Assembly: GCF_002684405.1 (NCBI RefSeq) | Contig: NZ_NYVD01000034.1 | Location: 1 to 48,962 of the forward strand | Direction of reading: 5' to 3' | DNA: 48,962 nucleotides | Source: Parvibaculum sp. | GTDB lineage: Bacteria > Pseudomonadota > Alphaproteobacteria > Parvibaculales > Parvibaculaceae | In this document: in pieces, positions 1 to 48,962 of the stretch | Layout: every line of letters starts with the position of its first letter | Numbering within the stretch: the first letter of the stretch is position 1 | Translations under genes and position numbers: made by a program | Notes under the pieces: model-generated | Seen by the model: only the letters and a program-made list of their open reading frames with translations | Databases searched by the model: none | What the model was told of the DNA's origin: nothing

Positions 1-2847
1 CCCCGCCGCTTCCACCACCGCATCGCGCACATTCCGGTCCTGCTCACGCAGCTGGTTGGAGAACTCCACGATCAGAATGCCATGCTTGGTAATGAGGCCG
101 ATCAGCGTGATAAGGCCCACCTGACTGTAGATATTGAGCGTGAGATTCGTCCCCGTCACAATATTGGCGACGAACATGAGAAGCAGCGCACCGGCCAGCG
201 ACAACGGCACCGAGACGAGAATGATCGTCGGCTCGATGAAACTTTCAAACTGGGCGGCCAGCACGAGATAAATGAACATCAGCGCCAGCACGAAGGTAAC
301 GGCCAGCGTGCCGGAGGACTTCGTGAACTCGCGCAACGGACCGTTGAGATCGGTTTGCGCGTTCTTGGGCAGGACTTCCGCCGCCGTCTTCTCCAGGAAG
401 TTCAGCGCCTCGCCCATGGAATAACCCGGTGCGAGATTGGATGAAATCGTCGCCGCGCGAAGCTGGTTGAAGCGATTGAGCGAAGCGGGCGCCACCGTCT
501 CCTTCACATCGATCAGGTTGGACAACTGCACCATCTCGTTGTCCTTGCCGCGCACATAGATGTCGGAAATATCCTGCGGCGTGCGCCGGTCCTCGTCGGC
601 CACCTGCACGATGACGTCGAACTGTTTGCCGTTGCGCTCAAAGCGCGTGACCTTGCGCCCGCCCAGAAGCGTTTCCAGCGTGCGCCCGACGGTCGACACG
701 TCGATGCCCGCATCCACCACCTTTTCGCGGTTCACCTTGATGTCGAGCTGCGGCTTGTCGAGTTTCAGATCCGTATCGGCATTGATGAAGCCGGGATTGG
801 CGCGCAGCTTTTCCATGAACTTGTTCATGTCATTGGCCAGATCGTCATAGGTGCCGGAGGTCTGCAGCACGAACTGGATGGGCTGCGACCGCCCGCTCTG
901 GCCGAGCGACGGCGGATTGATACCGAAGGCGAGAATGCCCGGTATTTCCATCAGCTTGGGCTGGATGGAATTGACGATCTCCTGCTGCGAGCGGTCGCGC
1001 TCGCTCCAGTGGCTTAGGCGCGAGAAGGAAATGAGATTGGTGATTTCGGGAAAGCCTGCCACCACCAGATACCCCTTCACTTCGGGCACCTGGGAAACGA
1101 TATTCTCGATCTGCTTGGTATAATGCAGCGTGTAGTCGAGCGTCGCGCCCTCAGGCGCGCGACCGGCAATGAGCAGGATGCCGCGATCTTCCGTCGGCGC
1201 GAGTTCCTGATTGAGCAGCTTGAAAAGCCCCACACAGGAAAGACCCACGAGAACGGCGGCAACGACGATAAGCGTCTTGCGGCCCAGCGCTTTTTCGAGC
1301 GCGTTCTTATAGGCGCTGTCGAGACGGTCGAGCCAGCCGCCCAGCAGCTTGTCGAACCGTCCGCCGCCCGTATCGCGCCGCAAGAGCTTCGAACACATCA
1401 TCGGCGTCAGCGTCAGCGCCATCGCACCCGACACGACGACGGCGCCAGCCAGCGTCAGCGCAAATTCGAGGAACAGACGCCCTGTCCGCCCTTCGGCAAA
1501 GGCCACCGGCGCGTAAACGGCGGCGAGCGTCAGCGTCATGGCAATGATCGCAAAGGCGATTTCGCGCGAGCCCTTGATCGCCGCCTGAACCGGCGACAAC
1601 CCTTCCTCGATATGCCGGAAAATATTTTCCAGCACCACGATCGCGTCATCCACCACAAGGCCGATGGCAAGCACCATGGCAAGCAGCGTCAGCGTGTTGA
1701 TACTGAATCCGAAGAGCAGCATCATGCCGAACGTACCGATCAGCGAAATCGGGATCGTCACAACCGGGATGAACGAGGCGCGTACCGTCCGCAGGAAGAC
1801 GAAAATCACCAGCACGACGAGGATCACCGCCTCGATAATCGTCTCATAGACCGACTTGATCGATTCTTCGATGAAGATGGACGTGTCATAGCCGATGGAA
1901 TAGGCCATCCCCACCGGCAGCGTCGGCTCCATCTGCTTCAGCTTGGCACGGACCGCGGCCGCCACTTCCAGCGGGTTGGCCGTTGCCTGCTTCACGATGC
2001 CCACGGAAATCGAGGTCTTGCCGTTATAGGTCGCCGCGCGGCGCTCGTCGGCCGGCGCAATCTCGACCTTTGCCACCTGGCCGAGCGTCACCTGGAAACC
2101 GCCGCTGTCCTTCACCACGATCTTCGAGAATTCGTCCGGCGTTTCGAGCGCGGTCTTGGACAGGACCGTGAATTCCCGCTTGGTGCTTTCGATACGGCCG
2201 GAGGGAATTTCCGCATTCTGGTTGCGGATCGCGTTCTCGACATCCTGCACCGTCAGCCCGTAGGCGGCGAGGCGCTGCCGGTCCACCCAGACGCGCATCG
2301 AGTAGAGCCGCTCGCCGAAGATCGACACCTGCGCAACGCCCGGCTGGTTCTGCAGCTGGTTCTTCACGATACGGTCGAGATAGTCGGTAATATCCATGCC
2401 CGACATGCGCGACGAGGCGAAGGCGATATACATGATCGGGCTCGCATCGGCCTCGACCTTGGCGATGATCGGCTCGTCCACATCGTCGGGAAGCTGTCCG
2501 CGCGCGCGCCCGACGCGGTCGCGCACATCGCTTGCCGCAACATCCGGATCCGTCGACAGCGTGAAGCGCGCCGTCACCTGGCTGCTTTCGGGCCGGCTGG
2601 ACGACGTCAGGATTTCGATCCCCTCGATCCCCGCCATCGCCTCTTCGAGCGGCTGCGTCACCTCGCGTTCGATCACCGAGGCGCTGGCGCCGCGATAGGA
2701 AGTCGTCACGGTCACCACCGGCTCGTCGATTGCCGGATATTCGCGCACCGTCAGCCGCTCATAGGAGACGAAACCGACGAGAATGAGGATGAGCGCAACA
2801 ACCGTCGCGAAGACAGGTCGGCGGATAAAGAGTTCGGAAATATGCAT
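1..2847 (-). CDS. RND multidrug efflux permease (AcrB/HAE1 family), 3' end outside window
   Basis: Inner-membrane proton-driven pump of a tripartite drug efflux complex. Reading back from 2847 the protein begins MHISELFIRRPVFATVVALI, the usual first helix of HAE1 permeases. The TM4 motif GLVVDDAIVVLENIF carries the adjacent aspartates of the proton relay, and near the window edge ITKHGILIVEFSNQL carries the TM10 lysine, so the proton-relay residues are present. About 949 residues are visible against roughly 1,030 in the family, so some 80 C-terminal residues are missing. The start is ATG at 2847 behind AGGAGC, only 9 nt after the adaptor's stop, so the two are one operon. The drug spectrum cannot be read from sequence. 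No outer-membrane factor or dedicated regulator is in the window. Confidence 0.95.
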   Translation of the reverse strand, partial: MHISELFIRRPVFATVVALILILVGFVSYERLTVREYPAIDEPVVTVTTSYRGASASVIEREVTQPLEEAMAGIEGIEILTSSSRPESSQVTARFTLSTDPDVAASDVRDRVGRARGQLPDDVDEPIIAKVEADASPIMYIAFASSRMSGMDITDYLDRIVKNQLQNQPGVAQVSIFGERLYSMRVWVDRQRLAAYGLTVQDVENAIRNQNAEIPSGRIESTKREFTVLSKTALETPDEFSKIVVKDSGGFQVTLGQVAKVEIAPADERRAATYNGKTSISVGIVKQATANPLEVAAAVRAKLKQMEPTLPVGMAYSIGYDTSIFIEESIKSVYETIIEAVILVVLVIFVFLRTVRASFIPVVTIPISLIGTFGMMLLFGFSINTLTLLAMVLAIGLVVDDAIVVLENIFRHIEEGLSPVQAAIKGSREIAFAIIAMTLTLAAVYAPVAFAEGRTGRLFLEFALTLAGAVVVSGAMALTLTPMMCSKLLRRDTGGGRFDKLLGGWLDRLDSAYKNALEKALGRKTLIVVAAVLVGLSCVGLFKLLNQELAPTEDRGILLIAGRAPEGATLDYTLHYTKQIENIVSQVPEVKGYLVVAGFPEITNLISFSRLSHWSERDRSQQEIVNSIQPKLMEIPGILAFGINPPSLGQSGRSQPIQFVLQTSGTYDDLANDMNKFMEKLRANPGFINADTDLKLDKPQLDIKVNREKVVDAGIDVSTVGRTLETLLGGRKVTRFERNGKQFDVIVQVADEDRRTPQDISDIYVRGKDNEMVQLSNLIDVKETVAPASLNRFNQLRAATISSNLAPGYSMGEALNFLEKTAAEVLPKNAQTDLNGPLREFTKSSGTLAVTFVLALMFIYLVLAAQFESFIEPTIILVSVPLSLAGALLLMFVANIVTGTNLTLNIYSQVGLITLIGLITKHGILIVEFSNQLREQDRNVRDAVVEAAG

Positions 2848-2856
2848 ATGCGGCTC

Positions 2857-4017
2857 CTACTGCGCGGCCCCGTCTGTGGGGGCCTCGCTTTCGGAGGCTT
2901 TCTTTTTGAGTTCGATGGGCTGAACCGGCGCCCCGTCGCGAACCTTCATCTGACCCGCCGTAATCACCCGTTCGCCTTCCTTGACGCCGGAGCGGATTTC
3001 CACCTTGCCGGGCTGACGCACGCCGAGTTCCACGGGACGCATATGGGCTTTACCGTCTTCACTCACCACGAAGACCGCCTTGGAGCCCGTCGCATCCGAG
3101 CCCGCCGTGGAGATGATGGCCTGCTCCGGCACGACGATGGAGTCGCGCGTCTGCGTCACGATCTTCACGCGGCCGAACAGGCCCGGCCGCAAACGCCCTT
3201 CGTTGTTCGCAAGCAACGCGCGTACCTTGATCGCGCGCCCCTCGACATCGATCACCGGATCGATGGCGCTCACAGTGCCGCGAAAGGTCTCGCCGGGCAG
3301 CGCATCGAATGTGATGTCGACGGTCTGCCCTTTCTCGACCTCGGTGAGATAGATTTCGGAGACACGGAAATCGATTCTGAGATTGTCCACATCGGCGAGC
3401 GTCGCAATCGGCTGGCCGGGCGTCACATACTGACCGAGACTCACCTGCCTCAGCCCCACAATGCCCGAGAAGGCAGCCCGGATCGTGCCCTTGTCGAGCG
3501 CGGCCTGTGCCAGCGCGCGCTGCGCTTCGGCGGATTTCAGCGCATTGAGCGCCTCGTCCCGCGACCGCTTCGTCCCCGACCCGCGGCTCACCAGTTTGCG
3601 GGCGCGCTCGAAATTCGCCTGGGACAGCGTGAGCTGCGCTTCGGCCTGCTGCAGGCGCGCTTTCAGGTCTTCATCGTTCAGCGTGACGATGAGATCGCCC
3701 TGTTCGAGGCGTTGCCCGTCCTCGAAATCGATGCTGGTCACAATCCCGGAGATTTCCGGCGTCACGACGATGGACTGGTCGGCTTCGAGCGTACCGATAG
3801 CCGAAACTTCAGCCTGCACCGGCTCTATACCGGCGATCACCGTTTCGACGGCCGGCGGCGGGGAAGACCATCCCTGGCCCTGACCGCCCATGCGCTGAAA
3901 GGCCATCCATGCAAACCCCACAAGCAGAATGGCGGCAATCGCAATAGCGATCAGCGCCGGACGGCCAAGCAGGCCCGCCGCCGCTTTTTTGCGCGGTGTC
4001 TCGCTGGAGGAAGTCAT
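2857..4017 (-). CDS. RND efflux periplasmic adaptor (membrane fusion protein)
   Basis: Periplasmic adaptor that links the downstream permease to an outer-membrane channel. I start it at ATG 4017 (MTSSSETPRKK, 386 aa) because AGAGG lies 7 nt upstream; a longer reading to 4116 adds a basic stretch with no ribosome site. Residues ~17-37 form one membrane anchor. A lipoyl half-domain follows (EPVQAEVSAIGTLEAD), then an alpha-helical hairpin (~residues 110-150), the second lipoyl half (IRAAFSGIVGLRQVSLGQYV), a beta-barrel, and the membrane-proximal part (GVKEGERVITAGQMKVRDG). The C-terminal tail is charged and low complexity. Its ribosome site is inside an 8-bp inverted repeat (4021-4044), which could tune translation or bind a regulator. 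Confidence 0.95.
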   Translation of the reverse strand: MTSSSETPRKKAAAGLLGRPALIAIAIAAILLVGFAWMAFQRMGGQGQGWSSPPPAVETVIAGIEPVQAEVSAIGTLEADQSIVVTPEISGIVTSIDFEDGQRLEQGDLIVTLNDEDLKARLQQAEAQLTLSQANFERARKLVSRGSGTKRSRDEALNALKSAEAQRALAQAALDKGTIRAAFSGIVGLRQVSLGQYVTPGQPIATLADVDNLRIDFRVSEIYLTEVEKGQTVDITFDALPGETFRGTVSAIDPVIDVEGRAIKVRALLANNEGRLRPGLFGRVKIVTQTRDSIVVPEQAIISTAGSDATGSKAVFVVSEDGKAHMRPVELGVRQPGKVEIRSGVKEGERVITAGQMKVRDGAPVQPIELKKKASESEAPTDGAAQ

Positions 4018-4020
4018 ATT

Positions 4021-4044
4021 CCGACCTCTGTTTTTGGAGGTCGG
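4021..4044 (-). promoter_or_regulatory. Inverted repeat enclosing the adaptor ribosome-binding site
   Basis: CCGACCTC (4021-4028) and GAGGTCGG (4037-4044) are perfect 8-bp complements separated by 8 nt. In the mRNA of the efflux adaptor the 3' arm contains the AGAGG Shine-Dalgarno, ending three bases before ATG 4017. As RNA it would hide the ribosome site; as DNA it is a plausible repressor operator. Which one applies is inference. Confidence 0.5.
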
Positions 4045-4188
4045 TGTCCCGCCTCCCATTCGTTTTAGCTTACGGATGGGCGCGCAGTCCGAGCCCTCTC
4101 CCCTCCGCTTTGACATAGGTCATTTTAGCCGAAAGGAAAATGGCAATTTGCCGCTTTATACGACGATGCCCCTACGCAAAGAGGGGGT

Positions 4189-4530
4189 TCAGGCGGTGAC
4201 GTCGTCGCCGTTCTGCTCGGGGTCGATAGAGGCATGCCGCCCGGCGGCTCTTTCCTTGTAGATCAGGTAAAGATTGCGCCCGTAAATCAACAGGCCCGCG
4301 CCCTGTCCCAGGATGAAGACCGGGTCTTCGCGCCACAGCGCATAGGCAAACAATGTCGCGCCGCCGCTGATCGAGAAATACCAGAAGGCCACCGGCACGA
4401 TGGACCGCTTGGCCTTTTCGCTCGCCAGCCATTGCAGCAGGAAGCGGGCGGAAAACAGCGCCTGCCCCAGAAAACCGACAAAGACCCAGATACTTGCCTG
4501 AGAAAGCCACGTCATTACAGAGGTGAACAT
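4189..4530 (-). CDS. LAB_N-domain small membrane protein (RgtF-like partner of a polyprenyl-P glycosyltransferase)
   Basis: A 113-residue membrane protein matching the 'lipid A biosynthesis N-terminal' (LAB_N) domain: three hydrophobic segments with the typical FLGQALFSARFLLQWLASEK and VAFWYFSISGGATLFAYALW motifs, then GQGAGLLIYGRNLYLIYKER. It is not LpxB; only the short domain is present. Such proteins usually accompany a GT2 enzyme that loads a sugar on a polyprenyl phosphate; in Rhizobium the RgtE/RgtF pair makes the galacturonate donor for lipopolysaccharide. Here it overlaps the GT2 gene by 16 nt, so translational coupling is likely. Start ATG 4530 with GAGG upstream region inside the preceding gene. 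Its exact role (flippase, anchor or modulator) is unknown. Confidence 0.85.
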   Translation of the reverse strand: MFTSVMTWLSQASIWVFVGFLGQALFSARFLLQWLASEKAKRSIVPVAFWYFSISGGATLFAYALWREDPVFILGQGAGLLIYGRNLYLIYKERAAGRHASIDPEQNGDDVTA

Positions 4531-5294
4531 GGCTCATCCTTCCCATCCGACAGGTTATGCGTCACGCCGTGAGGGTCGTGGCGCCGTTTCAGAAGCCACC
4601 ACACGGCGGCGAGATCGCCGATACCGACCCAGAGCCGGTTCCACGTATTGTATTTGGCAACGCCGGAGACGCGCGGACGGTGATTGACCGGCGCCAGCAC
4701 GATCTCGAAGCCCTCGCGCTTCACCAGCGCAGGCATAAAACGATGCAGGCCCGTAAAAAAGGGCAGCGCCAGAAAAAGATCGCGGCTCAAAACCTTGAAA
4801 CCGCATCCGGCATCCCTGGTCGTATCGTTGAGGATCGCGCCACGGACATTATTGGCGATGCGCGACACCAGATTGCGCGGGAAGGGATCCTTCCGCTTGG
4901 TGCGCTGCCCTTCGACGATGCCGATATTCCGGCCGCTTTTTTCTGCGTCGATATAAACCTGATAAAGCCGCGGGATGTCCGCCGGATCGTTCTGCAGGTC
5001 ACCGTCGATCATCACGACGAGCCGGCCCCGCGCTTTTCGAACGCATGTCAGCAGGGCCTCGGACTTGCCGCAGGGCTTTCCATGACTGAACACCTGAAGA
5101 TGTGGCATGGTCCGCATCGCAGCGCGAAGCTTGTCCAGCGTCGTATCCGTGCTGCCGTCATTCACGAACACATACTCACACGGCACGTCCAGAGAGGCCC
5201 TTACCGCCTCCAGCTCGGCCAGAAGAGGGTCGATATTGCCCTCCTCGTTGAGCACCGGCACAACGACGCTCAGCTCGAAATTTTCGCCCGTCAT
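4515..5294 (-). CDS. GT2 polyprenyl-phosphate glycosyltransferase (DPM1/RgtE type)
   Basis: Cytoplasmic family 2 glycosyltransferase that probably transfers a sugar from a nucleotide donor to a polyprenyl phosphate. The GT-A fold begins at once (LSVVVPVLNEEGNI, VFVNDGSTD). The DxD-type site is VMIDGDLQNDP, and GCGFKVLSRDLF and HRPRVSGVAKYN are conserved in the DPM1/ArnC group. At 259 aa it lacks the C-terminal membrane helices of ArnC, which the overlapping LAB_N protein could supply. ATG 5294 has GAGGGG 6 nt upstream. It is divergent from a GT39 transferase at 5584 that would use the lipid-linked sugar in the periplasm. The sugar cannot be read from sequence; galacturonate or an aminosugar are the known options. 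Confidence 0.9.
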   Translation of the reverse strand: MTGENFELSVVVPVLNEEGNIDPLLAELEAVRASLDVPCEYVFVNDGSTDTTLDKLRAAMRTMPHLQVFSHGKPCGKSEALLTCVRKARGRLVVMIDGDLQNDPADIPRLYQVYIDAEKSGRNIGIVEGQRTKRKDPFPRNLVSRIANNVRGAILNDTTRDAGCGFKVLSRDLFLALPFFTGLHRFMPALVKREGFEIVLAPVNHRPRVSGVAKYNTWNRLWVGIGDLAAVWWLLKRRHDPHGVTHNLSDGKDEPCSPL

Positions 5295-5489
5295 AGGAGC
5301 CCCTCGCTTCCACCGATCCGGCTCAGGCGCCTTTGGGCCGCCCTCAGCCGGGAAATTCCGCTATAGTCCGTCAACACTTCGAAGGGCCCCCTGATGGTCC
5401 ATCGCGCATCCCGCCCCGCTTTCCTGCAAGGCGAGCCTGTCATATGGCAGATTGCAAGATAATCCAAAACTCTCTTGTCAAAAATGCGC

Positions 5490-5501
5490 TCTCGCGCGAG
5501 A
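5490..5501. repeat. 12-bp perfect palindrome in the GT2/GT39 divergent gap
   Basis: TCTCGCGCGAGA is a perfect palindrome in the 289-bp region between the divergent glycosyltransferase genes. Nearby are GATAAT at 5458-5463, a possible -10 without a clear -35, and GGTTAACC at 5574-5581 just before the GT39 start. No promoter can be assigned firmly. The palindrome is GC-rich and could be chance. Confidence 0.3.
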
Positions 5502-5583
5502 CAGTGCCCCCAAAACCACCGCCCCGAACACTGCCGGGGGAAAAGAAACGCCGCCATGATTTTCCGAAAGCAGGGTTAACCGC

Positions 5584-7293
5584 ATGACCGAACGATCCCA
5601 GAACCCGGCAGCGCGCGAGGCAGGCCCCCTGCTCCAGTCGTTTCTGGAAAAAGCGGTCACGGGCTGGCGTCCCTATGCGATTCTCATCGCCTTCTGCGCC
5701 CTCGTTTTCCTGCCGGGCCTTGCGGGCCTGCCGCCCATGGACCGCGATGAGTCGCGCTTTGCCCAGGCCACCAAGCAGATGCTGGAAACCGGGGACTACA
5801 TGGTCCCCTATTTCCAGGACGAGCCGCGCGCGAAAAAGCCCGTCTTCATCTACTGGGTACAGGCCGCCTCTGTCGCCGCCTTCTCCGATGCGGGCGCCAA
5901 TGAAATCTGGCCCTACCGTCTGCCTTCGGTTCTGGGTGGCATGGCCTCGGTCCTGCTGACCTTCCTGATCGGCACCCGGCTCTTTGACAGGCGAACCGGC
6001 CTGATGGGCGGCCTGCTCCTGGGCGGCGCCATGCTCATGGTCGGGCAATCGCATATCGCCCAGACCGACGCGGTGCTGCTCGCGACCATCCTCGCAGGCA
6101 TGTACGGCCTGACCCTCGCAGGCCTCGGACCGCAAAAGGGCGAATCCTCGGAAATGGGCCCGGCGCCCGGGCTCTTTTTCTGGGGCGGGCTCGGCCTTTC
6201 CATCCTCACCAAGGGACCGATAGGCCCGGCCGTATTGGGCTTTACCGCCGTCGCCTGGGGGGTCCTGCGCAAGGATGGGAGCTGGTTCCGGCGGCTGAAG
6301 CCGCTTTGGGGCGTCCCGCTCCTCATCCTCATCGTCGCCCCCTGGCCGCTTGCGCTCTGGCATTCCGGCGCCTTCTCCTTCATCGCCAATGCCGCGCAGC
6401 AAGATCTGCTGCCCAAGCTGATCGGCGGACAGGAAAGCCATGGCGCGCCGCCCGGCACCTATCTGCTGAGCCTCTTCGCCGCATCCTGGCCGATGTCGCT
6501 GATCATCATTCCCGGCATCGTCACCGCCTGGCACTATCGCCGCGAACCGGCGGTGCAATTCCTCATCTGCTGGGCGCTGCCCACCTGGATCATGTTCGAG
6601 GCGGTGCCGACCAAGCTGCCGCATTACGTGCTGCCCGCCTATCCGGCGCTGGCGCTACTCGGCGGCTTCTTCGCGGCAAACGGCCTGCCGCCCCGCCTGC
6701 CCGGTTGGGGCCGGGCGCTGTTCTGGCTGCATCTGGCCTTCTGGCTCGTCGTCGGACTGGCGATTGCCGGCGGTGCGCTTTTCGCCCTGACCGAATACGG
6801 GCCGGGCGTGGACTGGCGCGGCATCGTCCTCGCACTCATCGTGCTGGGCGGTATCCTGCCCGCCGTCTGGTTTGCTTTCCGGCGGCAGTTCGAGCCGGCC
6901 CTTGCCGTGCTCGCCCTCATGATGGCGCTTTTCGTGCCCTGGCTCGGGTCGGCGGTTGCCCCCTCTCTCGACAAGCTGTGGGTCGCCCGCGAAGTCGCAG
7001 CGGCGATCCCGCCCCATGACGAGCGCCCGCCGCTCGCCTCGGCGGGCTTCAACGAACCGAGCCTCATCTTCCTGAACGGAACCGATACCATGCTGGTGCC
7101 GGGCATGACCGCAGCCGACTATCTGGCGGATACGCCCGACGCCTACGCGCTCGTCACGGGGCAGCAGAAGGAAGCATTCCTCGACCAAGCGAAGGCGCGT
7201 AACCTGCGCCTTGAACGGATCCGCCAGTGGAACGGCTTCGACTATACGAATGGCGATCCCCTGACCCTGACCCTCTACAAATCCGCCGAATAA
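5584..7293 (+). CDS. ArnT-like GT39 glycosyltransferase (PMT_2 family, lipid A/core modification)
   Basis: Polytopic inner-membrane transferase that moves a sugar from a polyprenyl-phosphate carrier to a lipid A or core acceptor at the periplasmic face. After a short N-terminal tail and first helix comes LPPMDRDESRFAQATKQML, the conserved acidic (D-R-D-E) catalytic loop, then the ARKKP-type segment EPRAKKPVFIYW. About a dozen hydrophobic helices follow, including the WPLALWHSGAF and PTKLPHYVLPAYPAL regions typical of ArnT/RgtA-D relatives, and a small soluble C-terminal domain (~residues 465-569). Length of 569 is usual. ATG 5584 has AGGG 8 nt upstream. It lies 5 nt before a PAP2 phosphatase, which may prepare the lipid A phosphate position. 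Confidence 0.92.
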   Translation: MTERSQNPAAREAGPLLQSFLEKAVTGWRPYAILIAFCALVFLPGLAGLPPMDRDESRFAQATKQMLETGDYMVPYFQDEPRAKKPVFIYWVQAASVAAFSDAGANEIWPYRLPSVLGGMASVLLTFLIGTRLFDRRTGLMGGLLLGGAMLMVGQSHIAQTDAVLLATILAGMYGLTLAGLGPQKGESSEMGPAPGLFFWGGLGLSILTKGPIGPAVLGFTAVAWGVLRKDGSWFRRLKPLWGVPLLILIVAPWPLALWHSGAFSFIANAAQQDLLPKLIGGQESHGAPPGTYLLSLFAASWPMSLIIIPGIVTAWHYRREPAVQFLICWALPTWIMFEAVPTKLPHYVLPAYPALALLGGFFAANGLPPRLPGWGRALFWLHLAFWLVVGLAIAGGALFALTEYGPGVDWRGIVLALIVLGGILPAVWFAFRRQFEPALAVLALMMALFVPWLGSAVAPSLDKLWVAREVAAAIPPHDERPPLASAGFNEPSLIFLNGTDTMLVPGMTAADYLADTPDAYALVTGQQKEAFLDQAKARNLRLERIRQWNGFDYTNGDPLTLTLYKSAE

Positions 7294-7298
7294 GCGAC

Positions 7299-8084
7299 AT
7301 GACAAAGTCAGACATGGCCGAGGCGACACAAACGGATATCCGCCGGTTCGCACCCGCCGAACTGGTGGAGATCGCAACGGCGGCGGCAGCGGGACCGACG
7401 CCACTTCACCGCCTCCGGCGCATGATGTGGTCGGGACTGGCGCCGCTGCTCGCTCTCGCCATCGGTCTGATGCCCCATATCGACCTCGCCGTGTCGAAAA
7501 CGATGCAGCGCGTCGTCACGCCCAACATGCATTATTTCTGGCAGGCCGTGACCGATCTGGGCGACGGCACGGTCTATATCGTTGCCGCCGCGCTCGCCTT
7601 TCTCTTCATTCCGCGTGGCAAGCGCCTGGCTGCCTATCAATCCACCCGCAAGAAGCTTGAAAAGATCTGGCGCTTTTGCGCGCTGATGCTGGCCGCCATG
7701 GCGAGTTCGGCCATCGTGCTGCATCTGGTGAAATTCGCGGCGAGCCGTCACCGTCCCAGCGACTTCTTCCGCGATGGTTTCTACGGATTTGCACCCTTCA
7801 CCGTGACCCACCGCCTCGACAGCTTCCCCTCCGGTCACTCGCAGACGATCTTCGTCTTCATGGCGACGCTGATGATCGCCTTCCCGCGCCACTGGAAGCT
7901 CTTTCTGACGGTCGGCGCCTTGACCGCGGTCTCCCGCGTCGTGCTGCTCAACCATTTCCCGAGCGATATCCTGATCGGCTCATGGCTCGGGGCCTTCTTC
8001 GTCTTCCTGCTCGCCCCCCTCATCCTGCGCCGGGGCGATAGCGCGCTCTACCCGCGACCCGACGAGCCCCCTCACCTGAAATAA
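7299..8084 (+). CDS. PAP2-family membrane phosphatase (possible lipid A phosphatase)
   Basis: Membrane phosphatase of the PAP2 family, 261 aa from ATG 7299. All three signature motifs are visible: KFAASRHRPS (motif 1), SFPSGHSQTI (motif 2) and SRVVLLNHFPSD (motif 3), between hydrophobic helices. The C-terminus ends RRGDSALYPRPD. It follows the GT39 gene after 5 nt and so is co-transcribed with it. LpxE and LpxF, which remove lipid A phosphates, are PAP2 proteins, and this neighbourhood makes that role attractive, but undecaprenyl-diphosphate or phosphatidyl phosphatase are equally possible by sequence. No strong ribosome site is visible; ATG at 7314 is an alternative start. Confidence 0.9.
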   Translation: MTKSDMAEATQTDIRRFAPAELVEIATAAAAGPTPLHRLRRMMWSGLAPLLALAIGLMPHIDLAVSKTMQRVVTPNMHYFWQAVTDLGDGTVYIVAAALAFLFIPRGKRLAAYQSTRKKLEKIWRFCALMLAAMASSAIVLHLVKFAASRHRPSDFFRDGFYGFAPFTVTHRLDSFPSGHSQTIFVFMATLMIAFPRHWKLFLTVGALTAVSRVVLLNHFPSDILIGSWLGAFFVFLLAPLILRRGDSALYPRPDEPPHLK

Positions 8085-8116
8085 TACGAAATTGCCTCTT
8101 GTTTCGGCGGGCCGAT

Positions 8117-8162
8117 CTGACAATATAGAAACATACCAACCGGTCGGTTTTTATATTGTCAG
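8117..8162. promoter_or_regulatory. 46-bp imperfect dyad operator upstream of tetR
   Basis: CTGACAATATA (8117-8127) is the exact complement of TATATTGTCAG (8152-8162). Inside, AAAC (8129-8132) matches GTTT (8147-8150) and ACC (8135-8137) matches GGT (8142-8144), so almost the whole 46 bp is one dyad. The centre, ACCAACCGGTCGGT, resembles operators of TetR-family regulators. A weak promoter TTGTTT (8099-8104), 17 nt, AATATA (8122-8127) sits on its left arm. This is the probable autoregulatory site of the TetR gene starting at 8168. Confidence 0.8.
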
Positions 8163-8167
8163 GTCCC

Positions 8168-8827
8168 ATGTCGCACGACCCCCCCCATATCCCTCTGCCG
8201 GAATTCCCGCCCTATCTGAAGCGGGAGCGCCCCGCCTCACGCGCCGAGCGAACGCGCCAGGCGCTGCTGGAGGCGGCCTTTCTCGAAATCTACCTGAAGG
8301 GTTTCCGCGCCGCGTCGCTGAGCGACATTCTGGAAGTCTCCGGCTGCACCAAGGGCGCGCTCTACCACCACTTCACCGACAAGCACGCGCTCGGCCTCGC
8401 CGCGCTGGGCGACGCCTTCCACCGGTTCCTCGATCACAACTGGTATCAGCCGCTGGCCGGGACGGATGATCCCGTGACCGAGCTGCGCCGGATCATCGAG
8501 CGGCACGTCAACGGCGAGCTGGGTGTCGACCCCCGCCTCGGCTGCCCGATCAACAATCTGTCTCAGGAAATGTCGCCCATCGACGAAGAGTTCCGGCTCT
8601 TCCTGTCCGGCGTACTCGCCGAATGGCGCGGCCATATCGCCGACGCGCTGGAGCGCGGCAAGGCCGCGGGCACGGTCCGCGCCGATGTCGATGCGGAGGG
8701 GGTAGCCGCCTATATCGTCGCCACCCATCAGGGCGTCTCCGGCATGCTGAAAACGACGCGCGACATCTCGCTCGCCGAGAAATGCGCCCATAGCTATTTC
8801 GACTATCTGGAACATCTGCGCGCCTGA
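8168..8827 (+). CDS. TetR/AcrR family transcriptional regulator
   Basis: One-component repressor, 219 aa. After a ~25-residue Pro-rich tail comes the TetR DNA-binding domain: RTRQALLEAAFLEIYLKGF, ASLSDILEVSGCTKGALYHH (helix-turn-helix), FTDKHALGLAAL. The remainder is an all-helical ligand domain of the YcdC/NemR-like type with LGCPINNLSQEMSP. The start is ATG 8168, preceded by a short AGG; a TTG at 8156 is possible but lies inside the operator arm. The gene sits 29 nt upstream of the MMPL exporter and almost certainly controls itself and the exporter operon through the dyad at 8117-8162. GCPI with a cysteine next to the core raises the idea of a reactive-electrophile sensor as in NemR, which is inference only. 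Confidence 0.93.
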   Translation: MSHDPPHIPLPEFPPYLKRERPASRAERTRQALLEAAFLEIYLKGFRAASLSDILEVSGCTKGALYHHFTDKHALGLAALGDAFHRFLDHNWYQPLAGTDDPVTELRRIIERHVNGELGVDPRLGCPINNLSQEMSPIDEEFRLFLSGVLAEWRGHIADALERGKAAGTVRADVDAEGVAAYIVATHQGVSGMLKTTRDISLAEKCAHSYFDYLEHLRA

Positions 8828-8856
8828 GAGGCGTCGCTGGGGAGAGGAACGGGCTG

Positions 8857-11211
8857 ATGAACGAATGGGTAGTGACCTATCTGAACTGGGTCGTACGGTG
8901 GCGCTGGCTGGTGCTCATTCTCTCCGCGGGCGCCGCCCTGGCCCTCGCCAGCGGCGGGCGATTCATCGAGTTCTCCAATGACTACCGCTATTTCTTCACC
9001 GACGAGAACCCCAACCTTCTCGCCTTCGAAGAACTTGAACGCACCTATTCCAGCCCCGATACGCTGCTCTGGGTCCTGCAACCGGACGAAGGCACCGTCG
9101 ACACGCCGGAAGTCCTCGCCATCGTCAAACAGATAACGGAAGACGCCTGGCAGACACCCTTCTCCGTGCGTGTGGACAGCATCACCAATTACCAGCACAC
9201 CCGCGCGTCCGAAGACGATCTCATCGTCCGCGATCTCGTCCCCGATCCGGCTGCGCTGACCGCGGAAAGCGCAAAGGAAGTCGGGAACATCGCCACCAGC
9301 GAACCCGTCACCGCAAAGCGCCTGATTTCGGACGACCGCCGCACCACGGCCATCGTCGCCCGCCTGAACATGCCGCGCGACGACGTGGCCGCCAATAATT
9401 CCGTCGTCGAACATGCACGCGGAATTCTCGCCGACATGCGCGCGCAGCATCCCGATATCCGCTTCGAACTCACGGGCTCGGTCATGCTCTCCAACGCCTT
9501 CTCCGAGGCGGCGACGCGCGACCTCCAGACCCTGACGCCCGCCATGTATCTCATTCTGGCGGTCACGGTTTACCTGCTGCTGCGCTCCTTTTCCGGCACG
9601 CTCGTCACCATGGCGGTGGTGTTCTTCTCCGCCTTTGCCGCCATGGGCCTCGTGCTGGGCTGGATGGGCGTCAAGCTGACGCCGCCCTCTTCCGGCGCGC
9701 CGACCATCATCCTCACCATCGCGGTGGCCGATGCGATCCATATCCTCGTCACCATGCTGGTGCAGATGCGTCACGGCATGACGAGGAACGAAGCGATCGT
9801 CGAGGCCATGCGGGTCAACTGGCAGCCCGTCTTCCTGACGAGCATGACGACGGCGATCGGTTTTCTCAGCCTCAACTTCTCCGACGCACCGCCTTTCCGC
9901 GATCTCGGCAACATCTCCGCCGCCGGTGCCGTAATTGCCTGGGTGCTGTCGGTCACGCTGCTGCCCGCACTCGTCGCCGTCCTGCCCTTCAAGGCGAAGG
10001 CGAGCATCGTCAATCAGAGCCGGGTCATGGAAAATCTCGGCGACTTCATCATTCGCCACAATCGCGTGCTGATGGGCGGCGTCGTGCTCACCTCGGTGGG
10101 CTTTGCGGTGCTGCTGCCGCGTTTCGTCTTCGACGATCGTTTCGTGACCTATTTCGACGACCGGATGGAGTTCCGTGTGGCCTCCGACTGGGCCGCCGAC
10201 AATCTCACCGGCATCTACCAGATCAGCCATTCGATCCCCGCGCAGGAATCGGGCGGCGTCTCCGATCCCGCCTATCTGAAACATCTGGAAGCCTTTGCCG
10301 ACTGGTTCCGCGCGCAGCCCGAAGTCGTGCATGTCGCCACCTTCAGCGATGTCATCAAGCGCGTGAACAAGAGCATGCATGCCGACAATGAAGACTGGTA
10401 TCGCGTCCCCGACGACCGCCAGGCCGCGGCGCAATTCCTGCTGCTCTATGAAATGTCGCTCCCTTATGGGCTCGACCTCAACGACCAGCTCAATGTCGAC
10501 AAATCGGCGAGCAAACTCACGCTTACCCTGCACGACATTTCCACCAGCCAGATGGAAGATCTGCGTGAACGCGCCATGGCATGGCAGGAAGCCAATTTGC
10601 CGCCCTATATGATTTCCCAGTCGGCGGGCCAGTCGGTCATGTTCTCCTTCATCGGCGAGTCGAACTTCCGGGCCATGGCCGTGGGCACGCTTTTCGCCCT
10701 CCTCCTCATATCCGCCTGCCTCATGCTCGCGCTGAGGGATCTCAAGCTCGGCCTCATCAGCCTCGTCACCAACATCGCGCCGCCCGTCGTCGCCTTCGGC
10801 ATACTGGCGCTGTTCCGTCCGGAAGTGGGCTTGTGGTCCTCCTTCGTCATCGCCACCGCCCTCGGTCTCATCGTCGATGCCACCGTCCACTTCCTGTCGA
10901 AATACAAACGCGCCCGGGACGAGTTCGGCTATTCCGCCGAAGAGGGCGTGCGTTACGCCTTTGCAACGGTTGGCACTGCATTATGGGTTTCGGGATTTGT
11001 ATTGGTCGCGGGATTTGGCATTCTGGCATTCTCGCCGTTCAAGATTAACGCCATGCTGGGCATCATGGTGGCACTTACCATTGCTGTGGCACTCATCATC
11101 GACTTCCTGCTCCTGCCGGGCCTTCTGATCGCCCTCGACAGGAACCGGAAATCGAAAAGCCATGTACCGGTTCAGGTCCCGGGAGAAGCCGCATCGCCCG
11201 CCGGGGTCTGA
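8857..11211 (+). CDS. MMPL/RND-superfamily exporter
   Basis: Inner-membrane exporter of 784 aa, much shorter than drug-type RND pumps and of the MMPL/HpnN/'predicted exporter' group. Layout: TM1 (~residues 15-35), a periplasmic loop with SNDYRYFFTDENPNL, a five-helix bundle (~225-390) with the sterol-sensing-like motif IAVADAIHILVTMLVQMR, a second loop, and the second bundle (~605-770) with GLIVDATVHFLSKYKRARDE. The paired TM4/TM10-type acidic residues (ADAIH, VDATVH) fit proton coupling. ATG 8857 has GGAGAGGAAC upstream. The downstream LolA-like protein and outer-membrane barrel suggest a lipid or other hydrophobic cargo moved to the outer membrane. The substrate is not known. Confidence 0.9.
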   Translation: MNEWVVTYLNWVVRWRWLVLILSAGAALALASGGRFIEFSNDYRYFFTDENPNLLAFEELERTYSSPDTLLWVLQPDEGTVDTPEVLAIVKQITEDAWQTPFSVRVDSITNYQHTRASEDDLIVRDLVPDPAALTAESAKEVGNIATSEPVTAKRLISDDRRTTAIVARLNMPRDDVAANNSVVEHARGILADMRAQHPDIRFELTGSVMLSNAFSEAATRDLQTLTPAMYLILAVTVYLLLRSFSGTLVTMAVVFFSAFAAMGLVLGWMGVKLTPPSSGAPTIILTIAVADAIHILVTMLVQMRHGMTRNEAIVEAMRVNWQPVFLTSMTTAIGFLSLNFSDAPPFRDLGNISAAGAVIAWVLSVTLLPALVAVLPFKAKASIVNQSRVMENLGDFIIRHNRVLMGGVVLTSVGFAVLLPRFVFDDRFVTYFDDRMEFRVASDWAADNLTGIYQISHSIPAQESGGVSDPAYLKHLEAFADWFRAQPEVVHVATFSDVIKRVNKSMHADNEDWYRVPDDRQAAAQFLLLYEMSLPYGLDLNDQLNVDKSASKLTLTLHDISTSQMEDLRERAMAWQEANLPPYMISQSAGQSVMFSFIGESNFRAMAVGTLFALLLISACLMLALRDLKLGLISLVTNIAPPVVAFGILALFRPEVGLWSSFVIATALGLIVDATVHFLSKYKRARDEFGYSAEEGVRYAFATVGTALWVSGFVLVAGFGILAFSPFKINAMLGIMVALTIAVALIIDFLLLPGLLIALDRNRKSKSHVPVQVPGEAASPAGV

Positions 11212-11249
11212 ACGACCGCCGACACCGAACACAAATCAGGGAGAGAGAA

Positions 11250-12092
11250 ATGCCATTCGTCAGTTCCGCCTTGCGCCAGAGCGCGCATGCGTTCGTTATC
11301 GTACTGCCGCTCATGGGGCTTGCCGCCACCGCCCACGCGCAGGCGGACGGCCTGCCTGGCACGGACCAGCCCGTGGCCCGCGGCCTTGCCATCGCGCAGG
11401 AGACCGATAGTCGCGACAAGGGATGGGGCGACGCCGAAGCGGATATGGAGATGGTCCTGACCAATGCGCATGGCGACACCAGCACGCGCGAGCTGCGCTC
11501 CTATTCGCTGGAGCGGACGGACCCGGAGGAAGGCGACTGGAGCCTGATCGTCTTCAACAAGCCGCGCGACGTGGACGGCACGGCGCTGCTCACGCATGCG
11601 AAGATTCTCGAGCCGGACGATCAGTGGCTCTATCTCCCGGCTGTAAAGCGCGTGAAGCGCATCTCGTCGGTCAATAAATCCGGTCCCTTTGTCGGCTCGG
11701 AATTCGCCTTCGAGGATTTCTCCTCCAGCGAGGTCGGCAAATATTCCTACAAATGGCTGCGCGACGAGCCCTGCGGCGATCTCACCTGCCATGTCGTGGA
11801 GCGCAAGCCGCTCTATGAACATTCCGGCTATACGCGCCAGGTCGTCTGGACCGACACGACCGACTATCAGCCGCGCAAGATCGACTATTACGACCGCAAG
11901 GACGCGCTACTGAAGACACTGACCTTTTCCGACTATCGTCTCTACGAGGACAAGTTCTGGCGCGCGCACGACCTCTATATGGTCAACCACAACAACAAGA
12001 AGGCCACCCGCCTCACCTGGAAGAACTACAAGTTCCATGAAGGGCTGACGGAAGCGGACTTCTCCACCGCGGCGCTGAAGCGCGCCCGGTAA
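11250..12092 (+). CDS. Outer-membrane lipoprotein-sorting (LolA-like) secreted protein
   Basis: Periplasmic protein of 280 aa with a clear signal peptide ending AATAHA before QADG (about residue 31). The mature part has the LolA-like half-barrel pattern of the 'outer membrane lipoprotein-sorting protein' family: DMEMVLTNAHGDTSTRELRS, LIVFNKPRDVDGTALLTHAK, DQWLYLPAVKRVKRISS, FVGSEFAFEDFSS, then CHVVERKP, RQVVWTDTTDYQPRKIDYYD. ATG 11250 follows GGGAGAGAGAA. Family members commonly stand beside MMPL exporters and are thought to receive a hydrophobic cargo in the periplasm. It is not classical LolA, which is shorter and paired with LolCDE. It lies 38 nt after the exporter. Confidence 0.9.
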   Translation: MPFVSSALRQSAHAFVIVLPLMGLAATAHAQADGLPGTDQPVARGLAIAQETDSRDKGWGDAEADMEMVLTNAHGDTSTRELRSYSLERTDPEEGDWSLIVFNKPRDVDGTALLTHAKILEPDDQWLYLPAVKRVKRISSVNKSGPFVGSEFAFEDFSSSEVGKYSYKWLRDEPCGDLTCHVVERKPLYEHSGYTRQVVWTDTTDYQPRKIDYYDRKDALLKTLTFSDYRLYEDKFWRAHDLYMVNHNNKKATRLTWKNYKFHEGLTEADFSTAALKRAR

Positions 12093-12105
12093 ACAAGCAA
12101 AAGAG

Positions 12106-12136
12106 CGGCCCGGCGATCCAGCATATCGCCGGGCCG
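12106..12136 (+). terminator. 12-bp GC-rich hairpin between the LolA-like and barrel genes
   Basis: CGGCCCGGCGAT (12106-12117), a 7-nt loop, and ATCGCCGGGCCG (12125-12136) form a perfect stem. No T-run follows, so it is more likely an mRNA-stabilising or partial attenuating hairpin that sets the level of the barrel gene than a full terminator. Confidence 0.6.
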
Positions 12137-12164
12137 TCTCCATCATCCAAGGCGGGGGAGTGAG

Positions 12165-13364
12165 ATGAAAAAGAGCTTGGTGGGATGGGCGTCGATCGCG
12201 CTCGCATGCGCGGCCGGACCGGCACATGCCGGGGAGTTCGAGTTCACCGGCTATGTCGAGCCCGAACTGCAGCTCTTTCTGCAAAAGGCATCGAAACCCG
12301 AACAGCCCCGCGCCAACATGTCGGTCGCAGGCGAGGTCAGCGCGAAATATTTCTGGGACGATGGCGACCAGTCATTCGTGGCCACCCCGTTCATGCGCCT
12401 CGACATGCATGACAACAAACGAACCCATGTCGATCTGCGCGCGTTCAAATACGCCTATATCGACGGGGCCTGGGAATTCCGCGCAGGCGTCGACAAGGTC
12501 TTCTGGGGCGTTACCGAAGCCGCCCATCTGGTGGACATCATCAACCAGACCGACGTGGTGGAAGATGCCCGCGGGCGCGAGAAGCTTGGGCAGCCCCTCG
12601 TCTCACTGTCCACCTATCAGCAATGGGGCACCGTCGACCTTTACGTGCTCCCCTGGTTCCGCGAGCGCCTTTTCCCCGGCGCCAACGGACGCCCCGCGAC
12701 GGATATTCCGGTCGACACAAGCCAGACGAAATTCGAGAGCGGCCAGAAACAGCATCATGTCGATTTCGCGGCGCGCTACTCCAACACATTCGATATCTGG
12801 GACGTGGGTCTCGGTTATTTCCGGGGCACGGGCCGCAACCCGATCCTGATACCGGGACTGACCAGCGGCGGATCGCCCGTCCTCATTCCCTACTACGTTC
12901 AGATCGACCAGCTCTCGACAGACATTCAGGCCACCAAGGGCGCATGGCTCTATAAATTCGAGGGGCTATGGCGCAAGGAGCTGAACGACCGCTACCTGCA
13001 GGGCACCGGCGGCATCGAATACACGCTTTACGGCATATTCGACACACCCTCCGACCTCGGCATCGTCGCGGAATATATCTGGGACGAACGCGGCGCCAAT
13101 CCGCAGAACCCCTTCGCCAACGACATCTTTGCCGGTGTGCGCTGGACCGCCAACGACATCGCCGACACCAGCCTGCTGACGGGCGCCGTGGTCGACATGG
13201 ACACACAGGCGACCTTCTTTTCGGCGGAATTCGAAAAGCGTCTCGGCCAGAACTACCGGCTCAGCGTGGAAGCGCGCCTTTTCGCCGGTCAGCCCGCGAG
13301 CGATCCCTACTACACGCTCAAGGACGACGATTTCCTGCAAATCCGCCTTGCACGCTATTTCTGA
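12165..13364 (+). CDS. Predicted outer-membrane beta-barrel protein of the exporter operon
   Basis: Secreted 399-aa protein of no family I can name precisely. MKKSLVGWASIALACAAGPAHA is a signal peptide with cleavage before GEFEF. The mature part is rich in alternating aromatic strands (EFTGYVEPELQLFLQ, VDLRAFKYAYIDGAWEFRAG, YYVQIDQLSTDIQATKGAWL, AEYIWDERG) and ends in DFLQIRLARYF, with the terminal aromatic residue favoured for barrel insertion. The strand count suggests a barrel comparable to DUF1302-like proteins, though shorter. ATG 12165 has GGGGGAG upstream. As last gene of tetR-exporter-LolA-like, it may be the outer-membrane acceptor or exit of that route. Confidence 0.7.
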   Translation: MKKSLVGWASIALACAAGPAHAGEFEFTGYVEPELQLFLQKASKPEQPRANMSVAGEVSAKYFWDDGDQSFVATPFMRLDMHDNKRTHVDLRAFKYAYIDGAWEFRAGVDKVFWGVTEAAHLVDIINQTDVVEDARGREKLGQPLVSLSTYQQWGTVDLYVLPWFRERLFPGANGRPATDIPVDTSQTKFESGQKQHHVDFAARYSNTFDIWDVGLGYFRGTGRNPILIPGLTSGGSPVLIPYYVQIDQLSTDIQATKGAWLYKFEGLWRKELNDRYLQGTGGIEYTLYGIFDTPSDLGIVAEYIWDERGANPQNPFANDIFAGVRWTANDIADTSLLTGAVVDMDTQATFFSAEFEKRLGQNYRLSVEARLFAGQPASDPYYTLKDDDFLQIRLARYF

Positions 13365-13382
13365 CCGATTCCCCGGAATCGG
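13365..13382 (+). terminator. Hairpin directly after the barrel gene
   Basis: CCGATTCC and GGAATCGG form an 18-nt dyad that starts one base after the stop codon. It lacks a T-run but stands at the end of the exporter operon, where a 3' stabilising or Rho-assisted end is expected. Confidence 0.45.
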
Positions 13383-13504
13383 AGACCGGGATCACGCGCA
13401 AAGCCGTCCGAACGCCCGGAAAATTTCCTCTCCGAAACATTAAATCCGCGCAAGAGTGCCGACGGAGAAGATGCATCACCACGCCCGGTGCAAAAGCGTC
13501 TTTC

Positions 13505-13549
13505 TCCATATCCCCTTGCGCCACAATCGTTTTTGGCAAGACATATGGA
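13505..13549. promoter_or_regulatory. Interrupted inverted repeat upstream of cyoA
   Basis: The 341-bp gap 13383-13723 has no credible gene. It holds TCCATAT (13505-13511) facing ATATGGA (13543-13549), with CTTGC (13515-13519) facing GCAAG (13536-13540) nested inside. It is the only strong symmetry ahead of the oxidase operon and a candidate regulator site. It does not match the FNR/FixK consensus TTGAT-N4-ATCAA. A small hairpin GGAAG-TAT-CTTCC (13711-13723) also covers the cyoA ribosome site. Confidence 0.4.
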
Positions 13550-13723
13550 AACGACAAAGCGAACGCCCGGCGCCGCTTGCATTCGATTTAGGCAAACTGC
13601 CCCGCATCGCATGTCCGCTTCATTACATACGCGAGGACTCCACTGCCGGCCGCATTGAAGCAGCACGCCATGGCATGCAAGAAAGCGATCAGGGAAGGAG
13701 GATAGTTATCGGAAGTATCTTCC

Positions 13724-14650
13724 ATGCGTTCCCTGTATCGAGTCGTCAAAAACCTCCTCCCCCTGAACATCAATCTTTCCCGCGCGGGCGCGCTCACCGC
13801 CTTTATGGCGATGGCATTGCCGCTCGCCGGCTGCACCGGCAGTTCGGATTATCCCGTCATCTTTCCGCACGGACCTGACGCGATCACCGAGCGCGATCTG
13901 CTCTTCATCGCGGTCGCCATCATGCTGATCGTTGTCATTCCGGTTTTCGTGCTGGCGGTGTGGCTTCCTCTGCGCTACCGCGCATCGCGTGAAGCACCCG
14001 ACTACGATCCGAACTGGGACCATTCGCATCGCGCAGAAGTCGTGATCTGGCTTGTTCCGGCGCTTATCGTGTGTGCGATCGGCTCTCTGGTCTGGATCTA
14101 CACGCACAGGCTCGACCCCTATCGCTCGCAAATGGCGGAAGGAAAGCCGGTCGTCGTCCAGGCCGTGTCCATCGACTGGAAATGGCTCTTCATCTATCCG
14201 CAACAGCACCTTGCGACGGTGAATGAACTCGTTTTGCCGACCGATCGCCCGGTCAGCCTGAGGCTCACATCGACGGATGTGATGACGTCCTTCTTCGTAC
14301 CGGGCCTTACAAGCCAGATCTATGCGATGGCAGGCATGGGCACGAGATTGAATTTCCAGCCGGGACCTGTCGAGACCTATACCGGCCGCAATTCGCTATT
14401 CGACGGCAAGGGTTTCCCGGACCAGAAATTCCCTGTCCGTATCGTGACGGCCGAAAACTTCAAGAACTGGATCGACACGGTCCGCAAGGCGCCGCTGCAG
14501 CTCACGCCGCATAAATATCAAATGCTGAGCAAGTCCGGGGCGATGCCGCATCCGCTGCACTTTTCCAGTGCCGACCCCGAACTCTTCGCCCGCATCGTCA
14601 AGGGCGAACACTCGGCGGCAAGCATGATCGTCTCCAGCCGATCCAAGTAA
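13724..14650 (+). CDS. cyoA: Cytochrome o ubiquinol oxidase subunit II
   Basis: Subunit II of the heme-copper quinol oxidase, 308 aa. It is a lipoprotein: the signal sequence ends LPLAGC (lipobox) near residue 36. Two membrane helices follow (LLFIAVAIMLIVVIPVFVLA and EVVIWLVPALIVCAIGSLVW), then the cupredoxin domain with SIDWKWLFIYP and MTSFFVPGLTSQIYAMAGM. The cysteine and histidine ligands of CuA are absent (YTGRNSLFDGKGF replaces them), which marks a quinol rather than cytochrome c oxidase. The C-terminal COX_ARM region (DRV-like KNWIDTVRKAPLQL) is present. ATG 13724 has GGAAG 8 nt upstream, inside a small hairpin. Confidence 0.96.
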   Translation: MRSLYRVVKNLLPLNINLSRAGALTAFMAMALPLAGCTGSSDYPVIFPHGPDAITERDLLFIAVAIMLIVVIPVFVLAVWLPLRYRASREAPDYDPNWDHSHRAEVVIWLVPALIVCAIGSLVWIYTHRLDPYRSQMAEGKPVVVQAVSIDWKWLFIYPQQHLATVNELVLPTDRPVSLRLTSTDVMTSFFVPGLTSQIYAMAGMGTRLNFQPGPVETYTGRNSLFDGKGFPDQKFPVRIVTAENFKNWIDTVRKAPLQLTPHKYQMLSKSGAMPHPLHFSSADPELFARIVKGEHSAASMIVSSRSK

Positions 14651-14673
14651 CTCCAGGAAAGAACCGATTTCCC

Positions 14674-16710
14674 ATGCTCGGAAAACTCACCCTTCACGTC
14701 CTTCCACTCTACAGCCCGATCGCCATGAGCGGCGCGGCAATGGAGCTGCTTGGCGTTTTGTTTATTGCCGCGCTCATCACATGGTTCGGCAAATGGCGCT
14801 ATATCTGGAACGAATGGCTAACGACGGTCGACCACAAGCGCATCGGAATCATGTATGTGGTTCTCGCCTTCGTCATGCTGTTCCGCGGTTTCTCAGACGC
14901 CTTCATGATGCGCATGCAGCAGGCCACCGCCTTGAACGGCCATGGCTATCTGCCGCCGGAACATTTCAACCAGGTGTTCTCGGCTCACGGCACGATCATG
15001 ATCATCTTCATGGCGATGCCGTTTTTAACCGGCATCATCAATTTTGTCGTGCCGCAGCAGATCGGCGCACGGGACGTCTCTTTCCCGTTCCTGAATTCCG
15101 TGAGCTTCTGGCTTACAGCCGCCGGCGCGGCGCTCGTTCTCACCTCGCTGGTCATAGGCCGCTTCACCACGGCAGGCTGGACGGCCTACCCACCCTTCTC
15201 TGAACTGCCCACAAGCCCCGGTTCCGGAACCGACTACTGGATATGGGCCGTTCTCGTGAGCGGCGTCGGCTCGACACTTACCGGCGTGAACTTCGTCGTC
15301 ACGATCATCAAGCGGCGCGCGCCCGGCATGTCGCTGATGCAGATGCCGCTCTTCACCTGGGCGGCTTTTATCACCGCCATCCTCATGGTCTTCGCGTTTC
15401 CCGGCGTCACGGTCGCGGCCGCCCTGCTCGGCTTCGACAGGTTCCTCGGCATGCATTTCTTCACCGCGGACGCCGGCGGCAATGCGATGAACTACATCAA
15501 CCTCTTCTGGTTGTGGGGCCACCCGGAGGTCTACATCGTAATCCTTCCCTCCTTCGGCATCTTTTCCGAACTGGTGGCGACCTTCTCCAGCAAGAGGCTT
15601 TTCGGCTACGTCTCGCTTGTCTACGCGACGATGGTGATCGGCATTCTGTCCTTCACCGTCTGGCTGCACCACTTCTTCACCATGGGCTCAAGCGCTGACG
15701 TGAACAGCTTTTTTGGCATCGCCACCATGGTGATCGCCGTCCCGACGGGCGTAAAAATCTACGACTGGCTCCTGACCATGTATCGCGGGCGCATCCGCCT
15801 GACCTCCCATATGCACTGGACGCTGGGGTTCATGGTCGCCTTCGTCATCGGCGGCATGACTGGCGTACTCCTCGCCATTCCGCCAGTCGACTATGTGATG
15901 CACAACACGCTGTTCCTTGTTGCGCATTTCCACAACATGCTGATCCCCGGCTCGCTGTTCGGGCTTCTGGCGGGTTACCAGTACTGGTTCCCCAAGGCGT
16001 TCGGCTTCCGGCTCGACGAGTGGTGGGGCAAGACGTCTTTCTGGTTCTGGTTCGTGGGCTTCTACGTCGCCTTCATGCCGCTCTATGTGCTTGGCTTCAT
16101 GGGCATGCCCCGGCGTATGGACTACTATCAGAACCCCGCCTGGCAGCCCTGGCTCATCGTCGCCGCGATCGGCGCGGTGCTGATTGCCATCGGCATTCTG
16201 TGTCTGGCAATCCAGCTCGTCGTCAGCATCCGCCGTCGCGAAGAACTGGCCGACCTGACCGGCGACCCGTGGGACGCGCGCACGCTGGAATGGATGAATG
16301 CCTCGCCGGCGCCGCTCTACAACTTCGCCGTCGTGCCTGAAATCCACGACCGAGAGGAACTCGCCTGGCGCAAGGAACGCGGGATTTCGCACGACGCTCC
16401 GGCGCATTACACGCCGATTGAAATGCCGTGCAACACCTCCACCGGTGTTCTGATCGGCGGGGCGGCCTTCGTGCTCGGCTTTGCCGTGATCTGGAACATC
16501 TGGTGGCTCGCCATTCTCGCCTTTGCGGGCGTCATCGCCGCCACCATCGTCAAGGGGAGCGTACCGGAGGAGGAATACACGATCACTCCGGACCAGATCG
16601 CCGCCCTTGAAAGCCGCGGCAGCGGCCCCCTGCTGGGCTTTCTGAGCCCCCTGGAAGATGAGCGCGGCGATCATTCGACGCATGGCCTGCTGAATTCCAT
16701 CGGAGACTGA
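14674..16710 (+). CDS. cyoB: Cytochrome o ubiquinol oxidase subunit I
   Basis: Catalytic subunit with heme b, heme o3 and CuB, 678 aa, about 15 membrane helices. Visible landmarks: VDHKRIGIMYVVLAFVMLFRG, the heme ligand region VFSAHGTIMIIFMAMPF, the CuB/tyrosine loop LFWLWGHPEVYIVILPSFG, VWLHHFFTMG (paired histidines) and VAHFHNMLIPGS (heme ligands). The K-pathway and D-pathway regions look intact. It starts 23 nt after cyoA and ends 2 nt before cyoC. It carries the proton-pumping oxygen reduction step at the cytoplasmic membrane. Confidence 0.97.
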   Translation: MLGKLTLHVLPLYSPIAMSGAAMELLGVLFIAALITWFGKWRYIWNEWLTTVDHKRIGIMYVVLAFVMLFRGFSDAFMMRMQQATALNGHGYLPPEHFNQVFSAHGTIMIIFMAMPFLTGIINFVVPQQIGARDVSFPFLNSVSFWLTAAGAALVLTSLVIGRFTTAGWTAYPPFSELPTSPGSGTDYWIWAVLVSGVGSTLTGVNFVVTIIKRRAPGMSLMQMPLFTWAAFITAILMVFAFPGVTVAAALLGFDRFLGMHFFTADAGGNAMNYINLFWLWGHPEVYIVILPSFGIFSELVATFSSKRLFGYVSLVYATMVIGILSFTVWLHHFFTMGSSADVNSFFGIATMVIAVPTGVKIYDWLLTMYRGRIRLTSHMHWTLGFMVAFVIGGMTGVLLAIPPVDYVMHNTLFLVAHFHNMLIPGSLFGLLAGYQYWFPKAFGFRLDEWWGKTSFWFWFVGFYVAFMPLYVLGFMGMPRRMDYYQNPAWQPWLIVAAIGAVLIAIGILCLAIQLVVSIRRREELADLTGDPWDARTLEWMNASPAPLYNFAVVPEIHDREELAWRKERGISHDAPAHYTPIEMPCNTSTGVLIGGAAFVLGFAVIWNIWWLAILAFAGVIAATIVKGSVPEEEYTITPDQIAALESRGSGPLLGFLSPLEDERGDHSTHGLLNSIGD

Positions 16711-16712
16711 AA

Positions 16713-17306
16713 ATGCACACCGAAACGGCCCACAGTCACGAAGCCATGCTCTTCGAGGAGCGCGAATTCGGCTTCTGGATCTATCTGATGAGCGACGCGA
16801 TCATCTTCTCGCTGCTCTTCGCCACCTATGCCGTGATGCGGCACGCAACCGCCGGCGGCCCCGGCGCCGCCGACATCATGGAATTGCCGACAGCAGCGAT
16901 CGAAACCGCTCTGCTGCTCCTGGCGAGCGTCACCTTCGGCATGGCCGCGGTGGCGCTGGAAGACAAGCGCCGGAATGCGATCCTCGTCTGGCTCGGCATC
17001 TCCTTCCTGCTCGGCGCGGGTTTCCTCGGCATGGAAATCCACGAATTCATCGGACTGATCGCCGAAGGCGCCTCGCCGCAGCGTTCCGGCTACCTGTCCT
17101 CGTTCTTCGTGCTCGTCGGCACGCATGGCGCTCACGTGACGGCGGGCCTTGTCTGGATTGCCACAGCCGTCGCCCAGCTCATGCGGACAGGGCCGACAGA
17201 AGCCTTCGCGGCGCGCTTCAAGCGCCTCGGCCTCTTCTGGCACTTTCTGGACATCGTCTGGATCGGCATCTTTTCCATCGTCTACCTTCCCGGAGTCCTG
17301 CAATGA
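16713..17306 (+). CDS. cyoC: Cytochrome o ubiquinol oxidase subunit III
   Basis: Five-helix subunit III, 197 aa. It begins with a short histidine-rich tail (HTETAHSHEAMLFEE) and then FGFWIYLMSDAIIFSLLFATYAVM, the conserved start of CyoC. SSFFVLVGTHGAHVTAGLVW carries the conserved histidines of helix III-IV, and the end FWHFLDIVWIGIFSIVYL is typical. It begins 2 nt after the cyoB stop and overlaps cyoD by 4 nt (ATGA), which is consistent with translational coupling. Confidence 0.96.
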   Translation: MHTETAHSHEAMLFEEREFGFWIYLMSDAIIFSLLFATYAVMRHATAGGPGAADIMELPTAAIETALLLLASVTFGMAAVALEDKRRNAILVWLGISFLLGAGFLGMEIHEFIGLIAEGASPQRSGYLSSFFVLVGTHGAHVTAGLVWIATAVAQLMRTGPTEAFAARFKRLGLFWHFLDIVWIGIFSIVYLPGVLQ

Positions 17307-17617
17307 GCACGATGTCAGATCACGCCCGCACTATGCGGAACGACTATTTCAAGGGATTTGGGCTGGCAGTGCTGCTGACGGTCGTACCCTTTGCGCTGAC
17401 GGCGGGGGGCTGGCTGTCGCCGACCCACGCCCTGCTCGCAATCGCCGCGCTGGCGGTGGTTCAGATCGCAGTCCACATGATCTACTTCCTCCACCTCGAT
17501 CTACGCGCCGTCACCGACGAGAAAATCGTGATGCTGGCCTTCACCGGCATCATCCTCTTTCTGATGGTGGGCGGCTCGCTCTGGGTCATGTTCGACCTTG
17601 GAGCCCGGATGATGTAA
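17303..17617 (+). CDS. cyoD: Cytochrome o ubiquinol oxidase subunit IV
   Basis: Small three-helix subunit, 104 aa, needed for assembly of the CuB centre in the E. coli enzyme. Features: FGLAVLLTVVPFALTAGGWL, VVQIAVHMIYFLHLDLRA (the family signature), VMLAFTGIILFLMVGGSLWVMF. ATG 17303 overlaps the cyoC stop. The operon ends here: no cyoE (heme o synthase) or SURF1 gene follows, so heme o synthesis must be encoded elsewhere. No T-rich terminator is visible in the 50 nt before the convergent tRNA gene. Confidence 0.95.
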   Translation: MSTMSDHARTMRNDYFKGFGLAVLLTVVPFALTAGGWLSPTHALLAIAALAVVQIAVHMIYFLHLDLRAVTDEKIVMLAFTGIILFLMVGGSLWVMFDLGARMM

Positions 17618-17667
17618 CGCGGTCCGCCGGTCGGATCAGTGGTTTAGGGAAGGAAAAGGAGCGGCAA

Positions 17668-17742
17668 TGGTGGGCGTGACAGGGATTGAACCTGTGACCC
17701 CTTCGATGTCAACGAAGTGCTCTCCCGCTGAGCTACACGCCC
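17668..17742 (-). tRNA. tRNA-Val (GAC anticodon)
   Basis: Reading the minus strand, acceptor arms GGGCGTG (17736-17742) and CACGCCC (17672-17678) pair. The D arm has AGCTCAGCGGGAGAGC, the anticodon stem is CTTCG/CGAAG with loop TTGACAT (anticodon GAC), and the T arm is CACAGGTTCAATCCCTGT. The discriminator is A and CCA is encoded at 17668-17670. It is 75 nt and lacks a variable-arm extension. No integrase or attachment-site duplication is seen beside it. Confidence 0.97.
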
Positions 17743-17848
17743 ATTGCCATTGGCGGGACGGATTTTCGGCAATCTCCGCGCCGATCCGTCGAGAGGCGCT
17801 TCGTATATCTAGGATTTGAGGCTCTGACAAGTCTCCGAACGAGAACTC

Positions 17849-18211
17849 TCAGGCCGCGGCCATCATCCGGTCGACTTCCGCCACGAGTTCGCGCAGATGG
17901 AACGGCTTGGAGAGCACTTTCGCCTCATCCGGCGCCGGCTGGTCGGAGCTGAGCGCCACGGCGGCAAATCCGGTGATGAACATGATCTTGAGCGTGGGAT
18001 CGATCTCGGCGGCATGCCGGGCAAGCTCGATACCATCCATTTCGGGCATCACGATATCGGTCAGCAGAATATCGAAGATATCGCCCTTGAGCCGATCATG
18101 CGCCTCGCCGCCCATGCCATAGGCGGCCACCTCGTGACCGGCATTTTCCAGCGCCCGCGCAAGAAAGCGGCGCATGGATTCATCGTCTTCCGCAAGGAGA
18201 ATGCGTGCCAT
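17849..18211 (-). CDS. cpdR: CpdR-like single-domain response regulator
   Basis: A 120-aa receiver domain without output domain. MARILLAEDDESMRRFLARA has the acidic pair (D9, D10), LLTDIVMPEMDG carries the phospho-acceptor D52, FITGF the conserved threonine, and KVLSKPFHLRELVAEVD the conserved lysine. The ending closely follows Caulobacter CpdR, the ClpXP adaptor that is switched off by ChpT-dependent phosphorylation and controls proteolysis in the cell cycle. The start is ATG 18211 (AAGGTGG upstream); reading further to 18280 adds nothing conserved. The 276-bp gap to the divergent amidohydrolase holds no gene; I could not assign its promoters. Confidence 0.9.
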   Translation of the reverse strand: MARILLAEDDESMRRFLARALENAGHEVAAYGMGGEAHDRLKGDIFDILLTDIVMPEMDGIELARHAAEIDPTLKIMFITGFAAVALSSDQPAPDEAKVLSKPFHLRELVAEVDRMMAAA

Positions 18212-18487
18212 CAGCCCAACCCACCTTATTAAAGGGGCCAATCTGCTCATAGGGCCCCATCCCGACTTTCGGCTGTCCATTTGCCCAACGGAAAGCCTTA
18301 CCCGGTATCAGCATACAATAGGGAGCGGCCGGTAAACAGCTCATGAACATGCACTCTCTAGAGGTCGCATCCTGCGGTGCACATGCTATGGTTGGCTTTC
18401 GCGGGCAGGCCAAGGCGAGCCGACAGGCCGAAAGGCTGCCGACCCCCGCTTCGCAGTCACAGTCAATCGACCTCGCACGCCCCGCTC

Positions 18488-19471
18488 ATGGATCTCGCAA
18501 CCGACAAATCCTCGAAAAATCCGGATGAAAATCCGGCGGAAGAGCTGGCCGAAGGCCGGGTCGCAAGCGATGACGAGCTGCGAGACGAGCTTTACGCCCG
18601 CCCCTTCGCCGTGGAGCGGCCTGCGCGCCTGACACTGCCCTTCGTCTTTTCCTCGCCCCATAGCGGCCGGCTCTATCCGCGCGAATTCGTGGCGGCCTCG
18701 CAGCTCGACCCGCTGGCGCTGCGCCGCTCCGAAGACAGTTTCGTCGAGGAAATATTCGGCGACGTACCGGATCTCGGCGCCCCGCTCGTCCATGCCCGCT
18801 TTCCCCGCGCCTATCTGGACGCGAATCGCGAGCCCTATGAACTCGATCCGGCCATGTTCGATGGCCCCTTGCCGCCGCATGTGAACACGCGCTCGATCCG
18901 CGTCGCTGGCGGGCTCGGCACCATCGCGCGGGTCGTCTCCGACGCAGCGGAGATCTATCGCGCGCCCCTGAGCTATGCGGAAGCAGAGCGGCGGATCCGT
19001 GCGCTCTACATGCCCTTCCACGACGCCCTACGTCAGCATCTGGACGATGCGCGTCGGCGCTTCGGCTGCGCGGTGCTGATCGACTGCCATTCCATGCCCT
19101 CCGTGGGCGGGCCCGGCGACGACGACACAGGCGCCGACCGGCCCGACATCGTGCTCGGCGACCGCTATGGCACCTCCTGCGCCCGCGAAATCGCCATGAA
19201 GGCCGAAAAGACCCTGTCCCGGCTCGGCTATTCGGTGGCCAGAAACAACCCATATGCCGGCGGCTTCAACACCGAGCATTACGGCCAGCCCCAGCACGGC
19301 CTCCATGCGCTCCAGATCGAGATCAACCGGGCGCTCTATATGAACGAGGAAAAGCTGGAACGCCGCGCGGGGTTGCAGCGCCTGCGCCGCGACATGAAGA
19401 GCTTTGCCGCCGAAATGGCCACGCTCGACCTGAGCGGCCTCGGCCCTCGTCTCCGCGTCGGTCCGATCTGA
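18488..19471 (+). CDS. N-formylglutamate amidohydrolase family protein
   Basis: Zinc hydrolase of the N-formylglutamate amidohydrolase (FGase) family, 327 aa from ATG 18488. Visible family blocks: FVFSSPHSGRLYP (metal histidine), DANREPYELDPAMFDG, VLIDCHSMPSVGG (metal histidine), DIVLGDRYGTSC, NNPYAGGFNTEHYGQP and LQIEINRALYM. FGases release formate from N-formylglutamate, the last step of one histidine-degradation route, but no hut genes are near, so another N-acylated or peptide substrate is possible. A start at 18377 would add a poorly conserved Arg-rich leader and is less likely. Confidence 0.9.
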   Translation: MDLATDKSSKNPDENPAEELAEGRVASDDELRDELYARPFAVERPARLTLPFVFSSPHSGRLYPREFVAASQLDPLALRRSEDSFVEEIFGDVPDLGAPLVHARFPRAYLDANREPYELDPAMFDGPLPPHVNTRSIRVAGGLGTIARVVSDAAEIYRAPLSYAEAERRIRALYMPFHDALRQHLDDARRRFGCAVLIDCHSMPSVGGPGDDDTGADRPDIVLGDRYGTSCAREIAMKAEKTLSRLGYSVARNNPYAGGFNTEHYGQPQHGLHALQIEINRALYMNEEKLERRAGLQRLRRDMKSFAAEMATLDLSGLGPRLRVGPI

Positions 19472-19537
19472 CCGGCCTTACGAGAGCATCGCTTCCAAAC
19501 CTCCCCCTCCGACCGCCCCCGCCAAAACGGTCGGCAC

Positions 19538-19632
19538 AAAAAAAGGGGCCCTGCCGAAGCAGGGCCCAAGTCTAGGGAGGAAACGCCCAGGAAGGGCTGC
19601 GACCTTGGGAGCTACGCTCTACCAATGCCGCG
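19538..19632 (-). ncRNA. Candidate trans-acting small RNA with anti-Shine-Dalgarno segments
   Basis: The minus strand has a complete small-RNA unit with no ORF. A sigma-70-type promoter lies at 19667-19639 (TTGCTT, 17-nt spacer, CATATT), giving a start near 19632. About 95 nt later the unit ends in a textbook terminator (19546-19567, then seven U). Between them are a GAGC-GTA-GCTC hairpin, GCCC-TTCCT-GGGC with a pyrimidine loop, and an open CCUCCC stretch; CCCAAG and CTTGGG can pair across them. Exposed CCUCC-like loops are typical of alphaproteobacterial sRNAs that cover ribosome sites. It is convergent with the amidohydrolase gene. I cannot assign it to a named family. Confidence 0.7.
19546..19567 (-). 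terminator. Rho-independent terminator of the 19538-19632 RNA
   Basis: GGGCCCTGC (19546-19554), loop CGAA, GCAGGGCCC (19559-19567). On the minus strand the stem is followed by one C pair and then seven T (19544-19538). On the plus strand no T-run follows, so it serves the minus-strand RNA, though the stem may also protect the 3' end of the amidohydrolase mRNA. Confidence 0.9.
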
Positions 19633-19638
19633 ATGCAC

Positions 19639-19667
19639 AATATGACATTGCACTGCACACAAAGCAA
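19639..19667 (-). promoter_or_regulatory. Sigma-70-type promoter of the small RNA with operator-like spacer
   Basis: -35 TTGCTT at 19667-19662, 17-nt spacer, -10 CATATT at 19644-19639 (minus strand). The spacer contains the 11-mer TTGCACTGCAC (19648-19658 on the plus strand), whose exact complement recurs at 19761-19771 ahead of the transglycosylase gene. Confidence 0.6.
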
Positions 19668-19771
19668 GCCCGATTTGCAGAAAATTCAACCCGCCGGGTA
19701 CGGGAAACAGAAAATAACATCTTGGTTTAAAAGGACTTTCTTATAAGCGCCGAAAAATAGGTGCAGTGCAA
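19648..19771. repeat. Pair of inverted 11-bp sites, TTGCACTGCAC
   Basis: TTGCACTGCAC at 19648-19658 and its exact complement GTGCAGTGCAA at 19761-19771 flank an AT-rich stretch of about 100 bp. Each copy has the inner dyad TGC-ACT-GCA. One copy is inside the small-RNA promoter spacer, the other is between that promoter and the divergent transglycosylase leader. TGC-N3-GCA resembles sites reported for the PHA regulator PhaR in alphaproteobacteria, but that link is only a guess. Confidence 0.5.
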
Positions 19772-19826
19772 AAAGAAAAAATTCGCCCATTTCCCGAATG
19801 CGCAGGCGATTCCGCCTTCAAAGCTT

Positions 19827-19923
19827 CCTTAACCCTGGCCGGTCATTCTGTCGGCTGGACGGGCTGACGATGGCGTGCCCCCGGACATCTCCGGTATTCG
19901 GCACGCCGCCAAAAGGGTTAAGG
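19827..19923 (+). promoter_or_regulatory. Structured 5' leader of the lytic transglycosylase gene
   Basis: CCTTAACCCT (19827-19836) pairs perfectly with AGGGTTAAGG (19914-19923), which contains the ribosome site and ends one base before ATG 19925. Inside are GGCGTGCC/GGCACGCC (19872-19879, 19900-19907) capped by CCGGA/TCCGG (19881-19885, 19890-19894) and a weaker GTCA/TGAC arm. The result is a multi-branched RNA whose closing stem hides the start region. The TTAACC elements could alternatively be CtrA half-sites. Confidence 0.45.
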
Positions 19924-19924
19924 C

Positions 19925-20872
19925 ATGAAAACGAGCGGGGCCGCCAGAGCAACGGCATGGCGCAACAGGGGCAAGACGGGCGCGGCAATCGCCGCCTGCC
20001 TGATCGTCGCCCTGTTCATGCCGGGACGCGCCGTTGCCGGGCCGGACAGCTCATTGACGCTGGGCCTGCGCGGCGTCGACGTGCCGATTTCCACCAGCGC
20101 CATCAGCGATCCATGGAATATCTGCGAACGCGAGGCCATCCGCCGGGAACTGGCCGACGGCCTGCCCCGTGCGATCGTCGCCGCCGTCGCCATGGCGGAA
20201 TCCGGCCGCTACAACCGCGCGGCCCGTACCCGCCGCGCCTGGCCCTGGACGATCAACGCGCAGGGCCGGCCCTATTATTTCGACACCAAGGCCGAAGCCG
20301 TCCGCTTTACGCGGAACCTGCTGAAAAACGGGATCCGCTCCATCGATGTGGGCTGCATGCAGGTGAACCTGCGCTATCACCCCAATGCCTTCGAAAATCT
20401 GCAGGCCGCCTTCGACCCGGCCACCAATGTGGCCTATGCAGCGGATTTCCTGCTTCGCCTGCATCGCAGGCTAGGCACATGGCCCGACGCCGTTTCGCAT
20501 TATCATTCCGGTGAGCCCAGCCGCCACCGCCCCTATTTCCGCCGGGTGATCGGTATCTGGAAAAAGGAGCGCGCGCGCCTTGCCGATGCGCTCTACACCT
20601 CGTCGACCCATGATGTCGCCACCGTCCAGAAGGCAGCGGCACCTGCCGTCACGGCTGCGACGGCGGCGGAGGATACCCACCCCGCCCCCGCGGTGCTGGA
20701 TATCGACGACCGGGTCGAACTCTCCGCACCCGCATCGACGGTCCTGCGGCTCTCACTGCCCGTAGGCCTCTTTGCGAATGACAGGATGGCCGAAGCGCCG
20801 CCGCCCGCCATCCTGGGCCACGAGGCCAAGGAAATTCCTACACGGCTCGCAGACGCAGGCACGCTTCAATAA
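19925..20872 (+). CDS. Secreted lytic transglycosylase (SLT domain)
   Basis: Peptidoglycan-cleaving enzyme, 315 aa. The N-terminus is basic then hydrophobic (GAAIAACLIVALFMPGRAVA) with likely cleavage before GPDSS. The lysozyme-like SLT domain covers ~residues 55-215: IVAAVAMAESGRYN carries the catalytic glutamate (E97), WPWTINAQGRPYYFDT follows, then SIDVGCMQVNLRYHP and AVSHYHSGEPSR. The GCMQVN variant is typical of the alphaproteobacterial group. After that comes an Ala-rich linker with no recognised domain. ATG 19925 lies just after AAGGG. The structured leader suggests post-transcriptional control. No flagellar or secretion genes adjoin to assign a specialised role. Confidence 0.88.
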   Translation: MKTSGAARATAWRNRGKTGAAIAACLIVALFMPGRAVAGPDSSLTLGLRGVDVPISTSAISDPWNICEREAIRRELADGLPRAIVAAVAMAESGRYNRAARTRRAWPWTINAQGRPYYFDTKAEAVRFTRNLLKNGIRSIDVGCMQVNLRYHPNAFENLQAAFDPATNVAYAADFLLRLHRRLGTWPDAVSHYHSGEPSRHRPYFRRVIGIWKKERARLADALYTSSTHDVATVQKAAAPAVTAATAAEDTHPAPAVLDIDDRVELSAPASTVLRLSLPVGLFANDRMAEAPPPAILGHEAKEIPTRLADAGTLQ

Positions 20873-20917
20873 TCGGTTCAGTATCCGCCTTCTCCGTCGC
20901 GGTCGTGAAGAAACGGT

Positions 20918-20942
20918 GATCCGGGCATGATCTGATCGGATC
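20918..20942. repeat. Dyad with GCATGATCT motif in a short intergenic gap
   Basis: GATCCG (20918-20923) faces CGGATC (20937-20942), and between them is GCATGATCT (20925-20933). The same 9-mer and its complement form the arms of the element at 27804-27848. The rest of this 155-bp gap (20873-21027) shows no gene. Confidence 0.4.
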
Positions 20943-21027
20943 CGGATGATGCGGTGCGCATGGGCGCGCGCCGCCGGTACGAACGGCCGCCATCCCGATT
21001 GCGGGGGGCGTGGAGGGGAAACGGATT

Positions 21028-22668
21028 ATGCAAGTTCTGGGAAACATCCTGGGCGATCTCGCGAGCGGCTTTCTATCGCTCGCCGATAACGACAATTTCA
21101 TCTGGAAGACGGTCGATCTTCTTTCCGCGCTTTTCGTCGTCGCGGTCGGTCTCGCCTTTCTGGCCGTCATCGTGGTCTATGTCATCGACCGCACACAGAC
21201 GACCCACGCCATCCGCCGCAACTATCCGGTGATCGGCCGCCTGCGCTATGTCTTCGAAGCGCTGGGGGAATATTTCCGGCAATATTTCTTTGCGATGGAC
21301 CGTGAGGAACTGCCCTTCAACCGGGCGCAGAGAAGCTGGGTCTACCGTGCCGCGAAGGGCGTCGACACCACCGTCGCCTTCGGTTCAAGCCGCGACATAA
21401 GACCTGCCGGCACCATCAACTTCGTCAACACGCCTTTCCCCACGCTCGACCAGAACGCCGCCGACACCGCCTTTGCCGAGGTCGGCCCCTTCTGCCGCCA
21501 TCCCTACCGGACCGCCTCCATCTTCAACATTTCCGGCATGAGCTTCGGCGCCATCTCCAAGCCCGCCATCCGCGCGCTCTCCCGAGGCGCAAAAAAGGCC
21601 GGCATCTGGATGAATACTGGCGAAGGCGGCCTGTCGCCCTACCATCTGGAGGGCGGGGCCGACATCGTCTTCCAGATCGGCACCGCCAAATATGGTTGCC
21701 GCAATGAGGCCGGAGCGATCAGCGATACCCGGCTCGTAGAAATCGCCGCGCACGATCAGGTAAAGATGTTCGAGATCAAACTCAGCCAGGGCGCCAAGCC
21801 CGGCAAGGGCGGCATGCTGCCCAAGGAGAAGATCTCCCGCGAAGTCTCGGCCATTCGCGGCATTCCCCAGGGCGAGGATTCGATCAGCCCCAACCGCCAC
21901 CCGGAAATCTCCACCATCGGCGACCTGCTGGACATGGTGGAACATGTGCGCGAGGTGACCGGCAAGCCGACCGGCTTCAAGATGGTGATCGGCGCCTATG
22001 GCTGGCTGGACGAGTTCTGCGAGGAAATCCAGCGGCGCGGCGTGGAGCGCGCCCCCGACTTCATCACCGTGGACAGCGCCGATGGCGGCACGGGCGCGGC
22101 GCCCATGCCGCTGATCGATTATGTGGGCCTGCCCATCTGGGAAAGCCTGCCCATGCTTTGCGACATCCTCGCCCGCTACGGCCTGAAGAAACGCATCCGC
22201 GTCATTGCCAGTGGCAAGCTCATCAACCCCGCGGAAGTCGCCTGGGCGCTTTGCGTCGGCGCTGATTTCGTTACTTCCGCGCGCGGTTTCATGTTCGCGC
22301 TGGGATGCATCCAGTCCCTTCAGTGCAACAAGAACACCTGCCCCACCGGCATCGCGACCCACAAGAAGAAGCTGCAACGGGGCCTCGACGTGACCGACAA
22401 ATCGGAGCGCGTCCGCCGCTATGCCGAGCGCGTATCGCATGAGGTCTGCATGATCGCGCATAGCTGCGGCTGCGACGAACCGCGCAAGCTCACCCGCGAG
22501 CAGGCCCGCATCATGGGGCCGAGCGGTGTGTCCGTGTCGCTGGCGGAATATTACGAGCGCTGGTCGGCGCCTCACTCGATCCATGCGCTGAACGGGATCG
22601 ACCGCCCGAAATTCGAGCATGCCGGATTGCAGGGCTCGGGCATCTCCACGGGAACCGCCGCCGACTGA
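21028..22668 (+). CDS. Membrane-anchored FMN-binding glutamate synthase family protein
   Basis: A 546-aa protein carrying only the central FMN-binding/synthase domain of glutamate synthase, behind a membrane helix (LLSALFVVAVGLAFLAVIVVY) and no amidotransferase. Domain landmarks: NISGMSFGAISKPAIRALSR, NTGEGGLSPYHLEGGADIVF, EIKLSQGAKPGKGGMLP, FITVDSADGGTGAAPMPL, RVIASGKLINPAEVAWAL, and the 3Fe-4S-type cysteines in CNKNTCPTGIATHKKKLQRG. ATG 21028 has GGAGGGG 9 nt upstream; the upstream GTG 21010 is a poorer start. Lacking the glutaminase half, it cannot use glutamine by itself; related proteins include methylglutamate synthase and poorly defined oxidoreductases. No partner gene adjoins. Confidence 0.9.
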   Translation: MQVLGNILGDLASGFLSLADNDNFIWKTVDLLSALFVVAVGLAFLAVIVVYVIDRTQTTHAIRRNYPVIGRLRYVFEALGEYFRQYFFAMDREELPFNRAQRSWVYRAAKGVDTTVAFGSSRDIRPAGTINFVNTPFPTLDQNAADTAFAEVGPFCRHPYRTASIFNISGMSFGAISKPAIRALSRGAKKAGIWMNTGEGGLSPYHLEGGADIVFQIGTAKYGCRNEAGAISDTRLVEIAAHDQVKMFEIKLSQGAKPGKGGMLPKEKISREVSAIRGIPQGEDSISPNRHPEISTIGDLLDMVEHVREVTGKPTGFKMVIGAYGWLDEFCEEIQRRGVERAPDFITVDSADGGTGAAPMPLIDYVGLPIWESLPMLCDILARYGLKKRIRVIASGKLINPAEVAWALCVGADFVTSARGFMFALGCIQSLQCNKNTCPTGIATHKKKLQRGLDVTDKSERVRRYAERVSHEVCMIAHSCGCDEPRKLTREQARIMGPSGVSVSLAEYYERWSAPHSIHALNGIDRPKFEHAGLQGSGISTGTAAD

Positions 22669-22671
22669 TCC

Positions 22672-23556
22672 TCAGCGCGACGGCACGACCATCCGGAGGA
22701 AATGAACGCCCATCGAAATGGTCTGGGGAAGCGCGCCCCGCGCATCGCCGTCCACCTCCACCGCCAAACCTTCCGGCGAGAGGGCCTCGATCCGCCGCGG
22801 ATGCATGATCTCGACATCCTTGAGCCGGTGCACCCGGCCAAGCCCCAGCGCAGCGAAATAGCGGGCAAAGGCCATTCGGCTGCCGGATTTGAAGAGCGTC
22901 AAAGTGAGCCCGGGATCTTCGATATGCGCATCGGGCGCCAGCACGAAGGGCCCGGCAAAATGACGCGCATTGCTGACCACCGCCCAGGCGCAGCGTTTTT
23001 CCTGCCCGTCCACGCGCAGCACGATTTCGCGGCCCGGCCCGGCAAACCAGAGCTTCAGCCCCGACCAGACGAAAGCGGCCTTGCCGAAGACACGCTTCAT
23101 CCGCGCATCGATGTCATGCACGACTTCGCCGTCGAAGCCGATCCCGACCATGAGAAGGAAAATGCGGTCATCCACGAGCCCGGTGCCGATAAGCTGCGCG
23201 GGACCGGAAAGAAGCATGTCCGCGATGTCCCCCTCGCGCATCCTGAGGCCCAGTTCGATGGCAAGGACGTTTGCCGTGCCCAGCGGAATGATACCGAGCG
23301 GCGTACTTTGTCCGAGAAGGCCCCGCGCGACTTCATTGATCGTGCCGTCGCCGCCCGCGGCCACGATCACATCGGCGATACCGTGGCGCGACGCGGCCGC
23401 CGCCAGTTCCGTCGCATGGCCCGGCCCTTTGGTTTCGTCCAGCGTGATCTCGACGCCCGCCTGGTTGAGGCGTTTGATGACACGTTCCAGAAGGTCCCTT
23501 TTGCGGGCGCCCGCCATCGGGTTGAAGATAATATGAGCCGAACGGCGTAGCGCCAA
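22672..23556 (-). CDS. Diacylglycerol kinase-like lipid kinase (YegS/BmrU family)
   Basis: ATP-dependent lipid kinase with the DAGK catalytic fold, 294 aa. I start it at TTG 23556 because GGGGAGG lies 6 nt upstream; a longer reading to 23760 has no ribosome site. Landmarks: AHIIFNPMAGARKRD, VIVAAGGDGTINEVARGLL (glycine-rich nucleotide motif), LGIIPLGTANVLA, VGIGFDGEVVHDID, and the C-terminal EVDGDARGALP. Likely substrates are diacylglycerol, sphingoid base or another lipid alcohol; sequence does not decide. It is divergent from an LpxH-like phosphoesterase and glycosyltransferase that look like glycolipid genes. It ends 3 nt from the convergent GltB-like gene. Confidence 0.88.
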   Translation of the reverse strand: MALRRSAHIIFNPMAGARKRDLLERVIKRLNQAGVEITLDETKGPGHATELAAAASRHGIADVIVAAGGDGTINEVARGLLGQSTPLGIIPLGTANVLAIELGLRMREGDIADMLLSGPAQLIGTGLVDDRIFLLMVGIGFDGEVVHDIDARMKRVFGKAAFVWSGLKLWFAGPGREIVLRVDGQEKRCAWAVVSNARHFAGPFVLAPDAHIEDPGLTLTLFKSGSRMAFARYFAALGLGRVHRLKDVEIMHPRRIEALSPEGLAVEVDGDARGALPQTISMGVHFLRMVVPSR

Positions 23557-23617
23557 ACCGGACCTCCCCAAACGAAACCGAAGTCGTAAAAACGTCACAT
23601 ACTCGTCATCTAACCGT

Positions 23618-23633
23618 ATCCGCGTACACGGAT
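23618..23633. promoter_or_regulatory. Near-perfect 16-bp palindrome in a divergent promoter region
   Basis: ATCCGCGTACACGGAT is symmetric except for one base pair per half and lies in the 223-bp gap between the lipid kinase and the phosphoesterase genes. It has the size and position of a repressor operator serving both directions. Another palindrome, CCGGATCCGG, is at 23645-23654. I cannot name a regulator. Confidence 0.45.
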
Positions 23634-23779
23634 TATCCCGCCAACCGGATCCGGCGAATCGCTTATATCGCGTAACGACCCGATAAGCGAGCGGATTGAT
23701 CCGTAGGCGAACCAAGGCCAGAAACCGAAACGAGGCCGACAGTCCGCCGAAGTCGCGCAACTGTGAGACAGATGGTTAC

Positions 23780-24766
23780 ATGACCCTGCTGGACACGGCT
23801 TTCAACAGCCTCGGCACTTTGGCCACCCGCACGTCGAACGAACCGCTCCCTGTCGCCAATGCCCGCACTGGCACGGAAGAAAGCGCGCCCGCCGCGGCGC
23901 CACGGTCCGGACGTTCCCGCTCCCGCCGCAACAATCTCGACGAAAGGCTGACCGGTCCGCGCCCGAAGAACCCCACGCGCCACCGCACGCTCTTCATTTC
24001 CGACACCCATCTCGGCACACCGGGCTGCAAGGCGGATCTCTTGCTCGACTTCCTGCGTCACAACGAAGCCGAGACCGTTTACCTCGTCGGCGACATCATC
24101 GACGGATGGCGCCTGAAACGCTCCTGGTACTGGTCGGCGGGCCACAACGCCGTTGTTCAGGAAATCCTGCGCATGGCCCGCAAGGGTGCCAATGTCGTCT
24201 ATGTGCCCGGCAATCATGACGAGGCCTTGCGCGACTATGCAGGCGTCAATCTAGGCGGCGTCGATGTAACCGGCGAAGCCATTCACGAGACCGCCGACGG
24301 CCGCCAGTTCCTCGTCCTGCATGGCGACCAGTTCGACAGCGTGGTGCGCTATGCCAAATGGCTCGCCCATCTCGGGGACTATGCCTACAACATCGCACTG
24401 CAGCTCAACAACTGGCTGCATGAAGTCCGCCGCGTCTTCGGCATGCCCTACTGGTCGCTCTCTTCCTATCTGAAGAACAAGGTCAAGAACGCCGTCGAAT
24501 ACATCTCGAACTACGAGGAAGCAGTGGCCCGCTCCGCGCGCGAACGCGGTGTCGATGGCGTGATATGCGGCCATATCCACCACGCCGAAATCCGCGAGAT
24601 GGACGGCGTCCTCTACTGCAATGACGGCGACTGGGTGGAAAGCTGCACCGCGCTCGCAGAGGACGATGAAGGCCAGCTCCGGCTCATCACCTGGACACAT
24701 TTTTCCTGGGAACGCGACGAAGCCGACGGCGAAAACGGCACGCGTCCGGTCCTGACGGCGGCTTGA
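23780..24766 (+). CDS. LpxH-like metallophosphoesterase (UDP-2,3-diacylglucosamine diphosphatase family)
   Basis: Calcineurin-like phosphoesterase, 328 aa from ATG 23780. After a ~70-residue basic, low-complexity N-terminus come all the metal motifs: TLFISDTHLGTP (DxH), YLVGDIIDGW (GDxxD), YVPGNHDE (GNHD), LVLHGDQFD (HGD) and VICGHIHHAE (GHxH). Genes of this type are often annotated as UDP-2,3-diacylglucosamine diphosphatase. However, many alphaproteobacteria use LpxI for lipid A, so this paralogue may have another lipid or nucleotide substrate. Its stop overlaps the start of a GT4 gene (TGATG), so the two products probably work in one glycolipid pathway. No clear ribosome site is visible. 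Confidence 0.87.
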   Translation: MTLLDTAFNSLGTLATRTSNEPLPVANARTGTEESAPAAAPRSGRSRSRRNNLDERLTGPRPKNPTRHRTLFISDTHLGTPGCKADLLLDFLRHNEAETVYLVGDIIDGWRLKRSWYWSAGHNAVVQEILRMARKGANVVYVPGNHDEALRDYAGVNLGGVDVTGEAIHETADGRQFLVLHGDQFDSVVRYAKWLAHLGDYAYNIALQLNNWLHEVRRVFGMPYWSLSSYLKNKVKNAVEYISNYEEAVARSARERGVDGVICGHIHHAEIREMDGVLYCNDGDWVESCTALAEDDEGQLRLITWTHFSWERDEADGENGTRPVLTAA

Positions 24767-25935
24767 TGGCTTCAGTCAACACGCTCACGCAGCGCCCGAA
24801 GAGAATGCGCCGCGCGCGCAAACTTCTGAACCGGCTTCGCGGGCGCCCCCTGCCCCGAGACGTCGGGCGCTTCTCCGAGAAACTGAAAGTCGTCATCGTC
24901 AGCGACGCCGCCCCTCCGCAGGTGAACGGCGTCGTGCGCACGCTCCAGCAATTGCGCGAAAGCCTGACCGATATGGGCCACGACGTGGTGATGATCACGC
25001 CCAATGACTTCATCACCATCCCGATGCCGACCTATCCCGAAATCCGGCTGGCAGTGTTTCCCTGGCGCAAGGTGGTTCGTCTCATCAAGGAGGCGAACCC
25101 CAATGCGATCCACATCGCGACCGAAGGGCCGCTGGGCCTTGCGGCCCGCAGCTTCTGCGTCAATCGGGGCATCCCCTTTTCGACCTCTTTTCACACCCGC
25201 TTTGCCGAATATCTGACCGCGCGCACCGGCGTGCCGCTTTCATGGGGCTATCGCTTCCTGCGCTGGTTCCACCGTCCGGCGACCGCCCTCATGGTTGCGA
25301 CCCCCTCGCTTCAGCGCGAACTGGAAGAGCGCGGCTTCGGCACGCCTGTCATCTGGTCGCGCGGCGTCGATCTCGACCGCTATCAGGTGAGACCCGATCT
25401 CCATGGCGAGCACTATCTGGGGATCGAGCGGCCTGTCTGGCTCAACGTCGGCCGCGTCGCGGTGGAAAAGAATATCGAGGCCTTCCTCGCCCTCGACCTG
25501 CCGGGCACGAAAATGGTCGTGGGCGACGGGCCGCTACTCGAAACGCTGAAACGCCGCCATCCGGAAGCGACCTTCACCGGCGCGCTTTTCGGCGACGACC
25601 TCGCCGAGGCCTATGCGGCGGCGGATTGTTTCGTTTTCCCCAGCCGCACGGACACATTCGGCCTCGTACTGATCGAGGCGCTGGCCTCCGGCACGCCGGT
25701 CGCCGCCTATCCGGTGCAAGGCCCGGCCGACGTGATCGGCGCCGCCCCTGTCGGCTGTCTCGACCAGGATCTTGCCGTGGCCTGCCGCGCCGCGCTCGGC
25801 ACCCCGCGCGAACGCTGTCGCGACTATGCGCTCGGCTTCTCCTGGGAGGCCTGCGCCCGCCAGTTCATCACCAATCTGGCGCTGGAAGAGGCGATCGCGG
25901 AAGACTGCGACGCCGCTTCCGAGGGAACCGCCTGA
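24766..25935 (+). CDS. GT4 family glycosyltransferase, probably glycolipid-forming
   Basis: Retaining GT-B glycosyltransferase, 389 aa, starting at ATG 24766 which shares its A with the stop of the phosphoesterase gene. The N-terminal domain has KVVIVSDAAPPQVNGVVRTL and IHIATEGPLGLAAR; the C-terminal nucleotide-sugar domain has LNVGRVAVEKNIEAF, MVVGDGPLLETLKRR, TGALFGDDLAEAYAAADCFV and FPSRTDTFGLVLIEALASG with the E-x7-E motif. This pattern matches the DGD/SqdX/glucuronosyl-diacylglycerol synthase branch, in which the acceptor is diacylglycerol. With the coupled phosphoesterase this suggests a non-phosphorus membrane glycolipid. Acceptor and sugar are inferred, not shown. Confidence 0.88.
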   Translation: MASVNTLTQRPKRMRRARKLLNRLRGRPLPRDVGRFSEKLKVVIVSDAAPPQVNGVVRTLQQLRESLTDMGHDVVMITPNDFITIPMPTYPEIRLAVFPWRKVVRLIKEANPNAIHIATEGPLGLAARSFCVNRGIPFSTSFHTRFAEYLTARTGVPLSWGYRFLRWFHRPATALMVATPSLQRELEERGFGTPVIWSRGVDLDRYQVRPDLHGEHYLGIERPVWLNVGRVAVEKNIEAFLALDLPGTKMVVGDGPLLETLKRRHPEATFTGALFGDDLAEAYAAADCFVFPSRTDTFGLVLIEALASGTPVAAYPVQGPADVIGAAPVGCLDQDLAVACRAALGTPRERCRDYALGFSWEACARQFITNLALEEAIAEDCDAASEGTA

Positions 25936-26103
25936 AGACCTGCCCCGGATGCCCCGCCGAAGAAACCCGGCCTGGAACACCAGGATTGGGACGCACCCTC
26001 TGGAATGCGCTCTCTGGGACACACTGTTTCACCTGCGACACTTTCGCAATTAGGCTTGCATCCCTATCTTCTACGGGTCGCCCCCTAACCAAGAGGCTCC
26101 CTC

Positions 26104-26682
26104 ATGAAATGGTTCGTACCGGCCTTCGCCGCTTTCCTCCTCGCCGCCGCTACCGCAAGCCCGGCGCTGTCCGATCCCTATACAATCGACGCCAGCCATA
26201 CCCATGTCGGCTTCAAAGTGAACCATCTCGGCTTTTCCGACACCTATGGCACTTTCAACAATGTCGCCGGCACCTTCGACCTCGATCAGGACAATCCCGA
26301 GAAGAGCAGCGTCGACATCGACATCAAGACCGCCAGCATCGACACCAATCATGAAAAGCGCGACGAACACCTGCGCGGGCCCGACTTTTTCGATGTAGGG
26401 AAATATCCGGACATCACCTTCAAATCGACGAAGGTCGAGCGCACCGGGGACAAGACGGCGAAAGTAACGGGCAACCTCACCATGCTCGGCGTCACGAAGC
26501 CGGTGACGCTCGATGTCACCCTGCTCGCCGCGGGCCCCTATCCGATGGACAAGAGCGTGACGGCCGCGGGCTTCAACGCCACCGCGACAATCAAGCGCTC
26601 CGATTTCGGCATGACGGCCTATGTGCCCATGATCAGCGACGAAGTCGACATCACGATCTCCACCGAAGCCCGCAAACAATAG
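26104..26682 (+). CDS. yceI: YceI family periplasmic lipid-binding protein
   Basis: Secreted YceI-like lipocalin-fold protein, 192 aa. The signal peptide WFVPAFAAFLLAAATASPALS is cleaved near residue 23. The mature part starts DPYTIDASHTHVGFKVNHLG, the family's first motif, then YGTFNNVAGTFDLDQ, SIDTNHEKRDEHLRGPDFFD, and FGMTAYVPMISDEVDI. Members bind polyisoprenoid or other amphipathic lipids in a beta-barrel; functions range from stress response to quinone handling. The 168-bp upstream gap has a possible TTTCGC-N17-TATCTT promoter, weak. It ends 3 nt from a convergent quinone oxidoreductase gene. Confidence 0.93.
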   Translation: MKWFVPAFAAFLLAAATASPALSDPYTIDASHTHVGFKVNHLGFSDTYGTFNNVAGTFDLDQDNPEKSSVDIDIKTASIDTNHEKRDEHLRGPDFFDVGKYPDITFKSTKVERTGDKTAKVTGNLTMLGVTKPVTLDVTLLAAGPYPMDKSVTAAGFNATATIKRSDFGMTAYVPMISDEVDITISTEARKQ

Positions 26683-26685
26683 CCC

Positions 26686-27663
26686 TCACGGCACGAGAAC
26701 GACCGCCTTGCCGCGCGCCCTGCGTTCCATCACATGGGCAATCGCGGCGGGCGTCTCCTCCAGCGTGAAACGGTCGGAGACGTAAGGCCGGATGCGGCCT
26801 TCGACATACCAGCCCGCCAGTTCCGAAAAGGCCTCGCGCGTCACCGCCGGGGCCTTTTCCAGATAGGCGCCGAAATTGAACCCGATCGCATCGACATTCT
26901 TGACCATCAGATGATTGGCCGGGATCTGCGGCACGCGCCCACCTGCGAAACCGATCACGATGAGCCGCCCCTCGAACGCGATGGCCCTGAGGGAGGCGTC
27001 GAACACATCCCCGCCGACCGGGTCGTAGATCACATCGGCGCCCTTGCCGCCGGTCAGCCCCTTGATGCGCTCGCGCAAATCCTCCGTCGATGAATCGACG
27101 AGCTCGTCCGCGCCATGTTTCCGCGCGATCTCGAGCTTTTCCGGCGTGGAAGCCGTGGCGATCACCCGCGCGCCCAGCGCCTTGCCGATCTCGACGGCGG
27201 TAAGCCCAACGCCGCCCGCCGCACCATGGACGACCAGCGTCTCGCCTTTTTTCAACCGGCCGCGATGCTTCAGCGCGAGATGGCTGGTGCCATAGGCGAT
27301 GGGAAAGGCGGCTGCCACCTCATCGGGCATTTCCACCGGCAGGGGCACCACCCCGCTTGCCGGCATCAAGGCCTCTTCCGCATAGCCGCCATTGCCGCAC
27401 ATGCCGGCCACCCGCTGGCCGACCTTGAGCCCGCTCACGCCCTCGCCGAGCTTGAGCACGGTGCCCGCGACCTCCGCGCCCGGGGCAAAAGGCAGGTCAG
27501 GCTGGACCTGATATTTGCCCTTGAGCACGAGACTGTCCGCGAAATTGACCCCGCAGGCCCTGACCCGGACGAGAATTTGCCCCGGTCCCGGCTCCGGCGA
27601 GGCAATTTCCTCCGCTTTCAGCACCTTCGGCCCGCCCAGTTCGCGCGCAATCATCGCTTTCAC
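26686..27663 (-). CDS. NADPH:quinone oxidoreductase family protein (zinc-free MDR)
   Basis: Medium-chain reductase, 325 aa, QOR group. The GroES-like domain begins MKAMIARELGGPKVL and has VRACGVNFADSLVLKGKYQ; the Rossmann domain has LVVHGAAGGVGLTAVEIGKA (dinucleotide motif) and DVIYDPVGGDVFDASLRAI. The structural-zinc cysteines are absent, as in quinone reductases and acryloyl-CoA or enone reductases. The start is GTG 27663, chosen because GGAG is 8 nt upstream; ATG 27654 would be too far. Substrate class (quinone, enone or enoyl-CoA) cannot be decided. The gene stands alone between convergent yceI and the divergent typA leader. Confidence 0.92.
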   Translation of the reverse strand: MKAMIARELGGPKVLKAEEIASPEPGPGQILVRVRACGVNFADSLVLKGKYQVQPDLPFAPGAEVAGTVLKLGEGVSGLKVGQRVAGMCGNGGYAEEALMPASGVVPLPVEMPDEVAAAFPIAYGTSHLALKHRGRLKKGETLVVHGAAGGVGLTAVEIGKALGARVIATASTPEKLEIARKHGADELVDSSTEDLRERIKGLTGGKGADVIYDPVGGDVFDASLRAIAFEGRLIVIGFAGGRVPQIPANHLMVKNVDAIGFNFGAYLEKAPAVTREAFSELAGWYVEGRIRPYVSDRFTLEETPAAIAHVMERRARGKAVVLVP

Positions 27664-27695
27664 GGTCGATTCTCCTTCACTTGGCCCCTATGAGC

Positions 27696-27799
27696 TTGTA
27701 GCAGAGCGCCCCCCCGATATATAAGGCGGCAACCCAATGGCGCGCCGGCGGGCCCGACCCCGCGCGCCCCGGAGCAGGCAAGGCCTCTCCGTTTTTTTT
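27696..27799 (+). ncRNA. Candidate short RNA or attenuated typA leader
   Basis: A plus-strand promoter-like pair TTGTAG (27696-27701) and TATATA (27718-27723), spacing 16, would start RNA near 27731. The ~70-nt product can fold GGCGCG/CGCGCC and then a terminator hairpin (27771-27790) followed by eight T. It has no ORF. Either it is an independent small RNA, or it is the leader of typA (start 27870) and the terminator is an attenuator. The plus-strand gene before it ends 1 kb away, so the terminator cannot belong to that gene. Confidence 0.55.
27771..27799 (+). terminator. Rho-independent terminator upstream of typA
   Basis: GGAG-c-AGGC (27771-27779), loop AAG, GCCT-CTCC (27783-27790), one G, then eight T (27792-27799). 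The stem has one bulged base. It points along the plus strand and lies 70 nt before the typA start. Confidence 0.85.
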
Positions 27800-27803
27800 A
27801 GTC

Positions 27804-27848
27804 GCATGATCTTCGCCGGATTCCGCTATTGGTTTTTCCAGATCATGC
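27804..27848. repeat. Palindromic intergenic element with GCATGATCT arms
   Basis: GCATGATCT (27804-27812) and AGATCATGC (27840-27848) are perfect 9-bp complements around a 27-nt spacer that includes CCGGATTCCG and GGTTTTTCC. The layout resembles the short palindromic repeats ending GATCATGC that are scattered between genes in Rhizobiales genomes. One partial relative is at 20918-20942. It lies in the typA leader and may form a hairpin there. Confidence 0.5.
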
Positions 27849-27869
27849 CTTAGAGACCAGCAGGACCTT

Positions 27870-29741
27870 ATGTCGCTCCGGAATATCGCGATCATCGCCC
27901 ATGTCGACCATGGGAAGACGACGCTTGTTGACCAGTTGCTCCGCCAGTCCGGCACCTTCCGCGATAACCAGCAGGTTGCGGAACGGGTGATGGATTCCAA
28001 CGACCTCGAGCGTGAGCGCGGCATCACCATTCTCGCGAAATGCACCAGCGTCGCCTGGAAGCCCGAAACCGGCGCCCATGCCGGCGAGGAAATCCGCATC
28101 AACATCATCGACACGCCCGGCCATGCCGATTTCGGCGGCGAGGTGGAACGCATCCTCTCCATGGTGGACGGCGTGGTGCTGCTGGTGGACGCGGCCGAAG
28201 GCCCGCTGCCCCAGACCAAATTCGTGACCTCCAAGGCGCTTTCGCTGGGCCTCAAGCCCATCGTAGTCGTCAACAAGGTGGACCGTGGCGATGCCCGCCC
28301 CGACGAAGTGCATATCGAGGCTTTCGATCTCTTCGCCTCGCTGGGCGCCGATGACGAGCAGCTCGACTTCCCCACCATCTTCGCTTCCGCCAAGGAAGGT
28401 TGGGCATGTGAAGATCTCGCCGCATCCGATGCGAAGGATCTGGGCCTCCAGCCGCTCTTTGAAAAGATCGTCGATCATTTCCCCGCGCCCGGCGCGCTGA
28501 CGGACGGCTCCGCGGACGAGCCTTTCGCCATGCTGGTGACGACCATCGAGGCCGATCCCTATCTCGGCCGCATCCTGACGGGCCGCATCGAAAAGGGCAC
28601 GGCCAAGCCGAACAGCCCCGTCCATGCGCTGCGCCGCGACAAGGAAGGCAATGTCACCGAAGTCGAAAAGGGCCGCCTGACGCGCGTTCTCGCCTTCCGC
28701 GGGATCCAGCGTCTCCCTGTGGACGAGGCGAAAGCCGGCGACATCGTCGCCGTCGCGGGCCTTGAAGAAGCGACCGTCGCCGACACGATCGGCGATCCGG
28801 CCATGACCGAGGCGATCCACGCCCTTCCCATCGATCCGCCGACACTCTCCATCACCGTCTCCATCAACGACTCGCCGCTGGCCGGTCGCGAAGGCAAGAA
28901 GGTGCAGTCCCGCGTCATTCGCGAGCGGCTGATGAAGGAAGCCGAAAGCAATGTCGCCATCCGCGTGGCGGACAGCGAAACGAAGGATTCCTTCGAGGTT
29001 GCGGGCCGCGGCGAATTGCAGCTCGGCGTGCTGATCGAGAACATGCGCCGCGAAGGATTCGAACTCGGCATCTCCCGCCCCCGCGTGCTCTATCGCGAGG
29101 ACGAGAACGGCAAGCGCCTCGAGCCCATCGAGGAAGTGACCGTCGATGTAGATGACGAGTTCACCGGCACGGTGATCGAAAAGGTCTCGCTCAGGAAGGG
29201 CGAGATGATCGACATGCGCCCCACCGGCGCGGGCAAGACACGCATCATCTTCCACTGCCCCTCGCGCGGCCTCATCGGCTATCACGGCGAATTCCTCACC
29301 GATACGCGCGGTACCGGCGTAATGAACCGCGTCTTCCAGGAATACGGCCCTTATCGTGGCGAAGTCGAAGGCCGCCGCAACGGCGTGCTCGTCGCCAATG
29401 GCACGGGCGAGGCCGTTCCCTACGCGCTCTGGTATCTGGAAGAGCGCGGCGTACTCTTCATCGCCCCGGGCGCAAAGGTCTATGAGGGCATGGTCATCGG
29501 CGAGAACTCACGTTCCGACGACCTGATCGTGAACCCGCTGAAAGCCAAGCAGCTCACCAATATCCGCACCACCTCGAAGGATGAGGCCGTGCGCCTCACC
29601 CCGCCCCGTCCGCTCACGCTCGAACAGGCCATCGCCTATATCGAGGATGACGAGCTGGTGGAGGTGACCCCGGAATCGATCCGCCTGCGCAAGCGCTATC
29701 TCGATCCCAACGAGCGCAAGAAGCACGCGCGCGCCGGATAA
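27870..29741 (+). CDS. typA: Translational GTPase TypA/BipA
   Basis: Ribosome-associated GTPase of the EF-G family, 623 aa, needed for ribosome assembly and growth under cold or stress in several bacteria. G1 is IIAHVDHGKTTLVDQLLRQ, G2 region RERGITILAK, G3 NIIDTPGHADFGGEVERIL, G4 VVNKVDRGDARPDEV, and G5 is near IFASAKEGW. Domain II, the EF-G-like domains III and V (YREDENGKRLEPIEEVTVDV) and the TypA-specific C-terminal domain (RSDDLIVNPLKAKQLTNIRT) are all present. ATG 27870 follows AGGACC. The leader carries a terminator and a palindromic element, so expression is probably set before or during leader transcription. Confidence 0.97.
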   Translation: MSLRNIAIIAHVDHGKTTLVDQLLRQSGTFRDNQQVAERVMDSNDLERERGITILAKCTSVAWKPETGAHAGEEIRINIIDTPGHADFGGEVERILSMVDGVVLLVDAAEGPLPQTKFVTSKALSLGLKPIVVVNKVDRGDARPDEVHIEAFDLFASLGADDEQLDFPTIFASAKEGWACEDLAASDAKDLGLQPLFEKIVDHFPAPGALTDGSADEPFAMLVTTIEADPYLGRILTGRIEKGTAKPNSPVHALRRDKEGNVTEVEKGRLTRVLAFRGIQRLPVDEAKAGDIVAVAGLEEATVADTIGDPAMTEAIHALPIDPPTLSITVSINDSPLAGREGKKVQSRVIRERLMKEAESNVAIRVADSETKDSFEVAGRGELQLGVLIENMRREGFELGISRPRVLYREDENGKRLEPIEEVTVDVDDEFTGTVIEKVSLRKGEMIDMRPTGAGKTRIIFHCPSRGLIGYHGEFLTDTRGTGVMNRVFQEYGPYRGEVEGRRNGVLVANGTGEAVPYALWYLEERGVLFIAPGAKVYEGMVIGENSRSDDLIVNPLKAKQLTNIRTTSKDEAVRLTPPRPLTLEQAIAYIEDDELVEVTPESIRLRKRYLDPNERKKHARAG

Positions 29742-29786
29742 GGACCGATTCCGGCCCAAGGTTGTCCGATATCGCGGCTTCGGCCC

Positions 29787-29803
29787 GTGTGACCCTGTCA
29801 CAC
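29787..29803. promoter_or_regulatory. 17-bp perfect dyad upstream of the amidohydrolase gene
   Basis: GTGTGAC-CCT-GTCACAC is a perfect 7+7 dyad ending 70 bp before ATG 29874, between typA and the amidohydrolase gene. It can act as an operator or as the short 3' hairpin of typA; no T-run follows. Confidence 0.45.
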
Positions 29804-29873
29804 AGGCGACGGATTCATTGCCTCTCAACCTTCCGGGTGCCAGTCTTCTCCGCTCGCAACGGAGGAGGAAACG

Positions 29874-30878
29874 ATGGCAGGTAACCCGGAATGGCTCGCG
29901 CAGGTAAAAGAAGAGGCGCTGGAGCCCGAACGCCCCATCGTCGACCCCCATCACCATCTCTGGGATCGTCCGGACTCGCGCTACGAACTGGATGAGTTGC
30001 TTGCCGACACGGGGAGCGGCCACAACATCCGAGCCACCGTCTTCATCGAATGCGGCTCCATGTATGAGGCCTCCGCCACCCCCGCCATGGCCCCGCTCGG
30101 CGAAACCGAGTATGTGAACGGCATCGCTGCGAAATCGGCGAGCGGCGTTTTCGGCGAAACGCGCATCGCGGCGGGCATTGTCGGTTTTGCCGATCTCACG
30201 CTCGGCGATGCGGTGGACGAGGTGCTGGAATGGCACATGCTGCGCGCACCGGAACGCTTTCGCGGCATTCGCCACGCCAACGCCCATGATGACAGTCCTG
30301 AAATTCGTGAAGCGCATACCCGTCCGCCCAAAGGCCTTCTGAGCCATGACGATTTCCGCAAGGGGTTCGCCCGGCTGGAACAGAAGGAGATGACCTTCGA
30401 TGCCTGGCTGTTCCACCCGCAAATTCCGGAACTGACGGACCTCGCACGCGCCTTTCCCAATACGACCATCATTCTCGATCATTTCGGCGGGCCGCTCGGC
30501 ATCGGCCCCTATGAGGGCAAGCGCGCGGAAATCTTCGAGCAGTGGAAAAAGGACATCCACGAACTCGCCTCCTGCCCCAATGTCGCGGCGAAGCTCGGCG
30601 GCATCAACATGGCGGTGAACAGCTTCGGCTGGCACAAGCGCCCGATGCCGCCGACCTCCGACGACCTCGTGGACGCCACGCGCGACTGGTATCTCTATAC
30701 CATCGACGCCTTCGGCCCCATGCGCTGCATGTTCGAGAGCAATTTCCCCGTGGACAAGCTCTCCTGCTCCTATGGCGTGCTGTGGAACGCCTTCAAGAAG
30801 ATCGCGAAGGATTTCTCGGAGGACGAAAAGACCGCCCTTTTCCACGATACGGCGAAAAGGGTTTACCGGCTGGACTAG
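29874..30878 (+). CDS. Amidohydrolase-2 family TIM-barrel protein
   Basis: Metal-dependent hydrolase or decarboxylase-like protein, 334 aa, of the amidohydrolase-2 (ACMSD/2-pyrone-4,6-dicarboxylate lactonase-like) family. The N-terminal IVDPHHHLWDRPDSRYELDE holds the first metal histidines, IRATVFIECGSMYEA follows, FRGIRHANAHDDS is the second strand, TTIILDHFGGPLGIGPYEGK carries the third metal site, and RCMFESNFPVDKLSCSYG the barrel-end motif. ATG 29874 has GGAGGAGGAAAC directly upstream, a very strong ribosome site. The gene is 47 nt before a HisN-type phosphatase and may share its transcript. Substrate unknown. Confidence 0.9.
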   Translation: MAGNPEWLAQVKEEALEPERPIVDPHHHLWDRPDSRYELDELLADTGSGHNIRATVFIECGSMYEASATPAMAPLGETEYVNGIAAKSASGVFGETRIAAGIVGFADLTLGDAVDEVLEWHMLRAPERFRGIRHANAHDDSPEIREAHTRPPKGLLSHDDFRKGFARLEQKEMTFDAWLFHPQIPELTDLARAFPNTTIILDHFGGPLGIGPYEGKRAEIFEQWKKDIHELASCPNVAAKLGGINMAVNSFGWHKRPMPPTSDDLVDATRDWYLYTIDAFGPMRCMFESNFPVDKLSCSYGVLWNAFKKIAKDFSEDEKTALFHDTAKRVYRLD

Positions 30879-30925
30879 CGACACCTTCACGACCAATATG
30901 CGCCGAACGCCGTCCAGAGGTCCGA

Positions 30926-31735
30926 ATGCTCGATCCGCAGAAAATCGATGAACTCGCAAGCTTCGCACTGGAGCTTGCCGATACCGCCGCCACCGTCACC
31001 CTGCCGCATTTCCGCTCCGGCCTTGCCGTGGACAACAAACGCGGCAATTTCGACTTCGACCCCGTGACAGCGGCGGATCGCGATTCCGAAATGGCGATCC
31101 GCAAGCTCATTCTCGAGCGCTATCCGGATCATTCCATTCTCGGCGAAGAGCATGGCAATCATGAAGGCGCAAGCGACCTCACCTGGATCCTCGATCCGGT
31201 GGACGGCACCCGCTCCTTCATTTCGGGCGTTCCGCTCTGGGGGACACTGATCGGCCTCAATGACGGCACGAAACCCGTCATCGGCCTGATGGACCAACCC
31301 TATATCGGCGAACGTTTCATCGGGCGGCCCGGCGGCACGGAACTGATCCGCGCCGGAAAGGCGCTCCCTCTCAAGGTGAGCGGCTGCACCAGGCTAGAGA
31401 ATGCGTTGCTCGGCAATACCGATCCCGGCATGTTCACCGTCGATGCCGAGAAAGCCGCCTTCCGCGAAATTTCCTCGAAGGTCCGCCTGCGCCGTTTCGG
31501 CGGAGACTGCTATTTCTACTGCCTGCTCGCCGCGGGCACGCTCGACCTCGTGGTCGAATCCTCGCTCCAGCCCTATGACATTCAGGCGCTCATTCCCGTG
31601 GTCGAGAATGCGGGCGGCATCGTCACGACATGGAGCGGCAAGGACCCGCAGAACGGTGGGCAGGTGGTTGCCGCCGCCACACCGGAACTGCATGCGGCAG
31701 CACTGGAGATATTGAAGCCCGCCGCAGCCGACTGA
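30926..31735 (+). CDS. hisN: Inositol-monophosphatase family enzyme, probable histidinol-phosphatase
   Basis: Lithium-sensitive type phosphatase, 269 aa from ATG 30926 (AGG upstream). Metal-site motifs are visible: FDPVTAADRDSEMAIRKLI, SILGEEHGNHEG, TWILDPVDGTRSFISGVPLW (DPxDGT) and GDCYFYCLLAAGTLDLVVES, with PYDIQALIPVVENAGGIVT at the end. The pattern is closest to HisN histidinol-phosphatases, which dephosphorylate histidinol phosphate in histidine synthesis and substitute for HisB-N in alphaproteobacteria and actinobacteria. No other his gene is nearby, so myo-inositol monophosphatase remains possible. A frame extending to 30542 belongs to the overlapping amidohydrolase gene and is not part of it. 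Confidence 0.87.
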   Translation: MLDPQKIDELASFALELADTAATVTLPHFRSGLAVDNKRGNFDFDPVTAADRDSEMAIRKLILERYPDHSILGEEHGNHEGASDLTWILDPVDGTRSFISGVPLWGTLIGLNDGTKPVIGLMDQPYIGERFIGRPGGTELIRAGKALPLKVSGCTRLENALLGNTDPGMFTVDAEKAAFREISSKVRLRRFGGDCYFYCLLAAGTLDLVVESSLQPYDIQALIPVVENAGGIVTTWSGKDPQNGGQVVAAATPELHAAALEILKPAAAD

Positions 31736-31736
31736 G

Positions 31737-32717
31737 CTAACCGCGCGGCGCCACCTTATCGGCAAACCGGTCGAAGGCCTGCCAGAAGACGGCCCGCAAG
31801 GCATCACGTTCCATCAGGATTTCATGCTCGGAGCCTTCCACCCGGACGAACTCCGCATCGGGAATGTGCTGCGCCGCCTGCTCAAGCGCGCTCCCCTCGA
31901 TCAGCCGGTCTTTCGTCGCCTGGGCGATGAGAACGGGGATACGCACCTCACGCAGATAGTCCGCTCTCTCCGTCATCCCGATGGAGCGGATCGCCGCGCG
32001 CACCCAGCCGAAAGTCGCCGCGCCGAGCCCAAGCGCGGGGTCCGCCCGCACCAGTGCCTGATGAATGGCGTGGTGCCGCTCATCGGAGGTCACGATATTA
32101 TCCTCGAACGCCTCTTCATCCGCCGCAGCCGGTCCGCCACCGGGAATGTAACGTCCGGCAAAACCAAGCGCGCTGCCGCCATAAGCCAGCATCGCCGCGG
32201 CAAAGGCATTCAGCGCATTCCCGAGCCGCAGGCCCAGCATGGGCGCGGAGAAAACCGCCCCGCTGAACCAGTCGGCGTGGTCGTGACAGGCGCGCAGCAG
32301 AATATTGCCGCCCATGCTGTGCGACATCGCGATCCATGGCTTCGGGAAGGCGGGGGCAATTTCCGCCATGAAGAGCCCGAGGTCGCAGTCGAATGTGGAG
32401 AAATCGTCGATATGCCCTTTTCGCGGATCGTCCAGCATGCGCGCTGAAAGCCCCTGCCCGCGCCAATCCATCGTGGCGACGGCAAAGCCGCGCGCGATGA
32501 GGTCGCCGATCACTTCGAAATATTTTTCGGCAAACTCCGTGCGCCCGCCAAAGAGAAAGACCGTCCCCCGGCAATTCTCGATATGTGCCGCTTCCGGCGT
32601 CCATGTGACGACGCGCAGCCGCGCCCCGTCCGTCGCCTCCAGCCAGCGCGCGTCGGCGCCCTCGGGCGCACGAAAGCCCTCGATCTCGATAAGCGGTGCA
32701 GCCGCCAGCTTGTTCAC
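31737..32717 (-). CDS. Alpha/beta hydrolase, lysophospholipase (PldB-like) family
   Basis: Serine hydrolase of 326 aa in the Hydrolase_4/monoacylglycerol lipase group. GTVFLFGGRTEFAEKYFEVI opens the fold, ATMDWRGQGLSARMLDDPRK follows, and the nucleophile elbow is WIAMSHSMGGNILLRA (S in SHSMG). The acid is in IPVLIAQATKDRLIEGS and the histidine in VRVEGSEHEILMERDALR. Members act on lysophospholipids or monoacylglycerols at the inner face of the membrane. The start is GTG 32717 with GAAGGGG 7 nt upstream. Its stop is one base from the convergent hisN stop. It is divergent from the carboxyltransferase gene across 116 bp. Confidence 0.9.
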   Translation of the reverse strand: MNKLAAAPLIEIEGFRAPEGADARWLEATDGARLRVVTWTPEAAHIENCRGTVFLFGGRTEFAEKYFEVIGDLIARGFAVATMDWRGQGLSARMLDDPRKGHIDDFSTFDCDLGLFMAEIAPAFPKPWIAMSHSMGGNILLRACHDHADWFSGAVFSAPMLGLRLGNALNAFAAAMLAYGGSALGFAGRYIPGGGPAAADEEAFEDNIVTSDERHHAIHQALVRADPALGLGAATFGWVRAAIRSIGMTERADYLREVRIPVLIAQATKDRLIEGSALEQAAQHIPDAEFVRVEGSEHEILMERDALRAVFWQAFDRFADKVAPRG

Positions 32718-32833
32718 GAAAATACCCCTTCTCCCTCGTCACGCCCTGGAACGAAGCCGGAAACACTCAACTCAAGCCCTGAATTCCTTTAGGGTCGGCG
32801 ACAACAGAAACATGCCGGAGGATACAGCAGGCC

Positions 32834-34387
32834 ATGAGCTGGGAAAAGGAAGCCGAGGAAATCAGGAAACGCCGCACCCTGGCCCGCGAGCAGGGCGGCA
32901 AGGAAGCCATCGAGCGCCAGCACGAAAAAGGCCGACTGACCATCCGTGAACGGATCGAGAAGCTGACCGACCATGAGAGCTTCCGGGAGATGGGCGAAGG
33001 CGCGGGCGTGCCGCATTTCGACGAGGAGGGGAACCTCATCGGTTTCGAACCCGGCAACTACATTCTGGGCTTTGCCAAGGTGAACGGCCGGCGCGTCGCC
33101 GTCGGCGGCGAGGATTTCACCATGAAGGGCGGCTCGCCCAACCCCGCGGGCCTGCGCAAGAGCGTCTATGCCGAAGAGCTGGCGCTTACCTACAAGGTCC
33201 CGCTCATCCGCCTGCATGAAGGCGGCGGCGGCAGTGTCGCCGGATCCGGCAAGAAGGGCGTACGCCCCATGGGCGATCCCGTTTTCTCCACACCGCGCTT
33301 CCGGTCGATCACGCAGGTGCTGGGCGAAGTGCCCGTCGCGACGGCGGCACTCGGCCCGGTCGCGGGCATGCCCGCCGCACGCCTCGTCGCCTCGCATTTC
33401 TCCGTGATGACCGAGAACGCGCAGGTGTTGATCGCGGGGCCGAAGGTCGTCGCGCGCGCGCTTGGCGAAGACCTGACCAAGGAAGAGTTGGGCGGCGCCG
33501 AAGTCCATGCGCGCTCGGGCGTCATCGACAATGTAGCGAGCGACGAAGAGGACGCGCTGAAGCAGATCGCGCAATTCCTTTCCTACCTGCCGGACAATGT
33601 CTGGCAATTGCCCCCCGATATCGAGACCGAAGACACCCCCGACCGCATGGATGAAAGCCTCATCGACATCGTCCCGCGCGAACGGCGCAAGCCCTTCGCC
33701 ATGCGCAAGATCGTCAAGGCCGTGGTGGACAAGGGCAGCTTTTTCGAAATGACGAAAAAATACGGCCCCTCCCTCATCACCGGGCTTGCGCGCCTCGACG
33801 GCAAAAGCGTGGGCGTGATCGCCAATGACTGCAAATTCTACGCAGGCGCCATGACCGCGCAGGCGGCGCAGAAGCTCCGCCGCTTCGTCGATATGTGCAA
33901 CACCTTCAACCTGCCCATCCTCTCCTTCGTGGACGAACCGGGCTTCATGATCGGCTCCGCCTCCGAACAGGCTGCCACCATCCGCCACGGCACGGGGGCG
34001 ATTGCCGCCGTGATGCAGAGCCGCGTTCCCTGGGCGAGTGTCATCGTGCACAAGGTGTTCGGCGTGGCGGGCGCCGCGCATTTCGGGCCGGAGGGTTTCG
34101 TCCTCTCATGGCCGAGCGCAGCAACCGGCGCCCTTCCCGTGGAAGGCGGCGTCGCCGTCGCCTTCGCCCGCCAGATCGCCGAAGCCGAAGACCCGGAAGC
34201 CTTGCGCCAGGAGCTGGAAGAAAAACTCGCCGCGGGGCAATCGCCTTTTCCCCGCGCGGAAGGCTTTTCCGTCCATGAGCTGATCGATCCGCGCGAGACA
34301 CGCCCGCGGCTTTGCGAATGGCTGGACTGGGCCGCGCCCCGCCGCGAAACGGCGAAGGGGCCCTATCTCGCGACGATGCGCCCGTAA
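32834..34387 (+). CDS. Acyl-CoA carboxylase carboxyltransferase (beta) subunit, orphan
   Basis: Carboxyltransferase subunit of the propionyl-/methylcrotonyl-/geranyl-CoA carboxylase class, 517 aa. The N-terminal helices (LAREQGGKEAIERQHEKGRL, RERIEKLTDHESFREMGEG) and both crotonase-like halves are present: VGGEDFTMKGGSPNPAG, RLHEGGGGSVAGSG in the first; SFVDEPGFMIGSASEQAATI and FGVAGAAHFGPEG in the second. It would transfer CO2 from carboxybiotin to an acyl-CoA, but no biotin carboxylase or carrier gene is in the window, unlike typical operons. It must borrow an alpha subunit or act like the 12S transcarboxylase. ATG 32834 follows AGCAGG. Confidence 0.9.
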   Translation: MSWEKEAEEIRKRRTLAREQGGKEAIERQHEKGRLTIRERIEKLTDHESFREMGEGAGVPHFDEEGNLIGFEPGNYILGFAKVNGRRVAVGGEDFTMKGGSPNPAGLRKSVYAEELALTYKVPLIRLHEGGGGSVAGSGKKGVRPMGDPVFSTPRFRSITQVLGEVPVATAALGPVAGMPAARLVASHFSVMTENAQVLIAGPKVVARALGEDLTKEELGGAEVHARSGVIDNVASDEEDALKQIAQFLSYLPDNVWQLPPDIETEDTPDRMDESLIDIVPRERRKPFAMRKIVKAVVDKGSFFEMTKKYGPSLITGLARLDGKSVGVIANDCKFYAGAMTAQAAQKLRRFVDMCNTFNLPILSFVDEPGFMIGSASEQAATIRHGTGAIAAVMQSRVPWASVIVHKVFGVAGAAHFGPEGFVLSWPSAATGALPVEGGVAVAFARQIAEAEDPEALRQELEEKLAAGQSPFPRAEGFSVHELIDPRETRPRLCEWLDWAAPRRETAKGPYLATMRP

Positions 34388-34418
34388 AAAAGGGCTCCGG
34401 CGATACGCACCGGAGCCC
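34386..34418 (-). terminator. Rho-independent terminator, minus strand
   Basis: GGGCTCCGG (34392-34400), 9-nt loop, CCGGAGCCC (34410-34418). On the minus strand the stem is followed by six T (34391-34386), so it ends the transcript of the secreted protein gene at 34477-34962. It overlaps the stop codon of the convergent carboxyltransferase gene. Confidence 0.9.
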
Positions 34419-34476
34419 AGTCGTCCCCACTCACGCAACTCGCCCCTCAGCGTCTCAAATGAGCGGGGAGTGTCCG

Positions 34477-34962
34477 TTAGTACTGGGACAGGAGAATTGC
34501 GCCCGTGATCGCACTGATCCACAGGATCACGGCGCGGTCGCGCGCATCGTCATAGGCGCGAACGCGATAGGCGGAACCCCAGCGCCGATGATGCGCGTAA
34601 TAGACCGGCTTGCCCCAACGGCGGTACCGGCGCTCATAGCGCGGGCGCCAATGGGCGAAAGGCCGGTATTCGCGCCTCGGCGCCGGACGGTAATAACTGC
34701 CGCGCCTGTTTTCGCGGTGTTCATACCGGTCATAGCGGCGATAGTGACGCCGCTCATATCTGTCGTGACGGCGATGCTTGCGGTAGTCGCGATCATGGCG
34801 GCGACCCTCTCTGGGGCCATGCCGGTAGTCGACCGTCTCCACATTGGCAGCCGTATTCGCCTTGATATTCACGCCCAGCACACCTGCCGAAGCCTGCGCC
34901 GCCAGGGGTACTGAAAACGCCATGCCGGCCGCGAGGCCGGCAACAATGAATGCCTTTCTCAT
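34477..34962 (-). CDS. Secreted Arg/Tyr/His-rich basic protein, function unknown
   Basis: A 161-aa protein that I cannot place with certainty. MRKAFIVAGLAAGMAFSVPLAAQASA is a signal peptide. After ~25 residues the chain becomes an extreme R/Y/H-rich stretch (~residues 48-135, e.g. RRHDRYERRHYRRYDRYEHR), then ends in a hydrophobic segment AVILWISAITGAILL. It is reminiscent of RcnB-like or 'YXWGXW'-type alphaproteobacterial envelope proteins and could bind metal, nucleic acid or anionic lipid. ATG 34962 has AGAAGGAGCAGG upstream. Its promoter shares a three-half-site element with the next gene upstream, so the two should respond to the same signal. It has its own terminator at 34386-34418. Confidence 0.8.
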   Translation of the reverse strand: MRKAFIVAGLAAGMAFSVPLAAQASAGVLGVNIKANTAANVETVDYRHGPREGRRHDRDYRKHRRHDRYERRHYRRYDRYEHRENRRGSYYRPAPRREYRPFAHWRPRYERRYRRWGKPVYYAHHRRWGSAYRVRAYDDARDRAVILWISAITGAILLSQY

Positions 34963-35025
34963 GCTTCCTGCTCCTTCTGTCGTTCGATCGTCCCCCTGGT
35001 GTTGAAACGATGATCGGCCATCCGC

Positions 35026-35066
35026 GCTGAACGGGCGCTGGCATGGCCGTTCATCCGGCGTTCAGC
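35026..35066 (-). promoter_or_regulatory. Three-half-site operator, copy 1
   Basis: Plus-strand GCTGAAC (35026-35032), then two tandem GTTCA half-sites at 35049-35053 and 35060-35064, 11 bp apart with CCGG between. The same layout with identical spacing stands upstream of the neighbouring gene at 35989-36029: 27 of 41 positions agree. It lies 64-104 bp before ATG 34962. Tandem half-sites one helical turn apart are typical of OmpR/PhoB-family response regulators. Confidence 0.65.
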
Positions 35067-35143
35067 TTCGGGGGAGGGTTTCCGGGATTTCGGGAAAAGG
35101 CGGGGGCCGGCCCGCCGGAACGATCCGGCAGGCCGGTCATCTG

Positions 35144-35929
35144 TCAGAGGACCCGAAGGACCTTGCCCGTATAGGAGCAGATATCGAGACGCACCTGCTT
35201 GCCGTGCCGGTTGCGCGCATTCACCTCGTAATAGTCGCCGTAATCGGTCGCCTTGCTGAAATGGCTGTAGCCGTGAGCGGCCACGCCCTTTCGCCAATGG
35301 TTGAAGCCATGGCGGCCGCCGCGCTTATAGGCCGGGCCGTTGTAGTTGGTGGCGCTGCGGACATTGAGAATATGCCCGTTATGCGCCCTGGTCCGCACGA
35401 CCACCGGACGGCCGCGCTTGTTGAGCGCCCGCACACGATAGACGCCACGCTCCTCCTTCAGGCTGACGACATCGAACCCGTGAAAGCCCTTGCGCTTGAG
35501 CTTGGCGAGCAGACGGTTGATGTCCATGCCCTTGGGATCGTAGCGCGGGCGGAACTTCTTGAAGTCGATCGACTGGATCCGGCCCGTGCGCGCATCCACC
35601 TTTGCGTCCACGATCATCCCGAGGCGCGTGACGCCTTCCAGACGATAGACGCGCTGGTTCTTTGCGAGGCGAATATCGGTCACCGTGCCGCCCGAGCGGT
35701 TTTCGACGAGGCGGACCACGCGGTTGAGCGGCATCACCCGCCCGTTATGTGCCCGCCATCCCGGGGATCCGCGGCGATAGTCGATGGTCTGGGCCGTCAT
35801 CTGCGGCCCGGCATGATGGCTGCCGAATGTCAGCACGAAATTCGCATTGCCGGCCTGTGCCGGAGCGGCCATTGCCATCGCGCCCAGAATGCCGGCTGCC
35901 GCCGCGGTCTTGAGAAGAATGTTCGTCAT
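35144..35929 (-). CDS. Secreted PepSY-like triple-repeat protein, function unknown
   Basis: A 261-aa protein with signal peptide LGAMAMAAPAQA cleaved before GNANF. The mature chain has three related ~30-residue units that look like PepSY-type halves: RVYRLEGVTRLGMIVDAKVD..TGRIQSI (~residues 93-120), GVYRVRALNKRGRPVVVRT..GHILNV (~161-189) and DYYEVNARNRHGKQVRLDIC..TGKVLRV (~231-261), each Y-x(V)-x-A/G-x-n-R-G-x-x-V-x-x-x-x-D-x-x-T/N-G-x-(I/V). Linkers are basic. PepSY proteins often inhibit proteases or modulate two-component sensing. ATG 35929 has CAGGAGG upstream. It shares its promoter element with the downstream basic protein, but a 180-bp gap separates them and each has its own copy. Confidence 0.75.
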   Translation of the reverse strand: MTNILLKTAAAAGILGAMAMAAPAQAGNANFVLTFGSHHAGPQMTAQTIDYRRGSPGWRAHNGRVMPLNRVVRLVENRSGGTVTDIRLAKNQRVYRLEGVTRLGMIVDAKVDARTGRIQSIDFKKFRPRYDPKGMDINRLLAKLKRKGFHGFDVVSLKEERGVYRVRALNKRGRPVVVRTRAHNGHILNVRSATNYNGPAYKRGGRHGFNHWRKGVAAHGYSHFSKATDYGDYYEVNARNRHGKQVRLDICSYTGKVLRVL

Positions 35930-35988
35930 GTCTGCCTCCTGTGTCAGCTGGGGAAACCAAATGCTGAGACACAGAATGACGGGACCTC

Positions 35989-36029
35989 GCTGAACCTATC
36001 GTGGACCTTCCGTTCAGCCGGGGTTCACC
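35989..36029 (-). promoter_or_regulatory. Three-half-site operator, copy 2
   Basis: Plus-strand GCTGAAC (35989-35995), then GTTCA at 36012-36016 and 36023-36027. The first half-site is 21 bp from the tandem block start, exactly as in copy 1, and the tandem spacing is again 11 bp. It lies 60-100 bp before ATG 35929, so geometry relative to the start is also conserved. Confidence 0.65.
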
Positions 36030-36064
36030 CGCGCAGGCCGCGACAAAAGCGGCGGATATCCTCA

Positions 36065-36092
36065 CTTGAAGAGCCTGAAACACCACCCATCT
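36065..36092 (+). promoter_or_regulatory. Sigma-32 (RpoH) promoter of hsp20
   Basis: CTTGAA (36065-36070), a 15-nt spacer and CCCATCT (36086-36092) match the heat-shock sigma consensus CTTGAAA/CCCATNT closely. It gives a start near 36098 and a ~100-nt leader before the Hsp20 gene at 36200. Confidence 0.85.
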
Positions 36093-36097
36093 ATTAG

Positions 36098-36199
36098 GGA
36101 CCGGACGCCAAAACGGGTCCGGAACGGGCCGAGGTCCCAGCCGGCCGTAAGGCGGATGGGCGGCCCGAAGGATGCATCGCTTCAACCAAGGGTGTTCAA
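36098..36199 (+). promoter_or_regulatory. ROSE-like RNA thermometer in the hsp20 leader
   Basis: The last hairpin pairs GCATC-(G)-CTT (36174-36182) with AAGGGTGT (36188-36195) around loop CAACC, leaving one bulged G; AAGGG is the ribosome site 7 nt before ATG 36200. The 5' arm contains TCGCT, matching the UYGCU signature of ROSE elements, which pair imperfectly with the Shine-Dalgarno and open on heating. Upstream stems CCGGAC/GTCCGG and GGGCCG/CGGCCC fit the multi-hairpin ROSE layout. ROSE elements are known ahead of small heat-shock genes of Rhizobiales and other proteobacteria. Confidence 0.8.
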
Positions 36200-36670
36200 A
36201 TGAGAAACTTCGACTTTTCCCCTCTCTATCGTGCCAGCGTCGGCTTCGACCAGCTTCAGTCGCTTCTCGACAATGCGACCCGCGAGGCCCAGACCTCTAC
36301 CTATCCGCCCTACAATATCGAACGGGTGGACGAGCATAATTACCGCATCAGCATGGCGGTGGCGGGCTTCGCCGAAGACGATCTGGAGATCGAGGTGAAG
36401 CAGAACGTGCTCACCATCAACGGTCAGAAGAGCGAGCAGGACGGCGAGACGAACTACCTCCATCAGGGTATCGCCGCGCGCAGCTTCGAGCGCCGCTTCC
36501 AGCTGGCCGATCATGTGGAGGTCACGGGCGCGAAGCTCGAAAACGGCCTCCTCCATGTCGAATTGCAGCGTCAGGTTCCCGAAGAGATGAAGCCGCGCCG
36601 CATTGCGATCACCAATGCCTCGGCGGGGTCGAAATCGCTGGAAGGCAGCTACGCGACGGCCGCCGACTGA
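36200..36670 (+). CDS. Hsp20/alpha-crystallin small heat-shock protein
   Basis: ATP-independent holdase chaperone of class A (IbpA-like), 156 aa. The N-terminal MRNFDFSPLYRASVGFDQLQ is typical of rhizobial class A small Hsps. The alpha-crystallin domain spans ~residues 35-130 (YNIERVDEHNYRISMAVAGF, DDLEIEVKQNVLTINGQKS, GIAARSFERRFQLADHVEV, AKLENGLLHVELQRQVPEEM), and the tail has the P-R-R-I-A-I anchoring motif. Control is double: an RpoH promoter at 36065 and a ROSE-like thermometer covering the ribosome site. A terminator follows at 36706. Confidence 0.96.
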   Translation: MRNFDFSPLYRASVGFDQLQSLLDNATREAQTSTYPPYNIERVDEHNYRISMAVAGFAEDDLEIEVKQNVLTINGQKSEQDGETNYLHQGIAARSFERRFQLADHVEVTGAKLENGLLHVELQRQVPEEMKPRRIAITNASAGSKSLEGSYATAAD

Positions 36671-36705
36671 TCGGATGCCATAACGCGCATAATGAGAATG
36701 AAACG

Positions 36706-36733
36706 GGGCGGGCCGGAAACGGCCCGCCTTTTT
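36706..36733 (+). terminator. Rho-independent terminator of hsp20
   Basis: GGCGGGCC (36706-36713), loop GGAAAC, GGCCCGCC (36720-36727), then six T (36728-36733). It ends nine bases before the stop of the convergent ACS-GNAT gene. Confidence 0.92.
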
Positions 36734-36741
36734 TCATATGC

Positions 36742-39420
36742 TCAGAGATCGAGCTGCATTTCGAACACGCTCGGTTCGCCCGGCAGCTGATGGCGCGTAA
36801 AGCCGAGTTCGGTACACAGATCGAGCATCGGCTTGTTCTCGCGCAACACATGGCCGAAGATCTGCTTCACACCGCGAGCCCGCGCATAGTCGATGAGCTT
36901 GTGCATCAGCCCGTAGCCGAGACCATGTCCGTGAAGATCGGTCCGCACCAGGATCGCATATTCCGTCCGCTCCCTGTCGGGATCGTCGGAAAGCCGGCCT
37001 ACCGCGGCAAGATGCTGGCGCGTCTCGTCGGTAAAGACCACAAAGGCCATTTCCCGGTCATAGTCGATCTGCGTCAGACGCGCGGCCAACTGGCGCGGAA
37101 GCTTTCTGAGTGGCGACAGGAAACGCAGCCGTATGTCTTCCGGATCGGTATGCGCCAGAAGGTCGTCCGTCAGCGGCGCGTCTTCGGGCCGGATAGGCCG
37201 CATCGGATAAATCCTGCCGTCTCGCCCGGAAATCGCCCCTTCCAGCGCACCGGGATAGGGCCTTATCGCAAACCGCGACGAGCCCTTGCCATGCGGCGCC
37301 TTGATGCGCACACGCGCATCCAGCGCCAGCACGCCTTCCTCATCCGCCCAGAGAGGGTTGATGTCGAGTTCCGCGATGTCGGGATTATCCGCCGAGAGAT
37401 CTCCGATCGCCATCAGAGTGCCCGCAATCGCATCGAAATCGGCACCGGGACGTCCGCGATAGCCATCGAGAAGCCTTGAGACCCGCGTGCGCCGGATCAG
37501 ATCTTCTGCCAGCACCCGATTGAGAGGCGGCAACGCCATCGCCTGGTCTCGCACGACTTCCACCGCCGTACCGCCCTGCCCGAAAAGAAGCACCGGGCCA
37601 AAGGTCGCGGCGTCGATCATGCCGAGGATGAGCTCGAAGGCACTGGGACGGCTCGCCATGCGCTGAACGGTAAACCCGTCGATCTTCGCATCTGGCCTGG
37701 CTTCCGCCACGCGGTCGAGCATGCGCCGCGCCGCCCGCAGCACCGCTTCCTTGTCTTCGAGATCGAGCGCGACGCCGCCGACATCGGTCTTGTGGGTAAT
37801 TTCGGGGGAAAGAATTTTCAGCGCCACCGGATAGCCGATTTCCTCCGCGCACGCCGCCGCTTCATCGACGGAACTCACCGTGAGCGTTTCCACGACCGGA
37901 ATGCCATAGGCCTTCAGAAGCGCCTTTGCTTCCGGTTCCGTCAGCCATTCGCGCTTCTCGCCGGCGGCCTTGTCGATAATGGCACGCGCCGCATCGAGAT
38001 CGCGCTGCGGCCATGCAGGCCCCGCCGGCGGAATTTCCATCAGCAGCCGCTGGTTACGGTCATAGCGAACCTGCAGCATGAAGGAATGAACCGCCTGACC
38101 GGGCGTGTCATAGGTCGCGACCTTGTTGTTGAGAAAAACCTGTCGCGCCTCCCGCGCGCCCTGATCGCCAAGCCAGCTCGTATAAAGCGGCTTGCGGCTC
38201 TTCGCAGCGGCATCGACAACCGCCCGCGCGGCTTCGACATTGTCCACCACGGCGGTCGGACAGTTGAGCACCAGAAGCGCATCGGTATTCGGGTCTCCCA
38301 TCAGGCCTTCGATCGCATCCGCATAACGCTGCGCACCGGCATCGCCGATAATGTCCACCGGATTGCCCCGGCTCCAGGTGGGCGGCAACACCTTGTTGAG
38401 GCTCTCGATCGTCTCCGGCGCCAGCGAAGCGAGATGCCCGCTCTCGTCGATCAGATCATCGGTCGCCAGCACCCCGACACCGCCGCCATTGGTAAGGATG
38501 GCAAGCCTGTCGCCGAGGAGCGGCTTGCGCTCCGAACGCATGGCAAGGGTCTCCACCGCATCGAAGAGGTCTTCCACGCCCTGCACGCGCAACATGCCCG
38601 CGCGGCGGAAAGCGGCGTGATAGACCGCGTCGGACCCGGCCAGCGCACCGGTATGCGACCGCGCCGCCTTGGCGCCTTCTTCATGGCGGCCCGCCTTGAT
38701 GACCATGACCGGCTTCAGGCGCGCGGCCTGCCGGCCTGCGGACATGAACTTGCGCGCATCGGTCACCGACTCGACATAAAGCAGAATGCTTTTCGTCTTC
38801 GGGTCATGCGCGAGAAAATCCAGCATGTCGCCGAAATCCACATCCGACATGCCGCCCAGCGAAACGATATGGGAAAATCCGATATTGCGGCTCGTCGCCC
38901 AGTCGAGGACGGCGGTGACGACGGCACCCGATTGCGAGACGAAGGCAACATTGCCATCGAGCGGCGGCAGATGGGTGAAGGAGGCGTTGAGCTGGTTTCC
39001 CGGTGCCAGGATGCCAAGACAGTTCGGCCCGACGATACGCAGAAGATAGGGCTTAGCCGCATCCAGCATCTCGCGCTGTAGCGCCCGTCCTTCTTCGCCG
39101 AGTTCGCCAAAGCCCGCCGTGATGACCACGGCGGCGCGCGTTCCCTTCTTTCCGAGTTCGCCGATAATGCCCGGCACGGTGTGAGGCGGCGTCGCGATCA
39201 CGGCGAGGTCGGGCGCCTCCGGCAGCGAGGCAACATCCCTATAGGCCTCCTCCCCGCCGATCTCACCGCCCTGCGGATTGACCGCCCATATGGGCCCTTT
39301 GAAATCGGCGCTTCTCAGGTTCCGCAGCACGACCTTGCCGATACTGCCGTCGCGATTGCTCGCTCCGATCAGCGCGACGGATTTCGGCGCGAACATTTGA
39401 TGGAGGTTTCGGATGCTCAT
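36742..39420 (-). CDS. Acyl-CoA synthetase (ADP-forming)-GNAT fusion, Pat/PatZ-type protein acetyltransferase
   Basis: An 892-aa fusion. Residues ~1-460 are the CoA-binding and CoA-ligase domains (SVALIGASNRDGSIGKVVLR, VGPNCLGILAPGNQLNA, AFVSQSGAVVTAVLDWA), ~480-720 an ATP-grasp domain (VALKILSPEITHKTDVGGVA), and ~735-892 a GNAT domain with acetyl-CoA loop RTDLHGHGLGYGLMHKL. Enteric Pat/PatZ has the same order and acetylates acetyl-CoA synthetase and other proteins; in it the ligase half is inactive because the phospho-histidine is lost. Here SHTGALAGSD keeps that histidine (H256), so the ligase half may still work. ATG 39420 has GAGG five bases upstream. Confidence 0.9.
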   Translation of the reverse strand: MSIRNLHQMFAPKSVALIGASNRDGSIGKVVLRNLRSADFKGPIWAVNPQGGEIGGEEAYRDVASLPEAPDLAVIATPPHTVPGIIGELGKKGTRAAVVITAGFGELGEEGRALQREMLDAAKPYLLRIVGPNCLGILAPGNQLNASFTHLPPLDGNVAFVSQSGAVVTAVLDWATSRNIGFSHIVSLGGMSDVDFGDMLDFLAHDPKTKSILLYVESVTDARKFMSAGRQAARLKPVMVIKAGRHEEGAKAARSHTGALAGSDAVYHAAFRRAGMLRVQGVEDLFDAVETLAMRSERKPLLGDRLAILTNGGGVGVLATDDLIDESGHLASLAPETIESLNKVLPPTWSRGNPVDIIGDAGAQRYADAIEGLMGDPNTDALLVLNCPTAVVDNVEAARAVVDAAAKSRKPLYTSWLGDQGAREARQVFLNNKVATYDTPGQAVHSFMLQVRYDRNQRLLMEIPPAGPAWPQRDLDAARAIIDKAAGEKREWLTEPEAKALLKAYGIPVVETLTVSSVDEAAACAEEIGYPVALKILSPEITHKTDVGGVALDLEDKEAVLRAARRMLDRVAEARPDAKIDGFTVQRMASRPSAFELILGMIDAATFGPVLLFGQGGTAVEVVRDQAMALPPLNRVLAEDLIRRTRVSRLLDGYRGRPGADFDAIAGTLMAIGDLSADNPDIAELDINPLWADEEGVLALDARVRIKAPHGKGSSRFAIRPYPGALEGAISGRDGRIYPMRPIRPEDAPLTDDLLAHTDPEDIRLRFLSPLRKLPRQLAARLTQIDYDREMAFVVFTDETRQHLAAVGRLSDDPDRERTEYAILVRTDLHGHGLGYGLMHKLIDYARARGVKQIFGHVLRENKPMLDLCTELGFTRHQLPGEPSVFEMQLDL

Positions 39421-39596
39421 GGGAACCTCGACGAATATGGGGGGCAGAATTCAAGCCGGGAAGAGATGCTCGAACGCAAGGGGAATGGAAACACAGAACG
39501 GCGTATATCGCGAGCGGACAAGTGGCCGCGCCACGCCCAATCTGTGGAAAACCGCATGGGTTTGATCTAACGCAAAGAAGAGAGGCTATGGAAAGC

Positions 39597-40085
39597 TCAG
39601 CCGTCGGTCGCACCGCTGCCGACCGGATAGCCCGTCATCAGGGAGAGGTCGCGCAGGATATCGCGTCCTTTCCCCCCGCCATCGCCCGACATATCGTCCG
39701 AAGCGGCAAGCAAGAGCGCGTCCAGATGCGCGCGAACGATTTTCAGATCGTCATCGGAATAGGCGGATGTAGCCCGCAGGAAGCGGCATAGCGACGCTCC
39801 GAGCGCCGTCACAAAATCATAGCCGAAGGACCCGCCCTGCCCCTTCACATTGTGGGCAATGGCGTAGATCTCATCCATGACCTGCCGGCGGTCCGCCCCG
39901 TCTTCCAGCTTTGCCCAGAGCAGGAACATCTGATCGACATCCTTGCGGAACTGGTCCTTGTAACTGTCGCGCAATGCTTCCACGGCAGCCTCCGCTTTCG
40001 CGATCAGGCGCGCATATTCGCTCGAATCGTTTTCGTCGAATGAGGCCATGGTTCCGTTTTCGAGCATCTGAGTGAAAAGAGGCAT
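39597..40085 (-). CDS. Hpt-domain phosphotransfer protein
   Basis: Small all-helical histidine phosphotransfer protein, 162 aa as read. The signature AHNVKGQGGSFGYDFVTALG carries the phospho-accepting histidine (about residue 78). Helices around it (ARLIAKAEAAVEALRDSYKD, QMFLLWAKLEDG, LCRFLRATSAYSDDDLKIVR) fit a four-helix Hpt bundle, and the tail is flexible. The start is uncertain: ATG 40085, 40067 or 40049 (MASFDENDSS) are possible and none has a good ribosome site. There is no kinase or receiver gene next to it; CpdR at 17849 is in the window but is normally served by ChpT. The partner is unknown. Confidence 0.82.
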   Translation of the reverse strand: MPLFTQMLENGTMASFDENDSSEYARLIAKAEAAVEALRDSYKDQFRKDVDQMFLLWAKLEDGADRRQVMDEIYAIAHNVKGQGGSFGYDFVTALGASLCRFLRATSAYSDDDLKIVRAHLDALLLAASDDMSGDGGGKGRDILRDLSLMTGYPVGSGATDG

Positions 40086-40158
40086 GCAATACGGAGATCC
40101 AAGACGATATGCGGGTCAGCATTAAGAAAGCCTAAAAACGCATGTGTCGGATTGACAA

Positions 40159-41229
40159 TCATCCCGCCGTCGCGCGCGCATAAGCAAGGAATTCCGCGAC
40201 AGCGGCGGCTTCCGTCTGGAATGACGCGACAAGTCTTACCGTCCGCGCCCGGTCATTGTCCCCCACCATCGGCCAGGGATGGAAGCGCGCGCCCGCCTCT
40301 TTGAGGCCTTTCGACATGGAAACCGGCATGCGGACGAAAATCTCGTTCGCCTCTACGGGGAAATGAATGCCAACGCCGGGTATTGCACCGAGCCCTTCGG
40401 CAAGCTCGCCCGCCATCGCATTGGCATGAGCGGCCAGGCGCAGCCACAATCCGTCTTTCAGATAGGCTTCGAGCTGGGCCGAAAGAAAACGCATCTTCGA
40501 AAAGAGATGCCCGCCGCGCTTTCGCCGGAACGCAAAATCGCGTGCCAGATGCTTGTCGAAAAAGATCACGGCCTCGGCCCCCATGGCGCCGTTCTTGGTC
40601 GCGCCGAACGACATCACATCGATCCCGGATTTCCATGTGATCTCCGCCGGCGACGCATCGAGCGCCGCAACCGCATTGGCAAAGCGCGCGCCGTCCATGT
40701 GAACCGCGATATCGCGCGAATGCGCAATATCCGTAAGCGCCCGGATTTCATCGACGGAATAGAGCGTCCCGCATTCGGTGGATTGCGTCAGCGTCAGCGT
40801 CGAAGGCTGTACATTGTGGACATTGCCAAGCGGCAGAAGACGAAATGCGGCCTTGAAGGCATCCGGTTCGAGCTTTCCGTTCTCGCCTGCAATCGGCACG
40901 AACTTGGCACCGTCGGAAAAGAATTCAGGCGCACCGCATTCGTCGACATGGGCATGCGCGTGTTCGTGACCGAAAACCGCGCCCCATGGCGGCGTGAGGC
41001 AGGCCAGCGCCAGAGAATTCGCCGCCGTGCCGGTCGCGACGGGAAAAACCTCGACCTCATGTTCGAACAGATCCGCCATGACGATCTGAAGCCGCGCGGT
41101 CACATCGTCGGCGCCATAGGAAGCGGCACTGCCATGATTGGCTTCCGTCAGCGCCGCCATGATTTCGGGCGCCACGCCCGACGCATTGTCACTGGTAAAA
41201 TCCATCGCCGCCATTTCCGATCCCGCCAT
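40159..41229 (-). CDS. ltaE: Low-specificity L-threonine aldolase
   Basis: PLP fold-type I enzyme, 356 aa, that splits threonine or allo-threonine to glycine and acetaldehyde. MDFTSDNASGVAPEIMAAL is the classical start motif, ATGTAANSLALACLTPPWG the cofactor phosphate region, HEHAHAHVDECGAPEFF the stacking histidine region, VHMDGARFANAVAAL the aspartate, and DVMSFGATKNGAMGAEAVIF the PLP lysine. I chose ATG 41229 because AGGTGAAG precedes it; GTG 41238 and the ATG of MDFTSD are alternatives. It lies 33 nt after the bufferin-operon DoxX gene on the same strand, so read-through from that operon is plausible. Confidence 0.93.
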   Translation of the reverse strand: MAGSEMAAMDFTSDNASGVAPEIMAALTEANHGSAASYGADDVTARLQIVMADLFEHEVEVFPVATGTAANSLALACLTPPWGAVFGHEHAHAHVDECGAPEFFSDGAKFVPIAGENGKLEPDAFKAAFRLLPLGNVHNVQPSTLTLTQSTECGTLYSVDEIRALTDIAHSRDIAVHMDGARFANAVAALDASPAEITWKSGIDVMSFGATKNGAMGAEAVIFFDKHLARDFAFRRKRGGHLFSKMRFLSAQLEAYLKDGLWLRLAAHANAMAGELAEGLGAIPGVGIHFPVEANEIFVRMPVSMSKGLKEAGARFHPWPMVGDNDRARTVRLVASFQTEAAAVAEFLAYARATAG

Positions 41230-41262
41230 CTTCTTCACCTGAACGGGCGGATCGTAACGGGC

Positions 41263-41739
41263 TCACCGGCGAAAGAGAAGGTGATCGAGCGAAAACCTGC
41301 CGCCCCCCAGCGCCGCCAGGGCAACGAGCATGACCGCCCAGGAAAGATGCACCGTATAGGCTTCCGGGTAGACGAAGATCTGGATGACGAGCGTCATGCC
41401 GAGAAGAGGTAGTGCGGCAAAGCGCGTGGCGAGCCCGAGCAGAATGAGAAGCGAAAAGAAATGTTCCGAATAGGTCGCCATATAGGCTGCGAGATGCGGC
41501 GGCAGAAGCGGCAGCGCATATTCATATTGAAAGAGGAAGAAAGTGCTCTCCTTGATCGTGAGTAGTCCCTCCACCTTGGTGCGGGCGGACTGGAAAAAGA
41601 CCAGAAAGATCGCCACCCTCATCATCAGCGTGTAGAGCGAAACGGGGATGCTAGCCAAAAGCGCATTCGCCCGCCCGGCAAACGCAGCCGCTCGTGGTAT
41701 CGCGGCGCGCGACGCGGCACTCTCAGAGATGTTGGACAT
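41263..41739 (-). CDS. DoxX-family membrane protein of the bufferin operon (BufD-like)
   Basis: Four-helix DoxX/SURF4-like membrane protein, 158 aa from ATG 41739, which overlaps the end of the bufC-like gene by 17 nt. Helices: SLYTLMMRVAIFLVFFQSA, LPPHLAAYMATYSEHFFSLL, LATRFAALPLLGMTLVIQIF and LSWAVMLVALAALGGG. FFQSARTKVEG is the DoxX motif. DoxX proteins are regularly the last member of MNIO/DUF692 precursor operons; the role may be electron transfer or redox support for the maturase, but this is unproven. A longer frame to 41898 lies inside the upstream gene and has no supporting ribosome site. Confidence 0.9.
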   Translation of the reverse strand: MSNISESAASRAAIPRAAAFAGRANALLASIPVSLYTLMMRVAIFLVFFQSARTKVEGLLTIKESTFFLFQYEYALPLLPPHLAAYMATYSEHFFSLLILLGLATRFAALPLLGMTLVIQIFVYPEAYTVHLSWAVMLVALAALGGGRFSLDHLLFRR

Positions 41740-42532
41740 GGCAGGTATCTCCTCGCTCGGATAAGGGCGCAGCGAAGGCGCCCGATGACAGGATGAAACG
41801 AAACGCCGCGACGAGATCGAAATCCGTGTCGACGGCAGCCGCCGCCTCAGCGGCATCGCCCAGCGCCGCGCCCGCGGCGAACTTTTCGCAAAACGCATGC
41901 ATGCCCAAATCGAGCGATGCGATGCGCACCTCTCCCCCGCTCCGGAACACCATCAGAAAATCGGGGCCGGTATCGAGGTCGATGGGCATGACCTCGGCAT
42001 CCTCGCGATTGCTTCGCCAGATCTGAAACACGGGCCAGCTGGAAGAAAGCAACGCCGCCGAAGGATGGAAACGGAGGCAAAGCCCGGACGGATCATCGCC
42101 GGCCTGCAACGCGCCGGGATCGACCGGCGGCGCCTCGCCCGCGTGATAGGCAGCAAGCCAAAGAAGCTCCAGCCGCGCAACATCGCCAAGATAAGGCAGC
42201 CTGGCGGCCGGCTCGAACCGGTCGAGAAATTCCGGAAAACCGTCGCCGAAACCCATCAGCGTGCCGAGCGACGGCATGCTGTCGGCAAGGAAGAGCCGCG
42301 CCGACGCCCGGAAGAAGTCACGCCCAACAAGACGTTCCACGGCAGGGAAAATATCGGCAAGCGCATCGACAAGACTGGCATGCACATTATTTCGGTAAAC
42401 ATCGAAACGGCGCGCGAGCGGTATGCGCTCGGAAGGCGAGAACAGGGAAAGCGCCGAGCCGTCTTCGGGCTTGCGCAGTGATGCGGCAAAGCGCGCCTGA
42501 AAATCTGCCAGTGAGGGGCGCGCGTCAGTCAT
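41723..42532 (-). CDS. bufC: HvfC/BufC family RiPP maturation partner (DUF2063)
   Basis: Partner protein of an MNIO maturase, 269 aa from ATG 42532 (a GTG at 42538 is also possible). The N-terminal DUF2063 domain is clear: SLADFQARFAASLRKP, RRFDVYRNNVHASLVDALAD, FPAVERLVGRDFFRASARLF, PSLGTLMGFGDGFPEFLDRF and YLGDVARLELLWLAAYHAG. The C-terminal half is a beta-rich domain (WPVFQIWRSNREDAEVMPID). In known operons this protein binds the precursor leader and delivers it to the MNIO enzyme. It overlaps bufB by 8 nt at its start and the DoxX gene by 17 nt at its end, so the set is translated together. Confidence 0.92.
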   Translation of the reverse strand: MTDARPSLADFQARFAASLRKPEDGSALSLFSPSERIPLARRFDVYRNNVHASLVDALADIFPAVERLVGRDFFRASARLFLADSMPSLGTLMGFGDGFPEFLDRFEPAARLPYLGDVARLELLWLAAYHAGEAPPVDPGALQAGDDPSGLCLRFHPSAALLSSSWPVFQIWRSNREDAEVMPIDLDTGPDFLMVFRSGGEVRIASLDLGMHAFCEKFAAGAALGDAAEAAAAVDTDFDLVAAFRFILSSGAFAAPLSERGDTCHVQHL

Positions 42533-43460
42533 GCGCACGCCCCATCATGGCGGCTTGTGCCTGAGCCCGAAGCAACAGCTTGTCCGCCTTCGATGCTTCC
42601 TCAAGCAGCACGCTAAGCGGCGGCACGTCACTGTCCCATTCGATCAGTGTAGGGACGGGCCCGACCCGGTCGAGGAAACGGCCGCAGAGCTCGAAGACTT
42701 CCGGCGATACCCGGCTGCCATGATCGTCGATCCGGAGCGCTTCGCCCTCCACCATCTCCACCGCATGGCCCGCCAGGTGAATTTCGCCCACCAGATCGGC
42801 GGTAATGGCGTCGAGCCAGGCGGCGGCGTCCCGGCCGTGGTTCATCGAAGAGACATAGACATTGTTGACGTCGACCAGCAATCCGCATCCCGTGCGCCGC
42901 GCCAGCGCGACGAGAAATTCCGTCTCGCTCATCTCGTCACGCGTGGCGACATAGGTGGACGGGTTTTCGATCAGCATGCGCCGCCCGAGAATGTCCTGGG
43001 TCTCCTCGACATGCTCCGCGACGATGTCGAGCGCTTCCTCTGTCAGTGGCACAGGCAGAAGGTCGTTGAAATGGATGCCATCGTGCCGCGACCAGGCGAG
43101 ATGTTCGGAGACAAGGCCGGTCTCGTACCGGTCCACTAGCGCGCGCAACCGCTTTGCATGCGCCCGGTCGAGCGGCCCGGCCGAGCCGAGCGACAGCCCG
43201 ACCCCGTGCAGCGACAGCGGATAATGTTCTCGAATAGCGGTCAGATAGCGATGCGGCGCCCCGCCCGCGCCCATGAAGTTTTCGGCATGCACCTCGAACC
43301 AGCCGATGGCGGGCCGCGTGTCGAGGATTTCGCGATAGTGATCGGCCTTGAGCCCGACCCCGGCCGCCCGGGGGCAGGCGGCGGGGGTCGGGCGGCCGAG
43401 ACGGGACCGGCCGCTTCCGGCGCTACTTGCCGGTGCATCATGAGATGGGGGGATGGTCAT
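42525..43460 (-). CDS. bufB: MNIO (DUF692) multinuclear non-heme iron oxidase, bufferin maturase
   Basis: TIM-barrel maturase, 311 aa from ATG 43460 (GGAGAT 6 nt upstream). Family motifs: AGVGLKADHYREIL, GWFEVHAENFMGAGG (metal ligands), SLHGVGLSLGSAGPLDRAHA, SEHLAWSRHDGIHFNDLLPV, MLIENPSTYVATRDEMSETE, GLLVDVNNVYVSSMNHG and GEIHLAGHAVEMVEG (last histidine). MNIO enzymes use two or three irons and oxygen to change cysteines in a ribosomal peptide; in Caulobacter bufferin the product is a 5-thiooxazole. It lies 33 nt after the bufA-like precursor and overlaps bufC. The N-terminal ~35 residues are a poorly conserved Pro/Ser/Gly-rich extension. Confidence 0.93.
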   Translation of the reverse strand: MTIPPSHDAPASSAGSGRSRLGRPTPAACPRAAGVGLKADHYREILDTRPAIGWFEVHAENFMGAGGAPHRYLTAIREHYPLSLHGVGLSLGSAGPLDRAHAKRLRALVDRYETGLVSEHLAWSRHDGIHFNDLLPVPLTEEALDIVAEHVEETQDILGRRMLIENPSTYVATRDEMSETEFLVALARRTGCGLLVDVNNVYVSSMNHGRDAAAWLDAITADLVGEIHLAGHAVEMVEGEALRIDDHGSRVSPEVFELCGRFLDRVGPVPTLIEWDSDVPPLSVLLEEASKADKLLLRAQAQAAMMGRAHD

Positions 43461-43493
43461 GATGATCTCCGTCCGGTCCCTTGAAACACACAC

Positions 43494-43811
43494 TTACGAG
43501 GGAAGCTGTGTGTCCTTCGGGTCGAGGCTGCCATTGCCATAGGGCGTTTCGATGCTGGCGCAGGTGCCGGCCGGCACGAGCTTCCAGGCATTGCCCTGAT
43601 AGTCGAGTGTCGACGTGCCCGCGCAGGTCGTGCCCGCTCCGGCCTTGCAGTCGTTATGGCCGGCCATGGCGACGCCGTAGCATTTTTCCATCGCGCCCTT
43701 GCCCATATCGTCGGCATGGGCGGCGGCGGACAGGCTGATGGCGGCGGTGAGCGCACCGGCAATGGCCAGCGAGGAACGGGCGAGCGTGGAACGGGAAAGG
43801 GTCTTCGACAT
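43494..43811 (-). CDS. bufA1: Bufferin-type precursor peptide (DUF2282 family)
   Basis: Secreted 105-aa precursor. The N-terminal leader is a signal peptide ([19 protein letters not shown], cleavage near residue 33), so the modified product is exported. The mature part has [18 protein letters not shown] and then two more cysteines; the four are C44, C55, C63 and C84. That matches class 1 bufferins, where the two central cysteines become thiooxazoles and the outer ones form a disulfide, giving a copper-binding peptide. ATG 43811 has GCGGAG 7 nt upstream. It heads the operon bufA-bufB-bufC-doxX. Copper protection is the known function of the family and is inferred here. Confidence 0.92.
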
Positions 43812-44020
43812 GTTGGATCTCCGCTGATTGGGTCAAATGGATGTTGTCCATCCGTCCCGGCGGCATGCATGTGCTGTCTTGCCGGAACGGGATCGAGCAT
43901 GCCCGCCGGAACGCGGGCCGTGAAATCAACTGCTGTCACGAAGAAGGGCGCGCGCGGACACGCATTTTCACACGGTCGTGATTGCCGGACATGAAGCCCG
44001 GAGCCGCTAAGCGCCTGATT

Positions 44021-44543
44021 CAAAAAGTCATTTTATAGGTCAGTAATCCTGTCATATTTTCTTGCTAAAAAGCCCCCGTTCTGGCAGTATCGCGCTCCCG
44101 GAGAAGCCCCGCTTCCCGGGGTCCTTTCGGATGGCCGGTCAAGCGTAATTTGGGCCGCCGGGAGACTTGTCAGGTGGCCCCGCTCCGGGCAAAAGGAGCA
44201 CCCTGCAGAAAGCTGAGCGGCTACGCGGCACTGCAGCCGGGGCACGCGCCAGGATAACGGGACCTAAGATTTGTCCCCCGGGCTGCTGGCCCGGGTCGTG
44301 GAGCGTGCTAGATGACGGGCTTGCGGGCCCACCGCGCGGGGATCTTGCGATCAGGCGTAATCCGCTGACGTCCCCCGCCCTCGGGGTTCCGGCATGCCGG
44401 AATGCCCGGCCCTCCGGTCAGAACCGGAAGGACGAGGCGAGAGACGAAAGTGGCGTAGGTGACGACCCGGTTCGGGGTCCGGCAACGGAAAGACATTCCG
44501 TCCGGATCGGCACGGCCCGGGCCTAGGTTAGGGATGGAAAGAA
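44021..44543. other. Hairpin-rich gene-free region between bufA and gltB
   Basis: The 732-bp gap 43812-44543 has no credible ORF. From 44021 to ~44070 it is AT-rich and could hold promoters of both divergent genes, but I cannot assign -35/-10 pairs with confidence. From ~44100 on it is packed with strong stems: CCCCG/CGGGG (44107-44121), GGTG..CTCC/GGAG.CACC (44173-44202), GGGAC/GTCCC (44259-44277), CCCGGGC/GCCCGGG (44277-44295), TTCCGGCATGCCGGAA (44387-44402), TCCGGT/ACCGGA (44413-44428) and GGCCCGGGCC (44514-44523). As RNA this is a long structured leader of gltB or a separate ncRNA. It does not match the cobalamin, TPP, FMN, glycine or SAM-II riboswitch cores I know. Confidence 0.55.

Positions 44544-48962
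<4,419 letters not shown>

Follow-up and report, generated by a model that had tools for sequence, protein, structure and literature searches.

How is a bufferin operon switched on when no sigma factor gene stands beside it? The stretch of DNA analysed here (the window, 48,962 nt of a Parvibaculum sp. contig) raises this question. It carries an operon, intact on the minus strand at 41263-43811, in which the precursor, MNIO, DUF2063 and DoxX genes are all together. The features are:

43494..43811, minus strand: bufA, Buf1 (DUF2282) bufferin precursor, 105 aa; PF10048 (DUF2282), 90.1 bits, cut-off 22.4
43713..43811, minus strand: BufA residues 1-33, putative Sec-type signal peptide, recognised by eye on the basis of its hydropathy and an AxA motif
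42525..43460, minus strand: bufB, MNIO maturase, 311 aa; PF05114 (MbnB_TglH_ChrH), 352.8 bits, cut-off 25
41723..42532, minus strand: bufC, MNIO partner of PME type 1 (DUF2063 plus an RRE-like domain), 269 aa; PF09836 (DUF2063), 77.6 bits, cut-off 27.2
41263..41739, minus strand: doxX, DoxX-family membrane protein, 158 aa; PF07681 (DoxX), 55.8 bits, cut-off 23.6
43819..43822, minus strand: GGAG, likely ribosome-binding site of bufA, read from the sequence

A first-pass annotation had proposed a bufferin-type order and content, bufA-bufB-bufC-doxX, with genes overlapping or at most 33 nt apart. Both points hold. All four Pfam families pass their cut-offs, as does the NCBIfam model MNIO_BufB, and these matches are far above chance; the search of the precursor against a DUF2282 model, proposed there as a check, gave the score listed above. 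The bufA-bufB gap is 33 nt, and bufB/bufC and bufC/doxX overlap by 8 nt and 17 nt, respectively. In Antoine (2025; PMC12452194) the Buf1 core comprises only the precursor, MNIO, DUF2063 and DoxX genes, and sigma and NrsF genes are reported in Buf1 clusters outside this core set. As the literature needs no sigma or NrsF gene for a Buf1 cluster, the window operon belongs to a known kind. Its assignment as a Buf1-type bufferin operon is supported on the features that can be checked by sequence or predicted fold; the class is already known (Antoine, 2025), and the operon itself is ordinary.

The absence of an adjoining ECF sigma or anti-sigma gene, also claimed in the first-pass annotation, was borne out. 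The divergent neighbour of bufA is gltB. The downstream side has genes of the Beta_elim_lyase (aldolase-like), Hpt (24.3 bits, slightly under the cut-off of 24.6) and CoA-ligase types, and none of these neighbours is a sigma or anti-sigma gene. A search of the window's own assembly for NrsF gave nothing at E<=0.1, but at 91.67% completeness and with 184 contigs this assembly could have missed the gene.

We compared up to 350 nt before bufA, with starts chosen by script, at 97 loci: the window, 79 of the 80 named-genome loci and all 17 loci from 15 genus/family genomes. Shorter regions were used for L018 (65 nt) and L129 (76 nt). A sigma-F box, defined as GTAACC-N16/17-CG[AT]A with at most one mismatch, was found in 63 of the 97 regions: 62 of the 79 from named genomes and one of the 17 from the genus and family. 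This box agrees with the published sigma-F promoters of Caulobacter (PMC3511200) and those of RpoE7 of S. meliloti (PMC6180224). Fifteen loci form what we call the window group (the window, L134, L130-L132, L135, L136 and L138-L145). None of them has a sigma-F box at this threshold, and there is none within 350 nt of the window bufA. Among the 82 loci outside this group, 43 have an exact box (shuffle mean 0.01) and 63 have one with at most one mismatch (shuffle mean 1.5). Sigma and NrsF genes occur in the same fetched stretch as buf at 45 of 79 named-genome loci and at two of 17 genus/family loci. The latter two are L130 and L132 (genomes G009 and G013), where NrsF lies 11-14 kb from bufA, yet the element described below is retained.

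Between bufA and gltB there are two sites with two mismatches each, at 44043 (plus) and at 44506 (minus, ~700 nt from bufA). One of the two sits on the wrong strand, and we rejected both as sigma-F boxes, taking them as chance. As a separate observation, sigma-F-like sites at two mismatches or fewer number 44 across the whole window and so exceed the shuffles (mean 28, maximum 41).

Where most relatives examined have the sigma-F box, the window group has a different conserved sequence upstream of bufA:

43896..43940, minus strand: promoter-like element, CGTGACAGCAGTTGATTTCAC at 43920-43940, then CANNNT (-10-like) at 43896-43901

In the window, CANNNT starts 27 nt past the first T of TGATTT. 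The composite pattern ([GT]TGATTT[CT][CA], exactly 19 bases, then CAnnnT) is present at 15 of 15 window-group loci (shuffle mean 0.0055 of 15), which are the loci it was defined from and come from related genomes. The T of TGATTT lies at -98 to -212 from the start codon across the group. A fair test therefore needs sites that played no part in defining the pattern. Two such loci support it, both with gltB beside buf: L070 (Rhodobiaceae) has the exact element at -125, and L009 has GTGATTTCCAGTTGA at -62, where AATTGT in place of CANNNT is one mismatch. Besides L009, allowing one mismatch adds L022 alone of the 80 remaining loci, and allowing two gives six in all. The second half of the element is also present at four of five further first-half sites (L217, L224, L225 and L226, with L223 lacking it); however, L224-L226 represent one site shared by three relatives and L217 borders a contig end, which leaves few independent tests. 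The element is absent from three of the 17 genus/family loci, namely L129 (with its short upstream region), L133 (divergent bufA) and L137 (sigma-F box).

In relatives, matches to the composite pattern are not confined to buf. At least one match was found in 21 of the 23 genomes searched, with up to 16 in G028 (reversed control 0-2), and one to three occur in seven of the nine genus genomes that lack DUF2282. In two family members, G032 and G035, the element precedes a DUF547 gene, and a small new regulon may therefore exist. The site is also present in G028, with no DUF547 match there, and the window's own genome has no DUF547 match, which makes the link between element and DUF547 weak. Searches of open-access literature (partial coverage) for DUF547 and copper returned titles on plants and animals' food crops and none on bacteria. 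Among the open-access matches listed in a search with the letters of the element, no title concerned bufferins, copper or promoters in bacteria. A scan of 43780-44560 found no sigma-70 consensus promoter and one terminator-like site (0.7 expected). The RNA upstream of bufA showed no special structure when folded (z = -0.80), and nothing in a repeat scan was judged striking.

The form of the element suggests what kind of promoter it may be. CAnnnT represents the two key positions of the sigma-70 -10 hexamer, and class II activator sites are centred near -41. In the window, the TGATTT half and an upstream CGTGA would together be centred near -41, a geometry like that of a class II activator site. 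We therefore propose a likely sigma-70-like promoter with CANNNT as its -10 and an activator bound around CGTGAnnnCAGTTGATTTCAC; expression would probably avoid the sigma-F/NrsF-type switch seen at most relatives examined. Judging from the upstream sequences, sigma-F control looks to have been replaced by another promoter in this family. The first-pass annotation had placed the control of the operon elsewhere than in an adjoining sigma factor; this view is strengthened by the lack of any NrsF hit in the assembly and of a sigma-F box with at most one mismatch, and by the presence of another conserved element. We put forward only tentatively the narrower proposal that bufferin control in this family moved from ECF sigma-F/NrsF to a dedicated copper- or stress-sensing activator acting near CGTGAnnnCAGTTGATTTCAC together with the CANNNT -10.

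The main alternative to a sigma-70-like promoter with an activator is an ECF-type -35/-10 pair, in which TGATTT...CANNNT would be read by an ECF sigma encoded elsewhere in the genome. The fixed spacing of the element at 15 of 15 loci does resemble a -35/-10 pair. The own genome has eight matches to the sigma region-4 family, five of them over the cut-off. Of three sigma genes that we inspected, one adjoins a ChrR-like protein, one adjoins a Metal_resist protein and one has a SnoaL-like tail. On contig C59, an ECF sigma gene that could be involved is followed by genes for a 178-aa protein without a Pfam match (anti-sigma-like) and a periplasmic PF13801 Metal_resist (CnrX/Spy-like) protein (88.4 bits). 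ECF regulons usually include the sigma factor's own promoter, which would then be expected to carry the element too; however, the own genome has a single match to the composite pattern, the one at bufA (reversed control 0). Moreover, none of the 97 fetched buf loci (80 plus 17) yielded a relative of the C59 Metal_resist protein. We consider this alternative unlikely.

Less probable still is that the element is a non-regulatory remnant of shared ancestry. The loci do belong to one GTDB family and include several close relatives, but outside the element, which is conserved, the upstream DNA is close to random in its identity to that of the window (0.58-0.66, baseline 0.585). Loci at which buf showed no adjacent gltB, for example L130, L131, L132, L139 and L142, retain the element as well.

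The proteins of the operon suggest what it may make. The four cysteines listed in the first-pass annotation are at positions 44, 55, 63 and 84 of BufA. The spacing C-x10-C-x6/7-C-x17/21-C was found in 97 of 97 precursors, from the same 97 loci as above and preselected with a looser three-cysteine pattern; the precursor of L066, the one named-genome locus of 80 left outside the upstream comparison, has the family's cysteines as well. Read by eye, the N-terminus of BufA has a basic start, a hydrophobic core at about 13-30 and AHA before D34. The score against the NCBIfam BufA2 model (21.4 bits, cut-off 60) is as expected for a Buf1 precursor. Buf1 precursors retain four cysteines, and modification ahead of export has been proposed for bufferins (Antoine, 2025; PMC12452194), in line with the timing before or during export that the first-pass annotation suggested.

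BufB scored 378.7 bits against MNIO_BufB, above the curated cut-off of 310. Residues H85, H120, E165, N200, H228, D245 and H247 have a frequency of 1.00 in 89 aligned BufB sequences (the window, 74 named-genome and 14 genus/family loci) and are among many invariant polar residues of this alignment. Judged by related DUF692 structures such as MbnB, the invariant residues would bind metal. It is very improbable that the product is another MNIO RiPP, either a methanobactin for copper uptake, which combines an MbnB-type MNIO and an MbnA-type precursor, or an oxazolin type with an HvfB-type MNIO, because the matches of BufB to the MbnB model (64.4 bits, cut-off 325) and the HvfB model (246.4 bits, cut-off 360) fall short, whereas MNIO_BufB is passed, and the precursor is a DUF2282 protein.

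For BufC, we predicted the structure with AlphaFold2 from a 45-sequence alignment (mean pLDDT 90.1). Three Foldseek matches were obtained at E<=0.001: 8hi7_A and 8hci_A (TglHI) and 3dee (NGO1945), with E-values of 2e-5 to 1.5e-4, TM-scores over the query of 0.52-0.62 and rmsd of 5.2-7.3. The overlaps of the model with TglHI chain A and NGO1945 are moderate. We assign chain A of 8hi7 and 8hci to TglI by its length, because chain D is the DUF692 protein. TglI and NGO1945 are listed as MNIO partners by Antoine (2025; PMC12452194), and the predicted BufC fold thus matches known MNIO partners. The BufC sequence had no match in the PDB at E<=0.01. BufC and DoxX scored below the cut-offs of the NCBIfam models HvfC (40.8 bits, cut-off 142) and HvfX (55.8 bits, cut-off 80), respectively.

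From what is known of the family, BufC and BufB, an iron enzyme, would turn the central cysteines 55 and 63 into thiooxazoles. The peptide would be exported by Sec, a disulphide would form between outer cysteines 44 and 84, and the mature form would bind excess copper in the periplasm. The product should then be a thiooxazole-modified periplasmic copper chelator, and by the same analogy the operon may respond to copper. We infer this thiooxazole chemistry and copper role, as we do the activator and its signal. The explanation as a whole, a Buf1 bufferin operon that is probably outside sigma-F/NrsF control and likely uses a sigma-70-like promoter with an activator, is in our judgement highly probable.

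The closest parallel with a known system is the Buf1 operon CC3254-CC3257 of Caulobacter crescentus/vibrioides, which has the same four domains in the same order as the window (Kohler, 2012; PMC3511200). The Caulobacter operon has sigF-nrsF (CC3253-CC3252). The window operon lacks such neighbours and a sigma-F box with at most one mismatch, and its upstream element differs from the Caulobacter box. In Sinorhizobium meliloti, we found a DUF2282 match on replicon NC_003078, which we take to be the carrier of the SMb genes. The S. meliloti RpoE7 (ECF16) operon SMb20530-SMb20527 includes DUF692 and DUF2063 genes, like the window, but is under RpoE7, with a promoter printed as GTAAC...CGAA (PMC6180224) that the window lacks. 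Captophorins, a grouping proposed to comprise bufferin, oxazolin, fontiphorin, gonophorin and bulbicupramide, are thiooxazole peptides made by an MNIO and a PME1 partner (PMC13097082), and the window has the same enzyme pair. EGKCG repeats characterize the precursors of oxazolin, fontiphorin and gonophorin, in contrast to the DUF2282 precursor of the window. The gig (gold-induced genes) operons have examples in Cupriavidus and Legionella. Antoine (2025; PMC12452194) counts gig operons among the bufferin clusters, and the window operon is likened to them by description only.

The distribution of DUF2282 is patchy, with matches in 8 of 27 genus genomes (the own genome included) and in eight of the ten remaining family genomes. 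gltB adjoins buf at five of the 17 genus/family loci (in G018, G028, G032, G035 and G036), all five with hpt on the opposite side; several of the remaining 12 are on short contigs. Among the 80 named-genome loci, gltB is near buf at three: L004 (the same DNA as L134), L009 and L070. In 12 other genus genomes whose gltB-hpt region was compared, this region is without buf genes, and four of them (G008, G009, G013 and G025) have DUF2282 elsewhere. The closest of the compared genomes, G019, shares 97.4% identity over window positions 43998-48962 and 87.9% over 37700-41305. In G019 only 24 nt separate these two matching blocks, which leaves no room for the operon. A G019 reading frame still resembles the DoxX C-terminus (GGGLSVARLLFR versus GGGRFSLDHLLFRR), and we read this as deletion of the operon with a putative doxX-like remnant kept. 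The jump in identity across the site would also fit recombination.

What appears to be new here is the contrast between the sigma-F box at most named-genome loci and a different conserved element in the window's family. This regulatory switch is putative, as it was deduced from upstream DNA, but interesting. A lineage in which the operon was kept and its switch swapped would offer a natural comparison for the signal that induces the operon, and the concrete 45-bp element could serve as bait for fishing out the regulator.

The bufferin operon is missing from G019, the closest genome compared at the gltB-hpt region. The site of the missing operon is at positions 3607-3632 of its locus, L200, compared with window positions 41305 and 43998. 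G019 keeps a remnant resembling the end of doxX, and its DNA is 97.4% identical to that of the window on the 43998 side and 87.9% on the 41305 side.

A bufferin-type gene set also occurs on a plasmid. DUF2282 matches were found in 240 plasmid records, of which Escherichia accounts for 60, and one conjugative IncFIA plasmid of E. coli (NZ_CP116077.1; locus L274), as annotated, carries a complete set, preceded on the same strand by a TetR-family regulator gene:
L274 6908-9412, DUF2282-DUF692-DUF2063-DoxX gene set (existing annotation).

The bufA-type element also precedes a DUF547 gene in two related genomes, G032 and G035, where it lies near position 1500 of loci L224 and L225. Close to this site is a glycosyltransferase gene; that of L224, cut by the locus end, scored 131 bits against the arsenosugar-type model TIGR04283, below the cut-off of 182.

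Elsewhere in the window, we identified respiratory and efflux genes:
13724-17306, cytochrome bo3-type quinol oxidase genes (COX2, COX1/CyoB-like and COX3).
1-4116, minus strand, RND efflux permease, extending beyond the window edge, and periplasmic adaptor.
The COX1/CyoB-like gene reached 1006.6 bits with the CyoB model, slightly below the cut-off of 1020.35. The permease scored 1051.6 bits with a multidrug model versus 380.2 with CusA/CzcA metal models, each below its own cut-off; it is much closer to the multidrug than to the metal models. The adaptor is of the general RND type. Across the whole window, sigma-F-box-like sites (up to two mismatches) number 44, in excess of shuffled sequences (mean 28, maximum 41).

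Another contig of the same genome (C59, locus L084) encodes three genes in a row, adjoined by an EF-hand protein gene:
L084 351-3098, minus strand, ECF sigma factor, 178-aa protein and Metal_resist (CnrX/Spy-like) protein.
The 178-aa protein is possibly an anti-sigma factor, and the row is a candidate metal-sensing system.
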